Part shown: piece by piece, positions 1-48,632 of the stretch
How the letters are laid out: each line of letters opens with the position of its first letter
Numbering within the stretch: position 1 is the first letter of the stretch
Made by a program: the position numbers and the translations under genes
Source of the DNA: Candidatus Enterococcus myersii
GTDB lineage: Bacteria; Bacillota; Bacilli; Lactobacillales; Enterococcaceae
DNA: 48,632 nucleotides
Reading direction: 5' to 3'
Assembly (NCBI RefSeq): GCF_017316025.1
Contig: NZ_JAFLVT010000011.1
Coordinates: 1 to 48,632, forward strand
Notes under the pieces: generated by a model
What the model was told of the DNA's origin: nothing
The model's database searches: none
The model's input: the letters and a program-made list of their open reading frames with translations, nothing else

Positions 1-2
1 AA

Positions 3-104
3 GGAATTGAACCACCGACGCGCCAAAGAGTGGAAAATGCTCAAGCATTATTACATGTTGCAGATTACAGTGGCTATAAAAAAGAAACACTGCTAGTGGT
101 TTAA
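3..104 (+). CDS. C-terminal fragment of an unrecognised protein (cut by window edge)
   Basis: An open frame runs in from the left edge and stops at TAA 102-104. The last 33 residues include PPTRQRVENAQALL and end in KETLLVV. Codon use looks genuine, and no other frame over this stretch is better. I do not recognise the family from so short a tail. No strong terminator follows it before the convergent gene at 165. It could still be a chance open frame. Confidence 0.4.
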   Translation, partial: GIEPPTRQRVENAQALLHVADYSGYKKETLLVV

Positions 105-164
105 TGTAAAACCTCACGCTAGCACCAATTTAAAAAGTACGGTTTATTTAAGACGTGTATGTTT

Positions 165-518
165 TTAGTTTAAGTGATTTTCAGCTTTTTTAGGTAGTTG
201 ACTTTTCGCGATTTCTTCCCACCCCATAACACCTTTTTTATGATTTACATGAACAATCAGGTAAGCATCTTTTTTCATGGGATGGTCTTTTCTCGAGTTG
301 AAATCAATGTCTAATTCTTCGCCACAAGCATTAAAACTGGCTAATTTGTAACGATATTTATAGACCTTATGTCCAGCTCCTTCACCGATATACGTACGTG
401 TTCCAGCTTGGTTAATTTTTGTGTAATAATCATTGGTTCCGTAGTTATCATGGTACCAATAAAATATCCCGCCACTAGCTAACAAAAATGGGAGGGCAGT
501 AAAAATAATTTTTTTCAT
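165..518 (-). CDS. YxeA-like (DUF1093) secreted or membrane-anchored small protein
   Basis: The protein has 117 residues. A Lys-Lys start is followed by a hydrophobic segment (about residues 4-20), which fits an uncleaved anchor or signal peptide. The remainder matches the pattern I associate with the YxeA family: a DYYTKI-like strand after the anchor, then YKYKL-like strands, then KKDAYLIVHVNHKKGVMGWEEI and a final Lys-Ala helix. The function of the family is unknown to me. It is transcribed away from pyrG, with an A/G-rich Shine-Dalgarno region before the ATG at 518. The family call rests on overall pattern and length (usually 110-120 residues), not on catalytic residues. Confidence 0.7.
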   Translation of the reverse strand: MKKIIFTALPFLLASGGIFYWYHDNYGTNDYYTKINQAGTRTYIGEGAGHKVYKYRYKLASFNACGEELDIDFNSRKDHPMKKDAYLIVHVNHKKGVMGWEEIAKSQLPKKAENHLN

Positions 519-687
519 ACTGATTCTTCCTTCTTTCTAACAGCCTAATTTTAGCTGAGAAGAAATTTTAAAAAAACAGGCACAAGTCGGAAATGAATTT
601 GCGACTTTAGTCGTAAAAAATGAATTAAAATTAAGTTTTAAGGTTTCAGACTTTTTTAAATTGAAACCCCTTTACAAAAATCGATAG

Positions 688-727
688 TTGACAAAAGAAA
701 GGAGAGATTGTAATATCCTACTTGGGC
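688..727 (+). promoter_or_regulatory. pyrG promoter with GGGC initiation site
   Basis: The -35 TTGACA lies at 688-693, followed by a 17-bp spacer and -10 TAATAT at 711-716. The likely start is the G at 724, giving a transcript beginning GGGC. In Bacillus and Lactococcus pyrG, such a start supports CTP-sensitive reiterative addition of G residues. The promoter is seen directly; the mechanism is inferred from those families. Confidence 0.85.
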
Positions 728-757
728 ACCCTAATTACTTAGGGTCAAAGTTCTGGA

Positions 758-802
758 AAATATGCTCCCTATTCATTTTGGATAGGGAGCATATTTATTT
801 TA
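758..802 (+). terminator. pyrG leader attenuator terminator
   Basis: A perfect 15-bp stem pairs 758-772 with 782-796 around a 9-nt loop and is followed by a U-rich run. The left arm contains GCTCCCT, which could pair with extra G residues added at the transcript 5' end when CTP is low and so stop the terminator forming. A smaller hairpin, ACCCTAA/TTAGGGT, sits upstream at 728-745. Confidence 0.85.
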
Positions 803-843
803 CAGAAGCTTTTCCTGCGAAAAAATATAGAGGGAGTTTTTAA

Positions 844-2448
<1,605 letters not shown>

Positions 2449-2487
2449 GCGTGTCTTTCCTGAGTAACATTTAAATAAAAGCCAAAT

Positions 2488-2557
2488 ACCTGAAACAAAA
2501 AATACCTGCGTCTTGATGTAAAAGTTGCAGAAGTATATTTTTGTTTCAGGTTTTTTG
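2488..2557 (+). terminator. pyrG terminator
   Basis: A 14-bp stem, ACCTGAAACAAAAA at 2488-2501 paired with 2538-2551, closes a 36-nt loop and is followed by TTTTTT. It is 40 bp after the pyrG stop. The rest of the 2449-2851 gap holds the fba promoter region and nothing else I can support. Confidence 0.8.
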
Positions 2558-2780
2558 TTAGTTGTTCAAGCTAATTTTCAAAAATTAAGAAAAAGTCTGT
2601 GAAATAATTTGCAGAGCAAAATAATTGCTGATGTTATCTTTTGAATTAGAAAAGCAATGGCAAAGGGGAATGTACCAAAGTTTTTCAGAAAAATATTTGA
2701 AAACAGCCGCTATTTAAATTTGTGCAATCTTTTTATGAAAGAATTAATCTGCCATTTTAGTGGTAATAGCAGGAAATATT

Positions 2781-2789
2781 TGCTAAAAT
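2781..2789 (+). promoter_or_regulatory. fba extended -10 promoter element
   Basis: TGCTAAAAT (2781-2789) is an extended -10 element. No clear -35 is visible 17 bp upstream. It lies about 60 bp before the fba ATG, which has a strong AGGAGG site. Confidence 0.55.
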
Positions 2790-2851
2790 AGTAGCGTTGG
2801 TTAGGATATGCCTAACAAATAAAGTTTATTAAAACTTAGGAGGAATTTTTT

Positions 2852-3721
2852 ATGCCAGTAGTATCAGCAGCAGAATTTCTAAAAGCAGCCCGTAAAGGTG
2901 GTTACGCTGTCGGCGGTTACAACACAAATAACTTAGAATGGACTCAAGCGATTTTGGAAGCAGCAGAAGCTAAAAAAGCCCCTGTTCTAATCCAAACTTC
3001 AATGGGTGCAGCAAAATACATGGGTGGTTACAAATTAGCTGTTAACATGATCAACGACTTGGTTGAATCAATGAATATTACAGTTCCAGTTGCAATCCAC
3101 TTAGACCATGGTGACTACGAAGCAGCTTTAGCATGTATCGAAGCTGGCTACACTTCAGTTATGTTCGATGGTTCTCATTTACCATTTGAAGAAAACTTGA
3201 AATTAGCTAAAGACGTTGTTGCAAAAGCACACGCTAAAGGTATCTCAGTTGAATGTGAAGTTGGTTCAATTGGTGGGGAAGAAGACGGTATCATCGGTGC
3301 TGGCGAATTAGCTGACATTGAAGAATGTAAACAAATGGTTGCTACAGGTATCGACTACTTAGCATGTGGTATTGGTAACATCCACGGTGTTTACCCAGAA
3401 AACTGGAAAGGTCTTGCATTTGACCACTTACAAGAAATCGCAGATGCTGTTGGTCATGATGTACCATTAGTATTACACGGCGGTTCAGGTATTCCAAAAG
3501 AACAAATCCAAAAAGCTATCTCAATGGGTGTTTCTAAAGTTAACGTTAATACTGAATTCCAATTATCATTTGCTAAAGCAACTCGTGAATACATCGAAGC
3601 TGGCAAAGATCAAGAAGGTAAAGGCTTTGACCCTCGTAAATTATTAGCACCAGGTAAAGCTGCTATCGTTAAAGATGCTGAAGAACACATTGACTGGTTC
3701 GGTTCAGCTGACAAAGCTTAA
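2852..3721 (+). CDS. fba: Class II fructose-bisphosphate aldolase
   Basis: This 289-residue zinc-dependent glycolytic enzyme cleaves fructose 1,6-bisphosphate to dihydroxyacetone phosphate and glyceraldehyde 3-phosphate. HLDHGD starts at His83 and supplies the catalytic Asp85 and the zinc ligand His86. Later come GSIGGEED, a GNIHGVYP zinc-ligand segment, and HGGSGIP followed by NVNTEFQ, which form the phosphate site. Length and motifs are those of the short Firmicutes FbaA type. The TATGCC start follows TTAGGAGGAA. It is monocistronic: promoter upstream, terminator at 3738. Confidence 0.97.
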   Translation: MPVVSAAEFLKAARKGGYAVGGYNTNNLEWTQAILEAAEAKKAPVLIQTSMGAAKYMGGYKLAVNMINDLVESMNITVPVAIHLDHGDYEAALACIEAGYTSVMFDGSHLPFEENLKLAKDVVAKAHAKGISVECEVGSIGGEEDGIIGAGELADIEECKQMVATGIDYLACGIGNIHGVYPENWKGLAFDHLQEIADAVGHDVPLVLHGGSGIPKEQIQKAISMGVSKVNVNTEFQLSFAKATREYIEAGKDQEGKGFDPRKLLAPGKAAIVKDAEEHIDWFGSADKA

Positions 3722-3737
3722 TTACATTAAACTTTTA

Positions 3738-3770
3738 AACTTCAGATCAATTTGGTCTGAAGTTTTTTCT
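3738..3770 (+). terminator. fba terminator
   Basis: An 11-bp stem with one G-U pair (3738-3748 with 3754-3764) and a 5-nt loop is followed by a T-rich run, 17 bp after the fba stop. Confidence 0.85.
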
Positions 3771-3782
3771 TTTTAAATGACC

Positions 3783-3824
3783 AAAAACCTCGTTAGAATC
3801 AGCTGATTTTAACGAGGTTTTATT
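3783..3824. terminator. Bidirectional terminator between fba and the merR-type gene
   Basis: A long stem built on AACCTCGTTA...TAACGAGGTT has A residues on its left flank and T residues on its right, so it can act in both directions. It sits between convergent genes. Confidence 0.7.
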
Positions 3825-3860
3825 TTGGCAGTGAATATCGGTTTATTTGTTTGGATATGC

Positions 3861-4694
3861 TTAATTAGCTGGTCTAACGGGAATTAAGACTTCAAAAATT
3901 TGATCTTCAGGATTTTCTGAGGCGGCTTCATCTTGCCAAAGCAATTCCCAAATATCGCCATTTAAAACCAAATTATTATCTTTTAAGTAATTACGAAAGC
4001 GATTGTTAAAAATATTAATATAATGAATTTCATCTTTCATAAAACCAGAAACATAATAACCGGCTGGTCGTTGTATGATACGTTGTTTCTCGTAATGGGC
4101 TAAGCGTTCAGGTGGAATTTTAACTAAGGCACGATAAGGCGCAGCATGAAAATTTTCTTCATAAAACGCCGCACCGTCTACTAAAAAACCAATCGGATAG
4201 CCACTAAAAAGATCGCTGCTGTCAACAGAATTATAAAAACGTCCATAGACTTGCAGAGCATCAATGTCATCAAAGTTTTCGATAATATCTGAGATTACAA
4301 AATACTCAGCTTCTCTGTAAGTATATGTGATTGATTTTAAATCGAAATTTTCTAAAGTAGTGTAGCGTGTAATATAACTATCAAGGGAATTACGAATGCG
4401 TTTAAGTTTATTTATCTCTTCGTCGACTTTTTCTTTTTGGCGTTTGAAACCAGCTAAAACAGCAGTAACGTTTCTATTTTTCAAAAAAGTATCAATTTCA
4501 TCAAGTGAAACGTCAAGATTTTTCAAAAGTAAGATAACGTCCAGTTCAAAATACTGTTCAATGCCGTAATAGCGATAGCCGTTTGGGCCAATTTTTGCAG
4601 GCTTGAAGAGATTTATTTGATCATAATAAATTAACGTTCGGCGGCTGATGCCGGCATAATTTGCCATTTCACTTACGGTTAAATATTTTTTCAT
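3861..4694 (-). CDS. MerR-family regulator with GyrI-like effector domain
   Basis: The protein has 277 residues from ATG 4694. A TTG one codon upstream is possible, but the AGGAAA spacing suits the ATG. The MerR winged helix is at about 1-70 (LTVSEMANYAGISRRTLIYYDQINLF), a dimerisation coiled coil follows at about 75-115, and a C-terminal GyrI/BmrR-like ligand-binding domain runs from about 120 to 275. It is divergent from the ABC exporter and shares the 4715-4745 operator region. Enterococcus faecalis has a comparable arrangement in which the MerR regulator ChlR activates the exporter EfrEF during chlorhexidine stress. I infer, but cannot prove, that this is the same system. Confidence 0.85.
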   Translation of the reverse strand: MKKYLTVSEMANYAGISRRTLIYYDQINLFKPAKIGPNGYRYYGIEQYFELDVILLLKNLDVSLDEIDTFLKNRNVTAVLAGFKRQKEKVDEEINKLKRIRNSLDSYITRYTTLENFDLKSITYTYREAEYFVISDIIENFDDIDALQVYGRFYNSVDSSDLFSGYPIGFLVDGAAFYEENFHAAPYRALVKIPPERLAHYEKQRIIQRPAGYYVSGFMKDEIHYINIFNNRFRNYLKDNNLVLNGDIWELLWQDEAASENPEDQIFEVLIPVRPAN

Positions 4695-4714
4695 CAAAAA
4701 GTTTCCTTTCTGTC

Positions 4715-4745
4715 TTGACTGTAACGTTGCGTTACAGTTTATCCT
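4715..4745 (+). promoter_or_regulatory. MerR-type operator-promoter with 19-bp spacer
   Basis: The -35 TTGACT (4715-4720) and -10 TATCCT (4740-4745) are separated by 19 bp, two more than usual, as in promoters activated by MerR proteins that twist the DNA. Within the spacer lies the perfect inverted repeat CTGTAAC-GTTGC-GTTACAG (4719-4737). It precedes the exporter genes and lies just upstream of the MerR gene start. Confidence 0.92.
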
Positions 4746-4770
4746 ACCATAGGAGAAGGAGGGAAAAAAG

Positions 4771-6510
4771 ATGAAATTATTTAAAATCTTTTTTAAAGAG
4801 TATCAGAAGATGTTCTTTGTCACCTTCATTTTAATGGTAGCACAAGCAGTTGGAACATTGTTGATTCCTTATTATGTCGCTGAAATTATTGATGAAGGTA
4901 TTTTGACACAAAACCAAGGAGCAATTTGGAAAAACGGGCTGTTGATGTTAGCAATTGCCCTTATCACAGGCGTAGTTGCGATTGCCGCGAGTTATTACTC
5001 TGCTATTTTAGCTGGTCGATTTGGTTATTTTTTGAGAAAAAAATTAGTAGCTAAAACCCAGAAATTATCCTTAGCAGATTTGGATGCATTTGGGACGCCA
5101 ACACTTTTGGCCAGAACCACAAGTGATATTACCAATATTCAACAAATTTTGATGATGGTTTTTCAAATGATTGTGCCAGCACCCCTTATTTGTTTGGCGT
5201 CAATTGTTTTGACAGGGATGATTTCATGGCAGTTTATTTGGATTCCCATTGCTTCGATCACTTTATTTTCACTTGTAGCACTGCTGGTTATTAAAAAAGC
5301 TATTCCTTTAGCAGATGTGATGCAGCAACGAATGGATAAAATGATGCAGATTTTGCGGGAATTTTATACCGGTGTTCGGGTGATTCGTGCGTTTAACAAA
5401 ACAAATGATGAGAAAAAAAGAACGGATCAAACTTTTAGCAGTTATGCAGAAGTTATGATTGCGGTCAATAAACTTTTTGCAGTGTTAAATCCAACGGTAA
5501 ATTTAGTGATGGGTTTAGGTATGACAGCTGTTTTAGCCTTTGGTGGTGTTTTTGTGATGCAAGGTATGGTGCCAATCGGCAGTTTAACTGCGATTAGTGA
5601 ATATACGGTTTTAAGTTTATGGTTTTTGACTATGGCTGCAATGGTAATTGTGATGATACCAAAAGCACTCGCTTCGTTAGAGCGGATTGGTGCAGTTTTA
5701 GCGGCAAATGAAGAAATCGTGGATGGTGATATAACCGAATTTGTGCTGGCAGATAATAAACCGATTGTTTCTTTTAAACAGGTTGATTTCACATATAGTG
5801 GTGCACAAGAGCCGGTCTTATCTAATATTACCTTTGATATTTTTAAAGGCGTGACGGCAATTGTTGGTGGAACAGGCTCTGGTAAAAGTACAATTGCAAA
5901 AGCACTATTGCGCTTTAAAGATACGGCTGAAGGTGAAATCCTCTTTGGTGGAGTGCCGATTAAAAACGTCACGCAAGAAGCATTGCGACAAAAAATCAGT
6001 TATGTGCCACAAAAAGCTTTTCTATTTAGTGGTACGATTTTCGATAATTTCCTTTTTGGGAATCCTGCGGCAACAAAAGAGCAAGTGGCTAAAGCCGCTG
6101 AAGTTGCCCAAGCCGCTGACTTTATCACTTCTTTACCACAAAAGTATGAGGCCCCAATTGCTCAAAAAGGAAACAATTTTTCTGGTGGACAAAAACAACG
6201 CCTAAGTATTGCACGGGCATTGATTAAACCAGCAGCAGTATATTTCTTTGATGACAGTTTTTCAGCGCTGGATTATCAAACCGATGCTAAATTACGTCAA
6301 GCTTTAAAAACGTATTTAAAAGATGCAGCAATTGTGATCGTAGCACAACGCCTTTCGACTATTAAGGATGCGGACCAAATTATCGTATTAGATGAAGGAA
6401 AAATTGTGGGTCAAGGTACTCATGAGACCTTAATTACAACTTGCAGCGTTTATCAAGAATTTGCCAAGTCCCAAGGAATGGAGGAAAAACATGAGCACAA
6501 AGCAGGTTGA
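4771..6510 (+). CDS. Heterodimeric ABC multidrug exporter, subunit with degenerate nucleotide site (EfrE/LmrC-like)
   Basis: The protein has 579 residues: a six-helix exporter membrane domain (about 1-310), then an ATPase domain with Walker A GGTGSGKST near residue 364, signature FSGGQKQR near 470, and Walker B VYFFDD near 490. The catalytic Glu after Walker B is Asp (FFDDS), and the H-loop His is Gln (VAQRLSTI). This is the pattern of the subunit carrying the inactive ATP site in heterodimeric exporters such as LmrCD. The next gene overlaps it by 20 bp and supplies the partner. Expression is probably driven by the upstream MerR protein. Substrates are likely amphipathic drugs; identity with EfrE is an inference. 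Confidence 0.88.
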   Translation: MKLFKIFFKEYQKMFFVTFILMVAQAVGTLLIPYYVAEIIDEGILTQNQGAIWKNGLLMLAIALITGVVAIAASYYSAILAGRFGYFLRKKLVAKTQKLSLADLDAFGTPTLLARTTSDITNIQQILMMVFQMIVPAPLICLASIVLTGMISWQFIWIPIASITLFSLVALLVIKKAIPLADVMQQRMDKMMQILREFYTGVRVIRAFNKTNDEKKRTDQTFSSYAEVMIAVNKLFAVLNPTVNLVMGLGMTAVLAFGGVFVMQGMVPIGSLTAISEYTVLSLWFLTMAAMVIVMIPKALASLERIGAVLAANEEIVDGDITEFVLADNKPIVSFKQVDFTYSGAQEPVLSNITFDIFKGVTAIVGGTGSGKSTIAKALLRFKDTAEGEILFGGVPIKNVTQEALRQKISYVPQKAFLFSGTIFDNFLFGNPAATKEQVAKAAEVAQAADFITSLPQKYEAPIAQKGNNFSGGQKQRLSIARALIKPAAVYFFDDSFSALDYQTDAKLRQALKTYLKDAAIVIVAQRLSTIKDADQIIVLDEGKIVGQGTHETLITTCSVYQEFAKSQGMEEKHEHKAG

Positions 6511-8290
6511 GTTAAAGAATCGCGAAATGCCACAAGATTTCAAAAAAACGGGTCAGCGGCTATTTCGTTTATTATTAGAGCAAAAGCGCCGTTTTGTAGT
6601 GATTGTTATTTCTGCCATTTTCTTTGCAACATTAATGGCAATTACACCTTTAATTTTAGGCTGGGGGCTAGATGCCATTGTTGCTTTATTACGTGCGGGT
6701 GAAATAACAACAGCCAATTTAAGACGGGTATTGTGGCAGCCAGTCTTATTATTATTTTTGGCATGGGGCGGTATTGCGCTATTCTCGCTTTTGCAAGAAT
6801 ACACCATGGCAAGCGTAGCAGAAACATTAACATTACGCTTACGAAAACAATTGACACAAAAGATGAATCATTTACCGATCAAATTTTTTGACCAGTATAA
6901 AACAGGTGACATATTGACACGGACAACTCTTGATTTGGATAAAGTATCTGAAGTTTTACAAGTAGGACTGATGCAGATGATTTCAGCAATCTTATCTATT
7001 ATCATCGGGGTGGGGTTAATGATTTATCTTAGTCCGTTACTGACCTTTGGTATCGTGATCATTTTGTTGCTTAGTTTAGCGCTAACGAATTTCTTAGCTC
7101 AGAAAAATCAAGATTATTTTTCGGAAAATCAGGCAGCTTTAGGTTACGTTGGAACAAAGGCCGAGGAAACATATTCAGGAAATTTGGTTATTAAAGCATA
7201 TAACCGCCAGCAGCAAATAGAATCAGACTTAGACAAATTAAACGAAGCCCAATTTCAGGCTTTTAAAAAAGCTCAATTTGTCAGTTTTGCTATTAATCCC
7301 TTGATTCGACTAATTAACCAGCTTGGCTTTGTGATTAGTGCAGTTGTCGGTGGGCTAATGGTTATTAACGGTCAGTTATCAATCGGTTTAGTTCAAGCTT
7401 ATTTACAATATGTAAATCAAGTATCAGAACCGATTACACAAGTATCCTATGTAATCAACAGTTTGCAAAGTGCCTTTGCCGCTTTGGAGCGAATCTTTGA
7501 AATTCTTGATTTACCTTGCGAAAAGGAAAATGAACTAAATGCTACCCTACCATCCCAAATACGTGGGAAAGTAAGTTTCAAACACGTTTCTTTTGGTTAT
7601 GAAAAAGACCAATTGTTAATGGAAGATGTCAATTTCACTGTAAAACCAAAGCAAATGGTAGCTATTGTAGGACCAACTGGTGCGGGTAAAACGACTATGA
7701 TTAATTTATTGATGCGTTTTTACGAATTAAGTAAAGGACAAATTGAAGTTGACGGTAAAAATATTCGTCATTTTGCAAGGGGGGAGATTCGTCAAAAATT
7801 TGGTATGGTCTTGCAAGACACATGGCTCTTTGAAGGAACGGTGGCAGCTAATATTGCTTATGGACAACCAAATGCCAGTCGCACTGAAATTATTGCTGCG
7901 GCAAAAGCAGCGCAATGTCACCACTTTATTTTGACATTGCCAAAAGGCTATGACACGATAATTTCAACCGATGGCAGTCAAATCTCTCAAGGACAACAAC
8001 AGCTTTTGACGATTGCGCGCGCAATTCTTGCCAATCCGCAACTGTTGATTTTGGACGAGGCAACTTCAAGCGTGGATACCCGTACCGAAGAAATGATTCA
8101 ACAGGCAATGGACCGTTTAACGGCTGAGCGTACGAGTTTTGTGATTGCCCACCGCCTATCAACTATCAAAAATGCAGATTTGATTTTGGTGATGAAAGAT
8201 GGTGCTATTATCGAGCAAGGCAGTCACGCTAGTCTAATGAAAAAAGGCGATTTTTACGCCAATCTTTATAATAGTCAGTTTGCAAGTTAA
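6491..8290 (+). CDS. Heterodimeric ABC multidrug exporter, catalytically complete subunit (EfrF/LmrD-like)
   Basis: The protein has 599 residues. I chose ATG 6491 because GGAGG at 6479-6483 precedes it; an in-frame upstream start at 6461 lacks a good site. The membrane domain occupies about 20-345. Walker A GPTGAGKTT is near residue 392, Walker B LLILDEATSS near 517 with the catalytic Glu present, and the H-loop His is present (IAHRLSTI). The signature is altered to ISQGQQQ, matching the expectation that this signature faces the partner's degenerate Walker site. It is translationally coupled to the upstream gene. A terminator follows at 8305. Confidence 0.88.
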   Translation: MSTKQVELKNREMPQDFKKTGQRLFRLLLEQKRRFVVIVISAIFFATLMAITPLILGWGLDAIVALLRAGEITTANLRRVLWQPVLLLFLAWGGIALFSLLQEYTMASVAETLTLRLRKQLTQKMNHLPIKFFDQYKTGDILTRTTLDLDKVSEVLQVGLMQMISAILSIIIGVGLMIYLSPLLTFGIVIILLLSLALTNFLAQKNQDYFSENQAALGYVGTKAEETYSGNLVIKAYNRQQQIESDLDKLNEAQFQAFKKAQFVSFAINPLIRLINQLGFVISAVVGGLMVINGQLSIGLVQAYLQYVNQVSEPITQVSYVINSLQSAFAALERIFEILDLPCEKENELNATLPSQIRGKVSFKHVSFGYEKDQLLMEDVNFTVKPKQMVAIVGPTGAGKTTMINLLMRFYELSKGQIEVDGKNIRHFARGEIRQKFGMVLQDTWLFEGTVAANIAYGQPNASRTEIIAAAKAAQCHHFILTLPKGYDTIISTDGSQISQGQQQLLTIARAILANPQLLILDEATSSVDTRTEEMIQQAMDRLTAERTSFVIAHRLSTIKNADLILVMKDGAIIEQGSHASLMKKGDFYANLYNSQFAS

Positions 8291-8304
8291 TTATAATTAC
8301 TACT

Positions 8305-8346
8305 AAAGAGCACAATCTGCTAAGGCTGTTGTGCTCTTTGGTGTAG
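8305..8346 (+). terminator. Exporter operon terminator
   Basis: A perfect 11-bp stem, AAAGAGCACAA (8305-8315) with 8329-8339, closes a 13-nt loop. The following sequence is only moderately T-rich. Apart from a possible promoter for the next gene, the rest of the gap to 8549 shows nothing. Confidence 0.7.
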
Positions 8347-8548
8347 TAAAAAAATTCTATTTTAACCAAAATAATGTAAATTATACTTACAACTTCTTTA
8401 TAAGCCAGTGATTTATCCACTAGCTTTTCTGAGAAATAAGCTGAGTAATTTTAGCGGTAATCTTTTTTCTATTGGTGATTTTTCTTTTTTTAGGTAGAAT
8501 AGTCAAGAAAGCGTGCTCAAAAAGTCGGCCGCTCTAGGAGGATAAAAG

Positions 8549-9292
8549 ATGAGTTTTTTTGGCAACATTGATTTTAACGTACTATCTGATACAGATCAGG
8601 CAATTTACCATTATATGAGTAGCAATGCTGATAAAATTCCTTATATGCGAGTTCGAGATATCGCACAGGAATCCCATACTTCAGCGTCTTCTGTTATGCG
8701 GCTAATTCGAAAACTAGGCTATGAGAGTTTTACCGAATTTCGTAGCCAATTTAGTGTGCAAGCAGCTAAAAGTGAAGGTTTTGAAGATGCATTGACTATT
8801 TTAAGTCGTGAACGTTTTCCACGAGATATCCAAAGTAAGTTAAATCAAATCGTAGAGAAAATCCAATACTGTGAAAATATTATCTTTTTTGGAATTGGTG
8901 CTTCTGGATCAATTTGTGAATATGCTGCACGACGCTTTGCATCCATTGGATATAATAGCTATCCTTTAATTGATCCTACTTATCCTATTATGTCCAAATT
9001 ACAAAATACCAGTGATAATATTTTAGTAACACTATCTGTTTCAGGAATGACAAATGAAGTCGTAGAAGTGGCCAATGGTTTTCGCAATAAAGATGATTTT
9101 TTAACAATTGCTATTACTTCGGATATCAACTCTACTCTGGGGCGGATGTCAGATTATGTTTTGGATTATCATGTCGATGTAAGGCGAGTAAAAAAACATG
9201 AAGATTTAACGAGCCAGATCCCTTGTATCTTCTTGATTGAGCAGTTGGCAGAACGTTTACAAAGGCAAGAGGATGAATTACATCAAAAATAA
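8549..9292 (+). CDS. MurR/RpiR-family transcriptional regulator
   Basis: The protein has 247 residues. The N-terminal RpiR helix-turn-helix domain (about 1-77) contains MRVRDIAQESHTSASSVMRL. A C-terminal SIS domain (about 105-240) has the sugar-phosphate loop IIFFGIGASGSICE and later VTLSVSGMT. RpiR proteins sense phosphosugars. Its position just before the GH1 gene and in the same direction makes it the probable local regulator of the beta-glucoside genes. The start follows CTAGGAGGATAAAAG. Candidate operators are the two TGGTAC-N5-GTACCA palindromes at 9311 and 13102, which is an inference. Confidence 0.9.
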   Translation: MSFFGNIDFNVLSDTDQAIYHYMSSNADKIPYMRVRDIAQESHTSASSVMRLIRKLGYESFTEFRSQFSVQAAKSEGFEDALTILSRERFPRDIQSKLNQIVEKIQYCENIIFFGIGASGSICEYAARRFASIGYNSYPLIDPTYPIMSKLQNTSDNILVTLSVSGMTNEVVEVANGFRNKDDFLTIAITSDINSTLGRMSDYVLDYHVDVRRVKKHEDLTSQIPCIFLIEQLAERLQRQEDELHQK

Positions 9293-9300
9293 GTTACCAA

Positions 9301-9345
9301 AAACACCATGTGGTACAAGCGGTACCAGGATGGTGTTTTTTTCTT
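9301..9345 (+). terminator. Terminator containing a TGGTAC-N5-GTACCA palindrome
   Basis: The outer stem AAACACCAT/ATGGTGTTT (9301-9309 with 9330-9338) is followed by a T run. Nested inside is the 17-bp palindrome TGGTAC-AAGCG-GTACCA (9311-9327), so the site may be both terminator and operator. Confidence 0.8.
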
Positions 9346-9380
9346 TTTACTGATTCTGATGCCAGAGTTCCTAAAGTTTA

Positions 9381-9409
9381 TTGAGGAATAAAACGCTGCC
9401 AATTATACT
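9381..9409 (+). promoter_or_regulatory. Promoter of the GH1/GH3 genes
   Basis: The -35 TTGAGG (9381-9386), 17-bp spacer and -10 TATACT (9404-9409) lie 32 bp before the GH1 start codon. AAACG in the spacer faintly resembles a CcpA site, but too weakly to call. Confidence 0.75.
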
Positions 9410-9434
9410 AAACGTAATTAAGAAAATGAGGTGA

Positions 9435-10865
<1,431 letters not shown>

Positions 10866-10881
10866 TTTAAGAGGAGCAAGT

Positions 10882-13002
10882 ATGGAAAAAACAAAGCTTA
10901 AAGCAATTTTAGCTGATTTAACTTTGGCAGAAAAAGTGGGACAGTTGGTTCAAGTCACACCTGATTTTTTTGGTAATCCAGGAGAAATCACGGGTCCAAT
11001 GTCACAGTGGTCAATGAATAACGAGCAGCTTTATCAGATTGGCTCTGTTTTAGGGACCCACCGTAGCGATGAGGTCAAAAAAATTCAAAGAGATTATTTG
11101 GCAAATAGTCGTCATAAGATTCCGTTAATTTTTATGGCAGATGTTATTCATGGCTATGAAACAATCTTTCCGATTCCACTGGCTTTAGCAGCTAGTTTTG
11201 ATGCGGCTATGATTGAAAAAGTAGCTGCTGCTACAGGTGCTGAAGCAGCGACAGAAGGGGTTCACGTAACTTTTTCACCTATGGCAGATTATGTTAAAGA
11301 TCCGCGTTGGGGCCGAGTTTTAGAAAGTAATGGAGAAGACCCTAGACTTTCTAAAGTGCTAACAGAAAGTTATGTTCGGGGCTATCAAGGGGATAATCTT
11401 GCTACTGAAGAAAATCATATTGCCGCTTGTGTGAAACATTTTATTGGTTATGGATCCGCTGAAGGCGGTCGCGATTACAATACTGTGGATATCTCGGATG
11501 TTGAAATGTATCAAAATTATTTACCTGCTTTTGAAGGTGCGATAGCTAGTGGCGTCAAAATGGTGATGACGTCTTTTAATAGTTTCAAAGGCATTCCTGT
11601 TACTGCCAATAAAAAGCTCATTCAAAATGTTTTGCGGCATGAATTAGGTTTTAAAGGGGTTCTTATTTCAGACTGGGCAGCAATTGGGGAATTAATGCAG
11701 CATCGTGTAGCTGAAAACCCCCATCAAGCAAGTTACAAAGCTTTCACAGCGGGGATTGATATTGATATGATGACCGATTGCTACTTGCAAGAGCTAGCTG
11801 AAATCATTCTCGCTGAAAATCTTACAGAACAACTAGATGAAGCTGTATTACGGGTATTAAATTTAAAAAATGATTTAGGCTTGTTTGAAAATCCGTATCG
11901 TGGTTTAAAAACGCAGGTTGATAAAACCAAATTAAGAAAATTAGCCTATAAAGCAGCTCTTCGTTCGGCAGTTCTTTTAAAAAATGAAGGAGTCTTACCT
12001 CTTAAAAAATCAGAGAAAATTTTATTAATTGGGACCAAGGGAACGACCCAAGATGTTTTGGGAGCTTGGTCATGGATTGGGGATAGACAAAAAGCTGTCA
12101 GTCTTGCAGACGGACTGACAGCTAAATTTCCTCAAATTGTAGTGATGGAAATTGACGATAATCAAAAAGATTGGCAAACAGTTATAACGGCTGTAAAAGA
12201 AGCTGATAAAGTACTTTTAGCTGTTGGTGAAACCAGTGATGAGGCTGGAGAAGCGGCTAGTCGTGCAAATTTGGAATTGTCTGGGGTTGAACAAAAATTA
12301 GTGGCTGTGGCCGCCCAAAATAATCCGGCTACGATTTTAATTACATTTAGTGGACGACCACTTGTTTTAACACAAGAAGCAGCAAAAACAGCAGCAATTA
12401 TTTCAGGCTGGTTTTTAGGCAGTGAGATGGGTTCTGCATTAGCTGCGCTATTAAGCGGAGAGGAAAACTTCAGTGGGCATTTACCAATGAGTTTTCCCCG
12501 CAGTGTCGGTCAACTACCATATTCTTATCAGGAGATGTCGACAGGACGTCCCAAAACTAAAGACAATGGTCAAGAGAAATATATTTCGCGCTACTTGGAT
12601 GAGGAAAATGGACCGTTATATGCTTTTGGTCATGGTTTATCTTATAGTCGTTTTACCTTTAGCGATTTTTCTTTATCACAAAGTAGTCTTGCAAAAGGAG
12701 AAAAAGCAACACTTCGTTTTACCGTTGGCAATGACTCGCAAATTCCTGGTTTTGCCTTGCCACAAGTTTATTTTCAAGATGAAGTGACTGAAATGATTCG
12801 TCCTAAAATCGAATTATTAAAGTGGAAACAAGTCTATCTTGAAGCAGGAGAGTCAAAAACAATTTCATTTGTTCTTTCACCTAAAGATTTTGCTTACGTT
12901 CATGAAAACTTAAAAAGATATTCAGATCCAGGTGAAATTCAGCTGTTTTTAGCCACTAGTGCAACTGAAATTGTGGACAAGGTACAGTTGCAACTGCTTT
13001 AA
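10882..13002 (+). CDS. GH3 beta-glucosidase (BglX-like), intracellular
   Basis: The protein has 706 residues and no signal peptide. The GH3 N-terminal domain (about 1-340) contains KHFIGYGSAEGGRDYN and the nucleophile Asp264 in GVLISDWAA. The C-terminal sandwich domain (about 350-560) has LLKNEGVLPL and GEAASRANLELSGVEQ, and a fibronectin-III-like domain ends the protein. GH3 enzymes release glucose from the non-reducing end of unphosphorylated beta-glucans or oligosaccharides. It shares the operon with the GH1 enzyme, so the cell appears able to process both free and phosphorylated substrates. A terminator follows at 13040. Confidence 0.93.
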   Translation: MEKTKLKAILADLTLAEKVGQLVQVTPDFFGNPGEITGPMSQWSMNNEQLYQIGSVLGTHRSDEVKKIQRDYLANSRHKIPLIFMADVIHGYETIFPIPLALAASFDAAMIEKVAAATGAEAATEGVHVTFSPMADYVKDPRWGRVLESNGEDPRLSKVLTESYVRGYQGDNLATEENHIAACVKHFIGYGSAEGGRDYNTVDISDVEMYQNYLPAFEGAIASGVKMVMTSFNSFKGIPVTANKKLIQNVLRHELGFKGVLISDWAAIGELMQHRVAENPHQASYKAFTAGIDIDMMTDCYLQELAEIILAENLTEQLDEAVLRVLNLKNDLGLFENPYRGLKTQVDKTKLRKLAYKAALRSAVLLKNEGVLPLKKSEKILLIGTKGTTQDVLGAWSWIGDRQKAVSLADGLTAKFPQIVVMEIDDNQKDWQTVITAVKEADKVLLAVGETSDEAGEAASRANLELSGVEQKLVAVAAQNNPATILITFSGRPLVLTQEAAKTAAIISGWFLGSEMGSALAALLSGEENFSGHLPMSFPRSVGQLPYSYQEMSTGRPKTKDNGQEKYISRYLDEENGPLYAFGHGLSYSRFTFSDFSLSQSSLAKGEKATLRFTVGNDSQIPGFALPQVYFQDEVTEMIRPKIELLKWKQVYLEAGESKTISFVLSPKDFAYVHENLKRYSDPGEIQLFLATSATEIVDKVQLQLL

Positions 13003-13039
13003 ATCTGTTTTAAAAGTAACGCTTTGTCTAAAATTAAAT

Positions 13040-13080
13040 AATCTTACCAAGCTTGACTTAAAAGCTTGGTAAGATTTATT
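13040..13080 (+). terminator. GH1/GH3 operon terminator
   Basis: A perfect 15-bp stem (13040-13054 with 13062-13076) around a 7-nt loop, starting 37 bp after the GH3 stop. The tail is short and A/T-rich. Confidence 0.85.
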
Positions 13081-13101
13081 TCATAACTTTAAACCTATCA
13101 G

Positions 13102-13118
13102 TGGTACAACAGGTACCA
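13102..13118. promoter_or_regulatory. TGGTAC-N5-GTACCA palindrome (candidate operator)
   Basis: TGGTAC-AACAG-GTACCA is a perfect 6+5+6 palindrome with the same half-sites and spacing as the one at 9311-9327. It lies just before TTGACA (13121-13126), upstream of the LacI gene promoter. It probably binds a regulator shared by both halves of the locus, with the RpiR protein the nearest candidate. Confidence 0.65.
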
Positions 13119-13171
13119 TTTTGACATTTTTTTCCAAAAGTTGAAACGAAAACCAACTCGACTGTAAACTA

Positions 13172-13259
13172 TTGTTTTTGAAAACGTTTTTATTTATGAT
13201 ATGAATGTAAAAAGTAACACATTCTTTTTTATTTAAATAAAATAAAAACGTTTTTATTT
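13172..13259 (+). promoter_or_regulatory. LacI-gene promoter with two AAAACGTTTT operators
   Basis: The -35 TTGTTT (13172-13177), 17-bp spacer and -10 TATGAT (13195-13200). Operator 1, TGAAAACGTTTTTATT, fills the spacer. Operator 2 (13240-13259) is the perfect 20-bp palindrome AAATAAAAACGTTTTTATTT and abuts the Shine-Dalgarno. The layout indicates repression, most likely by the LacI protein encoded immediately downstream. Confidence 0.85.
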
Positions 13260-13269
13260 GGGAGGAGTT

Positions 13270-14283
13270 ATGAAAGAGAGGGTCACAATTCGGGAAGTCG
13301 CAAAAGAAGCTAACGTTTCTATTGCAACTGTTTCAAAAGCGTTAAACGACGTTGACGTGGTGAAACCAAAGACAAAAGAAAAAGTTATTGCAGCAGCAAA
13401 AAAACTTCATTATACCCCCAATTTGATGGGGAAAAATTTGAAAGCAAAGCGCACAAAAATGATTGGTTTTTATACGCATACCATTATTGGTCCTTACTTT
13501 AGCACTTTAATAGAAGCAATTGTAAAAGAAGCAGAAAAACATCACTATGGGGTGAATGTCATTATCTCTTCTGATAAACAAGTTTTAACTTCACATCTAT
13601 TAGGGAATATGGTGGATGGTTTTATCGGTTTTGAAGATTTAATTGATGATGAGGCGCTCAGTACAATTCAATCAGAAAGAATTAATGCTGTATTTATGGA
13701 TCGACAAATCAATGATCGTAGTATCAGCAGTATTGTTTTTGCTTCTCGTAAAGCAGGAAGACTCGCTACAAAAGAGTTGATTGCAAAAGGACATCAAAAA
13801 ATCGGTTTTTTGCCGGGACATCCTGGCGTTTATGACAGTGATGAGCGTTACTTAGGTTATGTTCAAGCGATGCGCGCCGCCGAGCTAACTGTAAATGATA
13901 CTTGGATTATCCCTGGATTATTTGAAGAAAAAGCGAGTTTTGAAAATATCGATCACTATTTAAAGACAACCGACAAAAAGGACTGGCCGACAGCATGGAT
14001 TGCCGGTAATGATTTAAGTGCAATTGGTGTCATTAAAGCTGTGGAAGCAAACAATCTGCAAGTTCCTACTGATTTTAGTGTAATTGGTTTTGATGATATC
14101 GAGTTATTACGCTATTTCAAGCCGCGAGTAACTACTGTTCAAAACCCGATTAGAACACAAGGAAAAGAAGCAGTGATAGAGCTTTTGGCTTTAATTGCCG
14201 GTGATAAAGCTGGCGAGAATAAAATTTTAGATTGTCGTTTAATCCGTGGTGAAACGACAACAGCAGTCGAGTTGCAAAAATAA
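13270..14283 (+). CDS. LacI-family transcriptional repressor
   Basis: The protein has 337 residues from ATG 13270, preceded by GGGAGGAG; a TTG at 13258 would overlap that site. The LacI helix-turn-helix (about 1-60) reads TIREVAKEANVSIATVSKALND, followed by the hinge and a periplasmic-binding-protein-like sugar domain (about 62-335) ending in the DFSVIGFDDIELL and TTVQNP signatures. It heads the ABC importer operon and likely represses itself and the importer through the two palindromes upstream. The effector is probably a gluco-oligosaccharide or derived sugar, which is not proven. Confidence 0.92.
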   Translation: MKERVTIREVAKEANVSIATVSKALNDVDVVKPKTKEKVIAAAKKLHYTPNLMGKNLKAKRTKMIGFYTHTIIGPYFSTLIEAIVKEAEKHHYGVNVIISSDKQVLTSHLLGNMVDGFIGFEDLIDDEALSTIQSERINAVFMDRQINDRSISSIVFASRKAGRLATKELIAKGHQKIGFLPGHPGVYDSDERYLGYVQAMRAAELTVNDTWIIPGLFEEKASFENIDHYLKTTDKKDWPTAWIAGNDLSAIGVIKAVEANNLQVPTDFSVIGFDDIELLRYFKPRVTTVQNPIRTQGKEAVIELLALIAGDKAGENKILDCRLIRGETTTAVELQK

Positions 14284-14305
14284 GATTAGAAATTAGGAGG
14301 AAAAT

Positions 14306-15253
14306 ATGTTGGAAGCAAAAGCCAAACCAACCCTAGGGGCACGTTTTAAAAAATGGTGGCGAGATTTTGGACACCAGTGGCAATTACAGTCGATGGCAAT
14401 TCCTGGGATTGTTTATATGATTATTTTTAGTTTTATTCCTATTTACGGCTTAGTGATTGCCTTTAAAAATTACACCGTAATTGACACCATTGACAGTGCG
14501 CAGTGGGTGGGATTTGAAAACTTCAAAATCATTATGGAAGATAAGTACTTTTGGCAATCGGTTGTGAATACATTGGGCATTAGCGCATTGAAACTAGCCT
14601 TTGGATTTGTCTTACCGATTATTATCGCCGTGATGATTTACGAATTACGAGACAGTGTCTTTAAGCGGGTGATTCAAACAATTTCTTATCTACCACACTT
14701 TTTATCATGGATTATTTTAGGTGGGATGATTATTACCTGGTTTTCTTCAAACGGGATGATTAATGAGTTGTTAAACTTCATCGGTATCCAGACGAAGCAA
14801 AATCACATGCTAGACGTTGGTAAATATTGGTGGATTGCTTCTTTATCAGATGTTTGGAAAGAAGCTGGATGGGGAACAATTTTATATTTGGCCACGATGG
14901 CGCGTATTGATCCAACGTATTATGAGGCTGCCAAAATGGATGGTGCTTCACGACTACGTCAAATTTGGAGTATTACGATTCCCATGATTCGCAATATCAT
15001 TTCGTTAAATTTAATCTTAAGTGTAAGCGGTTTATTCAATTCGAATTTAGATCAAACTTTAGTTTTGATGAATTCTCAAAATCAGCCTAAAGCAGAAGTC
15101 ATTAATTCTTACGTTTATCGTGTTGGTTTAATGCAAGGAGACTTTTCTTATGCAACAGCCGTGGGGCTTGGAATCTCAATTATTTCAGTTATTTTGTTAG
15201 CTGCAACCAATATTGTTACGAAAAAATTAAACGATAATCAATCGGTCTTGTAA
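14306..15253 (+). CDS. ABC sugar importer permease, LplB type
   Basis: This 315-residue membrane protein of the carbohydrate-uptake-1 permease family has about six transmembrane segments. The cytoplasmic coupling loop YYEAAKMDGASRLRQIWSITIPMI carries the EAA motif at about residues 210-235. LplB-type permeases pair with an LplC/YtcP-type permease and an LplA-type lipoprotein, and both follow here. No ATPase gene lies in the cluster, so a shared MsmX-like ATPase elsewhere is expected. The start follows AATTAGGAGG. Confidence 0.92.
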   Translation: MLEAKAKPTLGARFKKWWRDFGHQWQLQSMAIPGIVYMIIFSFIPIYGLVIAFKNYTVIDTIDSAQWVGFENFKIIMEDKYFWQSVVNTLGISALKLAFGFVLPIIIAVMIYELRDSVFKRVIQTISYLPHFLSWIILGGMIITWFSSNGMINELLNFIGIQTKQNHMLDVGKYWWIASLSDVWKEAGWGTILYLATMARIDPTYYEAAKMDGASRLRQIWSITIPMIRNIISLNLILSVSGLFNSNLDQTLVLMNSQNQPKAEVINSYVYRVGLMQGDFSYATAVGLGISIISVILLAATNIVTKKLNDNQSVL

Positions 15254-15267
15254 AAGGAGGAAACGTA

Positions 15268-16182
15268 ATGGAAAAAAGAAGTTTGTCACTCGCTAAACCC
15301 AAAAGTAACGTTGTACAAGATAAAGACAGTAAAATCTTCAACTTTGTTAATGTTTTACTCCTACTCGTTTTTACAATCATTATTATCGTGCCGGTTTGGA
15401 ATATCGTAGCGTCATCTTTTGCCTCAAGTGATGCATTGGCAAAGGGGGATTTCGTTTTCTGGCCTTCAGAAATCTCATTTGATAATTATCGCAAGGTTTT
15501 AGGCGATGCTTCCATTTGGCAAGCATTAATTATTTCAGTGGGAAAGACAGTAATTGGTGTTTTAGCGCATACCGCATTTTGTGCCATTATGGCTTATGCT
15601 TTATCAAAAAGAAATTTAAAAGGTCGGGGATTGTATTCCACGATGGGAATTATCACCATGTTCTTTTCTGGTGGGATGATTCCAACATACTTATTGATTA
15701 AATCTTTAGGGCTATTAAATACTTTTTGGGTCTACATTATCCCAGCCCTACTTTCTTATTACGATGTTATTATCTTGATGAACTTTTTTAGAGATGTACC
15801 AACATCTTTGGAAGAGTCAGCTAAGATTGATGGAGCAAGTGATTGGGGCGTATTTTTGAAAATCTTTGTGCCTTTATCTAAACCTGCATTAGCAACAATT
15901 GCCCTTTTTCACGGGGTTTGGCAGTGGAATGACTTTATGACAGCTAAATTATACGTAACGGATAAAGCATTATATCCTTTGCAAATGAAATTATACGAAA
16001 TTATTACGCAATCACAAGCAGCATCCCAACAAGGCTTAAATGCGGCGGTCGAAATTAGCACAACATCTAAGGGGGTACAATTGGCAACTATCGTAGTCAC
16101 GACCGTTCCGATTTTAATTATTTATCCATTGCTACAAAAACATTTTATCTCAGGCATGATGCTTGGGGCAGTAAAAGAATAG
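15268..16182 (+). CDS. ABC sugar importer permease, LplC/YtcP type
   Basis: The protein has 304 residues and six predicted membrane segments. The EAA loop SLEESAKIDGASDWGVFLKIFVPLSKP lies near residues 190-215. The C-terminal end, HFISGMMLGAVKE, is typical of the YtcP group. It begins 14 bp after the first permease with AAAGGAGG before the ATG, and the solute-binding lipoprotein follows 12 bp later. The three genes form one uptake system. Confidence 0.92.
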   Translation: MEKRSLSLAKPKSNVVQDKDSKIFNFVNVLLLLVFTIIIIVPVWNIVASSFASSDALAKGDFVFWPSEISFDNYRKVLGDASIWQALIISVGKTVIGVLAHTAFCAIMAYALSKRNLKGRGLYSTMGIITMFFSGGMIPTYLLIKSLGLLNTFWVYIIPALLSYYDVIILMNFFRDVPTSLEESAKIDGASDWGVFLKIFVPLSKPALATIALFHGVWQWNDFMTAKLYVTDKALYPLQMKLYEIITQSQAASQQGLNAAVEISTTSKGVQLATIVVTTVPILIIYPLLQKHFISGMMLGAVKE

Positions 16183-16194
16183 GAGGAGTAATAA

Positions 16195-17835
16195 ATGTTT
16201 AAGTTTTCAAGCAAAAAAATCGTAGGGACTTTGGCACTGGCAAGCGCAGTCTTAGCATTAGGAGCCTGTGGTAGTAAAAAAGATGAATCAACAGCAGAAA
16301 AAAAGGTGGATCTCCCCTCCATTGAAGACCGATATAAACCAGATGAAAATACACCAGCCTGGAAATTAGATACCAAAAAAGAAGCGACCAAATTAACTTG
16401 GTACGTAAACGCTGATTGGTGGAATACAGAATTTGGTAAAGATATGGTAACTAAAAAAGTCAAAGAAGATTTAAATGTCGATATCAAATTCATTACTGGT
16501 GATGACACCAAATTAAATACGTATTTTGCTGGCGGAGATATGCCAGACATTGTGACTATCTTTGACTCCAACTCACAAGTAGCACGTAAAGCAAATTCTT
16601 GGGCATTACCATTACAAGATTTAGCGAAAAAATATGATCCATATTTTAATAAAGTAGCCCGTCAAGAAACATTAAATTGGTATAAATTGTCCGATGGAAA
16701 ATCTTATGGCTATCCAGATTATTCCAATACGCAACAAGACTTTGATAGTGGGGATATTTTTGCCCGAGATGCATTTATTATTAGAAAAGATGTCTATGAA
16801 GCAATTGGAAAACCCGACTTCACAACACCAGAAGGCTTTGTGGCCGGTATGAAGAAGATTAAAGCACAATTTCCAGATTTAATTCCATTTGGGTTTAATG
16901 ATTTTGCTAAAGATGGTTCTTCAAATGGCTCTATGGATAGCGTTGTACAAGATATGCTAGGTGTCCCTTATACAAAAGATGGCAAATACTATGACCGTAA
17001 TTTAGATTCTGATTATATTAAATGGGTGAAGGCTTTCCGTCAAGTTCACCAAGACGGCAATATTTCTGATGATACTTTCACAGATGATGGCGATAAATTC
17101 AAAGAAAAATTACAAACTGGTAAATATGGTGCTGTTATGATTGGCTCATTTGTAAACCAAGGGATTCCATTACAAACCTTTAAAGCTGCAAATCCAGACA
17201 GCGAATATATTGCAATTGACGGCATTCAAAGTACCCAAGGTAATAAAGCAACATTAACACAAGCTGGTATTTCTGGTTGGATGATTAACTACATTGGTAA
17301 AAACTGCAAAGATCCTGCTAAAGCAATGCAAGTGTTCACTTATCTTTTAAGTGATGAAGGTGAAATGTTAACAAACTTTGGTATTGAAGGACAAACCTAT
17401 ACTAAAGAAGGCGATAAAGTAAAATGGACCGATGAAGCACGTAAAATTCAACAAGATGATCCTGAAAAATGGCAATTGGAGTACCGCATGGGTGAGTTCA
17501 TTCAATTTGGTCATGACCGCTTTAAAGCAATGAATGATGATTCATACGTCGATGCAGTGAAACAAATGCAACAATGGGGTGAAGGGAAATTAACTTCACA
17601 ATTTTTAACAGAAAATATTGGCCCTGATGCGGGTAGTCAAGAAGCGCGAGCTTTAAGTGCAATCCAAACAAATTGGAGCACAACTCTTGTAGGTATGTTG
17701 CGGGCAAAAGATGACAAAGAACTAGACGGTTTGTTAAATAAATACGAAGATTTCCAAAAAGATAATAAGATTAATGATGTAAATAAAGTTCGTAACGATA
17801 AAATTGAAGAAAATAAGAAAAAATTAGACATGTAA
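16195..17835 (+). CDS. ABC sugar-binding lipoprotein, LplA type
   Basis: The protein has 546 residues. A lipoprotein signal peptide (about 1-24) ends in the lipobox LALGACG, with acylation at the Cys of GACG. The mature protein is a large type I solute-binding protein: an N-terminal lobe with KLTWYVNADWW, DIKFITGDDTKLNTYFAGGDMPDIVT, then GAVMIGSFVNQG and the usual C-terminal helices. LplA-type proteins are longer than typical sugar-binding proteins (about 500-550 residues), as here. It works with the two upstream permeases. A small hairpin after the stop (17847-17864) may stabilise this abundant transcript or reduce read-through. Confidence 0.92.
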   Translation: MFKFSSKKIVGTLALASAVLALGACGSKKDESTAEKKVDLPSIEDRYKPDENTPAWKLDTKKEATKLTWYVNADWWNTEFGKDMVTKKVKEDLNVDIKFITGDDTKLNTYFAGGDMPDIVTIFDSNSQVARKANSWALPLQDLAKKYDPYFNKVARQETLNWYKLSDGKSYGYPDYSNTQQDFDSGDIFARDAFIIRKDVYEAIGKPDFTTPEGFVAGMKKIKAQFPDLIPFGFNDFAKDGSSNGSMDSVVQDMLGVPYTKDGKYYDRNLDSDYIKWVKAFRQVHQDGNISDDTFTDDGDKFKEKLQTGKYGAVMIGSFVNQGIPLQTFKAANPDSEYIAIDGIQSTQGNKATLTQAGISGWMINYIGKNCKDPAKAMQVFTYLLSDEGEMLTNFGIEGQTYTKEGDKVKWTDEARKIQQDDPEKWQLEYRMGEFIQFGHDRFKAMNDDSYVDAVKQMQQWGEGKLTSQFLTENIGPDAGSQEARALSAIQTNWSTTLVGMLRAKDDKELDGLLNKYEDFQKDNKINDVNKVRNDKIEENKKKLDM

Positions 17836-17846
17836 TTTTTCTAGGA

Positions 17847-17864
17847 GAAGCAGTTTTGCTTCTT
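17847..17864 (+). terminator. Intercistronic hairpin
   Basis: AGAAGCA-GTTT-TGCTTCT gives a 7-bp stem directly after the lipoprotein gene, without a strong T run. It is more likely an mRNA stabiliser or partial terminator than a complete stop. Confidence 0.5.
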
Positions 17865-17919
17865 CTATACATAGAACAAGTAACCAAGTAATCTGTGACA
17901 AAAACAAGGAGGAAGTATC

Positions 17920-18546
17920 ATGCAAAAAATATTTAGTACCGATGGCCTAATCTATGGCGGGATGGAGCGGCTCTATCAAGTATTGTTATTGAATGTTATT
18001 TTTATTATTTCCTGTTTGCCGCTTTTTACTATCGGTGCTGCAATCAGCGCAGCATATGGGACTGCTTATAAATTAACCGAACATAAAGAAGGTGTTTTAT
18101 ATAAAACGTACTGGCACCAATTCAAACAAAATTTTCCTCCAGCTACCAAAATGTGGCTACTGATAATCGCGATAGTTGGTGGTATGCTTTTTGCTTTACC
18201 GTATTTCCGTTATCTCATTGTGGGAAATAAAGTTGCTTATTATATGGTCATGGTGGGGCTTACATTTATTATTTTGCTGAGTTTGTATCTTTTTCCACTA
18301 ATTGCCCGTTTTGAAAATACATTGGCCGCAACTATTACAAACGCTATGATTTTATCGTTAAAACATTTACCAATCAGTATTATTTTATTTTTTGTAACGG
18401 TGGGCGGGCTGTTTTTATTGCCGGTATATTTACCCAAGTTACTATTTGCTTGGCTCTTTATTGGATTTGGGTCAGTATTTTTTATTAATGCAAAATTACT
18501 CCTAAAAGTTTTTAGTCAATACGAGAATATGAAAGAGGGAAGTTGA
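17920..18546 (+). CDS. YesL-like (DUF624) membrane protein
   Basis: The protein has 208 residues and about four to five hydrophobic segments (around 22-45, 82-98, 105-128, 142-165 and 170-192). Members of this family are commonly encoded beside LplABC-type importers in Firmicutes, as here. The role is unknown; a part in transporter assembly or sensing is often assumed. It ends 4 bp before the kinase gene, so the two are probably co-translated. Confidence 0.82.
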   Translation: MQKIFSTDGLIYGGMERLYQVLLLNVIFIISCLPLFTIGAAISAAYGTAYKLTEHKEGVLYKTYWHQFKQNFPPATKMWLLIIAIVGGMLFALPYFRYLIVGNKVAYYMVMVGLTFIILLSLYLFPLIARFENTLAATITNAMILSLKHLPISIILFFVTVGGLFLLPVYLPKLLFAWLFIGFGSVFFINAKLLLKVFSQYENMKEGS

Positions 18547-18550
18547 GAAT

Positions 18551-19495
18551 ATGTACGTAGGGTTTGATATTGGTGGAACAACCGTGAAATACGGTGTGTT
18601 AGATGAAACAGGAAATATTCTAGAAAAAGCTGCAATTCCGACAAATTATGATTTAGCCGAGTTCTTAGATGAATTAGTAGCAATTGTGGAAAACGCGCAA
18701 GAACACTATAAAAAAATTGATGGCATTGGAATTAGTGCACCAGGTATTATTCAAAAAGATGGCTATATGCAGACTGCCGGTGCGATAAAACCTTTTTATG
18801 GTGCCAATATCAAAGTTGAGTTAGAACGACGTACCGGTCTTGCGGTTTCAATTGAAAATGATGCGAATGCTGCAGCAATCGCAGAACGTTGGATCGGCAA
18901 TGCTATTGGTTTGGATAATTATTTGTGTATTGTATTGGGTACAGGTATTGGTGGCGGTATTGTTATTAATGGAGAAGTATACCGCGGAGCCCATGGCATG
19001 GCTGGTGAATTTGGCTGGAGTATTATAGATACACTACCAAAGAGCGGCGATATTGAAGAGGTGTCATGGAATAAGCGTGCAGCAACAGTTGGTGGGCTTT
19101 GTTATCAATATAATTTAGCGCAAAAAGCAGCCGATAAGAATGCTATAGATATCTGGGATGCACGAAAAATCTTTGCCAAAGAAGCGGCAGGCGAAACACT
19201 GGCACTAAAAATTGTCGATCAGTTTTTAACTGATTTAGCAGTCGGGATGCTAAATTTAATCAGCTGCTTTGATCCGGAAGTGATTTTATTTGGCGGTGGC
19301 ATCAGCTCCAATAAGGAGTTTAATGAACGCTTCCAAAGGAGACTAAGTGAAGTAATGAACCGACATGAGTCAATTCATTATTTAAAAGATCAAACAATCG
19401 CAGCTGTACGTCCGGCTAAATTACAAAATGATGCCGGTATGATTGGTGCTGTCTATCAAATTCATCGCCAAGTGACGCAAAAACAGTTTATTTAA
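18551..19495 (+). CDS. ROK-family sugar kinase, possible beta-glucoside kinase
   Basis: The protein has 314 residues. The N-terminal phosphate loop is FDIGGTTVKYG (residues 4-14), followed by SIENDANAAAIAE and the LGTGIGGGIVINGEVYRGAHGMAGEFG sugar-binding block with its Gly-rich stretch and EFG. The usual ROK zinc motif CxCGxxGC is absent; the equivalent region reads NKRAATVGGLC. BglK of Klebsiella is a ROK-type kinase that phosphorylates cellobiose and related beta-glucosides at the 6' position. Here a kinase of this type would make the substrate for the GH1 6-phospho-beta-glucosidase after ABC uptake. A glucokinase or other hexose kinase role remains possible. Confidence 0.85.
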   Translation: MYVGFDIGGTTVKYGVLDETGNILEKAAIPTNYDLAEFLDELVAIVENAQEHYKKIDGIGISAPGIIQKDGYMQTAGAIKPFYGANIKVELERRTGLAVSIENDANAAAIAERWIGNAIGLDNYLCIVLGTGIGGGIVINGEVYRGAHGMAGEFGWSIIDTLPKSGDIEEVSWNKRAATVGGLCYQYNLAQKAADKNAIDIWDARKIFAKEAAGETLALKIVDQFLTDLAVGMLNLISCFDPEVILFGGGISSNKEFNERFQRRLSEVMNRHESIHYLKDQTIAAVRPAKLQNDAGMIGAVYQIHRQVTQKQFI

Positions 19496-19625
19496 CTGCT
19501 CTATTATCCTTAGAGTGTTTAAAAAAATACAAGAAAATAATAACATTTATGGAATTGTAATAGTTGTTTTTATCAGCTGCTTCATTTATTTTTTTAAGAA
19601 TTGCGAATTTTTTTAAAAATTGGTA

Positions 19626-19654
19626 TTGACCTTTGCGAACGTTTTCTTTATAAT
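19626..19654 (+). promoter_or_regulatory. Promoter of the antiterminator/PTS genes with cre-like spacer
   Basis: The -35 TTGACC (19626-19631), 17-bp spacer and -10 TATAAT (19649-19654). The spacer TTTGCGAACGTTTTCTT matches the CcpA cre consensus with two mismatches, suggesting carbon catabolite repression. Confidence 0.8.
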
Positions 19655-19678
19655 GACGAATGTAAATAATATTATTTC

Positions 19679-19748
19679 ATGTGACTAGATAATACTAGGC
19701 GTGGAAAGACTCACTTCAAGCGATTGGTTGAAGTTGGTTTTTTCACGT
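19679..19748 (+). promoter_or_regulatory. Ribonucleic antiterminator (RAT) overlapping a leader terminator
   Basis: The RAT-like segment ATGTGACTAGATAATACTAG with the following GCGTGG (19679-19704) can fold with an inner CTAG/CTAG stem, an asymmetric bulge and an outer ATG/CGTG stem. It is followed by a terminator stem ACTTCAA/TTGAAGT (19713-19719 with 19728-19734) and a T run. The 3' half of the RAT can also pair downstream (19700-19707 with 19740-19747), so the two folds compete. This fits control of the leader by the antiterminator protein encoded next. Confidence 0.75.
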
Positions 19749-19801
19749 CTATTTTATTTCTTTGGTTGCAAAATACTTTCTAAAATCTGCAGAGGTGAAC
19801 C

Positions 19802-20653
19802 ATGAAAGTTAAAAAATTATTGAATCAAAATGCAGTCTTAATCGATGACGACGGTCAGGAAAAAGTTGCAATTGGTAAAGGAATTGGCTTTAACAAAAAA
19901 AGGAATGATCTCATTTTTGCAAAAGAAGTCGAGCGGATGTTTGTCATGGAGCCAGACTCCCAGATGAAATTGCAAAATCTGCTAAATCAAATTGACGAGA
20001 AATTTTTATTTGCTGCAGAGCACATCGTCAATCATGCAGAAATGGTTTTAATGGAAAAATTAAATGAACACGTTTTAATTGCTTTAACAGATCATTTGGC
20101 ATTTAGTGCAGAAAATATAAGTAACGGCATTATTGTACGCAATAAATTGCTAAAAGAAATTGAAGTACTCCACAAAGAAGAATTTGGGATTGCACAATGG
20201 GCAGTAGATTATTTAAATAGTGAGCTTAAAATTCCGTATAGTTATGATGAGGCAGGGTATATTGCTATCCATTTACACAGTGCGCGTAATGGCGAGCGGA
20301 ATAACCATCGTAGCATTCGGGAAGTCACAATTGTTTCAGAAATTATGAACTTAATTGCAAAAGAGTTGCAAATTGATTTATATGCAGAAGCAATGGCACT
20401 GAACTACTCACGTTTGGCTAATCATTTGCGTTTGTTATTGCAACGTTATCAAAAACAGCAATATGCGGTTTTAGACGATGAAATTGTTGAAATGGTACGA
20501 GAAAAGTACCCGGAAAGTTATGAAATTGCCAAAAAAGTTCGGGTCATGCTGATTAAACAGTATCAATTGGCGACTTCCAGTGAAGAATTAGGCTATATTG
20601 CAATTCATATTGAAAGATTGAAGCGCGTAGCCCAAAAAGAAGAGGAGAATTAA
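19802..20653 (+). CDS. BglG/LicT-family transcription antiterminator
   Basis: The protein has 283 residues: an RNA-binding CAT domain (about 1-55; KKLLNQNAVLIDDDGQEKVAIGKGIGF), PRD1 (about 65-165, with conserved His in HLAFS and IAIHLHSAR) and PRD2 (about 170-280, ending in YIAIHIERL). PTS phosphorylation of the PRD histidines switches such proteins on or off. It has an RAT/terminator in its own leader and is followed 2 bp later by the PTS permease, so it probably controls both its own synthesis and the permease. Enterococcus faecalis has a like pair (antiterminator plus EIICBA). Confidence 0.93.
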   Translation: MKVKKLLNQNAVLIDDDGQEKVAIGKGIGFNKKRNDLIFAKEVERMFVMEPDSQMKLQNLLNQIDEKFLFAAEHIVNHAEMVLMEKLNEHVLIALTDHLAFSAENISNGIIVRNKLLKEIEVLHKEEFGIAQWAVDYLNSELKIPYSYDEAGYIAIHLHSARNGERNNHRSIREVTIVSEIMNLIAKELQIDLYAEAMALNYSRLANHLRLLLQRYQKQQYAVLDDEIVEMVREKYPESYEIAKKVRVMLIKQYQLATSSEELGYIAIHIERLKRVAQKEEEN

Positions 20654-20655
20654 AA

Positions 20656-22626
20656 ATGAAAGCATATTTACAACGAATTGGTCGCTCTTTAATGTTGCCG
20701 GTCGCAACCTTACCAGTAGCGGCACTTTTTATGGGAATTGGTTATTGGATCGATCCGAGCGGTTGGGGTGGAAATAATATTTTGGCTGCCTTTTTAATTA
20801 AAGCAGGGGGCACAATTCTAGATAATCTAGGTATTTTGTTTGCCGTTGGCTTAGCTTATGGTATGTCAAAAGATAAAGATGGCGCTGCGGCATTAGCTGG
20901 TTTGGTAGCCTTTTTAACACCGATGACATTGGTAAATAGTCAAGCAGTTGCGCTATTTACCAAAGTAGACGTTGAAAAAGTCAACGTAGCTTTTGGTGCA
21001 ATTAATAATAAAAATGTATTTATCGGGATTTTAGCCGGTTTAGTAGCTGCAGCGATGTATAACCGTTTTAGTGGCGTGAAATTGCCAATGGCGTTATCTT
21101 TTTTCAGTGGTAAACGAGCAGTTCCAATTGTGACTGCCGGTTTAATGGCAATTATTTCGGCATTATTAATTTTTATTTGGCCACCTGTTTATAACGCATT
21201 AGTAGCTTTTGGCGAAATGATTTCAAGCATGGGACCATTAGGAGCAGGATTATATGGCTTTTTCAATCGCTTGTTAATTCCAACTGGTTTACACCACGCG
21301 TTGAACAACGTATTCTGGTTTAACTTAGCTGGGATTGACGATATTGGTAAATTCTGGGCAAGTGAAGGAACAAAAGGAATTACAGGGATGTATCAAGCAG
21401 GATTCTTCCCGGTTATGATGTTTGGTTTACCAGCAGGAGCTTTAGCTATTTATCAATGTGCTAAACCGGAAAAGAAAAAAGTAACAGCTTCTTTAATGGT
21501 CGCTGCTGCTTTTGCCTCTTTTTTCACCGGGGTTACTGAACCATTAGAATTTTCATTTATGTTTGTTGCATGGCCTTTATATGTCGTTCATGCTGCTTTG
21601 ACAGGAATTTCAATGTTTATAGCTGCGGCTTTCCATTGGACAGCTGGTTTTAACTTTAGTGCCGGTTTTATCGACTTCTTCTTGAGTTTGCGGGTGCCAA
21701 TTGCAAACAAACCCTATATGTTAATTGTTTTAGGAATAATTATGGCTGTAATTTACTATGTAACGTTTATGTTTGTGATTAAGAAATTTAACTTAATGAC
21801 GCCAGGTCGTGAAGAAGACGACGATGAAGCCACTGAGGATATTGATCAATTCGTTGCCTCTGGCGACGATAAGTTTGCTGCTATTGCCAATCAAATTTAT
21901 AATGCATTGGGTGGGGCTGCAAATGTTACGGCAATTGATAATTGTACAACCCGCTTGCGTTTACAAGTAAAAGATACAGGATCTGTCGATCAAGGTAAGA
22001 TTAAAAGAACAGGCATGCCAGGGGTCAAAGTTATTGATGGAAATAATATTCAAGTTATCGTGGGGACAGAAGTGCAATTTGTTGCCGATGAAATGACACG
22101 CTTACATCACGGTGGAGCAAAACCAACCAATACCGTAATAAAAGAAGCAGCCAGTGTAAAAACGGCTAGCAAAAAGCAAGATATTTTTGCAATTAGTGAT
22201 GGAACAGTAAAAGATATTACTTTAGTAAGTGACGATGTTTTCTCGCAAAAGATGATGGGAGAAGGCTTTGCAGTTACACCGACTGATGATGCAGTATTTA
22301 CACCAGTCGCTGGTGTTATCACTAGTGTTTTCCCAACAAAACATGCTGTAGGAATCAAAGCAGATAACGGCTTAGAAATTCTTGTTCATATGGGAATTGA
22401 CACAGTCAGTCTAAAAGGAGAACCCTTCACTGTTTTTGTAACCGAAGGGCAACAAGTTGGCCATGGCCAAATGTTAGCTAAAATGGATCTCGCTAAAATA
22501 ACAGCCAGCGGCAAAGATACAGATATCATGGTAGTTTGCACCAATAGTAATGAACTAGCTAAACTAGAAGTATCATCGCAAATTTCCCAAGCAAATGATG
22601 TGATTGGAACGATAACAAGTAAATAA
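20656..22626 (+). CDS. nagE: PTS EIICBA, N-acetylglucosamine type (NagE-like)
   Basis: The protein has 656 residues with three fused domains in the order IIC-IIB-IIA. The membrane IIC (about 1-375) contains GLHHALNNVFWFN and FFTGVTEPLEFSFMFVAWPLY. IIB (about 405-480) has the phosphorylated Cys430 in DNCTTRLRL. IIA (about 500-655) has the active-site His578 in EILVHMGIDTV. It imports and phosphorylates the sugar at the membrane. N-acetylglucosamine is favoured over glucose because of the IIC sequence type and the pairing with this antiterminator; glucosamine or glucose cannot be excluded. Confidence 0.85.
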   Translation: MKAYLQRIGRSLMLPVATLPVAALFMGIGYWIDPSGWGGNNILAAFLIKAGGTILDNLGILFAVGLAYGMSKDKDGAAALAGLVAFLTPMTLVNSQAVALFTKVDVEKVNVAFGAINNKNVFIGILAGLVAAAMYNRFSGVKLPMALSFFSGKRAVPIVTAGLMAIISALLIFIWPPVYNALVAFGEMISSMGPLGAGLYGFFNRLLIPTGLHHALNNVFWFNLAGIDDIGKFWASEGTKGITGMYQAGFFPVMMFGLPAGALAIYQCAKPEKKKVTASLMVAAAFASFFTGVTEPLEFSFMFVAWPLYVVHAALTGISMFIAAAFHWTAGFNFSAGFIDFFLSLRVPIANKPYMLIVLGIIMAVIYYVTFMFVIKKFNLMTPGREEDDDEATEDIDQFVASGDDKFAAIANQIYNALGGAANVTAIDNCTTRLRLQVKDTGSVDQGKIKRTGMPGVKVIDGNNIQVIVGTEVQFVADEMTRLHHGGAKPTNTVIKEAASVKTASKKQDIFAISDGTVKDITLVSDDVFSQKMMGEGFAVTPTDDAVFTPVAGVITSVFPTKHAVGIKADNGLEILVHMGIDTVSLKGEPFTVFVTEGQQVGHGQMLAKMDLAKITASGKDTDIMVVCTNSNELAKLEVSSQISQANDVIGTITSK

Positions 22627-22639
22627 TTTTATTTAGGAG

Positions 22640-22735
22640 AAAAGACATATTCGGGTAATTGTAGTGACCTCAAAAGGTTGGATTTTTAATCTAACTTTTT
22701 GGGGATCGACACAAAAACCAGTATGTCTTTTTTTG
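22640..22735 (+). terminator. Complex structured terminator after nagE
   Basis: A 10-bp outer stem, AAAAGACATA (22640-22649) with 22722-22731, ends in a long T run. It encloses about 70 nt that can form an inner arm (AAAAGGTTGGATT with AATCTAACTTTT, about 22672-22698). It is longer and more branched than an ordinary terminator and may be a small RNA or regulatory 3' end. Confidence 0.6.
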
Positions 22736-22784
22736 TAATTCTTTTAAGCTAGATGCCTCCGCTCTTTTGCAAAGACTGTGTCTG

Positions 22785-22793
22785 TGTTAAAAT
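22785..22793 (+). promoter_or_regulatory. murA extended -10 promoter element
   Basis: TGTTAAAAT (22785-22793) is an extended -10 element, 37 bp before the murA start. No clear -35 is seen. Confidence 0.5.
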
Positions 22794-22830
22794 TAGCGAG
22801 TATGAATAAATTAGGAATAGGTGGCTTTTT

Positions 22831-24108
22831 ATGAAAAAAATCATCATTAATGGGGGCCGTAAACTTCAAGGTGAAGTAACAATTAGCGGTGCCAAAAATA
22901 GTGCAGTTGCACTGATACCTGCTGCAATTTTAGCCGACTCCCCTGTTGTTTTAGAAGGTGTACCCGATATCAACGATGTTCATTCCTTGATGGAAATTTT
23001 AGAAATTATGGGTGTCAAAGTCCAATTTGAAAATAATACGATGACCATTGATCCAACTGGGATCATCTCCATTCCAATGCCAAGTGGTAAAATTAATAGC
23101 CTACGTGCTTCTTATTATTTTATGGGAGCTTTATTGGGTAAATTTGGAGAAGCCGTTGTCGGATTGCCTGGGGGCTGTTATCTAGGACCTCGGCCAATTG
23201 ACCTTCACGTTAAAGGATTTGAAGCATTAGGTGCAAAAGTCACCAATGAACATGGCGCAATGTATTTAAGAACTGAAAATAAAGAATTAAATGGTGAACG
23301 CATCTTTATGGATGTTGTCTCAATTGGTGCAACAATCAATGTGATGTTGGCAGCAGTGAAAGCTAAAGGGCGGACAATTATTGAAAATGCTGCACGAGAA
23401 CCAGAAATTATTGATGTTGCAACTTTACTTAATAATATGGGGGCAAAAATTCGGGGTGCTGGCACCAACGAAATTAGAATTGATGGTGTAGAAGAATTAC
23501 ACGGCTGTCGTCATGCAATTATTCCTGATCGTATTGAAGCAGGAACTTATTTGGCTCTTGCAGCTGCTTGTGGTGATGGCATTAAAGTTCACAATGTTAT
23601 CTACGAACATTTAGAAAGCTACATCGCCAAATTAGAAGAATTAGGTGTTCCAATGGAAATCAGTGAAGACACCATTGAAGTTTTCCCCGTTGAAAAATTA
23701 AATCCTGTCCACATCAAAACATATCCTTATCCAGGCTTTGCAACTGATTTGCAACAACCGATTACACCACTATTAATTAAAGCAAGTGGCACTTCAGAAA
23801 TTATCGATACGATTTATTCCAAACGAATCAATCACATCCCTGAACTGGTCCGTATGGGTGCTGATGCCCAAATTGAAGGCAATATGATGATTTTAAATGG
23901 GCCCAAACAACTCCATGGCGCTGAAGTTATTGCTTCTGATCTAAGAGCAGGAGCTTGCTTAGTTATTGCAGGTTTAATGGCAGAAGGTACCACGACAATT
24001 ACTAATGTTGAATATATTTTACGCGGCTATGACCATATTGTTGAAAAATTAACAGCGCTAGGTGCTGATGTTCAAATGGTAGAAACAGAACGTGAGGATC
24101 AGGCATGA
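22831..24108 (+). CDS. murA: UDP-N-acetylglucosamine 1-carboxyvinyltransferase
   Basis: This 425-residue enzyme transfers enolpyruvate from PEP to UDP-GlcNAc, the first committed step of peptidoglycan synthesis. It opens with [21 protein letters not shown], and the catalytic loop [15 protein letters not shown] carries Cys116, the residue attacked by fosfomycin, so the enzyme should be drug-sensitive. Its place between fba and rho matches the second Firmicutes paralogue (MurZ/MurAB of Bacillus) rather than MurAA. The stop overlaps the rho start (ATGA). Confidence 0.95.
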
Positions 24109-25403
24109 AAAAAGATTATTTAACGATGGCGGAGCTAGAAAACAGCACGCTAAAAGATATTTACCAATATGCTAAACAGTTTAAAATTCCTTATTACAGC
24201 CAAATGAACAAAAAAGAATTGTCTTTAGCTGTCATTCGCGCACAAGCAGAAAAACAAGGTTTCTTTTACATGGAAGGTGTTTTGGACATTGTCGGTCAAG
24301 ACGGCTATGGTTTTTTGCGCCCAATTAACTATGGCCCTAGTGCGGAAGATATTTATATTTCTTCTTCTCAGATTCGCCGTTTTGGCTTGCGTAATGGAGA
24401 CAAAGTAGCCGGGAAAGCTAGACCACCAAAAGAATCCGAACGCTATTATGGTTTAATGCATGTGGAAAGTGTTAATGGCAAAGATCCTGAAGATGCAAAA
24501 GAGCGGCCACATTTTCCTGCGTTAACGCCACTTTATCCTGATCGCCAAGTGAAATTGGAAACAAAACCAGGTCGTTTGGCAACGCGGATGATTGATATTT
24601 TTGCCCCAGTAGGTTTTGGGCAACGTGGCTTGATTGTCGCGCCACCTAAAGCCGGTAAAACTAGTATTTTAAAAGAAATCGCCAATGGTATTACCGACAA
24701 CTATCCAGAGGTGGAATTAATTGTTCTCTTAATTGATGAACGACCAGAAGAAGTAACCGATTTAGAACGCAGTGTAAAAGGCGATGTTGTTTCTTCAACT
24801 TTTGATTTACAACCACAAAACCATACCCGAGTTTCTGAGTTAGTTTTAGAACGGGCGATGCGTTTAGTAGAAGACAAACGGGATGTTGTAATTTTAATGG
24901 ACTCCATTACCCGTCTAGCTCGAGCGTATAATTTAGTCGTACCGCCAAGTGGCCGCACATTAAGTGGGGGGATTGATCCAGCCGCTTTATATAAGCCTAA
25001 AAAATTCTTTGGTGCTGCCCGTAACATCGAGGAGGGCGGTAGCTTAACGATTTTAGCAACTGCTTTAGTAGATACAGGCAGTCGCATGGACGATGTTATT
25101 TACGAAGAATTCAAAGGAACTGGCAATATGGAACTTCATCTTTCACGAGAATTAGCCGAACGCCGCATCTTCCCAGCGATTGATATTAAAAAATCAGGTA
25201 CTCGTAAAGAAGAATTATTGATGGGGGCGGAACAGTTAGAAGAAACATGGAAATTACGTAACAATATGGTCGGCGATTCCCTTGAATACACGGATCAGTT
25301 TGTTCAATTTCTAAAGAAAACAAAAAATAATCAAGCGCTTTTTGGCGCGTTTAAAGAAGTTTCCTTTGGTAAAAAAACACCCCGAAGAAATGTAAAAAGA
25401 TAA
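24105..25403 (+). CDS. rho: Transcription termination factor Rho
   Basis: The protein has 432 residues: an N-terminal Rho domain (about 1-50; [20 protein letters not shown]), a cold-shock-like RNA-binding domain (about 55-125; [17 protein letters not shown]), then a RecA-type motor with Walker [10 protein letters not shown] near residue 180, Walker [16 protein letters not shown] near 265, and the Q-loop/R-loop [10 protein letters not shown] and [18 protein letters not shown] segments. It forms the hexameric helicase that ends transcription. It is translationally coupled to murA by a 4-bp overlap. The length is normal, without the long insertions seen in some Gram-positives. Confidence 0.97.
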
Positions 25404-25490
25404 TTGCATCTATGTTTAAAACGTGATAGTATATTCTTGTTGTAATTAGACAAATAACTCTGGTGCAGCAAATGAACCAGGGCAAAGGAG
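25404..25490 (+). promoter_or_regulatory. rpmE2 promoter and 5' leader hairpin
   Basis: The -35 TTGCAT (25404-25409), 17-bp spacer and extended -10 TGATAGTAT (25424-25432). The leader has a 7-bp stem CTCTGGT/ACCAGGG (25458-25464 with 25476-25482) just before AAAGGAG. It may be an autoregulatory L31 leader of the kind predicted in Firmicutes, which is an inference. Confidence 0.6.
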
Positions 25491-25499
25491 CGAAAGTAA

Positions 25500-25763
25500 A
25501 TGAAAGCAGAAATCCATCCAGATTACCATCCAGTTGTATTCATGGACTCAACTACAGGTTTCAAGTTCTTGTCAGGTTCTACTAAAACTTCACAAGAAAC
25601 AGTTGAATGGGAAGATGGCAACACATACCCATTAATCCGGGTCGAAGTTACATCTGACTCACATCCATTTTACACTGGTCGTCAAAAATTCACGCAAGCC
25701 GACGGACGTGTGGACCGTTTCAACAAAAAATACGGTCTCAAAGACGCAAACGCTGCGGAATAA
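25500..25763 (+). CDS. rpmE2: Ribosomal protein bL31, type B (zinc-free)
   Basis: The protein has 87 residues: [23 protein letters not shown], then a long insertion and the C-terminal [23 protein letters not shown]. It lacks the CxxC zinc ligands of type A L31 and is about 20 residues longer, both type-B features. Its last 35 bp form the left copy of the element attachment repeat. Integration keeps the reading frame and stop intact, so the gene is undamaged. Confidence 0.97.
25729..25763. repeat. Left attachment site (35-bp direct repeat in rpmE2 3' end)
   Basis: The 35-bp sequence from AATACGGTCTC to GCGGAATAA is identical to 35777-35811. The bases on both sides then differ. It overlaps the last codons and stop of rpmE2, and the integrase gene lies just inside, as expected for a site-specific element. 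Confidence 0.95.
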
Positions 25764-25788
25764 GAAAAACGCTGATATACCAACGTTT

Positions 25789-25822
25789 AGCAGACTATCT
25801 GATAGGGATAGTCTGCTTTTTT
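25789..25822. terminator. Terminator at the left end of the element
   Basis: A perfect 11-bp stem (25789-25799 with 25807-25817) and a long T run serve rpmE2. The stem overlaps the last codons of the integrase gene on the other strand. It replaces the original rpmE2 terminator, now displaced to about 35849. Confidence 0.8.
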
Positions 25823-27018
25823 TCGCTTTTGACCATACTTTTGACCTTCTGCAAACTTCCTTGTTTTTCCTCTGTGGAACTCATGAAATCTGCAAAACGA
25901 TTTGCCGTTTCTTCCGTCTGTCTTTTCGTGACATGGGTGTAGATATCCATAGTCGTTTTAATATCTGTATGTCCAAGTCGAACTTGAACTTCTTTGAGTG
26001 AAGCACCGGATTCAAAGAGTAAACTACAATGAGTGTGTCGAAACCCATGAGGTGTGATTCGTTTTAAGTTATTCTCTTTTATAATGATTTTTAAGTTGTG
26101 ATTTACATAGTCTAAATAAAGCGGTTTATTTTCTTCTGATACAAAGAGGAGCTGTTCACCATTTTTTGCCGGTTTGATTCCCATTTTTAGAAAATATTCT
26201 TTTTGCTTCAATTGCCATTGTTTAATCACTTGTAATGTTTCAGAGTCTATCGAAATTGTTCGAAGGCTCTTTTCTGTTTTGGGAACTTGGAATTTGATTT
26301 CCCATTTATCACATGTGGCTAAGGTTTGTTTGACGGAAAGGGTTCTTTTTTCAAAATCAATGTCTTTCCAACGTAAAGCTAAGAGTTCACCTTTACGTAA
26401 TCCTGTAAAAGCTAAAATCCGAAAAATTGGATAAATAGGATCTGGATAGTTTTTTGCAATTTCGAGGAACTCCAATAGTTCTTCCTTTTCATAGTAAGGT
26501 GCGGAATAGCGTTCTTCGTCAATTCGCTTTTTACGTTTTGGACGAATTACAGCATCCATGGGGTTACTTCGAATGAGCCGTAAACTCAAAGCATACTTGA
26601 AAACCGATGAAGTCAAACCAATTAAGTTGGAATATTTCTTGTAATAGCTATACCAATGATTTACTTGTTTTTGACAGTATGGAATTGAAATTCTTGAGAT
26701 TTTCAAATTGCCAAAAAGAGGGAAGATATGCTTTTTGTAAGCTAATTTTTGGGCGACATAGGTACTTTCACGAACCGTATTTTTGTATTGTTCAAACCAC
26801 TCATCTGCCAATTCTGAAAAAAGGCGTTGTGAATCTGTCACTACATCATTTTCTTCTACTTGCACCATCAAGCGATTGTAAGCTTTTCTGGCTTCTTTCG
26901 GTGATTTAAACCCACGCTTGGTGGTGTATTTCTTTTTTCCTGTAACAGGATCAATGCCAAGATAGGCTTTGAACATATAGGCGATTGTGCCATTTTTCTT
27001 TTGATATTTTTTGATCAT
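25795..27018 (-). CDS. int: Tyrosine recombinase (integrase) of the element
   Basis: The protein has 407 residues from ATG 27018, preceded by AAGGAGA; a longer frame to 27096 has no such site. An N-terminal arm-binding domain (about 1-60), a SAM-like core-binding domain (about 65-165) and a catalytic domain follow. Active-site residues visible are Arg in FTGLRKGELLALRW, His-x-x-Arg in HGFRHTHC, His in LGHTDIKTT and the nucleophile Tyr360 in MDIYTHV. It resembles Tn916/phage-type integrases. It lies at the element edge with its 3' end adjoining the attachment site, and presumably catalyses exchange in the rpmE2 35-bp repeat. Confidence 0.95.
   Translation of the reverse strand: MIKKYQKKNGTIAYMFKAYLGIDPVTGKKKYTTKRGFKSPKEARKAYNRLMVQVEENDVVTDSQRLFSELADEWFEQYKNTVRESTYVAQKLAYKKHIFPLFGNLKISRISIPYCQKQVNHWYSYYKKYSNLIGLTSSVFKYALSLRLIRSNPMDAVIRPKRKKRIDEERYSAPYYEKEELLEFLEIAKNYPDPIYPIFRILAFTGLRKGELLALRWKDIDFEKRTLSVKQTLATCDKWEIKFQVPKTEKSLRTISIDSETLQVIKQWQLKQKEYFLKMGIKPAKNGEQLLFVSEENKPLYLDYVNHNLKIIIKENNLKRITPHGFRHTHCSLLFESGASLKEVQVRLGHTDIKTTMDIYTHVTKRQTEETANRFADFMSSTEEKQGSLQKVKSMVKSEKKQTIPIR
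25827..25850. repeat. Left 24-bp end repeat (candidate integrase arm site)
   Basis: Two tandem TTTTGACC units 12 bp apart, TTTTGACCATAC then TTTTGACCTTCT. The whole 24 bp recurs exactly and in the same orientation at 35648-35671 near the other end. It lies within the integrase 3' coding region. Confidence 0.75.
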
Positions 27019-27112
27019 AATTGTCTCCTTTGATTCACTCGCCAGTATATCAAAGAGAAGATTTACTCCTTTCTTATGGGTATCATAGGCAGCCACAACA
27101 GGTAAGTCAAGG

Positions 27113-27388
27113 CTAGATTTTTAGACTATCTAAAAATAGTTTTACATCCTCACGGTCAAATCGAGTTTCTTTCCCAAAAGGAATGATTTTTAAACCATGA
27201 TTAATCCAACTATTGAGGCGAGTATCCCCAATTTTTAGGTGTTGTTTTAATTGTTTCCTTGTTGGATAGGGAGGCAACTCGTTTAAGTTTGGTTGTTGCG
27301 TTTGTTCTTCCTCAATTTTTTGCTTCGTTAATTGAACAAGTTCTTCAATTATTTCTTGATTAAATTCAATCGGTACAGTAACAGTCAT
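27113..27388 (-). CDS. Small helix-turn-helix protein, likely excisionase or accessory DNA-binding protein
   Basis: The protein has 91 residues. The N-terminal third is acidic and Gln-rich (EELVQLTKQKIEEEQTQQPN). The C-terminal part, PTRKQLKQHLKIGDTRLNSWINHGLKIIPFGKETRFDREDVKLFLDSL, is a MerR/excisionase-like helix-turn-helix ending with the typical phrase in which Arg-Phe-Asp leads into the last helix. It sits directly upstream of the integrase gene in the same orientation, the usual place for an excisionase. Confidence 0.75.
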   Translation of the reverse strand: MTVTVPIEFNQEIIEELVQLTKQKIEEEQTQQPNLNELPPYPTRKQLKQHLKIGDTRLNSWINHGLKIIPFGKETRFDREDVKLFLDSLKI

Positions 27389-27409
27389 ATTTTTACCTAC
27401 TTTCGAGAT

Positions 27410-28261
27410 TCATTTTTTTATTTTTGTATAGCGAACAATGCTTTCTTGGAAATCCATCACTTGTTCAGGGTTTCCACCTTCATTTATCGCACTGTAAAAT
27501 ATTGGACGTCTTACGAGATACTCATTGGTATAAAGCACGTCTTGATTGGTGGTATCAAAAGGTTGATCCACGAGTTGCTTCGTGACACTAGGCACTTTGA
27601 GGTTGCGAGACTTGAAAAATGCCTTTTTCTTGTGTTCCTTCATATCCAAGTCCTTGTCGAAGTATTTACTGATATAGCGACCGCGATTTTCAATGCTATC
27701 CACATCAATCTTGTTAATTTTGACAAATCCATTTCCCCAGATGGTAGTAAGATGATTGACGGAGATAAAAGGAAAGCCAAACAGGATAATGTGGTAATGG
27801 ATGGCACCTCGTTCTTGTTTTTCCCACGTGGCTAGGTATTTTAGATTTGCTTTCTTTGTATGATAGAGTTCGTAGTTTAGTCGTTTGATAAATTTTTTGA
27901 ATTCATTATTTGCATAGGCAATGTCTTGAATGTTTTCTCTGAAAGTGAGGGTTAAAAATTTTGTCCGATTGTCAAAGTTCATATCCACGAGTCGGGCAAT
28001 TTCAAAGCGCATATTTTGATAGTATTTTTGTTTTCGTTTTAAGCTGTCGTATTGCCCTTGAGCAGATAGGTCATCATAGTTTCTTCCTTTATCAGTAGTC
28101 GTATTTTCTTCTTCATAAAGCCAGGCTAATTCTTTTTTTCGTTTTGGGCTGGTTTCATTTTTGTCTGCTTTTTGTTTAGGAGTAATGATTGCTTCATAAT
28201 CATAAATTTCAAGGTACGTGGGAGTTTCAATGATTTTCTGATTATAAGCTTTCAAAATCAT
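27410..28261 (-). CDS. HUH-type replication initiator (Rep)
   Basis: The protein has 283 residues from ATG 28261; a GTG one codon earlier or a TTG two codons later are possible, because the AAGGAG site is very close. The central region FLTLTFRENIQD is motif 1, RGAIHYHIILFG carries the metal-binding His-x-His, and NRGRYISKYFDKD carries the candidate catalytic Tyr with a following Lys, as in rolling-circle initiators. It probably nicks one strand of the element at an origin, most likely at the hairpin just upstream (28367-28457). Whether it drives replication after excision or also serves as a relaxase cannot be told from sequence. Confidence 0.82.
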   Translation of the reverse strand: MILKAYNQKIIETPTYLEIYDYEAIITPKQKADKNETSPKRKKELAWLYEEENTTTDKGRNYDDLSAQGQYDSLKRKQKYYQNMRFEIARLVDMNFDNRTKFLTLTFRENIQDIAYANNEFKKFIKRLNYELYHTKKANLKYLATWEKQERGAIHYHIILFGFPFISVNHLTTIWGNGFVKINKIDVDSIENRGRYISKYFDKDLDMKEHKKKAFFKSRNLKVPSVTKQLVDQPFDTTNQDVLYTNEYLVRRPIFYSAINEGGNPEQVMDFQESIVRYTKIKK

Positions 28262-28366
28262 CACTCCTTGATGTGTGTGTATTCAGTTGTCAAAGAATCA
28301 TCATTTTTCGCCTGATGTTGTTCTATAAATCAAGTTAAGGGAAGTCCTGCAAAGCAGTCCTTCCAG

Positions 28367-28457
28367 CCTATGGGTTTATTGGGCGGTCTTAACGGACAGA
28401 AGCGGCTCTATGGCGCTGCCCCGCCGTTTCGTCCTAACCACCCAACAAACCCATAGG
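28367..28457 (-). other. Large hairpin upstream of rep (candidate replication or transfer origin)
   Basis: Outer arms of 21 nt (28367-28387 and 28437-28457) pair with only two non-Watson-Crick positions, which are G-T/G-U wobbles on the minus strand. Inside are GGAC/GTCC and GCGG/CCGC helices and a small GGC-AGC-GCC tip. It lies in a 200-bp non-coding gap and is far more G+C-rich than its surroundings. It fits a double-strand origin or nick region for the adjacent HUH protein, or a leader RNA. Confidence 0.6.
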
Positions 28458-28461
28458 AAAA

Positions 28462-28812
28462 TTAGTTTTGCGTAGTGTTACCTTGTTTTTTCGGAATCAA
28501 AGTTGCCGCATCTGCCGTGGCCGATAAACCATAGCTGACGAATTGACCGTTAGAGCGACCCCAAGGCGCAATCACTAAATTGGCAAATGTAACCATTGCT
28601 AAACCTTGTTGAGTAAGTTCTTCTGGAGTAATCACAGGAGTTTCAGATTTAACTTTGACACTGATTTTTTCGTAGCGGAGTTTTGGTAGGATACATTCAT
28701 AACTCCAACCTAAAATTTCTCCGTCTTTTTGCCAGCGAGTAACATTGACAACTTGATATTCTTTTTCGAGTTTTTCTTTTGGTAAAGTGAGATCATTGAT
28801 TTTAATTGGCAT
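28462..28812 (-). CDS. Unknown 116-residue element protein
   Basis: I do not recognise this protein with confidence. It has no signal peptide or membrane segment. It begins MPIKINDLTLPKEKLEKEYQ and has beta-rich segments (ECILPKLRYEKISVKVKSE), then a GLAMVTFANLVIAPWGRSNG stretch. The size, position before rep and beta-rich make-up recall the small DUF961-type proteins near the replication or transfer start of Tn916-like elements, but that is a guess. It is the first gene of the leftward operon, with AAGGAGG before its ATG and its promoter under the TATACGA operators. Confidence 0.7.
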   Translation of the reverse strand: MPIKINDLTLPKEKLEKEYQVVNVTRWQKDGEILGWSYECILPKLRYEKISVKVKSETPVITPEELTQQGLAMVTFANLVIAPWGRSNGQFVSYGLSATADAATLIPKKQGNTTQN

Positions 28813-28831
28813 AATAGCCCTCCTTCTTGGA

Positions 28832-28964
28832 TATACGATAATTTATACGATTGGTTTAAAAAAATATAGACGGCCATCTATGATTTGTATTTTATACGTT
28901 TGTTTATACGAAGTCAAGAGAATTAGCAAAAAATATATACGAAATTTTATACGAGTGATATAAT
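28832..28964. promoter_or_regulatory. Divergent promoters with three paired TATACGA operators
   Basis: TATACGA direct-repeat pairs, each with a 12-bp period, occur at 28832/28844, 28893/28905 (first unit TATACGT) and 28936/28948. Leftward promoter: -35 TTGACT (complement of 28912-28917), 17-bp spacer, -10 TAAAAT (complement of 28889-28894), so the middle pair fills the spacer. Rightward promoter: extended -10 TGATATAAT (28956-28964), with the third pair over its -35 region. The XRE protein encoded at 28994 is the probable ligand. Confidence 0.85.
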
Positions 28965-28993
28965 GAGTAAAAATGACAAGGAGGAAGTAATCT

Positions 28994-29860
28994 ATGTTTG
29001 GCTTATTACAACCTGATAAAGTGAAGGTAGGACAACGAATCAAAGAAATCAAAGAGAGTATGAATCTGTCCTTTACAGAGTTAGGAAATCGCTTGGGGAT
29101 AAAGAAACCAACAATCAGTTCCTATGTTCAAGGCTATGCGCTAGCTCCTGAAAGTGTCATTAATCAATTATCGAGTATTAGTGGGAAACCGGTGGGCTGG
29201 TTTTACTTTGGTGACGTTGAAGAATATATTGCGGACTACTTGCGGTTAAAAGGGCAGAACAGGATTGTGCAAGAACATCCAGAAGTTGTGAAAGAAATTA
29301 AAGAAGAGTTTTACACTGGGGAGTTTAAAAACCCTGCATGGGAAAATGAAGTTGGGTATCCTTGCGAGGAATTCATTGATGATTATTTCTATGAGTTGCA
29401 GCAAGACGTAATCAAAGAAGAAATTAAAAAGTTGACAGCCAATGAGATTGATCATTTACCATTTGCCAGTGAATTATCTAATGCGAAAAAAGATGAAGCA
29501 ATCCTTGTCATTACAAGCTCAATCTTAGAGTATATGGACATAGCAGGCGAGTTCAATTATGAAGATAAAGAAACGATGGGAAAGTTAGTGAAGGCAGAAA
29601 TCGCTAAATTTAATTTTTATGCAGATCGAGTATTCGATGAACGCTATCTGATTGGTAAATTGATCAATGTTCTTGCGAATAATCAAGAAACAGTACAGAT
29701 GATAAATCGTTTATCTCAAGAACTGACAGATAAACCTTTTACCAATATATTTGGTGGAGAAGAGTTAATCAAAACAATTCAGACGTTGCGTCCAGCTTTG
29801 ATTAAGCTGTATGAAGAAGTTGGTTCAGATGAGTTGGAAGATTGGTTTAAGAGTGAGTAA
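28994..29860 (+). CDS. XRE-family repressor of the element
   Basis: The protein has 288 residues. The N-terminal helix-turn-helix (about 12-70; VGQRIKEIKESMNLSFTELGNRLGIKKPTISSYVQG) is of the Cro/CI type. The remaining 200 residues are mostly helical and acidic, with no HExxH protease motif, so it is not an ImmA-like or fused protease repressor. It is divergent from the rep-xis-int operon across the TATACGA operator region and is likely the master switch that holds the element quiet and limits its own synthesis. The ATG follows AAGGAGGAAG. Confidence 0.88.
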   Translation: MFGLLQPDKVKVGQRIKEIKESMNLSFTELGNRLGIKKPTISSYVQGYALAPESVINQLSSISGKPVGWFYFGDVEEYIADYLRLKGQNRIVQEHPEVVKEIKEEFYTGEFKNPAWENEVGYPCEEFIDDYFYELQQDVIKEEIKKLTANEIDHLPFASELSNAKKDEAILVITSSILEYMDIAGEFNYEDKETMGKLVKAEIAKFNFYADRVFDERYLIGKLINVLANNQETVQMINRLSQELTDKPFTNIFGGEELIKTIQTLRPALIKLYEEVGSDELEDWFKSE

Positions 29861-30030
29861 GTAATAAAACACCCGTGTTGAGAACAGCTATTTATACTGA
29901 ATATAAATGTTTAATTAACAATTGTTTTTTTTAGTATTTTTTCAGCTTAAGTTTAAAAGGTTTCTTTATACCAGATTGCTTCAAGAGATTACTTTTGTTT
30001 GTTCTCGTTAGCTAGTCTACAGCATTGTGA

Positions 30031-30036
30031 TATAAT
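30031..30036 (+). promoter_or_regulatory. -10 element of the type IIG gene
   Basis: TATAAT (30031-30036), preceded by TGA as an extended -10, lies 52 bp before the likely start codon. The same TGATATAAT motif precedes the XRE gene (28956) and the gene at 34369 (34298), suggesting shared promoter design in the element. Confidence 0.65.
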
Positions 30037-30088
30037 TATCTTGACTATAAACAAATTACGTGAGAATAACGAAATGGAAAGGAAATAT

Positions 30089-33000
30089 ATGGCTATAAAA
30101 GGGCTCACATTAAAAGAAAGTATGAACAAAAATGTTCAGGCAATTATGCCACAGGAGGATGAAAAAAAAGAGTTTGAGAGCAAACTTATCTCATATATTG
30201 AAACACTGGATTCAAAGAAAGATGAATCAGAAGAGCATCAAAAAAATATTATCTCTAGTTTCCTAAAATCAGTCCTGCCTAATAACTTTATTAACACCAG
30301 CAATCGCATTGATCTTGCTATATATAATGGACAAGATAGTAATAGTACACTTGGGGTTACTATTGAAACAAAGCGATTGAATAATCTTAACGAAATGATG
30401 ACAACTGAAAATCTCAATACTAAAGCTTTTCAAGAGGCTGTTTCATATTATCTTTTTGAGCGTACTATTTCTGAAAACTTGGAGATTAAAAAGTCAATTA
30501 TTACCAATGGTTTGTCATGGTTTGTTATTGAAGCAAAGGAACTTGAAAAATACTTCTACAATAATAAGAAGCTTTTGAGTCTATATGGAAAATGGCAAAA
30601 AAAACAACTGTCTAGCTCGAATACGGATTTTCTCTACACAGAGGTTATTAGACCGGAAATCGATAAAGCGATTGATAAAGGGATCGCTATTGCTCATTTT
30701 GATTTAAGAGATGCCTTGGCTTCAACTAAACCAATCACGTTAAAGAAACATAATCTTACACAGCTTTATCGTTTTTTCTCATCAGAGAATCTTTTAAATA
30801 AAGAAATTTTTACTGATTCCAATAAATTGAACAAAGCGTTTTATGATGAATTACTTTATATAATGGGGTTAGAAGAGGTAAAAGAAGGTTCATCAAAAGT
30901 TATTAAACGATTTAAACCGGAAAAAAGGCAGTATGCTTCTTTGGTGGAATCTACAATCAGTAGATTGGATCAAAATGATGTGCCTGAAGAAGAACAATAT
31001 GATAATGCGGTTCAATTAGCAGTTGTATGGGTAAATCGAATTTTATTTTTAAAACTTCTGGAGTCTCAACTTGTTGCGTTCAATAATGATGAAAGCTTCA
31101 AATTTTTGACCTACGATAAAATTAAGACGTATGGTGATTTGAGTGATTTATTTTTTGGAATATTAGCTAAACGTCATGAACAGCGCAATCCAAGACTAGA
31201 AGAAAAGTTTGGATATGTACCATACCTGAACAGTTCCTTATTTGAAGAGAGTGAACTAGAACTTAACCGTGATAAGGGAACTACAATTGATAGCTTACGG
31301 GAAGAAGATATAGATATTTATAGTAAAACAGTTTTGAAAGGAGCTGGAGGAAAGCGTAAAACTGGGAAATTAGATTTTCAACAATATCTGTTCGAATTCT
31401 TGAATAGCTTTGATTTCTCAACGACGATTACCGGGAAAGTGAACTCAAAAAATGAATTGATAAATGCTTCAGTATTAGGATTAATTTTTGAAAAGATTAA
31501 TGGATACGCAGATGGTTCATTTTTTACTCCCGGCAAGATCACAATGTATATGTCTAGGAAGGCTATACGAACCGCGGTAGTTGATAAAATCAATGTTGTT
31601 CTTGGCTGGAAAGCAAACAATATACAGGATATAAAAAGTTATATAAATGAAATAGAAAATATTGCTGATCGGACAGCAAAACGATTGGAAATATCTAACA
31701 TCATTGATACGTTAAAAATATGTGATCCAGCAGTAGGTTCTGGTCACTTTCTTGTTTCGGTTCTAAATGAAATTATTGCATTAAAATCGGAATTACGTGT
31801 TCTTTTTGATAAGGAGGATCAACCCTTAGAGATTAATGCTTATGTAACCAACGATGAGCTGGTTGTTCAAGATAGCTATGGAGACAATTTTTCTTATCAC
31901 ACCAAAAAAAAGCAGACATTGAAGATACAAAAATCGTTGTTCATTCAAAAGCAATCTATTATCGAAAATTGTTTATTTGGAGTTGACATTAATCCAAACT
32001 CTGCCAATATATGTCGTCTACGTCTTTGGATTGAGCTATTGAAAAATTCTTACTATGATGAATCGGGAGAACTTGTGACGCTTCCCAATATTGACATTAA
32101 TATTAAAGTCGGAGATAGTTTGCTTCATAAATTTGATTTAGACTTTAGTTTTGATATGCGTAAGACTATTTTTAAGGATTATTTACAACTTGTTAAAAGT
32201 TACAAAAATACAAATAACAAGCGAACAAAAGCAGAAATGTTTGAAAAAATTAGTAAAATCAAAGCTTCATTTGATGATTCGGCTACAAGTCCTGAGCTTA
32301 AAAGACTGAAAAAAATTCAAAATGAATTGAAGTCTGCTCGTGTATTTGATTTGTTTGGGGATGAAAAAGCTGAACAGGAAAGATTTAATGAAGTTAATAA
32401 GCAACTCTCATTAGCACAAAAGGATTTTGATAGAGCTATGCAAAATCCAATGTTTGCAAGTGGGCTTGAATGGCGGATGGAATTTCCAGAAATTCTAAAT
32501 GAAGATGGAGAATTTATTGGGTTTGACCTTGTTATTGGTAATCCACCTTATATTTTTGCTCGTAATCACTCATTTAGCGAAGATGTGAAAAATTATTATT
32601 CTAGGACATACAGAGTTAGTGAATATCAGGCCAACACGTATACACTCTTTATTGAGTTAGCATATAAATTGATGAGGAAAGGCGGGACGTTTAGTTTTAT
32701 TATTCCAAATAATTTCTTGACCATTCAAACGAATTCAAAGATTCGCGAGTTCATATCTAAAGAGACTAGTGATGTTGTATTAATTAATTCCTTAGATAAA
32801 ATCTTTACGGATGCTAATGTTGACAATTGCATTATTTTCTTTAAGAAAAAACAACCCAACTGGATTGAAATGGTAGAGCTTAAGTCTCAAGAGTTTACAA
32901 CAATTGGAAGAGTTTCTTCAGATTTTTTTGGTGATATTCCAATTTTTAGTATATCAATGGTGAAATATTCAGATGTTATTAGTGCTTATAAAAAAATACA

Positions 33001-33697
33001 AACTTTTCCAATTTTAAATAGACCAGAAATTGCAAAGGCAACAACTGGTATTAAAGCCTATCAAGAGGGAAAAGGAAAACCAAAGCAATCTGCAGAAGAT
33101 GTAGAAAACCGCATTTATGATTCGAAGACACAGATTGATGAATCATACGTCAGGTACCTTGAAGGGAAGGATGTCAAACGGTATAATTTGATTTGGAGTA
33201 ATGAATGGCTAAAATATGGCGACCATCTGGCTGAACCAAGATATTCTGTTAAATTTAATGAACCAAGAATTTTAATACGTGAAATCTTAACTTTAAAAAA
33301 CTATGCATTTGAAGCCACTTATACAGATGAATACTTTATTAATAACATTAGCTCTTTGGTTGTTACAAATATCCAGACAAATCCTTATTATTTACTTGCT
33401 CTAATCAACTCCAAACCTGTATCAATTTGGTATTATATAACTTTTGACAAACTATCAAGGAAAATGTTTCCTAGGCTACAAGTCAAAGAACTTAAACAAT
33501 TTCCCATACCTGATGCGACAGATGAACAACAAAAAAAATTGGAAATTATTGTGCATCGTCTCATGAAAGAAAGTAAAAAAGAGGAAAGGGATGATTACCT
33601 AATTTCCAATCTTAACACTGAGATTGACGAGGTAGTTATGGAACTTTTCAAACTAACAGAAGATGAGAAACAAAGTGTTCGAGAGTTTGAAGTATAG
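30089..33697 (+). CDS. Type IIG restriction-modification enzyme (fused nuclease-methyltransferase, Eco57I-like)
   Basis: The protein has 1202 residues from ATG 30089 (AAAGGAAA just upstream); longer in-frame starts at 30074 or 29999 lack a site. The N-terminal PD-(D/E)xK nuclease is suggested by RIDLAIYN near residue 73 and IETKR near 92. A helical linker follows. The gamma-class adenine methyltransferase has SAM motif I CDPAVGSGHFL near 545 and catalytic motif IV GNPPY near 817. A C-terminal target-recognition region runs from about 950 to 1180. One chain both methylates and cuts foreign DNA, with no separate specificity subunit. It is the main defence cargo of the element, and a hairpin follows at 33715. 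Confidence 0.9.
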   Translation: MAIKGLTLKESMNKNVQAIMPQEDEKKEFESKLISYIETLDSKKDESEEHQKNIISSFLKSVLPNNFINTSNRIDLAIYNGQDSNSTLGVTIETKRLNNLNEMMTTENLNTKAFQEAVSYYLFERTISENLEIKKSIITNGLSWFVIEAKELEKYFYNNKKLLSLYGKWQKKQLSSSNTDFLYTEVIRPEIDKAIDKGIAIAHFDLRDALASTKPITLKKHNLTQLYRFFSSENLLNKEIFTDSNKLNKAFYDELLYIMGLEEVKEGSSKVIKRFKPEKRQYASLVESTISRLDQNDVPEEEQYDNAVQLAVVWVNRILFLKLLESQLVAFNNDESFKFLTYDKIKTYGDLSDLFFGILAKRHEQRNPRLEEKFGYVPYLNSSLFEESELELNRDKGTTIDSLREEDIDIYSKTVLKGAGGKRKTGKLDFQQYLFEFLNSFDFSTTITGKVNSKNELINASVLGLIFEKINGYADGSFFTPGKITMYMSRKAIRTAVVDKINVVLGWKANNIQDIKSYINEIENIADRTAKRLEISNIIDTLKICDPAVGSGHFLVSVLNEIIALKSELRVLFDKEDQPLEINAYVTNDELVVQDSYGDNFSYHTKKKQTLKIQKSLFIQKQSIIENCLFGVDINPNSANICRLRLWIELLKNSYYDESGELVTLPNIDINIKVGDSLLHKFDLDFSFDMRKTIFKDYLQLVKSYKNTNNKRTKAEMFEKISKIKASFDDSATSPELKRLKKIQNELKSARVFDLFGDEKAEQERFNEVNKQLSLAQKDFDRAMQNPMFASGLEWRMEFPEILNEDGEFIGFDLVIGNPPYIFARNHSFSEDVKNYYSRTYRVSEYQANTYTLFIELAYKLMRKGGTFSFIIPNNFLTIQTNSKIREFISKETSDVVLINSLDKIFTDANVDNCIIFFKKKQPNWIEMVELKSQEFTTIGRVSSDFFGDIPIFSISMVKYSDVISAYKKIQTFPILNRPEIAKATTGIKAYQEGKGKPKQSAEDVENRIYDSKTQIDESYVRYLEGKDVKRYNLIWSNEWLKYGDHLAEPRYSVKFNEPRILIREILTLKNYAFEATYTDEYFINNISSLVVTNIQTNPYYLLALINSKPVSIWYYITFDKLSRKMFPRLQVKELKQFPIPDATDEQQKKLEIIVHRLMKESKKEERDDYLISNLNTEIDEVVMELFKLTEDEKQSVREFEV

Positions 33698-33714
33698 TTT
33701 CTTTGGAAATAAAA

Positions 33715-33750
33715 TAGACTTCTTGACCAAATCGTCAAGGAGTCTACTTC
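33715..33750 (+). terminator. Terminator-like hairpin after the type IIG gene
   Basis: TAGACTTCTTGAC/GTCAAGGAGTCTA forms a 13-bp stem with one mismatch, starting about 10 bp after the stop. A second hairpin, TTCCGCC/GGCGGGGAA, follows at about 33779-33805. T runs are weak. Confidence 0.6.
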
Positions 33751-33805
33751 TGTAACCCATCAAAATATTAACTTATTTTTCCGCCTCTTTTTTGGCGGGG
33801 AACCA

Positions 33806-34368
33806 TCAAATTTTAAATAGAATTAACCCTTCTATAACCCGTAAACCCATATTAAATCAGCGTAAAAACTTCAATTAGATTATATCCTTTATTCCCACTC
33901 AATACTTTATGTATTTAATGGTATTGATTTGGCTCGCAAATAATTGACACCATTGCTTTCAAATAATTTGAAAGTCAATAAAATTTTTCATGTTTCAATC
34001 TCTTTAGATCATTGCTATTAAAGCATTATGAAGCTGTTTAAAAAAACGGTTGGTCTAACCAGGTCTTAAGAAAGCTCGTAAAGCTTCATAGTTTTTTAGT
34101 ATTAATATTTGCTTTATACCAATAAGACATTTCACATCTAAGTTTGTGAAGCATATTCTTATTGTTGATACCTTTGTTGATCCTATTTTGATTCGTAGCT
34201 TTTAGTGACAATTTGTGGTAGTCAATCACCTTGACAGGCACAATGATCACGTTTGCGGCGTATGAATGGACTGATAGATTCCATGATTTGGAATTATTGA
34301 TATAATAAGGGAAAATTTAACAAAGCAAACGTTTGTTATTGATGATATGTGTAGGGGCGTGAAAAGAA
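33806..34368. other. Non-coding gap with one long stem-loop and a promoter
   Basis: About 560 bp without a credible gene. TATGAAGCT (34027-34035) pairs with AGCTTCATA (34082-34090), encloses a GGTT/AACC inner stem and is followed by GTTTTTT, so a terminator or small RNA end is possible. An extended -10 TGATATAAT lies at 34298-34306, serving the next gene. Confidence 0.55.
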
Positions 34369-35349
34369 GTGTCTAAAAAAGCAAAGAAGAGTAACAATCC
34401 TTTCTTCAATCTAGCTTCTGAGCAGTTTGAAGAACTCAATGATGAATTTTACAAGAATTACAACAAAGATTATTATTCAATAAAATTAGATTCTTTACTC
34501 AAAATGATTGAGTCCTCGGAATCTTACTGTAAAGGGTCAAATATGAAAGTAGGCATTTTAGAATATGAAAGATCTTTTGAAGAAGAAGAAATTTTAAAAT
34601 ATGCAAAAACAGAATTGGCGGTAACAGTTTTCCATTGTTTGGAATCTTTTTTACGTTTGTACATGGCACATTGCTCTATGAGAGGATGTCCTTGGTTAGA
34701 TTTAGCGGACATGACCTTAACAAAATATAATAACAACATACAGAAATTGAAAAAGCAAGTCTATAATATTTTTAATTTATCTGACTTTACCGATGATGAA
34801 ATTATTACTGCTGTATTTTATGGAAGTAAGAGTGTCCCAGCGGAGATTATTGATAAGACAAATTTGACTGAAAAAGAAATAGTAGAGCGTTTTAAAAGGT
34901 ATATTCAATTTGCGGTAACATATCTGGATAACAGACAGGATTATAACTCTTACAAGCATGGGCTACAAATAACGCAAAAAGAAAATGGGTTCTCTTATGG
35001 TGGTACAAGAGGAACGAATGAAATTTTATCAGTACATGGTGATTCATTAACATATTTACAAGTAAAAAAAGATGACAAGAATAATAAAAGATGGGTTAAA
35101 ACTACTAAATGGATTGATTACAAACAACAGGCAACACTTATATTCTTTTTTAATCTATTAATTGCTGATGTTATTGATATTTGGTCACCTGATAGGGAAA
35201 AGTATCTCAAAACTTTCCCAATTGTTGTAACCATTGAAGAGCTTCTAGAAAATCGTGAAAACTACGTCGGTGGAAAAATAGGCCGAGAAATAGAGGGGTT
35301 CCAAGTTACAGAAATGTCAAGGGAACTTCTTTATTATGAAAATGATTAG
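34369..35349 (+). CDS. Unknown 326-residue element protein (possible HEPN-like defence protein)
   Basis: I do not recognise the family. It starts at GTG 34369 after an AGGGG segment; there is no signal peptide or clear membrane helix. A Lys-rich N-terminus is followed by helical, acidic stretches. One helix ends in NRQDYNSYKHGLQI, where Arg and His with an intervening Asn-x-Tyr-Lys recall HEPN ribonuclease or toxin folds, but the spacing is looser than the classic RxxxxH. It lies beside the type IIG gene at the cargo end of the element under its own promoter, so a defence or addiction role is a reasonable inference only. Confidence 0.75.
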   Translation: MSKKAKKSNNPFFNLASEQFEELNDEFYKNYNKDYYSIKLDSLLKMIESSESYCKGSNMKVGILEYERSFEEEEILKYAKTELAVTVFHCLESFLRLYMAHCSMRGCPWLDLADMTLTKYNNNIQKLKKQVYNIFNLSDFTDDEIITAVFYGSKSVPAEIIDKTNLTEKEIVERFKRYIQFAVTYLDNRQDYNSYKHGLQITQKENGFSYGGTRGTNEILSVHGDSLTYLQVKKDDKNNKRWVKTTKWIDYKQQATLIFFFNLLIADVIDIWSPDREKYLKTFPIVVTIEELLENRENYVGGKIGREIEGFQVTEMSRELLYYEND

Positions 35350-35647
35350 TTCAGTTAAAGGAATGCTATTCTGTGATACTTAATCTGATCGAAAAGTCAT
35401 CAATTTCAAAGTTAGCAAATTGTACATGACAAAATCGTTTCAATTCGCATGGTTTTCTCGTTAAATCGATATTATGGATTTAATATTATTTGAAAACAGT
35501 TGGAATTTTACAGTGCAAGTTAGGTAATACTCTTTGATATTAATGGCTTTTAAAGCGTATATAAAATCTGAGTAAATGAATCAGGTTTTACAAAAACGGA
35601 TAAAACATCTTAACTCATATGAAAAGTATAATATACTGGCGAGTATT

Positions 35648-35671
35648 TTTTGACCATACTTTTGACCTTCT
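35648..35671. repeat. Right 24-bp end repeat (candidate integrase arm site)
   Basis: An exact copy, in the same orientation, of 25827-25850 with its two TTTTGACC units. Just before it, ATATACTGGCGAGT (35631-35644) is an inverted copy of 27037-27050 near the integrase start. Confidence 0.75.
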
Positions 35672-35776
35672 CAATCAAAATTCACTGGATTGTATTAGAT
35701 TTTGCAATTTGTCAATAATCCCATATCTAAGCTGTTTTTTGACTATCAGGTAGCACCAGAAATCAATCCAGCTCTC

Positions 35777-35811
35777 AATACGGTCTCAAAGACGCAAACG
35801 CTGCGGAATAA
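35777..35811. repeat. Right attachment site (35-bp direct repeat)
   Basis: Identical to the rpmE2 3' end at 25729-25763. It is the boundary at which chromosomal sequence resumes. A short frame across it is an artefact of the repeated rpmE2 tail, not a gene. Confidence 0.95.
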
Positions 35812-35848
35812 TTCTAACTTGGTTAGAACGTTGGCTTGCCAACGATTT

Positions 35849-35887
35849 AGAGATGTCTTCCTTTCTGGGGGACATCTCTTTTTTTGC
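35849..35887 (+). terminator. Original rpmE2 terminator, displaced by the element
   Basis: AGAGATGTC (35849-35857) pairs with GACATCTCT and is followed by a TTTTTTT run. It lies about 40 bp past the right attachment repeat, where the rpmE2 terminator would be in an element-free chromosome. Confidence 0.8.
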
Positions 35888-36019
35888 GTTGGTTCCATTT
35901 TTAGTTGCGATATTTTTAATCATAAATTTAATAGTATCAAAAAAATTAATTCGCAATAATTTGCTGCAAATAAGCACTAATATTTCTCATAATGCTTCTT
36001 TTTCGCTAGACTGATAGTG

Positions 36020-36053
36020 AATCCAATTGACATTTAATAAACCATATTGGATT
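36020..36053. promoter_or_regulatory. Inverted repeat upstream of napA
   Basis: AATCCAAT (36020-36027) and ATTGGATT (36046-36053) form a perfect 8-bp inverted repeat with 18 bp between. TTGACA (36027-36032) overlaps its left arm. It could be a regulator site or a leader hairpin controlling the antiporter. Confidence 0.5.
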
Positions 36054-36075
36054 TGGTAAAGAGAGGGTGGAAACG

Positions 36076-37224
36076 ATGGAATTTATTGGGGTTTTATGTC
36101 TAATTTTAGCTAGTACAACAATTGCAAGTCATTTTTCAAGAAGAATTGGTATTCCAGCTGTAATTGGACAACTTCTAGTAGGAATTTTATTAGGCAATGC
36201 TGCTTTAAAATGGGTTCATCCAGATATTTTAGTAGAAGACTTTTCAGAAATTGGTGTCATATTGTTAATGTTTTTAGCTGGCATTGAAAGTGACTTATCT
36301 TTATTAAAAAAATATTTTAAACCGGGAATGTATGTGGCAATTTTAGGAATTTTATTACCTGTTATTTTAGGAACTGCTGGCGGAACACTTTTTCATATTT
36401 CCTTATCACAATCTTTTTTCTTAGGATTAATACTCGCTGCTACTTCTGTCAGCATCTCTGTTGAAGTATTAAAGGAATTAAATGTGATTAATACAAAAGA
36501 AGGTTCAACAATTTTGGGGGCTTCGGTAGTTGATGACATCTTAGTTGTACTGATTGTTAGCCTTAGTATGTCATTTGTCGGGACAAGTTCCAGTAGTAAT
36601 ACCTCGTTAGGTCTGATGTTATTAGAACAATTTCTATTTTTTATGGGAGTATTCTTTTTAATTCGTTGGGGTGCACCTTACTTAATGGAACTGAGCAAGA
36701 AATTAATGGCCGAGTCATCCATTATTATCGTTTCACTTGTTTTGTGTCTAGGAATGTCTTATTTAGCTGATTTTATTGGATTAAGTTCGGTCATTGGGGC
36801 TTTTTTTACGGGAGTAGCGATTGGACAGACAAAAGTTTGGCAAGAAGTTTCTCGTAATATTGAGGCAATTGGCTATGCCGTATTTATTCCAGTCTTTTTT
36901 GTTAGTATTGGTTTGGAAATATCTTTTGTTGGAATTGGATCACAGTTGACGCTGATCATAATTTTGACCGCGATTGCAATCTTTTCAAAACTTATTGGGG
37001 GCTTTCTTGGAAGCAAACTTGTGGGATTTGATAACAATAGTAGCCTCATGGTTGGTTCTGGCATGGTCTCAAGAGGTGAAATGGCATTGATTATCCTTCA
37101 ATTAGGATTTCAAGCCAATATGGTAGCGGAAAATTATTATTCTGCATTTGTCTTAATAATTTTATTAACGACACTTTCTTCGCCATTTTTACTAAAATAT
37201 TTTACAAAAAAGATTTATGACTAG
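36076..37224 (+). CDS. napA: Na+/H+ antiporter, NapA/CPA2 family
   Basis: This 382-residue membrane protein with about 11-13 hydrophobic segments starts at ATG 36076, 8 bp after GAGAGGG. It opens MEFIGVLCLILASTTIASHFSRRIGIPAVIGQLLVGILLGN, and the ASVVDDILVVLIVSL segment holds the paired aspartates used for ion exchange in CPA2 antiporters. Length and start match Enterococcus hirae NapA (about 383 residues) as I recall it. There is no C-terminal TrkA-N domain, unlike KefB/KefC. It probably exports sodium in exchange for protons. An inverted repeat lies in its promoter region. Confidence 0.85.
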   Translation: MEFIGVLCLILASTTIASHFSRRIGIPAVIGQLLVGILLGNAALKWVHPDILVEDFSEIGVILLMFLAGIESDLSLLKKYFKPGMYVAILGILLPVILGTAGGTLFHISLSQSFFLGLILAATSVSISVEVLKELNVINTKEGSTILGASVVDDILVVLIVSLSMSFVGTSSSSNTSLGLMLLEQFLFFMGVFFLIRWGAPYLMELSKKLMAESSIIIVSLVLCLGMSYLADFIGLSSVIGAFFTGVAIGQTKVWQEVSRNIEAIGYAVFIPVFFVSIGLEISFVGIGSQLTLIIILTAIAIFSKLIGGFLGSKLVGFDNNSSLMVGSGMVSRGEMALIILQLGFQANMVAENYYSAFVLIILLTTLSSPFLLKYFTKKIYD

Positions 37225-37296
37225 AAGCTTTTTTACATGAGACAAGAAGATTTAATTAGTCTCACAAATTACATGAATAGCCAAGGAGGAATAAAA

Positions 37297-37614
37297 ATGA
37301 AAGTAGTATTTCATGTTGATGAGATAAACAAATGGCAAGAGGCAACAAATAATATTTACAATTTACTAAAGTTACGCAGTGATGCCAAAATTGTCTTGCT
37401 CGTAAATGGAAGTGGCATTCAAAGCTATCAATTAAAACGTGCGCAAACTTTTATTGCTGAAAATCCTAATGTATCTTTTCATGCCTGTCAAAATGCTATG
37501 AATGCTTTTCATATGCTACAAGATGAATTGCCACTGGGAGTGGAAGTTGTTGCTGCTGGTGTTTTAGATTTAATCGAACTTCAAGAGCAGGGCTACGCTT
37601 ATATAAAACCATAA
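37297..37614 (+). CDS. DsrE-like sulfur-relay family protein
   Basis: The protein has 105 residues from ATG 37297, which follows AAGGAGGA; the frame stays open upstream to 37237 but without a site. MKVVFHVDEINKWQEATNNIYNLLKL, then KIVLLVNGSGIQSY, VSFHACQNAMNAFHM and LGVEVVAAGVLDLIELQEQGYAYIKP match the DsrE/YrkE-like fold, including the single conserved Cys (ACQNAM) and the tail common to this family. Cellular role unknown; some relatives handle persulfide sulfur. A terminator follows at 37684. Confidence 0.8.
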   Translation: MKVVFHVDEINKWQEATNNIYNLLKLRSDAKIVLLVNGSGIQSYQLKRAQTFIAENPNVSFHACQNAMNAFHMLQDELPLGVEVVAAGVLDLIELQEQGYAYIKP

Positions 37615-37683
37615 GGATTTGTAGCTTTCTGCCATAAGAATAGAATTTACAAAAAGATCAATTTTTTAAACCACAATTTTTGA

Positions 37684-37712
37684 AAAAAAGCGCCTGTTTA
37701 GGTGCTTTTTTG
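37684..37712 (+). terminator. Terminator after the DsrE-like gene
   Basis: AAAAGCGCCT-GTTT-AGGTGCTTTT, a stem with one G-U pair, is followed by T residues. Confidence 0.8.
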
Positions 37713-37741
37713 TTTGATTTTGTAAGCGACGTTACTTTAGT

Positions 37742-37806
37742 TTGCTAATTTTATCTTGTCATGATATTATTTGCATGAAGATTAAAGTGATATCAAAATG
37801 ATATCA
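37742..37806 (+). promoter_or_regulatory. SPFH-operon promoter with twin TGATATCA palindromes
   Basis: The -35 TTGCTA (37742-37747), 17-bp spacer and extended -10 TGATATTAT (37762-37770). Downstream, two identical 8-bp palindromes TGATATCA (37788-37795 and 37799-37806) are 11 bp apart, one helical turn, and end beside AAAGGAGG. Tandem 8-bp palindromes are the site type used by ribbon-helix-helix dimers such as MetJ. The ribbon-helix-helix protein encoded at 38905 is the likely binder. Confidence 0.75.
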
Positions 37807-37819
37807 AAGGAGGAAGCAA

Positions 37820-38851
37820 ATGAATAATGAAAAAGTAGCGTTAAAACAACCGACAGAAGAAAAGATTTTAAAAGCTCATAAGGGTATGCCGGTATTTTTA
37901 ATGATGTTGTTGGGGATTGTTTTATCAATTGTTGCTTTTATTTGGGGGATTTTTATTTTAAGTGAAGGTAGTCAACCAGTTTTAGGTGGAATTTTACTGG
38001 GTTTAGGTATCTTCTATTGGGTATTACCTTTATGGTTACTTATAGCAGGATTAAAAGTTGTTCATCCCAATGAAGCTTTAGTAATGACCCTTTTTGGTAA
38101 ATATGTGGGAACTTTAAAAGGAGCAGGATTCTATTATGTTAATCCTTTTATGACAGCCGCACCCGTTGCTAAAAGTAGTTCACAAGAATTTACTACAGCA
38201 GATTCTGAAACTGATCCAGTTACAGGGGCGAAAAAAGCTGCTGGGAATTTACAAAAAAAACGTTTGTCATTAAAGACAATGGCTTTAAGTAACAATAAAC
38301 AAAAAGTAAATGACAAGTTAGGAAATCCAATTATCATCTCCATCGTCGTTATCTGGCGGGTGCATGATACTGCCAAAGCCATGTTCGATGTGGATAATTT
38401 TGTTGATTATTTGTCTATTCAGTCTGATTCTGCTTTACGAAATATTGTGCGCCTATATCCTTATGATGCCACTGACGATGAAGATGCGAATGAAAAAAGT
38501 TTGAGAGGTTCAAGCTTAGAAGTTAGTGCTCGTCTGGCTGAAGAAATTCAAAGCAAAGTCAACGTTGCGGGAATAGAAATTTTAGAAGCCAAAATTACGC
38601 ATTTAGCCTATGCCCCAGAAATTGCAGCCGCAATGTTACAACGTCAACAAGCAGCAGCGATTGTCGATGCGCGTCAGTTGATTGTTGAAGGAGCGGTTGG
38701 TATGGTAGAAATGGCAATAGAAAAATTAAATGAAAAAGACGTTGTTGACTTGGATGAAGAGCGAAAAGCAGCAATGGTAAGTAATTTAATGGTGGTCCTT
38801 TGCGGCAATCGTGATGCCCAACCGATTGTAAATAGTGGTTCCTTATATTAG
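37820..38851 (+). CDS. SPFH/Band 7 membrane protein
   Basis: The protein has 343 residues with two hydrophobic segments near the N-terminus (about 28-50 and 57-80). An SPFH domain follows (about 85-285; [29 protein letters not shown], then [37 protein letters not shown]). A short coiled tail has [27 protein letters not shown]. Such proteins form membrane microdomains or cages. The start follows AAAGGAGGAAGC. A ribbon-helix-helix gene follows 53 bp later. Its exact job is unknown. Confidence 0.9.
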
Positions 38852-38904
38852 CAAGGTTCGCTATAATACTACTGGATAATAAAAAAGAAAAAGGAGCGGT
38901 ACTT

Positions 38905-39084
38905 GTGGATAATAAAAAAACAAAGGCAAAAAAACAAGTGCCGCTGCGTCTTTCAGCAGATTTGTACGATGAATTAGCGAGTTGGGCAGAAGATGAATTT
39001 AGAAGTGTAAATGGGCAAATTGAGTATCTTTTAACAGCAGCAGTAAAAAAGCGCAAAAAAGGAAATAAGCAAGCAGAAAAATAA
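38905..39084 (+). CDS. Small ribbon-helix-helix (Arc-like) DNA-binding protein
   Basis: The protein has 59 residues from GTG 38905, with AAGGAG 8 bp upstream. After a Lys-rich start ([11 protein letters not shown]), [20 protein letters not shown] is the beta strand and first helix, and [19 protein letters not shown] the second helix of a ribbon-helix-helix fold. It lies behind the SPFH gene, a pairing I recall from other Firmicutes. It probably autoregulates the operon by binding the twin TGATATCA sites. A terminator follows at 39112. Confidence 0.85.
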
Positions 39085-39111
39085 TTTATATCGTAATCAA
39101 AGTAAGAGAGT

Positions 39112-39145
39112 AAAAGCGTTGGTTTACACCAGTGCTTTTTTGTTT
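39112..39145 (+). terminator. Terminator of the SPFH operon
   Basis: AAAAGCGTTGG/CCAGTGCTTTT stem with G-U pairs and a following T run. Confidence 0.75.
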
Positions 39146-39255
39146 AGACATTCATATGCAATGAAGCATAGCACAAGTGGAATTTAAATGAGTCTTTCTT
39201 TTCTTTATAAAAAAAGTTCGCTACAATAAGAAAAAAGACAGTTGGAGAAAGAAAA

Positions 39256-40242
39256 ATGAAAAAAATTACCATTAATGATGTTGCCCAAGAAGCAGGGGTC
39301 TCAAAGACAACCATCTCACGTTTTTTAAATCATAATTATGGCAATATGTCCAAAGAAACAAAAGCCAGGATTAAAGAAGTTATTGAGCGCCTAGATTACA
39401 GGCCAAGTAAACAAGCACAAGCATTAAAATCAAAACACAGTTATTTGATAGGTGTTGTCGTTGCTGATATTTCCAATATGTATTCTTCATTATTACTGAA
39501 AGGAATTGGCGAAATACTTGAAAAAAATGGCTATCAAATGATTATTATGGATGCAGGTAACTCGATTAACAGAGAAAAAGAGCTGTTACAACGGCTACTT
39601 GATCAGAGTGTTGAAGGCATTATTTTGCAGCCATCTTCACGGCAGTCAAAACAATATGAATTTATCAAGAAATCAAATATCCCACTACTATTAGTAGATC
39701 GCCAAACAGAACCAGAAGAATGGTCTTCTGTGTTAACCAATAATGTTGACGCCACAAAAGAAGTAGTAAAAAAGGCTTTACAAAAAGGATATGAAGATTT
39801 TTTTGTCCTAAGTGAGCCAATTACCAATGTTAGTACCCGTGAATTGCGTTCGCAAACGGTTATTCAAAGTGTTTTAAAAGCTCGTAAACAAGGGCAAGTA
39901 ATTGAAGTAAATAGTAAAGAAGAGTTGGAAAATGCGATTGCAACAATTCTTTTGAAACCACAAAAAAAATTACTATTTGCTTCAAATGGTCGTGTCTTAA
40001 TGGATAGTTTGGCTATTTTAATTAATCAAAAAATTAATATGCCTGATACAATAGGAATTACAGGTTTTGATGATTGGAGTTTAACAGAACTTGTAGGACC
40101 TGGGATTACAAGCATTGAGCAACCTTCGCAAAAAATTGGCGCAATTGCAGCAGAAAAATTGTTAAACGTATTACGCAATAAAAGTGACGATGTGGCAGAA
40201 ATTATCGTGCCTTCGACAATTCGTTGGCGGAAATCTGTCTAG
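39256..40242 (+). CDS. LacI-family regulator, KdgR-like
   Basis: The protein has 328 residues. The LacI helix-turn-helix (about 1-58; KITINDVAQEAGVSKTTISRFLNHNYGNMSKETK) precedes a sugar-binding domain (about 60-328; GVVVADISNMYSSLLLKGI, then TIGITGFDDWSL). A protein of this type in Bacillus, KdgR, controls 2-keto-3-deoxygluconate genes, and this gene is followed by a KDG kinase and aldolase operon. Three AGAAACCGGTTT-like palindromes lie between it and that operon. It most likely represses the operon in the absence of KDG or a related acid. Confidence 0.9.
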   Translation: MKKITINDVAQEAGVSKTTISRFLNHNYGNMSKETKARIKEVIERLDYRPSKQAQALKSKHSYLIGVVVADISNMYSSLLLKGIGEILEKNGYQMIIMDAGNSINREKELLQRLLDQSVEGIILQPSSRQSKQYEFIKKSNIPLLLVDRQTEPEEWSSVLTNNVDATKEVVKKALQKGYEDFFVLSEPITNVSTRELRSQTVIQSVLKARKQGQVIEVNSKEELENAIATILLKPQKKLLFASNGRVLMDSLAILINQKINMPDTIGITGFDDWSLTELVGPGITSIEQPSQKIGAIAAEKLLNVLRNKSDDVAEIIVPSTIRWRKSV

Positions 40243-40272
40243 TTTAAGTTTTTTTTAAAAAAATATATTCGT

Positions 40273-40320
40273 GAAAGCAGCCTTTAGAAACCGGTTTCTG
40301 AAGGCTGCTTTCATTTTTTT
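40273..40320 (+). terminator. Terminator of the regulator gene, containing an operator
   Basis: A 12-bp stem, GAAAGCAGCCTT (40273-40284) with 40301-40312, is followed by a T run. The inner part is the perfect 14-bp palindrome AGAAACCGGTTTCT (40286-40299), an operator-like site matching the two at the next promoter. Confidence 0.9.
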
Positions 40321-40353
40321 GATTAAAAGGGTTGTTCTTTTAAAATGTAACCG

Positions 40354-40404
40354 TTGACATTTTTTAGAAACCGGTTTACTATACTTGTATAGAAACCGGT
40401 TAAC
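40354..40404 (+). promoter_or_regulatory. KDG operon promoter with two LacI-type operators
   Basis: The -35 TTGACA (40354-40359), 17-bp spacer and -10 TACTAT (40377-40382). Operator AGAAACCGGTTTAC (40366-40379) lies in the spacer, and AGAAACCGGTTAAC (40391-40404) just past the start point. The two centres are 25 bp apart. The adjacent LacI protein is the obvious ligand. Confidence 0.9.
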
Positions 40405-40424
40405 TAATTGAGAGGATGGGCTTT

Positions 40425-41165
40425 ATGAAGAGCAATCAAATCGTACTTAATTTTTTAGTTTTTGCAGAAAAAATTGAAAAAGGTATCCAACAAAATGAAT
40501 TATTATCCCATATCGCTGCTTTAGGTTTTCAAGCTGTGGAAATCCGGCGCGAGTATTTTAAAGATGTTGCAAAAGAAATGCCGCTTATCAAAAAAGAGGC
40601 AGAACGTTTGCATCTTGATTTATTTTACAGTGTTCCAGATGAAGTCTATGTTAACGGTGAAGTTAATCCTAAATTAACAGAATATATTTCCGAAGCAAAT
40701 CAAATGGGTGTGAAACAAATTAAATGGAATATTGGAGATTTTAAAGGAGAGCTTCATGTAGAAAAAATGAAAGCGCTTATTGAAGAAGGCGTAGTGATTA
40801 CAATCGAAAATGATCAAACACAAACTTCTGGAACAATTGCAGCAATTAAAAAATATATGACGGCTGTTAAAGCTGCTGACTTAGCTATTGGCTATGTTTA
40901 TGATTTAGGAAATTGGCGTTTTGTAGGAGCAGACGAACTAGAAGCTGCAAAAGAATTAGCAGAATATGTTCATTATATCCATGTTAAAGATGTCCTTTAC
41001 AAAGAGGATAAACCACAAGCTACTGGCTTAGATCATGGTGTTATCAATTGGCGTAAAGTTTTATCTATTTTGCCAGATGATTGCCCCATCGCAATTGAAT
41101 ACCCAACAACAACCGATGAAGAAATTTTGGAAGCAAAAGCACTTTTAGAGGAGGAAGTAAAATGA
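40425..41165 (+). CDS. TIM-barrel sugar (phosphate) isomerase/epimerase family protein
   Basis: The protein has 246 residues. I chose ATG 40425, with GAGAGG about 9 bp before it; an ATG at 40416 has no usable site. The AP-endonuclease-2 barrel shows LGFQAVEIRREYF, then GVKQIKWNIGDF, VVITIENDQ, IGYVYDLGNWRF and VHYIHVKDV, with Glu, Asp and His positions suited to metal binding. Substrate unknown; the operon suggests a sugar acid or its phosphate. Overlaps the next gene by 4 bp. Confidence 0.82.
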   Translation: MKSNQIVLNFLVFAEKIEKGIQQNELLSHIAALGFQAVEIRREYFKDVAKEMPLIKKEAERLHLDLFYSVPDEVYVNGEVNPKLTEYISEANQMGVKQIKWNIGDFKGELHVEKMKALIEEGVVITIENDQTQTSGTIAAIKKYMTAVKAADLAIGYVYDLGNWRFVGADELEAAKELAEYVHYIHVKDVLYKEDKPQATGLDHGVINWRKVLSILPDDCPIAIEYPTTTDEEILEAKALLEEEVK

Positions 41166-41407
41166 GTGACCAACAAACAAAAATAGATGCCGAAAAATTT
41201 GCTTATCATTTCATGGATACGATTAATCGACCTGAAATTGATACAGAAAATATGCAAGATGCAGCCAAGGAAGCATTAGCTGCTTACTTAACAGCTTATT
41301 ATTTAATTCAAAAATTTAATCATTTAGAAAATGACTTTTTCGTAGAAGATCATAAGAAACCTGTTTCCAATTATCAACGTATTTTGAGTGAGTTAAACAA
41401 ATATTAG
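41162..41407 (+). CDS. Unknown 81-residue protein in the KDG operon
   Basis: Not recognised. It is acidic, probably helical and soluble, without Cys pairs or membrane segments: DAEKFAYHFMDTINRPEID, then DAAKEALAAYLTAYYLIQKFNHLE. The start overlaps the previous stop (ATGA) after a GAGGAGG site, and the permease starts 12 bp later, so it is certainly expressed with the operon. It could be an accessory or regulatory subunit of an enzyme or the transporter. Confidence 0.8.
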   Translation: MSDQQTKIDAEKFAYHFMDTINRPEIDTENMQDAAKEALAAYLTAYYLIQKFNHLENDFFVEDHKKPVSNYQRILSELNKY

Positions 41408-41419
41408 GAGGCGTAGAAC

Positions 41420-42691
41420 ATGGGTGGCGCAATAACTGGAATTTTACTTGCATTAACCTTTATCGTATTTGTCATTTACGCGATGAAAGGCGGAAACTTA
41501 ACCGTCGGCTTCTTCGTTATGGCAGTTTTATGGACGATTATTGGCTTGGTTCCTTTTAACCAAGCAATTAAAGAAATTTTTACTGAACCTGTTTTGAATT
41601 ATGGGAAAACAGCAGCATATATTATTTTTGGTTCTTGGTTTGGACGTGTGCTAGTAGATACTGGTATTGCAGGAAGTATTAGCCGTCGGACAGAAAAAGT
41701 AGGAAAGAAAAGCCCGGTATTAGCGACAATTTTAATCGCTTTTGTAATCGCTTTAATATTTACCAGCTCTTACGGTGTAGGGTCTGCGATTGCTGTCGGC
41801 GTGATCTTGTTTCCAATTATGTTCTCCATTGGTGTACCACGAAATATTGCCGTTTCGGTTTTTACGATTGCAATTGGTGCAGCGATGTATGTGAACAATG
41901 TTTTGTTCGTTCAATTTCAAGTGTTCTTCCCTAAAGTTGCTTGGGGCCCACATTATCAACGTTTTGGTTTTGTTGCAATGGGCATTCAGATGGTTATTTT
42001 AGTGCTATTCATTTTATTTAATGCAAAAAAAATTCGCAATGGCAAACCTGAAATTATTGAAAGTGACAGTGAAGAAGAGATCGTGGAAGTACCAATTTGG
42101 ACGTATGTTTTACCAGTATTACCAGTTGCTTTAAGCATTTTTGCTAAATGGGATGCCGTACCAGCTTTGCTGCTTTCAACGATTATTGCTTTTGCAGCAA
42201 CTGGGAATATGAAGAAGTATACAAAGTTTGTCATGATGATGAATGAAACTGCAAAACATGCAATTAGTGATATTGCGGGATTGTTAATTATGTTGTTTGT
42301 CTTAACGATGTTCCAATCTGCAGCAGTTCATGCAATGTCTGGTTTTACGAGTGTGTTCCAACAAGTTATTCCAGATAGCAAACTAGCCTTAATCATCATT
42401 GTAGCGATTATTGCACCGCTTTCTTATTTCCGCGGTCCTTTGATGTTGTATGGTGCAGGTGCTGCTACGGCGGCAATTTTAGTAGGAACGGGAATGTTCG
42501 ATCAATATTTCTTATACGGTTTACTGGTAGTTCCTTCTATGATGGGCGTTTCTGCCTGTATTACACAATCTTGGAACTTATGGTCAGTTCAATATGCAGG
42601 TTTGGATACAAAAACATTCTTATTAACGGGTCTGCCTTGGGCGTGGGCCGCAACAGTTTTGAATTTAATCGCAGCTTATATCTTACTTTAA
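41420..42691 (+). CDS. Sugar-acid permease, GntP/CitM-like
   Basis: The protein has 423 residues and about 12 hydrophobic segments: ILLALTFIVFVIYAMKGG, TVGFFVMAVLWTIIG, TSSYGVGSAIAVGVILFPIMFSIGVP, a loop rich in Glu near residues 205-218 and a re-entrant-looking second half. The overall plan fits the ion transporter superfamily that includes gluconate permeases, and the operon context suggests uptake of 2-keto-3-deoxygluconate or another hexonate. No dehydratase making KDG is present, which favours direct import of the keto acid. The exact family assignment is uncertain. Confidence 0.75.
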   Translation: MGGAITGILLALTFIVFVIYAMKGGNLTVGFFVMAVLWTIIGLVPFNQAIKEIFTEPVLNYGKTAAYIIFGSWFGRVLVDTGIAGSISRRTEKVGKKSPVLATILIAFVIALIFTSSYGVGSAIAVGVILFPIMFSIGVPRNIAVSVFTIAIGAAMYVNNVLFVQFQVFFPKVAWGPHYQRFGFVAMGIQMVILVLFILFNAKKIRNGKPEIIESDSEEEIVEVPIWTYVLPVLPVALSIFAKWDAVPALLLSTIIAFAATGNMKKYTKFVMMMNETAKHAISDIAGLLIMLFVLTMFQSAAVHAMSGFTSVFQQVIPDSKLALIIIVAIIAPLSYFRGPLMLYGAGAATAAILVGTGMFDQYFLYGLLVVPSMMGVSACITQSWNLWSVQYAGLDTKTFLLTGLPWAWAATVLNLIAAYILL

Positions 42692-42715
42692 AATAAAAGA
42701 AAAGAGGAATTTAAC

Positions 42716-43675
42716 ATGAGTGAATTTTTAACAATTGGTGAACCTATTGCATTATTTGGATCAGAAGAAGTAGATAAGTCTTTAAAAGATGCTCTGCATT
42801 TTCAAAAATTTTTAGCCGGAGCAGAAGTTAATGTAGCTGTTGGGGTGGCTCGTTTAGGTCATAGTAGTGAATATATTACACAAGTAGGAAAAGATCCGTT
42901 TGGCGAATTTATCATTGATCGACTACATGAAAATAAAATTGGGACTGATTATATTTCAGAGTCTGCAGATTTTTGGACAGCATTCCAATTAAAAGATAGA
43001 GTAAGTGATGGCGATCCAAGTATTTTCTATTTCCGTAAAGGTTCAGCAGCGGCCCATTTTGAAAAAGAGGTCCTGGATAAAATTGATTTTTCTGAAGTCA
43101 AAATGGCACACTTATCAGGTATTTTTCCAGCTATTTCACCAGAAGCACAAGAAGCATTCCGGTATTTAATTAAGCTTTTGGAAAAACATCAAATTCGGAC
43201 AACCTTTGATCCAAATTTACGCCCACAATTATGGGCTAGCACTGAAGAAATGGTAAGTACAATCAATGACTTAGCTTCTCATGCGGAAATTGTTTTACCT
43301 GGTATTAATGAAGGTGAAATTTTAATGGGCAGTCGCAATCCCGAAAAAATTGCTGACTTTTACTTAAACAACGGCAACGCAACGAAAACAGTCATCGTGA
43401 AATTGGGAACAGAAGGTGCGTATGTCAAAGAAAAGAATGGTACAAGTTACACGGTTGCAGGCTTTAAGGTTGAAAAAGTAGTCGATACAGTTGGTGCAGG
43501 GGATGGCTTTGCCGTCGGATTAATCACTGCTTTAATTGAAGGCGAAGATCTAAAAGATGCAGTAGTCCGTGCCAATGCCATTGGTGCGATGGCTGTTCAA
43601 TCTCCTGGGGATAACGACGGCTATCCAACGCCAGAACAATTGCAGGAATTTTTACAAAATCAGAAGGTGAAATAA
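42716..43675 (+). CDS. kdgK: 2-keto-3-deoxygluconate kinase (PfkB family)
   Basis: The protein has 319 residues. It starts FLTIGEPIALFGSEE, with the PfkB N-terminal motif reading AGAEVNVAVGVARLG. The C-terminal motif DTVGAGDGFAVGLI holds the catalytic Asp of GAGD. It would phosphorylate KDG to 2-keto-3-deoxy-6-phosphogluconate, the substrate of the aldolase at the end of the operon. Other keto-sugar acids are possible. Confidence 0.88.
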   Translation: MSEFLTIGEPIALFGSEEVDKSLKDALHFQKFLAGAEVNVAVGVARLGHSSEYITQVGKDPFGEFIIDRLHENKIGTDYISESADFWTAFQLKDRVSDGDPSIFYFRKGSAAAHFEKEVLDKIDFSEVKMAHLSGIFPAISPEAQEAFRYLIKLLEKHQIRTTFDPNLRPQLWASTEEMVSTINDLASHAEIVLPGINEGEILMGSRNPEKIADFYLNNGNATKTVIVKLGTEGAYVKEKNGTSYTVAGFKVEKVVDTVGAGDGFAVGLITALIEGEDLKDAVVRANAIGAMAVQSPGDNDGYPTPEQLQEFLQNQKVK

Positions 43676-44311
43676 ATGAAGTTACAAACCGCAATTGATC
43701 GTATTTCGATAGAAGAAGCAGAAGAATTAGCGCAACAGCTTAATGGGAAAACAGATATTTTAGAGATGGGCACTTCTTTAGTTAAAGATTATGGGAATGT
43801 TGCAATTTGGCGCATGCGCCAAAAACTGACTCAGACAACGTTATTAGTAGATAGTAAAACAATTGATGAAGGAGCCTATGAGTTTAATCAGGCTTTTCAT
43901 TATGGTGGAGATATTGTCACGGTGATGGGGGCTGCGTCTTATGACACCCTTGTTGCTTGTTATAAGGTTGCACAAAAAGAAAACAAAACAATGATGATTG
44001 ATTTATTAGAAGTAAGTGATGAAAAAATTGCAGCAATAAAAGATTTTCCCGGGGCAATTTATGCCTTGCATCATTCGATTGATCGCAAGGATAAATTGGA
44101 TGCTGTGGCAACTGTAGCAGCATTCCACGAAAAATTTCCTACAATCAAACGCTTGGCTATTGCTGGAGGTATTGATTTAGAACAAACAAAAAAATTAGCG
44201 CAACAAGGATTATTGGAAGTGGTAATTGTAGGTTCAAAAATTGCCAAAGCACAAGATCCAATTAAGGCAGTAAATGAATTTATGGAGGCAATTCATTATG
44301 AAAACAATTGA
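43676..44311 (+). CDS. 3-hexulose-6-phosphate synthase-like protein (OMP decarboxylase superfamily)
   Basis: The protein has 211 residues. The barrel shows DILEMGTSLVKDYGN, LLVDSKTIDEGAYE with the Asp-x-Lys-x-x-Asp catalytic set, GGDIVTVMGAASYDT and AIAGGIDLEQ. The family includes hexulose-phosphate synthase (ribulose 5-phosphate plus formaldehyde) and 3-keto-L-gulonate-6-phosphate decarboxylase. The partner gene next door is a phosphohexuloisomerase, which favours the synthase. It follows kdgK without a gap and overlaps the isomerase start by 14 bp. Confidence 0.82.
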   Translation: MKLQTAIDRISIEEAEELAQQLNGKTDILEMGTSLVKDYGNVAIWRMRQKLTQTTLLVDSKTIDEGAYEFNQAFHYGGDIVTVMGAASYDTLVACYKVAQKENKTMMIDLLEVSDEKIAAIKDFPGAIYALHHSIDRKDKLDAVATVAAFHEKFPTIKRLAIAGGIDLEQTKKLAQQGLLEVVIVGSKIAKAQDPIKAVNEFMEAIHYENN

Positions 44312-44840
44312 AACAATTATGGCAGAAATTAATCACGTCATGGCATTAGTGGATGAAAAACAACTGGAAGATGCATTACCTTTGTTTCAAAAAAACAAAC
44401 GTATCTTTGTTATTGGCGCAGGTCGAAGTGGCTTTCAAGCAAAAGGATTTGCTATGCGTCTAATGCATATTGGCTATACTGATTTTGTGATGGGAGAAAC
44501 CATTACACCTTCAATTCAAAAAGGAGATACCTGGGTAGCTATTTCAGGTTCGGGGACCACCAAAGGAATTGTAGCAGATACACAAGCAGCTAAAAAGTTA
44601 GGTTTAGACATCGTTGTTTTGACTAGTGATTTGACATCTCCGCTGGCCGAATTAGCTGATAAAGTTATTGTTGTGCCTGGTGCAACTAAAACAGGTGCAG
44701 GGATTAAATCTGTTCAATTATTATCAAGTCTTTTTGATCAAACTGTGCATATTACATTAGATGCATTGACGTTGAAATTAGCCGCACGAGACGAAACTTC
44801 GAATGAAGATGCGCTACATGAACACGTCAATGTAGAGTAG
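44298..44840 (+). CDS. hxlB: 6-phospho-3-hexuloisomerase
   Basis: The protein has 180 residues. ATG 44298 follows GGAGG by 9 bp; an ATG at 44274 lies inside the upstream gene without a site. It is a SIS-domain protein: IFVIGAGRSGFQAKGFAMRLMHIGY, GDTWVAISGSGTTKGIV and the C-terminal SVQLLSSLFDQTVHITLDAL, all typical of HxlB. It interconverts hexulose 6-phosphate and fructose 6-phosphate. It pairs with the upstream synthase-like gene. Confidence 0.88.
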   Translation: MKTIETIMAEINHVMALVDEKQLEDALPLFQKNKRIFVIGAGRSGFQAKGFAMRLMHIGYTDFVMGETITPSIQKGDTWVAISGSGTTKGIVADTQAAKKLGLDIVVLTSDLTSPLAELADKVIVVPGATKTGAGIKSVQLLSSLFDQTVHITLDALTLKLAARDETSNEDALHEHVNVE

Positions 44841-44849
44841 AGGTTCGCG

Positions 44850-45488
44850 ATGAAAAAAGGAGAAGTTTTAGCTCGCCTTGAAAAAACAGGAATTGTTGCA
44901 GTCATCAGAGAAGAAACGACGCAACAGGCGCTAAATGCGGCAAAAGCAGTTGTTGCAGGTGGAATTTTGGGATTAGAAGTGACGTTTTCTGTACCTAATG
45001 CTGCTGCTGTGATTACACAGCTTAAAGAAATCTATCCTGTAAAAAGTGGTGTAGTCATTGGTGCAGGTACGGTACTTGATGCAACGACGGCGCGGTTGGC
45101 AATTATGGCAGGGGCTGAATTTATTGTGAGTCCTACTTTTAACAAAGAAACGGCTCAAATCTGTAACTTGTATCAGATTCCTTATTTGCCGGGATGTATG
45201 ACAATAACAGAAATGCAGCAGGCGTTGATGAGTGGAGCAGAAATTGTAAAATTGTTTCCTGCTAACAATTTTGAACCAACATTAATTAAGAGTATTAAAG
45301 CTCCGTTGCCGCAAATTAGCATTATGCCCACAGGTGGCATTAATCTAGATAACCTGGCAGCTTGGAAAAATGCTGGGGCTCTCTTGGTTGGGGTTGGTGG
45401 TAATCTTTTTCAAGGCGTTGCCGAAAATGACTACGCACAAGTAACCAAAACGGCCGCGCTCTATAGCAAAAAATGGCAGCAAATCTGA
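44850..45488 (+). CDS. eda: KDPG/KHG aldolase
   Basis: The protein has 212 residues. ARLEKTGIVAVIREE and GLEVTFSVPNAAAVI hold the active-site Glu; VIGAGTVLDATTARLAIMAGAEFIVSP and AEIVKLFPANNFEP follow, where Lys of VKLFPA is the Schiff-base residue. It splits 2-keto-3-deoxy-6-phosphogluconate into pyruvate and glyceraldehyde 3-phosphate, completing the pathway begun by kdgK. It is the last gene of the operon, and a structured terminator follows. Confidence 0.92.
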   Translation: MKKGEVLARLEKTGIVAVIREETTQQALNAAKAVVAGGILGLEVTFSVPNAAAVITQLKEIYPVKSGVVIGAGTVLDATTARLAIMAGAEFIVSPTFNKETAQICNLYQIPYLPGCMTITEMQQALMSGAEIVKLFPANNFEPTLIKSIKAPLPQISIMPTGGINLDNLAAWKNAGALLVGVGGNLFQGVAENDYAQVTKTAALYSKKWQQI

Positions 45489-45518
45489 TTTTGGAAACAT
45501 GAATTTTTTTAACGAAAT

Positions 45519-45600
45519 GAAGACTTGGGTCTCGAGGTGCTTTTTAGTTGGATTTTTTCTGACGTATAAAAGCAACACTTATGGACCAAGTCTTTTTTTG
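45519..45600 (+). terminator. Long structured terminator of the KDG operon
   Basis: AGACTTGG (45521-45528) pairs with CCAAGTCT (45586-45593) before a T run. The 57-nt interior can form a second stem (GTGCTTTT with AAAAGCAAC). It shares the 11-mer GTTGGATTTTT (45547-45557) with the structured terminator after nagE. Confidence 0.7.
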
Positions 45601-45685
45601 CCGTCATGAAGTAAATCAACAAAATACGCAAGAATAGAAAATTAACGTATAATGAGTGCATTGATAAGTAATTAGGAGGGATAAA

Positions 45686-46156
45686 ATGTCAATTTATGAT
45701 TATACAGTAAAAGATGTCACTGGAAAATCTGTGTCGATGAAAGACTATGCAGGGAAAGTTTTGCTCATTGTAAATACTGCTACAGGATGTGGTTTTACAC
45801 CACAATATGAAGGACTGGAAAATTTATATCAACGCTTTCAGGCAGAAGGATTTGAAATATTGGATTTTCCTTGTAATCAGTTTGGTAATCAAGCTCCTGG
45901 TAGTAATGAAGAAATTCAGGAATTTTGCCAATTACGTTATCACACGACGTTTAAGACATTTGGAAAAATTGAAGTAAATGGTGAAAATGAGGCACCTTTA
46001 TATCAATTCTTAAAAAAAGAACAAAAAGGATTAGGCGCGGCGATTAAATGGAACTTTACAAAATTTATTGTTGACCGTAACGGCAAAGTCGTAAAGCGCT
46101 TTGCATCTGCTACTCCACCTGAAAAAATTATCCCAACCATTGAACAATTACTTTAA
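45686..46156 (+). CDS. Glutathione peroxidase family protein (Cys type)
   Basis: The protein has 156 residues. Catalytic Cys35 lies in VNTATGCGFTPQYEGL (Cys instead of selenocysteine). FPCNQFGNQAPG carries the conserved Gln, and WNFTKFIVDRNG the conserved Trp and Asn. Bacterial relatives (BsaA, Gpo) reduce hydroperoxides, usually with thioredoxin. A single gene with AGGAGG before its ATG and a long hairpin after. Confidence 0.94.
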   Translation: MSIYDYTVKDVTGKSVSMKDYAGKVLLIVNTATGCGFTPQYEGLENLYQRFQAEGFEILDFPCNQFGNQAPGSNEEIQEFCQLRYHTTFKTFGKIEVNGENEAPLYQFLKKEQKGLGAAIKWNFTKFIVDRNGKVVKRFASATPPEKIIPTIEQLL

Positions 46157-46164
46157 AGAGCTGC

Positions 46165-46257
46165 AAAAAAACTTTTAGCCTTTTATCACTAGAAATTCAG
46201 TCAATAAAGCAAAGGTCTTTATTGCTTATTTCTAAGTAAAGGGCTAAAAGTTTTTTT
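46165..46257. terminator. Long bidirectional hairpin between the peroxidase and mga-like genes
   Basis: A perfect 16-bp outer stem, AAAAAAACTTTTAGCC (46165-46180) with 46242-46257. Inside are CTAGAAAT/ATTTCTAAG (46189-46196 with 46228-46236, one bulge) and CAATAAAG/CTTTATTG (46202-46209 with 46217-46224). The A and T runs on the flanks let it act on both strands. Confidence 0.85.
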
Positions 46258-46359
46258 ATCTCTAAGAAAGTATAAGTTTTTGATAAGTAAAAAGATTAGA
46301 GCAACAGTTTTAACAAAATCTGACTTCACATGTTGCGAGGATTTGCGAAGCTTTTTTAT

Positions 46360-47865
46360 TTAAAAGCTATTTTTCGTTCTTAAAATAAAAATTTGGTTTG
46401 CTACTTTTTTGATTAAAGACTGCAATGCCGCTTGATCTAATTGGCTTTCAAGTAGATAAATAATTTTGGCTTCGTAACGGACATCTGTTAGTGGGCAATC
46501 TGTAATAATGATATCGCATTGGCTAAAAACACGTCTTTTAAATAGAAGCTGGTCTGTGCCAAAGATATGTTCTAATTGTGCACACAAATCATCGGCTACG
46601 TAATAGTCTCGGGTGTAATTGACTCCAATTTGTATTTTTGAAGTTGGTTTGAAGCGATCATAAAAATGCAGCAAATCTTCAATCATCCAATCTGAATCGT
46701 ATTTTTTTATAACGTGATTTTGAGTATTTGCAAAGTCCTGGTAAAAGGCGGAAATTTTTTGTTGAATAATACCATGATTCAGTTCATTTTGTAGGCTAGA
46801 GCTGGGTAGGGTCGTGTTAGGTTGAGTAGGCACAAAGAGCTTGGCGTAAAGTTGATGCCGGATAAAGTTTAACGTATAAAGTTCGAGTTCTTCTAAAGGT
46901 ACCAGCAAATTAAATTGTGAGATAAAATCAGTCAATAAATCTTTTGTTGCCAAAAAAATGGGTGCCTGTAAATTTTTTAGTTGAAGATATTGTTTGTGAT
47001 TTAACGTAGGACTGTCAATTTTTGCAAGAGAAAGTCGCGCTAATAGATTAATGAGATAACGCTGATCTTGCGTCACAGGCGCCTGTTCTTTTACGATATC
47101 AAAAGATTGGATAAATAGACTAGAAAAATTTTCCAAATTTTTGAGACTAGCGCGAAATTCAGTTAAACTCGTGACGGGAAAATAAGTATGAACGGACTGA
47201 AAAATGACAAAAAGTTTGTCTAGCATACTAGAATTAAGCTCCAAAATAATCCTGTCTGTAAAATAAGTACGTAAAACTTGGTTTCTATTTGCGTTTTTTT
47301 GCGCATGAAAGATAGGACCTGTATTGGTATGAATATTCCAATAGATGTCTAACATACAGTATTGAATTTGAATTTCACTGCCACTAATTTTTTTGGTTCC
47401 ATTGGCTGCAAAGTTTATTGTAATCCCATACAGTGCTAAAAAATTATTGATTTCTTTCATCTTAGAATAAACATGTGGTGCACTAAAATGGGTTGCTTGA
47501 CTAATTTTAGTAATTGAAGTATTCGACTTATCCAATAACGAAGTTAAAATAATATAATTTGTCGCAGCTTCGCAGTAATTTGTAAAAAGTTGATAGTACA
47601 GACGTGCGCAATCTTGGGAAGCAATATCTAAAAAAATGAATTTATTTTCTTTTTTGATGGCTTTAACTGGATAGTCAATCTGAAATAAATCTTTTTTTAG
47701 TTCTTGTAAATAGACTGTTAAATTCGCCTCAGAAATTTTAAAACGATTAGCAATGAAATGCGTTGTAATTGGAAAATCGAGGTCTGCCAAAAACTTGAAA
47801 ATATTTAATTTGATTCTGTTTTTTTTCTTTAATAAATGATTTTGAATTGCGGCTTGCGTTTCCAT
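46360..47865 (-). CDS. Mga-like virulence-type transcriptional regulator
   Basis: The protein has 501 residues. N-terminal helix-turn-helix regions (about 20-65; ITTHFIANRFKISEANLTVYLQELKKDL, and about 110-150; SITKISQATHFSAPHVYSKMKEINNFL) are followed by PRD-like domains (about 165-400) and an EIIB-like C-terminus (about 415-500). This is the Mga/AtxA plan. The ATG follows GAGGTGA. It is divergent from a surface-protein gene 136 bp away, which is the typical target arrangement for Mga regulators, so it is likely to activate that gene. PTS phosphorylation may adjust its activity. Confidence 0.85.
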   Translation of the reverse strand: METQAAIQNHLLKKKNRIKLNIFKFLADLDFPITTHFIANRFKISEANLTVYLQELKKDLFQIDYPVKAIKKENKFIFLDIASQDCARLYYQLFTNYCEAATNYIILTSLLDKSNTSITKISQATHFSAPHVYSKMKEINNFLALYGITINFAANGTKKISGSEIQIQYCMLDIYWNIHTNTGPIFHAQKNANRNQVLRTYFTDRIILELNSSMLDKLFVIFQSVHTYFPVTSLTEFRASLKNLENFSSLFIQSFDIVKEQAPVTQDQRYLINLLARLSLAKIDSPTLNHKQYLQLKNLQAPIFLATKDLLTDFISQFNLLVPLEELELYTLNFIRHQLYAKLFVPTQPNTTLPSSSLQNELNHGIIQQKISAFYQDFANTQNHVIKKYDSDWMIEDLLHFYDRFKPTSKIQIGVNYTRDYYVADDLCAQLEHIFGTDQLLFKRRVFSQCDIIITDCPLTDVRYEAKIIYLLESQLDQAALQSLIKKVANQIFILRTKNSF

Positions 47866-47936
47866 AGTTTCACCTCACCTAGATAGTAGCACGCAATGAA
47901 ATTTTATGAAAAAAATATCACTTTTCAAAAAAAATA

Positions 47937-47942
47937 TATAAT
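47937..47942 (+). promoter_or_regulatory. Candidate -10 for the surface-protein gene
   Basis: TATAAT (47937-47942) lies in a very A+T-rich divergent gap; no good -35 is seen, in keeping with activator dependence. TATACT (47963-47968) is an alternative. Confidence 0.35.
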
Positions 47943-48001
47943 AAAACGACTGTTTTCAAACGTATACTCAGTGCAACATTTAATGAAACGGGGTATATAA
48001 T

Positions 48002-48632
48002 TTGAAAAAGACGAAGAAAATCTTTATTGTTAGTATTTTTATGACATTTTTTATGACAATAACTGGTAGTGTTGCTCATGGAAGCTCTTTAGACGAACAA
48101 AATCAAGCAACTGTTGCATCTAGTGGTTGGGCAAACGCCAATTGCATTACCTTTTCTGATGATTTTTACTTATTTAATTCTGGAGTAACTAAGATGCAAG
48201 TAGGTCAAAAAATTACCGTTTATGGTGAAATAGATTTCTCGGGAGATACGCTTCCAATTGGTCAAGCTCAAATTATTTTTTCCAATGTAGACCCTGCGTT
48301 AGCTGCATCTTATGATAATAATTTGACTTTTGACTTTACGAATAAAAAAGGATACTTCTCCTTTTCGATTGTTTTGCTGGATTCAATTGTTGGTCCTAAA
48401 TTATTCACGGTGAAAGTTTTGGATAGTAATCCAGAAGATAAACAGCATTTGACTCCGTATAGCCAAACACAAACGATTATCCAAGATCCAAACGATCCAT
48501 ACTTAGATACGAAGAATGATGACCCAAGTGACCCAAGTGAGCCAAGTGACCCAAGTGACCCAAGTGACCCAAGTGAACCAAGTGAACCAAGTGAACCAAG
48601 TGAACCAAGTGAGCCAAGTGAACCAAGTGAAC
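48002..48632 (+). CDS. Secreted surface protein with Pro-Ser-Asp/Glu repeats (cut by window edge)
   Basis: It starts at TTG 48002, about 8 bp after GGGG. The signal peptide is KKTKKIFIVSIFMTFFMTITGSVAHGSS. A domain of about 140 residues follows (SGWANANCITFSDDFYLFNSG, then VGQKITVYGEIDFSGDTLPIGQAQIIF), which looks like an immunoglobulin-like adhesin fold, though I do not recognise a family. From 48524 a 9-bp repeat encodes PSD or PSE at least 12 times and continues out of the window. Such repeats usually span the cell wall ahead of an LPxTG anchor, which would be outside. It is probably controlled by the Mga-like protein. Confidence 0.8.
   Translation, partial: MKKTKKIFIVSIFMTFFMTITGSVAHGSSLDEQNQATVASSGWANANCITFSDDFYLFNSGVTKMQVGQKITVYGEIDFSGDTLPIGQAQIIFSNVDPALAASYDNNLTFDFTNKKGYFSFSIVLLDSIVGPKLFTVKVLDSNPEDKQHLTPYSQTQTIIQDPNDPYLDTKNDDPSDPSEPSDPSDPSDPSEPSEPSEPSEPSEPSEPSE
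48524..48632 (+). repeat. 9-bp tandem repeat encoding Pro-Ser-Asp/Glu
   Basis: Twelve complete copies of CCAAGTGAN run to the window edge. The third codon varies between GAC, GAG and GAA. Copy number is expected to vary between strains by slippage. Confidence 0.95.

Follow-up and report, generated by a model that had tools for sequence, protein, structure and literature searches.

What are a hexulose-phosphate synthase (HPS)-like protein and its isomerase (PHI)-like partner doing in a sugar-acid operon of an enterococcus? The genes in question lie in a stretch of 48,632 nucleotides (the window) from Candidatus Enterococcus myersii (GCF_017316025.1, contig NZ_JAFLVT010000011.1, positions 1 to 48,632), where the ORF list and the DNA place all open reading frames between 39256 and 45488 on the same strand, with tight spacing or overlaps. 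The original prediction took them for a KDG kinase-aldolase operon, while remarking that formaldehyde fixation had no obvious place there, a remark with which we concur. Family scans agree with its gene set at the family level, and this set is conserved far beyond chance, in 51 of 65 complete clusters. Comparative evidence nevertheless makes it quite likely that this is a kgu operon for 2-ketogluconate (2KG), in which the HPS-like/PHI-like pair stands in place of the reductase KguD. The features are as follows.

39256..40242, + strand: LacI-family regulator, proposed PtxS-like role (PF00356 and Peripla_BP matches)
40271..40314, + strand: terminator-like hairpin 3′ of the regulator, containing operator 1 (1 found versus 0.1 expected in shuffles)
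40286-40299: candidate operator 1, AGAAACCGGTTTCT, inside the hairpin
40354..40382, + strand: promoter-like site TTGACA-17-TACTAT (consensus match only)
40367..40376, + strand: candidate operator 2 core, GAAACCGGTT, between the promoter-like hexamers
40392..40401, + strand: candidate operator 3 core, GAAACCGGTT (exact core match)
40416..41165, + strand: KguE-like xylose-isomerase-type TIM barrel, proposed role in 2KG use (PA2260/1yx1 relative; PF01261)
41162..41407, + strand: 81-aa ORF, absent from the original prediction (ORF translation)
41420..42691, + strand: membrane transporter, proposed 2KG (and KDG) importer in KguT's stead (labels of relatives)
42716..43675, + strand: PfkB kinase, proposed 2-ketogluconate 6-kinase (KguK), perhaps also KDG kinase (KguK similarity)
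43676..44311, + strand: HPS-like protein, proposed 3-keto-6-phosphogluconate decarboxylase (HxlA family, tree, AlphaFold2 model)
44298..44840, + strand: PHI-like (SIS) protein, proposed 2-keto-/3-keto-6-phosphogluconate isomerase (TIGR03127; conserved columns); start picked by comparison with relatives, an earlier ATG lying at 44274
44850..45488, + strand: Eda, KDPG/KHG aldolase, optional member (NF005119)

Gene content and candidate operators

The kgu operon of Pseudomonas and Klebsiella/Enterobacter (kguE-kguK-kguT-kguD plus ptxS) shares with this locus a LacI regulator, KguE, a PfkB kinase and one transporter; in a Klebsiella aerogenes record the annotated order is PtxS, KguE, 2-ketogluconate kinase, transporter and 2-ketogluconate 6-phosphate reductase. 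The operon in the window differs in having the HPS-like/PHI-like pair, no KguD among its own genes, a transporter of another family and the 81-aa ORF. The barrel protein is 33% identical to Klebsiella KguE (E 3e-36), its only solved relative is PA2260 (1yx1; E 1.2e-19), and residues E131, D163, H189 and E228 are invariant in 18 aligned rows. It is perhaps a mutarotase, because in the pyranose form the C6 hydroxyl is not free. In Pseudomonas plecoglossicida, 2KG use is slower after the loss of kguE (PMC11678583). Neither the 81-aa protein, encoded in 42 of the 51 HPS-type clusters and in 7 of the 14 KguD-type ones, nor the transporter found a match among Pfam or NCBIfam models; relatives of the latter carry the public labels "gluconate:proton symporter" or "SLC13 family permease." KguT itself has no match in this genome at E ≤ 1e-90, the operon's transporter being a different one.

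At 29.5% identity to Klebsiella PtxS, the regulator is not singled out as PtxS by that figure alone; nor is the label "KdgR-like," applied to it in the original prediction, singled out, and the candidate operators are of the PtxS type. The core GAAACCGGTT matches four times in the window, two of these matches being both strands of operator 1, where 0.12 would be expected by chance (four were reached in 0 of 100 shuffles of the window), and candidate PtxS-type operators precede kguE. The operator of the Pseudomonas kgu operon likewise contains AAACCGGTTT, the core of the PtxS site TGAAACCGGTTTCA (PMC11678583, PMC3402500). The 600 bp that precede kguE contain AAACCGGTTT in 27 of 52 HPS-type and 12 of 14 KguD-type cases and at none of 11 lone kguE genes. 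A wider regulon, sought in this genome through exact GAAACCGGTT sites, was not found: the only other sites (C1:135440 and C27:218235) both fall within open reading frames (582 and 520 aa) whose surroundings show no kgu labels, and thus no KDG-making gene is seen beside an exact site.

Distribution of the two cluster types

Our collection comprises 79 named loci with 80 kguE genes, of which 65 belong to complete kguE-transporter-kinase clusters. HPS and PHI are present in 51 of these clusters and a KguD-like reductase in 14, with none containing both at ≥60% identity; KguD was counted only if at least 60% identical to one of three D-2-hydroxyacid dehydrogenase queries, which are themselves 34 to 37% identical to Klebsiella KguD. 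More distant 2-hydroxyacid dehydrogenase matches (28 to 33%) lie near L100, L142 and L144. On the kinase tree, the exchange of one module for the other amounts to two changes forced by well-supported branches; the KguD version is found in eight Leuconostoc loci, from species other than L. mesenteroides. Outside the complete clusters there are 11 lone kguE genes, two loci that reach the edge of the examined DNA after the kinase (L116 and L144, the latter with a second kguE without a transporter), and L142, which has the kinase, HPS, PHI and eda without a transporter.

Homologues of KguT (58 to 68%) occur in 15 of 250 genomes of the class (Bacilli). HPS and PHI adjoin the gene in ten, with a KguD match there in none of those ten; for the other five, the examined stretch contains no HPS/PHI and no KguD. 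Six KguT loci with HPS and PHI (L190-L192 and L194-L196) also encode KguK homologues (52 to 57%); one of the ten KguT-positive genomes (G655) has an HPS frame with an internal stop. Together with the gene content and the operators, these variants point strongly to a 2KG context for the operon. Goddard and Sokatch are said to have described 2KG fermentation by S. faecalis in 1964. In excerpts of phenotype papers, E. innesii is 2KG positive, and Tetragenococcus strains and E. burkinafasonensis are negative (API); these strains may or may not carry the operon.

The 2KG context leaves room for another, equally shaped 2-keto sugar acid as the true substrate, the isomerase-decarboxylase chemistry being retained. 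The transporter is unlike KguT and belongs to no matched family, and excerpts of PMC6651773 state that KguK of C. necator accepts 2-keto-D-gulonate as well; set against the KguT and KguK homologues in sister loci, we think such a substrate very improbable.

Kinase and Eda

A more serious contender, though an unlikely one, is a KDG operon, as in the original prediction: KDG would be imported, phosphorylated and cleaved by Eda, and HPS and PHI would on this view be passengers or formaldehyde detoxifiers. The kinase and Eda families both fit it. The kinase is 45% identical to the 2-ketogluconate kinase (KguK) of Klebsiella (261 bits), with which it shares its two top NCBIfam models; its best PDB match is 4du5, a "PfkB" of unstated function (229.5 bits), followed by the KDG kinase of Thermus thermophilus (129 bits). 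It exceeds the cut-off of none of the 25 kinase models listed in the family scan, falling below those for KDG/KDGal kinase (NF040938, 160 versus 400; NF052444, 110.8 versus 400) and IolC (185 versus 300), and the evidence does not single out the label kdgK. Purified C. necator KguK phosphorylates KDG too, and a 2KG kinase is reported for Leuconostoc mesenteroides, according to excerpts of PMC6651773. In P. plecoglossicida, strains without kguK are only delayed in 2KG use, while those without kguD or kguT almost lose it (PMC11678583); the kinase step is therefore not a strict one in that organism.

Eda exceeds its curated cut-offs (NF005119, 290.7 versus 238; a second model, 181.6 versus 156). 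Unlike the kgu operon of Pseudomonas and Klebsiella/Enterobacter, about half of the HPS-type clusters (25 of 51) include eda; it is missing from the other 26 and from all 14 KguD-type clusters. edd is above the cut-off in 0 of 30 genomes tested and has no match above it in the genome of the window, where an ILVD_EDD match was rejected as Edd, being IlvD. KDPG would therefore have to come from KDG, a point in favor of the KDG operon. Against KDG as the main substrate stand the 26 clusters without eda and the resemblance of the kinase to KguK, together with the KguE-like barrel, the operators and the KguD and KguT variants, which indicate 2KG, as well as the separation of the HPS-like clade from formaldehyde-fixing HPS (see below). 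Moreover, KDG lacks a 3-hydroxyl and so could not be a substrate for a C2/C3 isomerase. Eda may well provide a side branch for KDG phosphorylated by the operon's kinase. To the suggestion that Eda splits 2-keto-6-phosphogluconate into hydroxypyruvate and glyceraldehyde 3-phosphate, with KguE as hydroxypyruvate isomerase and HPS/PHI acting elsewhere, we give hardly any credence: the operon does encode Eda, and KguE does belong to the xylose-isomerase-like family PF01261, but Eda is optional and was not found in the KguD-type clusters despite their KguE.

The HPS-like/PHI-like pair and the proposed pathway

In the RuMP pair HxlA/HxlB, the same two families stand side by side. HxlA (TIGR03128) is the best model for the HPS-like protein, yet the score is below the cut-off (157.1 versus 200), whereas the PHI-like protein exceeds that of HxlB (TIGR03127; 189.5 versus 160). 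D8, E30, D59, K61 and H132, which we take to be the catalytic residues of HPS, are kept in 70 of 70 rows. At the positions that presumably separate KGPDC from HPS (E112, R139 and T169), the protein is HPS-like (D109, I135 and A163) and so is not a plain KGPDC. The UlaD/SgbH KGPDC, acting on 3-keto-L-gulonate-6-phosphate, likewise decarboxylates a beta-keto-acid 6-phosphate to a pentulose 5-phosphate, as we propose here, although our substrate would belong to the D-series rather than the L-series.

In the tree, the HPS-like proteins form one clade (72 rows; support, 100/97) with canonical HPS apart; the window's protein and canonical HPS fall on opposite sides of a 99/98 branch, and it lies outside the KGPDC branch. 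"Canonical" here denotes an adjoining PHI and no kgu gene in the examined stretch (a few kb for most rows); the canonical HPS of L133, on the opposite strand adjoining a kgu operon, was assigned to this group by hand. Sequences shorter than 195 aa, identical copies and the short-context copies L162-L173 were left out, L216, L221 and L223 have no labelled HPS ORF, and four kinase-plus-PHI rows and six PHI-less rows were kept as their own groups. The "other" group of the PHI alignment includes four short-context kgu loci (L164-L166 and L168). R9, S34, K37 and M84 are found in each of the 69 kgu rows and in both KguT-only rows, and all four together in none of 25 canonical rows (R9 in one, S34 in none and M84 in one). 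Since R9, K37 and M84 recur in a sister clade from other sugar-acid contexts, S34 is the one residue of the four restricted to the kgu clade. An AlphaFold2 model of the window's protein (mean pLDDT, 94) places R9, S34 and M84 where strands 1, 2 and 4 have their carboxy termini, and in TIM barrels the active site is on the face formed by these ends.

The conserved catalytic residues, the HxlB score and the HPS-like diagnostic positions would all suit textbook chemistry, be it formaldehyde fixation or its reverse, from fructose 6-phosphate to ribulose 5-phosphate and formaldehyde. We find this quite improbable, given the HxlA score, the distribution of R9, S34 and M84 and an operon with no source of formaldehyde; nor would it explain the swap with a 2-keto-acid reductase.

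We propose instead that the operon's transporter would import 2KG and the PfkB kinase would phosphorylate it at C6; the PHI-like protein would then convert 2-keto-6-phosphogluconate to 3-keto-6-phosphogluconate by C2/C3 isomerization, and the HPS-like protein would decarboxylate this to ribulose 5-phosphate and CO2, with no reductase required. 2KG is D-arabino-hex-2-ulosonate, that is, fructose with C1 oxidized to a carboxylate, so each step would be an exact analogue of the PHI or HPS reaction, with CO2 leaving instead of formaldehyde; the route from fructose 6-phosphate via hexulose 6-phosphate to ribulose 5-phosphate and formaldehyde is the carboxylate-free counterpart. The net result would equal that of KguD plus 6-phosphogluconate dehydrogenase, without NADPH. 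A match to the latter enzyme is present in 30 of 30 genomes tested (in G699, G621 and G754 only the short kind of ca. 300 aa), contrary to the idea that HPS-type genomes lack it, so the bypass may not be needed. Transaldolase and transketolase lie inside the operon in one locus only (L188).

The earlier suggestion that the pair handles an unusual C6 keto-phosphate and yields ribulose 5-phosphate is thus probably right, as far as sequences can tell. We are inclined to believe that Lactobacillales and some other Bacilli possess a new redox-cofactor-free pathway from 2KG to ribulose 5-phosphate and CO2, with two new activities, a 2-keto-6-phosphogluconate 2,3-isomerase and a 3-keto-6-phosphogluconate decarboxylase. 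The matches listed in the open-licence literature contain no description of an HPS/PHI pathway for 2KG, in line with the suggestion that it could be undescribed; in the portions available, co-mentions in PMC9171043 and PMC9472446 are unrelated or plain annotation tables, the latter tabulating HPS, hexuloisomerase and KDG kinase genes of sourdough bacteria without "ketogluconate." For E. faecalis, a "Sokatch ED shunt" has been proposed (PMC7701990), which resembles the present case in that an enterococcus uses sugar acids with the help of eda and a PfkB kinase and without edd, but it involves other operons (EF0422-0426 and EF2263-2266), and the word "hexulose" is absent from the paper. Another redox-cofactor-neutral pathway of lactic acid bacteria, that of L. 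suebicus for galacturonate (mannonate kinase and 6-phosphomannonate 2-epimerase; excerpts of PMC6978723), likewise converts a sugar acid to ribulose 5-phosphate; it differs in passing through 6-phosphogluconate, and its genes are not identified in those excerpts.

If our proposal is true, RuMP formaldehyde fixation and sugar-acid decarboxylation are two uses of one HPS/PHI family pair, and many "hexulose-6-phosphate synthase" and hexuloisomerase genes of lactic acid bacteria are misnamed; labels that refer to KDG kinase or formaldehyde in enterococci and lactobacilli would be corrected, and HPS/PHI homologues of bacteria not known as methylotrophs gain a testable role. Beside direct reduction and the kinase-plus-reductase route, there would be a further route for 2KG without a redox step, relevant to fermenters balancing NAD(P)H, in which the pair would supply ribulose 5-phosphate from an oxidized sugar.

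Gene content and substrate

The window contains a LacI regulator and, after it, seven genes in one direction that overlap or are separated by short gaps. The features of this region are as follows.

39256..45488, forward strand: LacI regulator and, after it, the operon for, in order, a KguE-like TIM barrel, an ORF of 81 aa, a membrane transporter, a kinase of the PfkB family, a hexulose-phosphate synthase (HPS)-like protein, a hexuloisomerase (PHI)-like protein and an aldolase (Eda)
41162..41407, forward strand: the ORF of 81 aa; its product belongs to no known family, and it overlaps the last part of kguE
46360..47865: AcpB/EbpR/MafR-like regulator, preceding the next feature and on the opposite strand to it
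48002..48631: first part of a protein, probably secreted and with a PSEPSDPS-type repeat, that continues past the window end

The KDG-type kinase/aldolase/HPS/PHI gene set of the original prediction is indeed present, and its family names, though not every function, are backed by family scans. HxlB and Eda passed curated cut-offs, the HxlA score fell below its own (157 versus 200), the kinase reached the cut-off of none of the family models shown, and neither the transporter nor the small ORF matched anything in Pfam or NCBIfam. The proposed kdgK is a PfkB-family kinase, but its label as a KDG kinase does not discriminate, because KguK, the 2-ketogluconate (2KG) kinase, matches the same two NCBIfam models first. 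Among solved structures, the window kinase best matched 4du5 (229.5 bits), a "PfkB" whose function is not stated; the KDG kinase of T. thermophilus reached 129 bits.

The TIM barrel is a lead toward the substrate of the operon. By sequence, only one solved structure is related to it, that of PA2260 (1yx1), the KguE protein encoded by the 2KG operon of Pseudomonas aeruginosa. A public record of Klebsiella aerogenes gives the annotated order PtxS, KguE, 2-ketogluconate kinase, transporter and 2-ketogluconate 6-phosphate reductase (KguD). Compared with the equivalent operon of K. pneumoniae, whose record uses generic product names, the window kinase was 45% identical (261 bits) and the TIM barrel 33% identical. 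We consider it very probable that 2KG is the substrate. The metal-type residues of KguE (E131, D163, H189 and E228) are kept. According to PMC11678583, loss of kguD or kguT in P. plecoglossicida nearly abolished 2KG use; loss of kguE slowed the depletion of 2KG, which took 30 h rather than 16 h but was not stopped, and loss of kguK delayed it to 22 h. We infer that KguE may be a mutarotase, opening the pyranose so that C6 can be phosphorylated; this would suit the delay seen on kguE loss. The genome from which the window comes encodes, at another place, a second KguE-like protein, 33% identical (G000:C10:48985-49656; locus L053), in surroundings without a labelled kgu gene.

Exchange of the reductase for an HPS/PHI pair

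A KguE-anchored scan gave 322 confirmed matches, of which the best 80 were kept; they comprise 80 kguE genes in 79 distinct named loci. Of these 80 genes, 65 lie in complete clusters, in which kguE is accompanied by a transporter, a kinase and a following module. In these 65 clusters (from the best 80 of 322), the module was HPS plus PHI in 51, from Enterococcus, Vagococcus, Pisciglobus, Staphylococcus, Pediococcus and many lactobacilli, together with one MAG named Paenibacillus and one named Aerococcus. A D-2-hydroxyacid dehydrogenase took its place in the other 14 (Leuconostoc, 8; Weissella, 3; Fructilactobacillus, 1; Lentilactobacillus senioris, 2). The introduction of PMC6651773 mentions a 2-ketogluconate kinase of Leuconostoc mesenteroides. 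None of the 65 complete clusters combined HPS and PHI with a dehydrogenase at least 60% identical to our three reductase queries, which are themselves 34 to 37% identical to Klebsiella KguD and match PF02826/PF00389; weaker matches (28 to 33%) lie near loci L100, L142 and L144. A kinase tree of 66 operons required two changes between the HPS and KguD labels, both forced by well-supported branches; the KguE tree likewise required two, just one of them forced. The 81-aa ORF was labelled in 42/51 HPS-type and 7/14 KguD-type clusters from the same best 80 of 322.

Of 250 genomes sampled across the class, 15 encode a KguT homologue (58 to 68% identity). HPS and PHI adjoin it in 10 (G302, G464, G621, G655, G699, G701, G748, G754, G765 and G773), with a stop inside the HPS frame of G655. 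A KguD match was labelled in none of the 15 KguT stretches, and those of G675, G715, G734, G771 and G779 showed neither module; G771 has a canonical-scoring HPS on a different contig. KguK homologues (52 to 57%) occur in loci L190-L192 and L194-L196, and KguE homologues in L188, L190-L192 and G302. The L188 operon, alone among the loci searched, additionally encodes a transaldolase and a transketolase, enzymes that would process ribulose 5-phosphate.

HPS-type operons are also found on plasmids of Tetragenococcus halophilus (pHDC; L211:4470-10915) and Lacticaseibacillus paracasei (L210:6010-12064), both typed as mobilizable and with transposase genes near the operon. Three divergent kgu-type operons (L054:5356-8156, L061:11316-14176 and L207:3632) contain a further gene whose product, about 705 aa long, is hydantoinase/oxoprolinase-A-like in L061, 60% identical in L207 and alike by eye in L054; in L054 and L061, a second protein of 222 to 248 aa adjoins it.

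Proposed route and the HPS-like protein

2-Keto-6-phosphogluconate is fructose 6-phosphate bearing a carboxylate at C1. PHI interconverts the 2-keto and 3-keto forms of the fructose 6-phosphate skeleton, and HPS in reverse cleaves C1-C2 of the 3-keto form to yield formaldehyde (from C1) and the ribulose 5-phosphate enediolate. If C1 is instead a carboxylate, cleavage of this bond would release CO2, as in the reaction of 3-keto-L-gulonate-6-phosphate decarboxylase (KGPDC). Judged from sequence, such an isomerase-decarboxylase route is likely. Because KguD plus 6-phosphogluconate dehydrogenase gives an equal net result, the reductase and the isomerase/lyase pair would be interchangeable, and the assumption that CO2 leaves would alone explain their exchange. 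The route also fits Eda being optional (25/51 HPS-type versus 0/14 KguD-type clusters, from the best 80 of 322 KguE matches). That Eda completes a classical Entner-Doudoroff path is unlikely, because edd scored above cut-off in 0/30 genomes tested. KguK of C. necator, on the other hand, phosphorylates KDG (PMC6651773). Enterococcal Entner-Doudoroff genes and the missing edd are treated in PMC7701990, whose text lacks the word "hexulose."

A 111-row tree unites the kgu-linked HPS-like proteins in a single group of 72 rows (support 100/97), whose sister is nine "GTG-type" rows; canonical HPS and KGPDC lie across a 99/98 branch. The nearest named relatives of the window protein are those of Enterococcus canintestini and E. 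dispar. R9, S34, K37 and M84 are present in 69/69 kgu rows and 2/2 KguT-only rows, while 25 rows that are linked to PHI and have no kgu gene in the stretch compared show L9 (23/25), P34 (24/25) and L84 (24/25), the exception, L202, being of the GTG type; R9, K37 and M84 are common to the kgu clade and that type. The residues of HPS catalysis (Asp, Glu, Asp-x-Lys and His) are kept. In an AlphaFold2 model (mean pLDDT, 94; pTM, 0.90; 14 sequences), R9 follows strand 1 (2-7), S34 and K37 start the helix that comes next to strand 2 (28-31) in the chain, and M84 is the last residue of strand 4 (80-84), positions that the model places on the active-site face of the barrel; the Arg adjoining Asp8 could hold a carboxylate. 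A plain KGPDC is opposed by D109, I135 and A163, which are HPS-like at what we take to be KGPDC-diagnostic positions.

A GTG-type protein at L199:4092-7325 lies without PHI in a uronate-type operon (Eda, mannonate dehydratase and mannonate oxidoreductase), a context that suggests a sugar-acid enzyme despite its exceeding the HxlA cut-off (243 versus 200); L200 and L201 resemble L199 in gene order and size. At L197:2756-7765 and L198:2376-7500, GTG-type HPS accompanies PHI, PfkB kinases and TRAP transporter genes, with an Ldh_2 reductase in L197, possibly constituting another keto-acid pathway.

Regulation and standing of the pathway

The window contains four matches to the motif GAAACCGGTT, against 0.12 expected, and each lies between the regulator and kguE. 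Matches 1 and 2 are the two strands of one palindrome within a terminator-like hairpin after lacI, match 3 falls in the spacer that separates the two hexamers of a promoter-like site, and match 4 just past that site. The 600 bp preceding kguE contain AAACCGGTTT in 27/52 HPS-type, 12/14 KguD-type and 1/3 cut clusters and in 0/11 lone genes, with 53 matches in total in the 79 loci (1.38 Mb). LacI operators often resemble each other, and so a core shared with PtxS is support rather than proof. The PtxS site TGAAACCGGTTTCA contains this core, and the effector of PtxS is 2KG (PMC11678583 and PMC3402500).

Among the matches listed from a chiefly open-access literature, no paper tied HPS/PHI to 2KG use; two that mention the terms together describe no such pathway in the portions available. 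Lentilactobacillus fungorum encodes a canonical HPS/PHI pair (L133:15137-15766, opposite strand) near its own kgu-type pair, which offers a natural side-by-side comparison of the two. As families, the genes of the operon are ordinary; their combination is a conserved, reductase-free version of the kgu pathway that is apparently undescribed.
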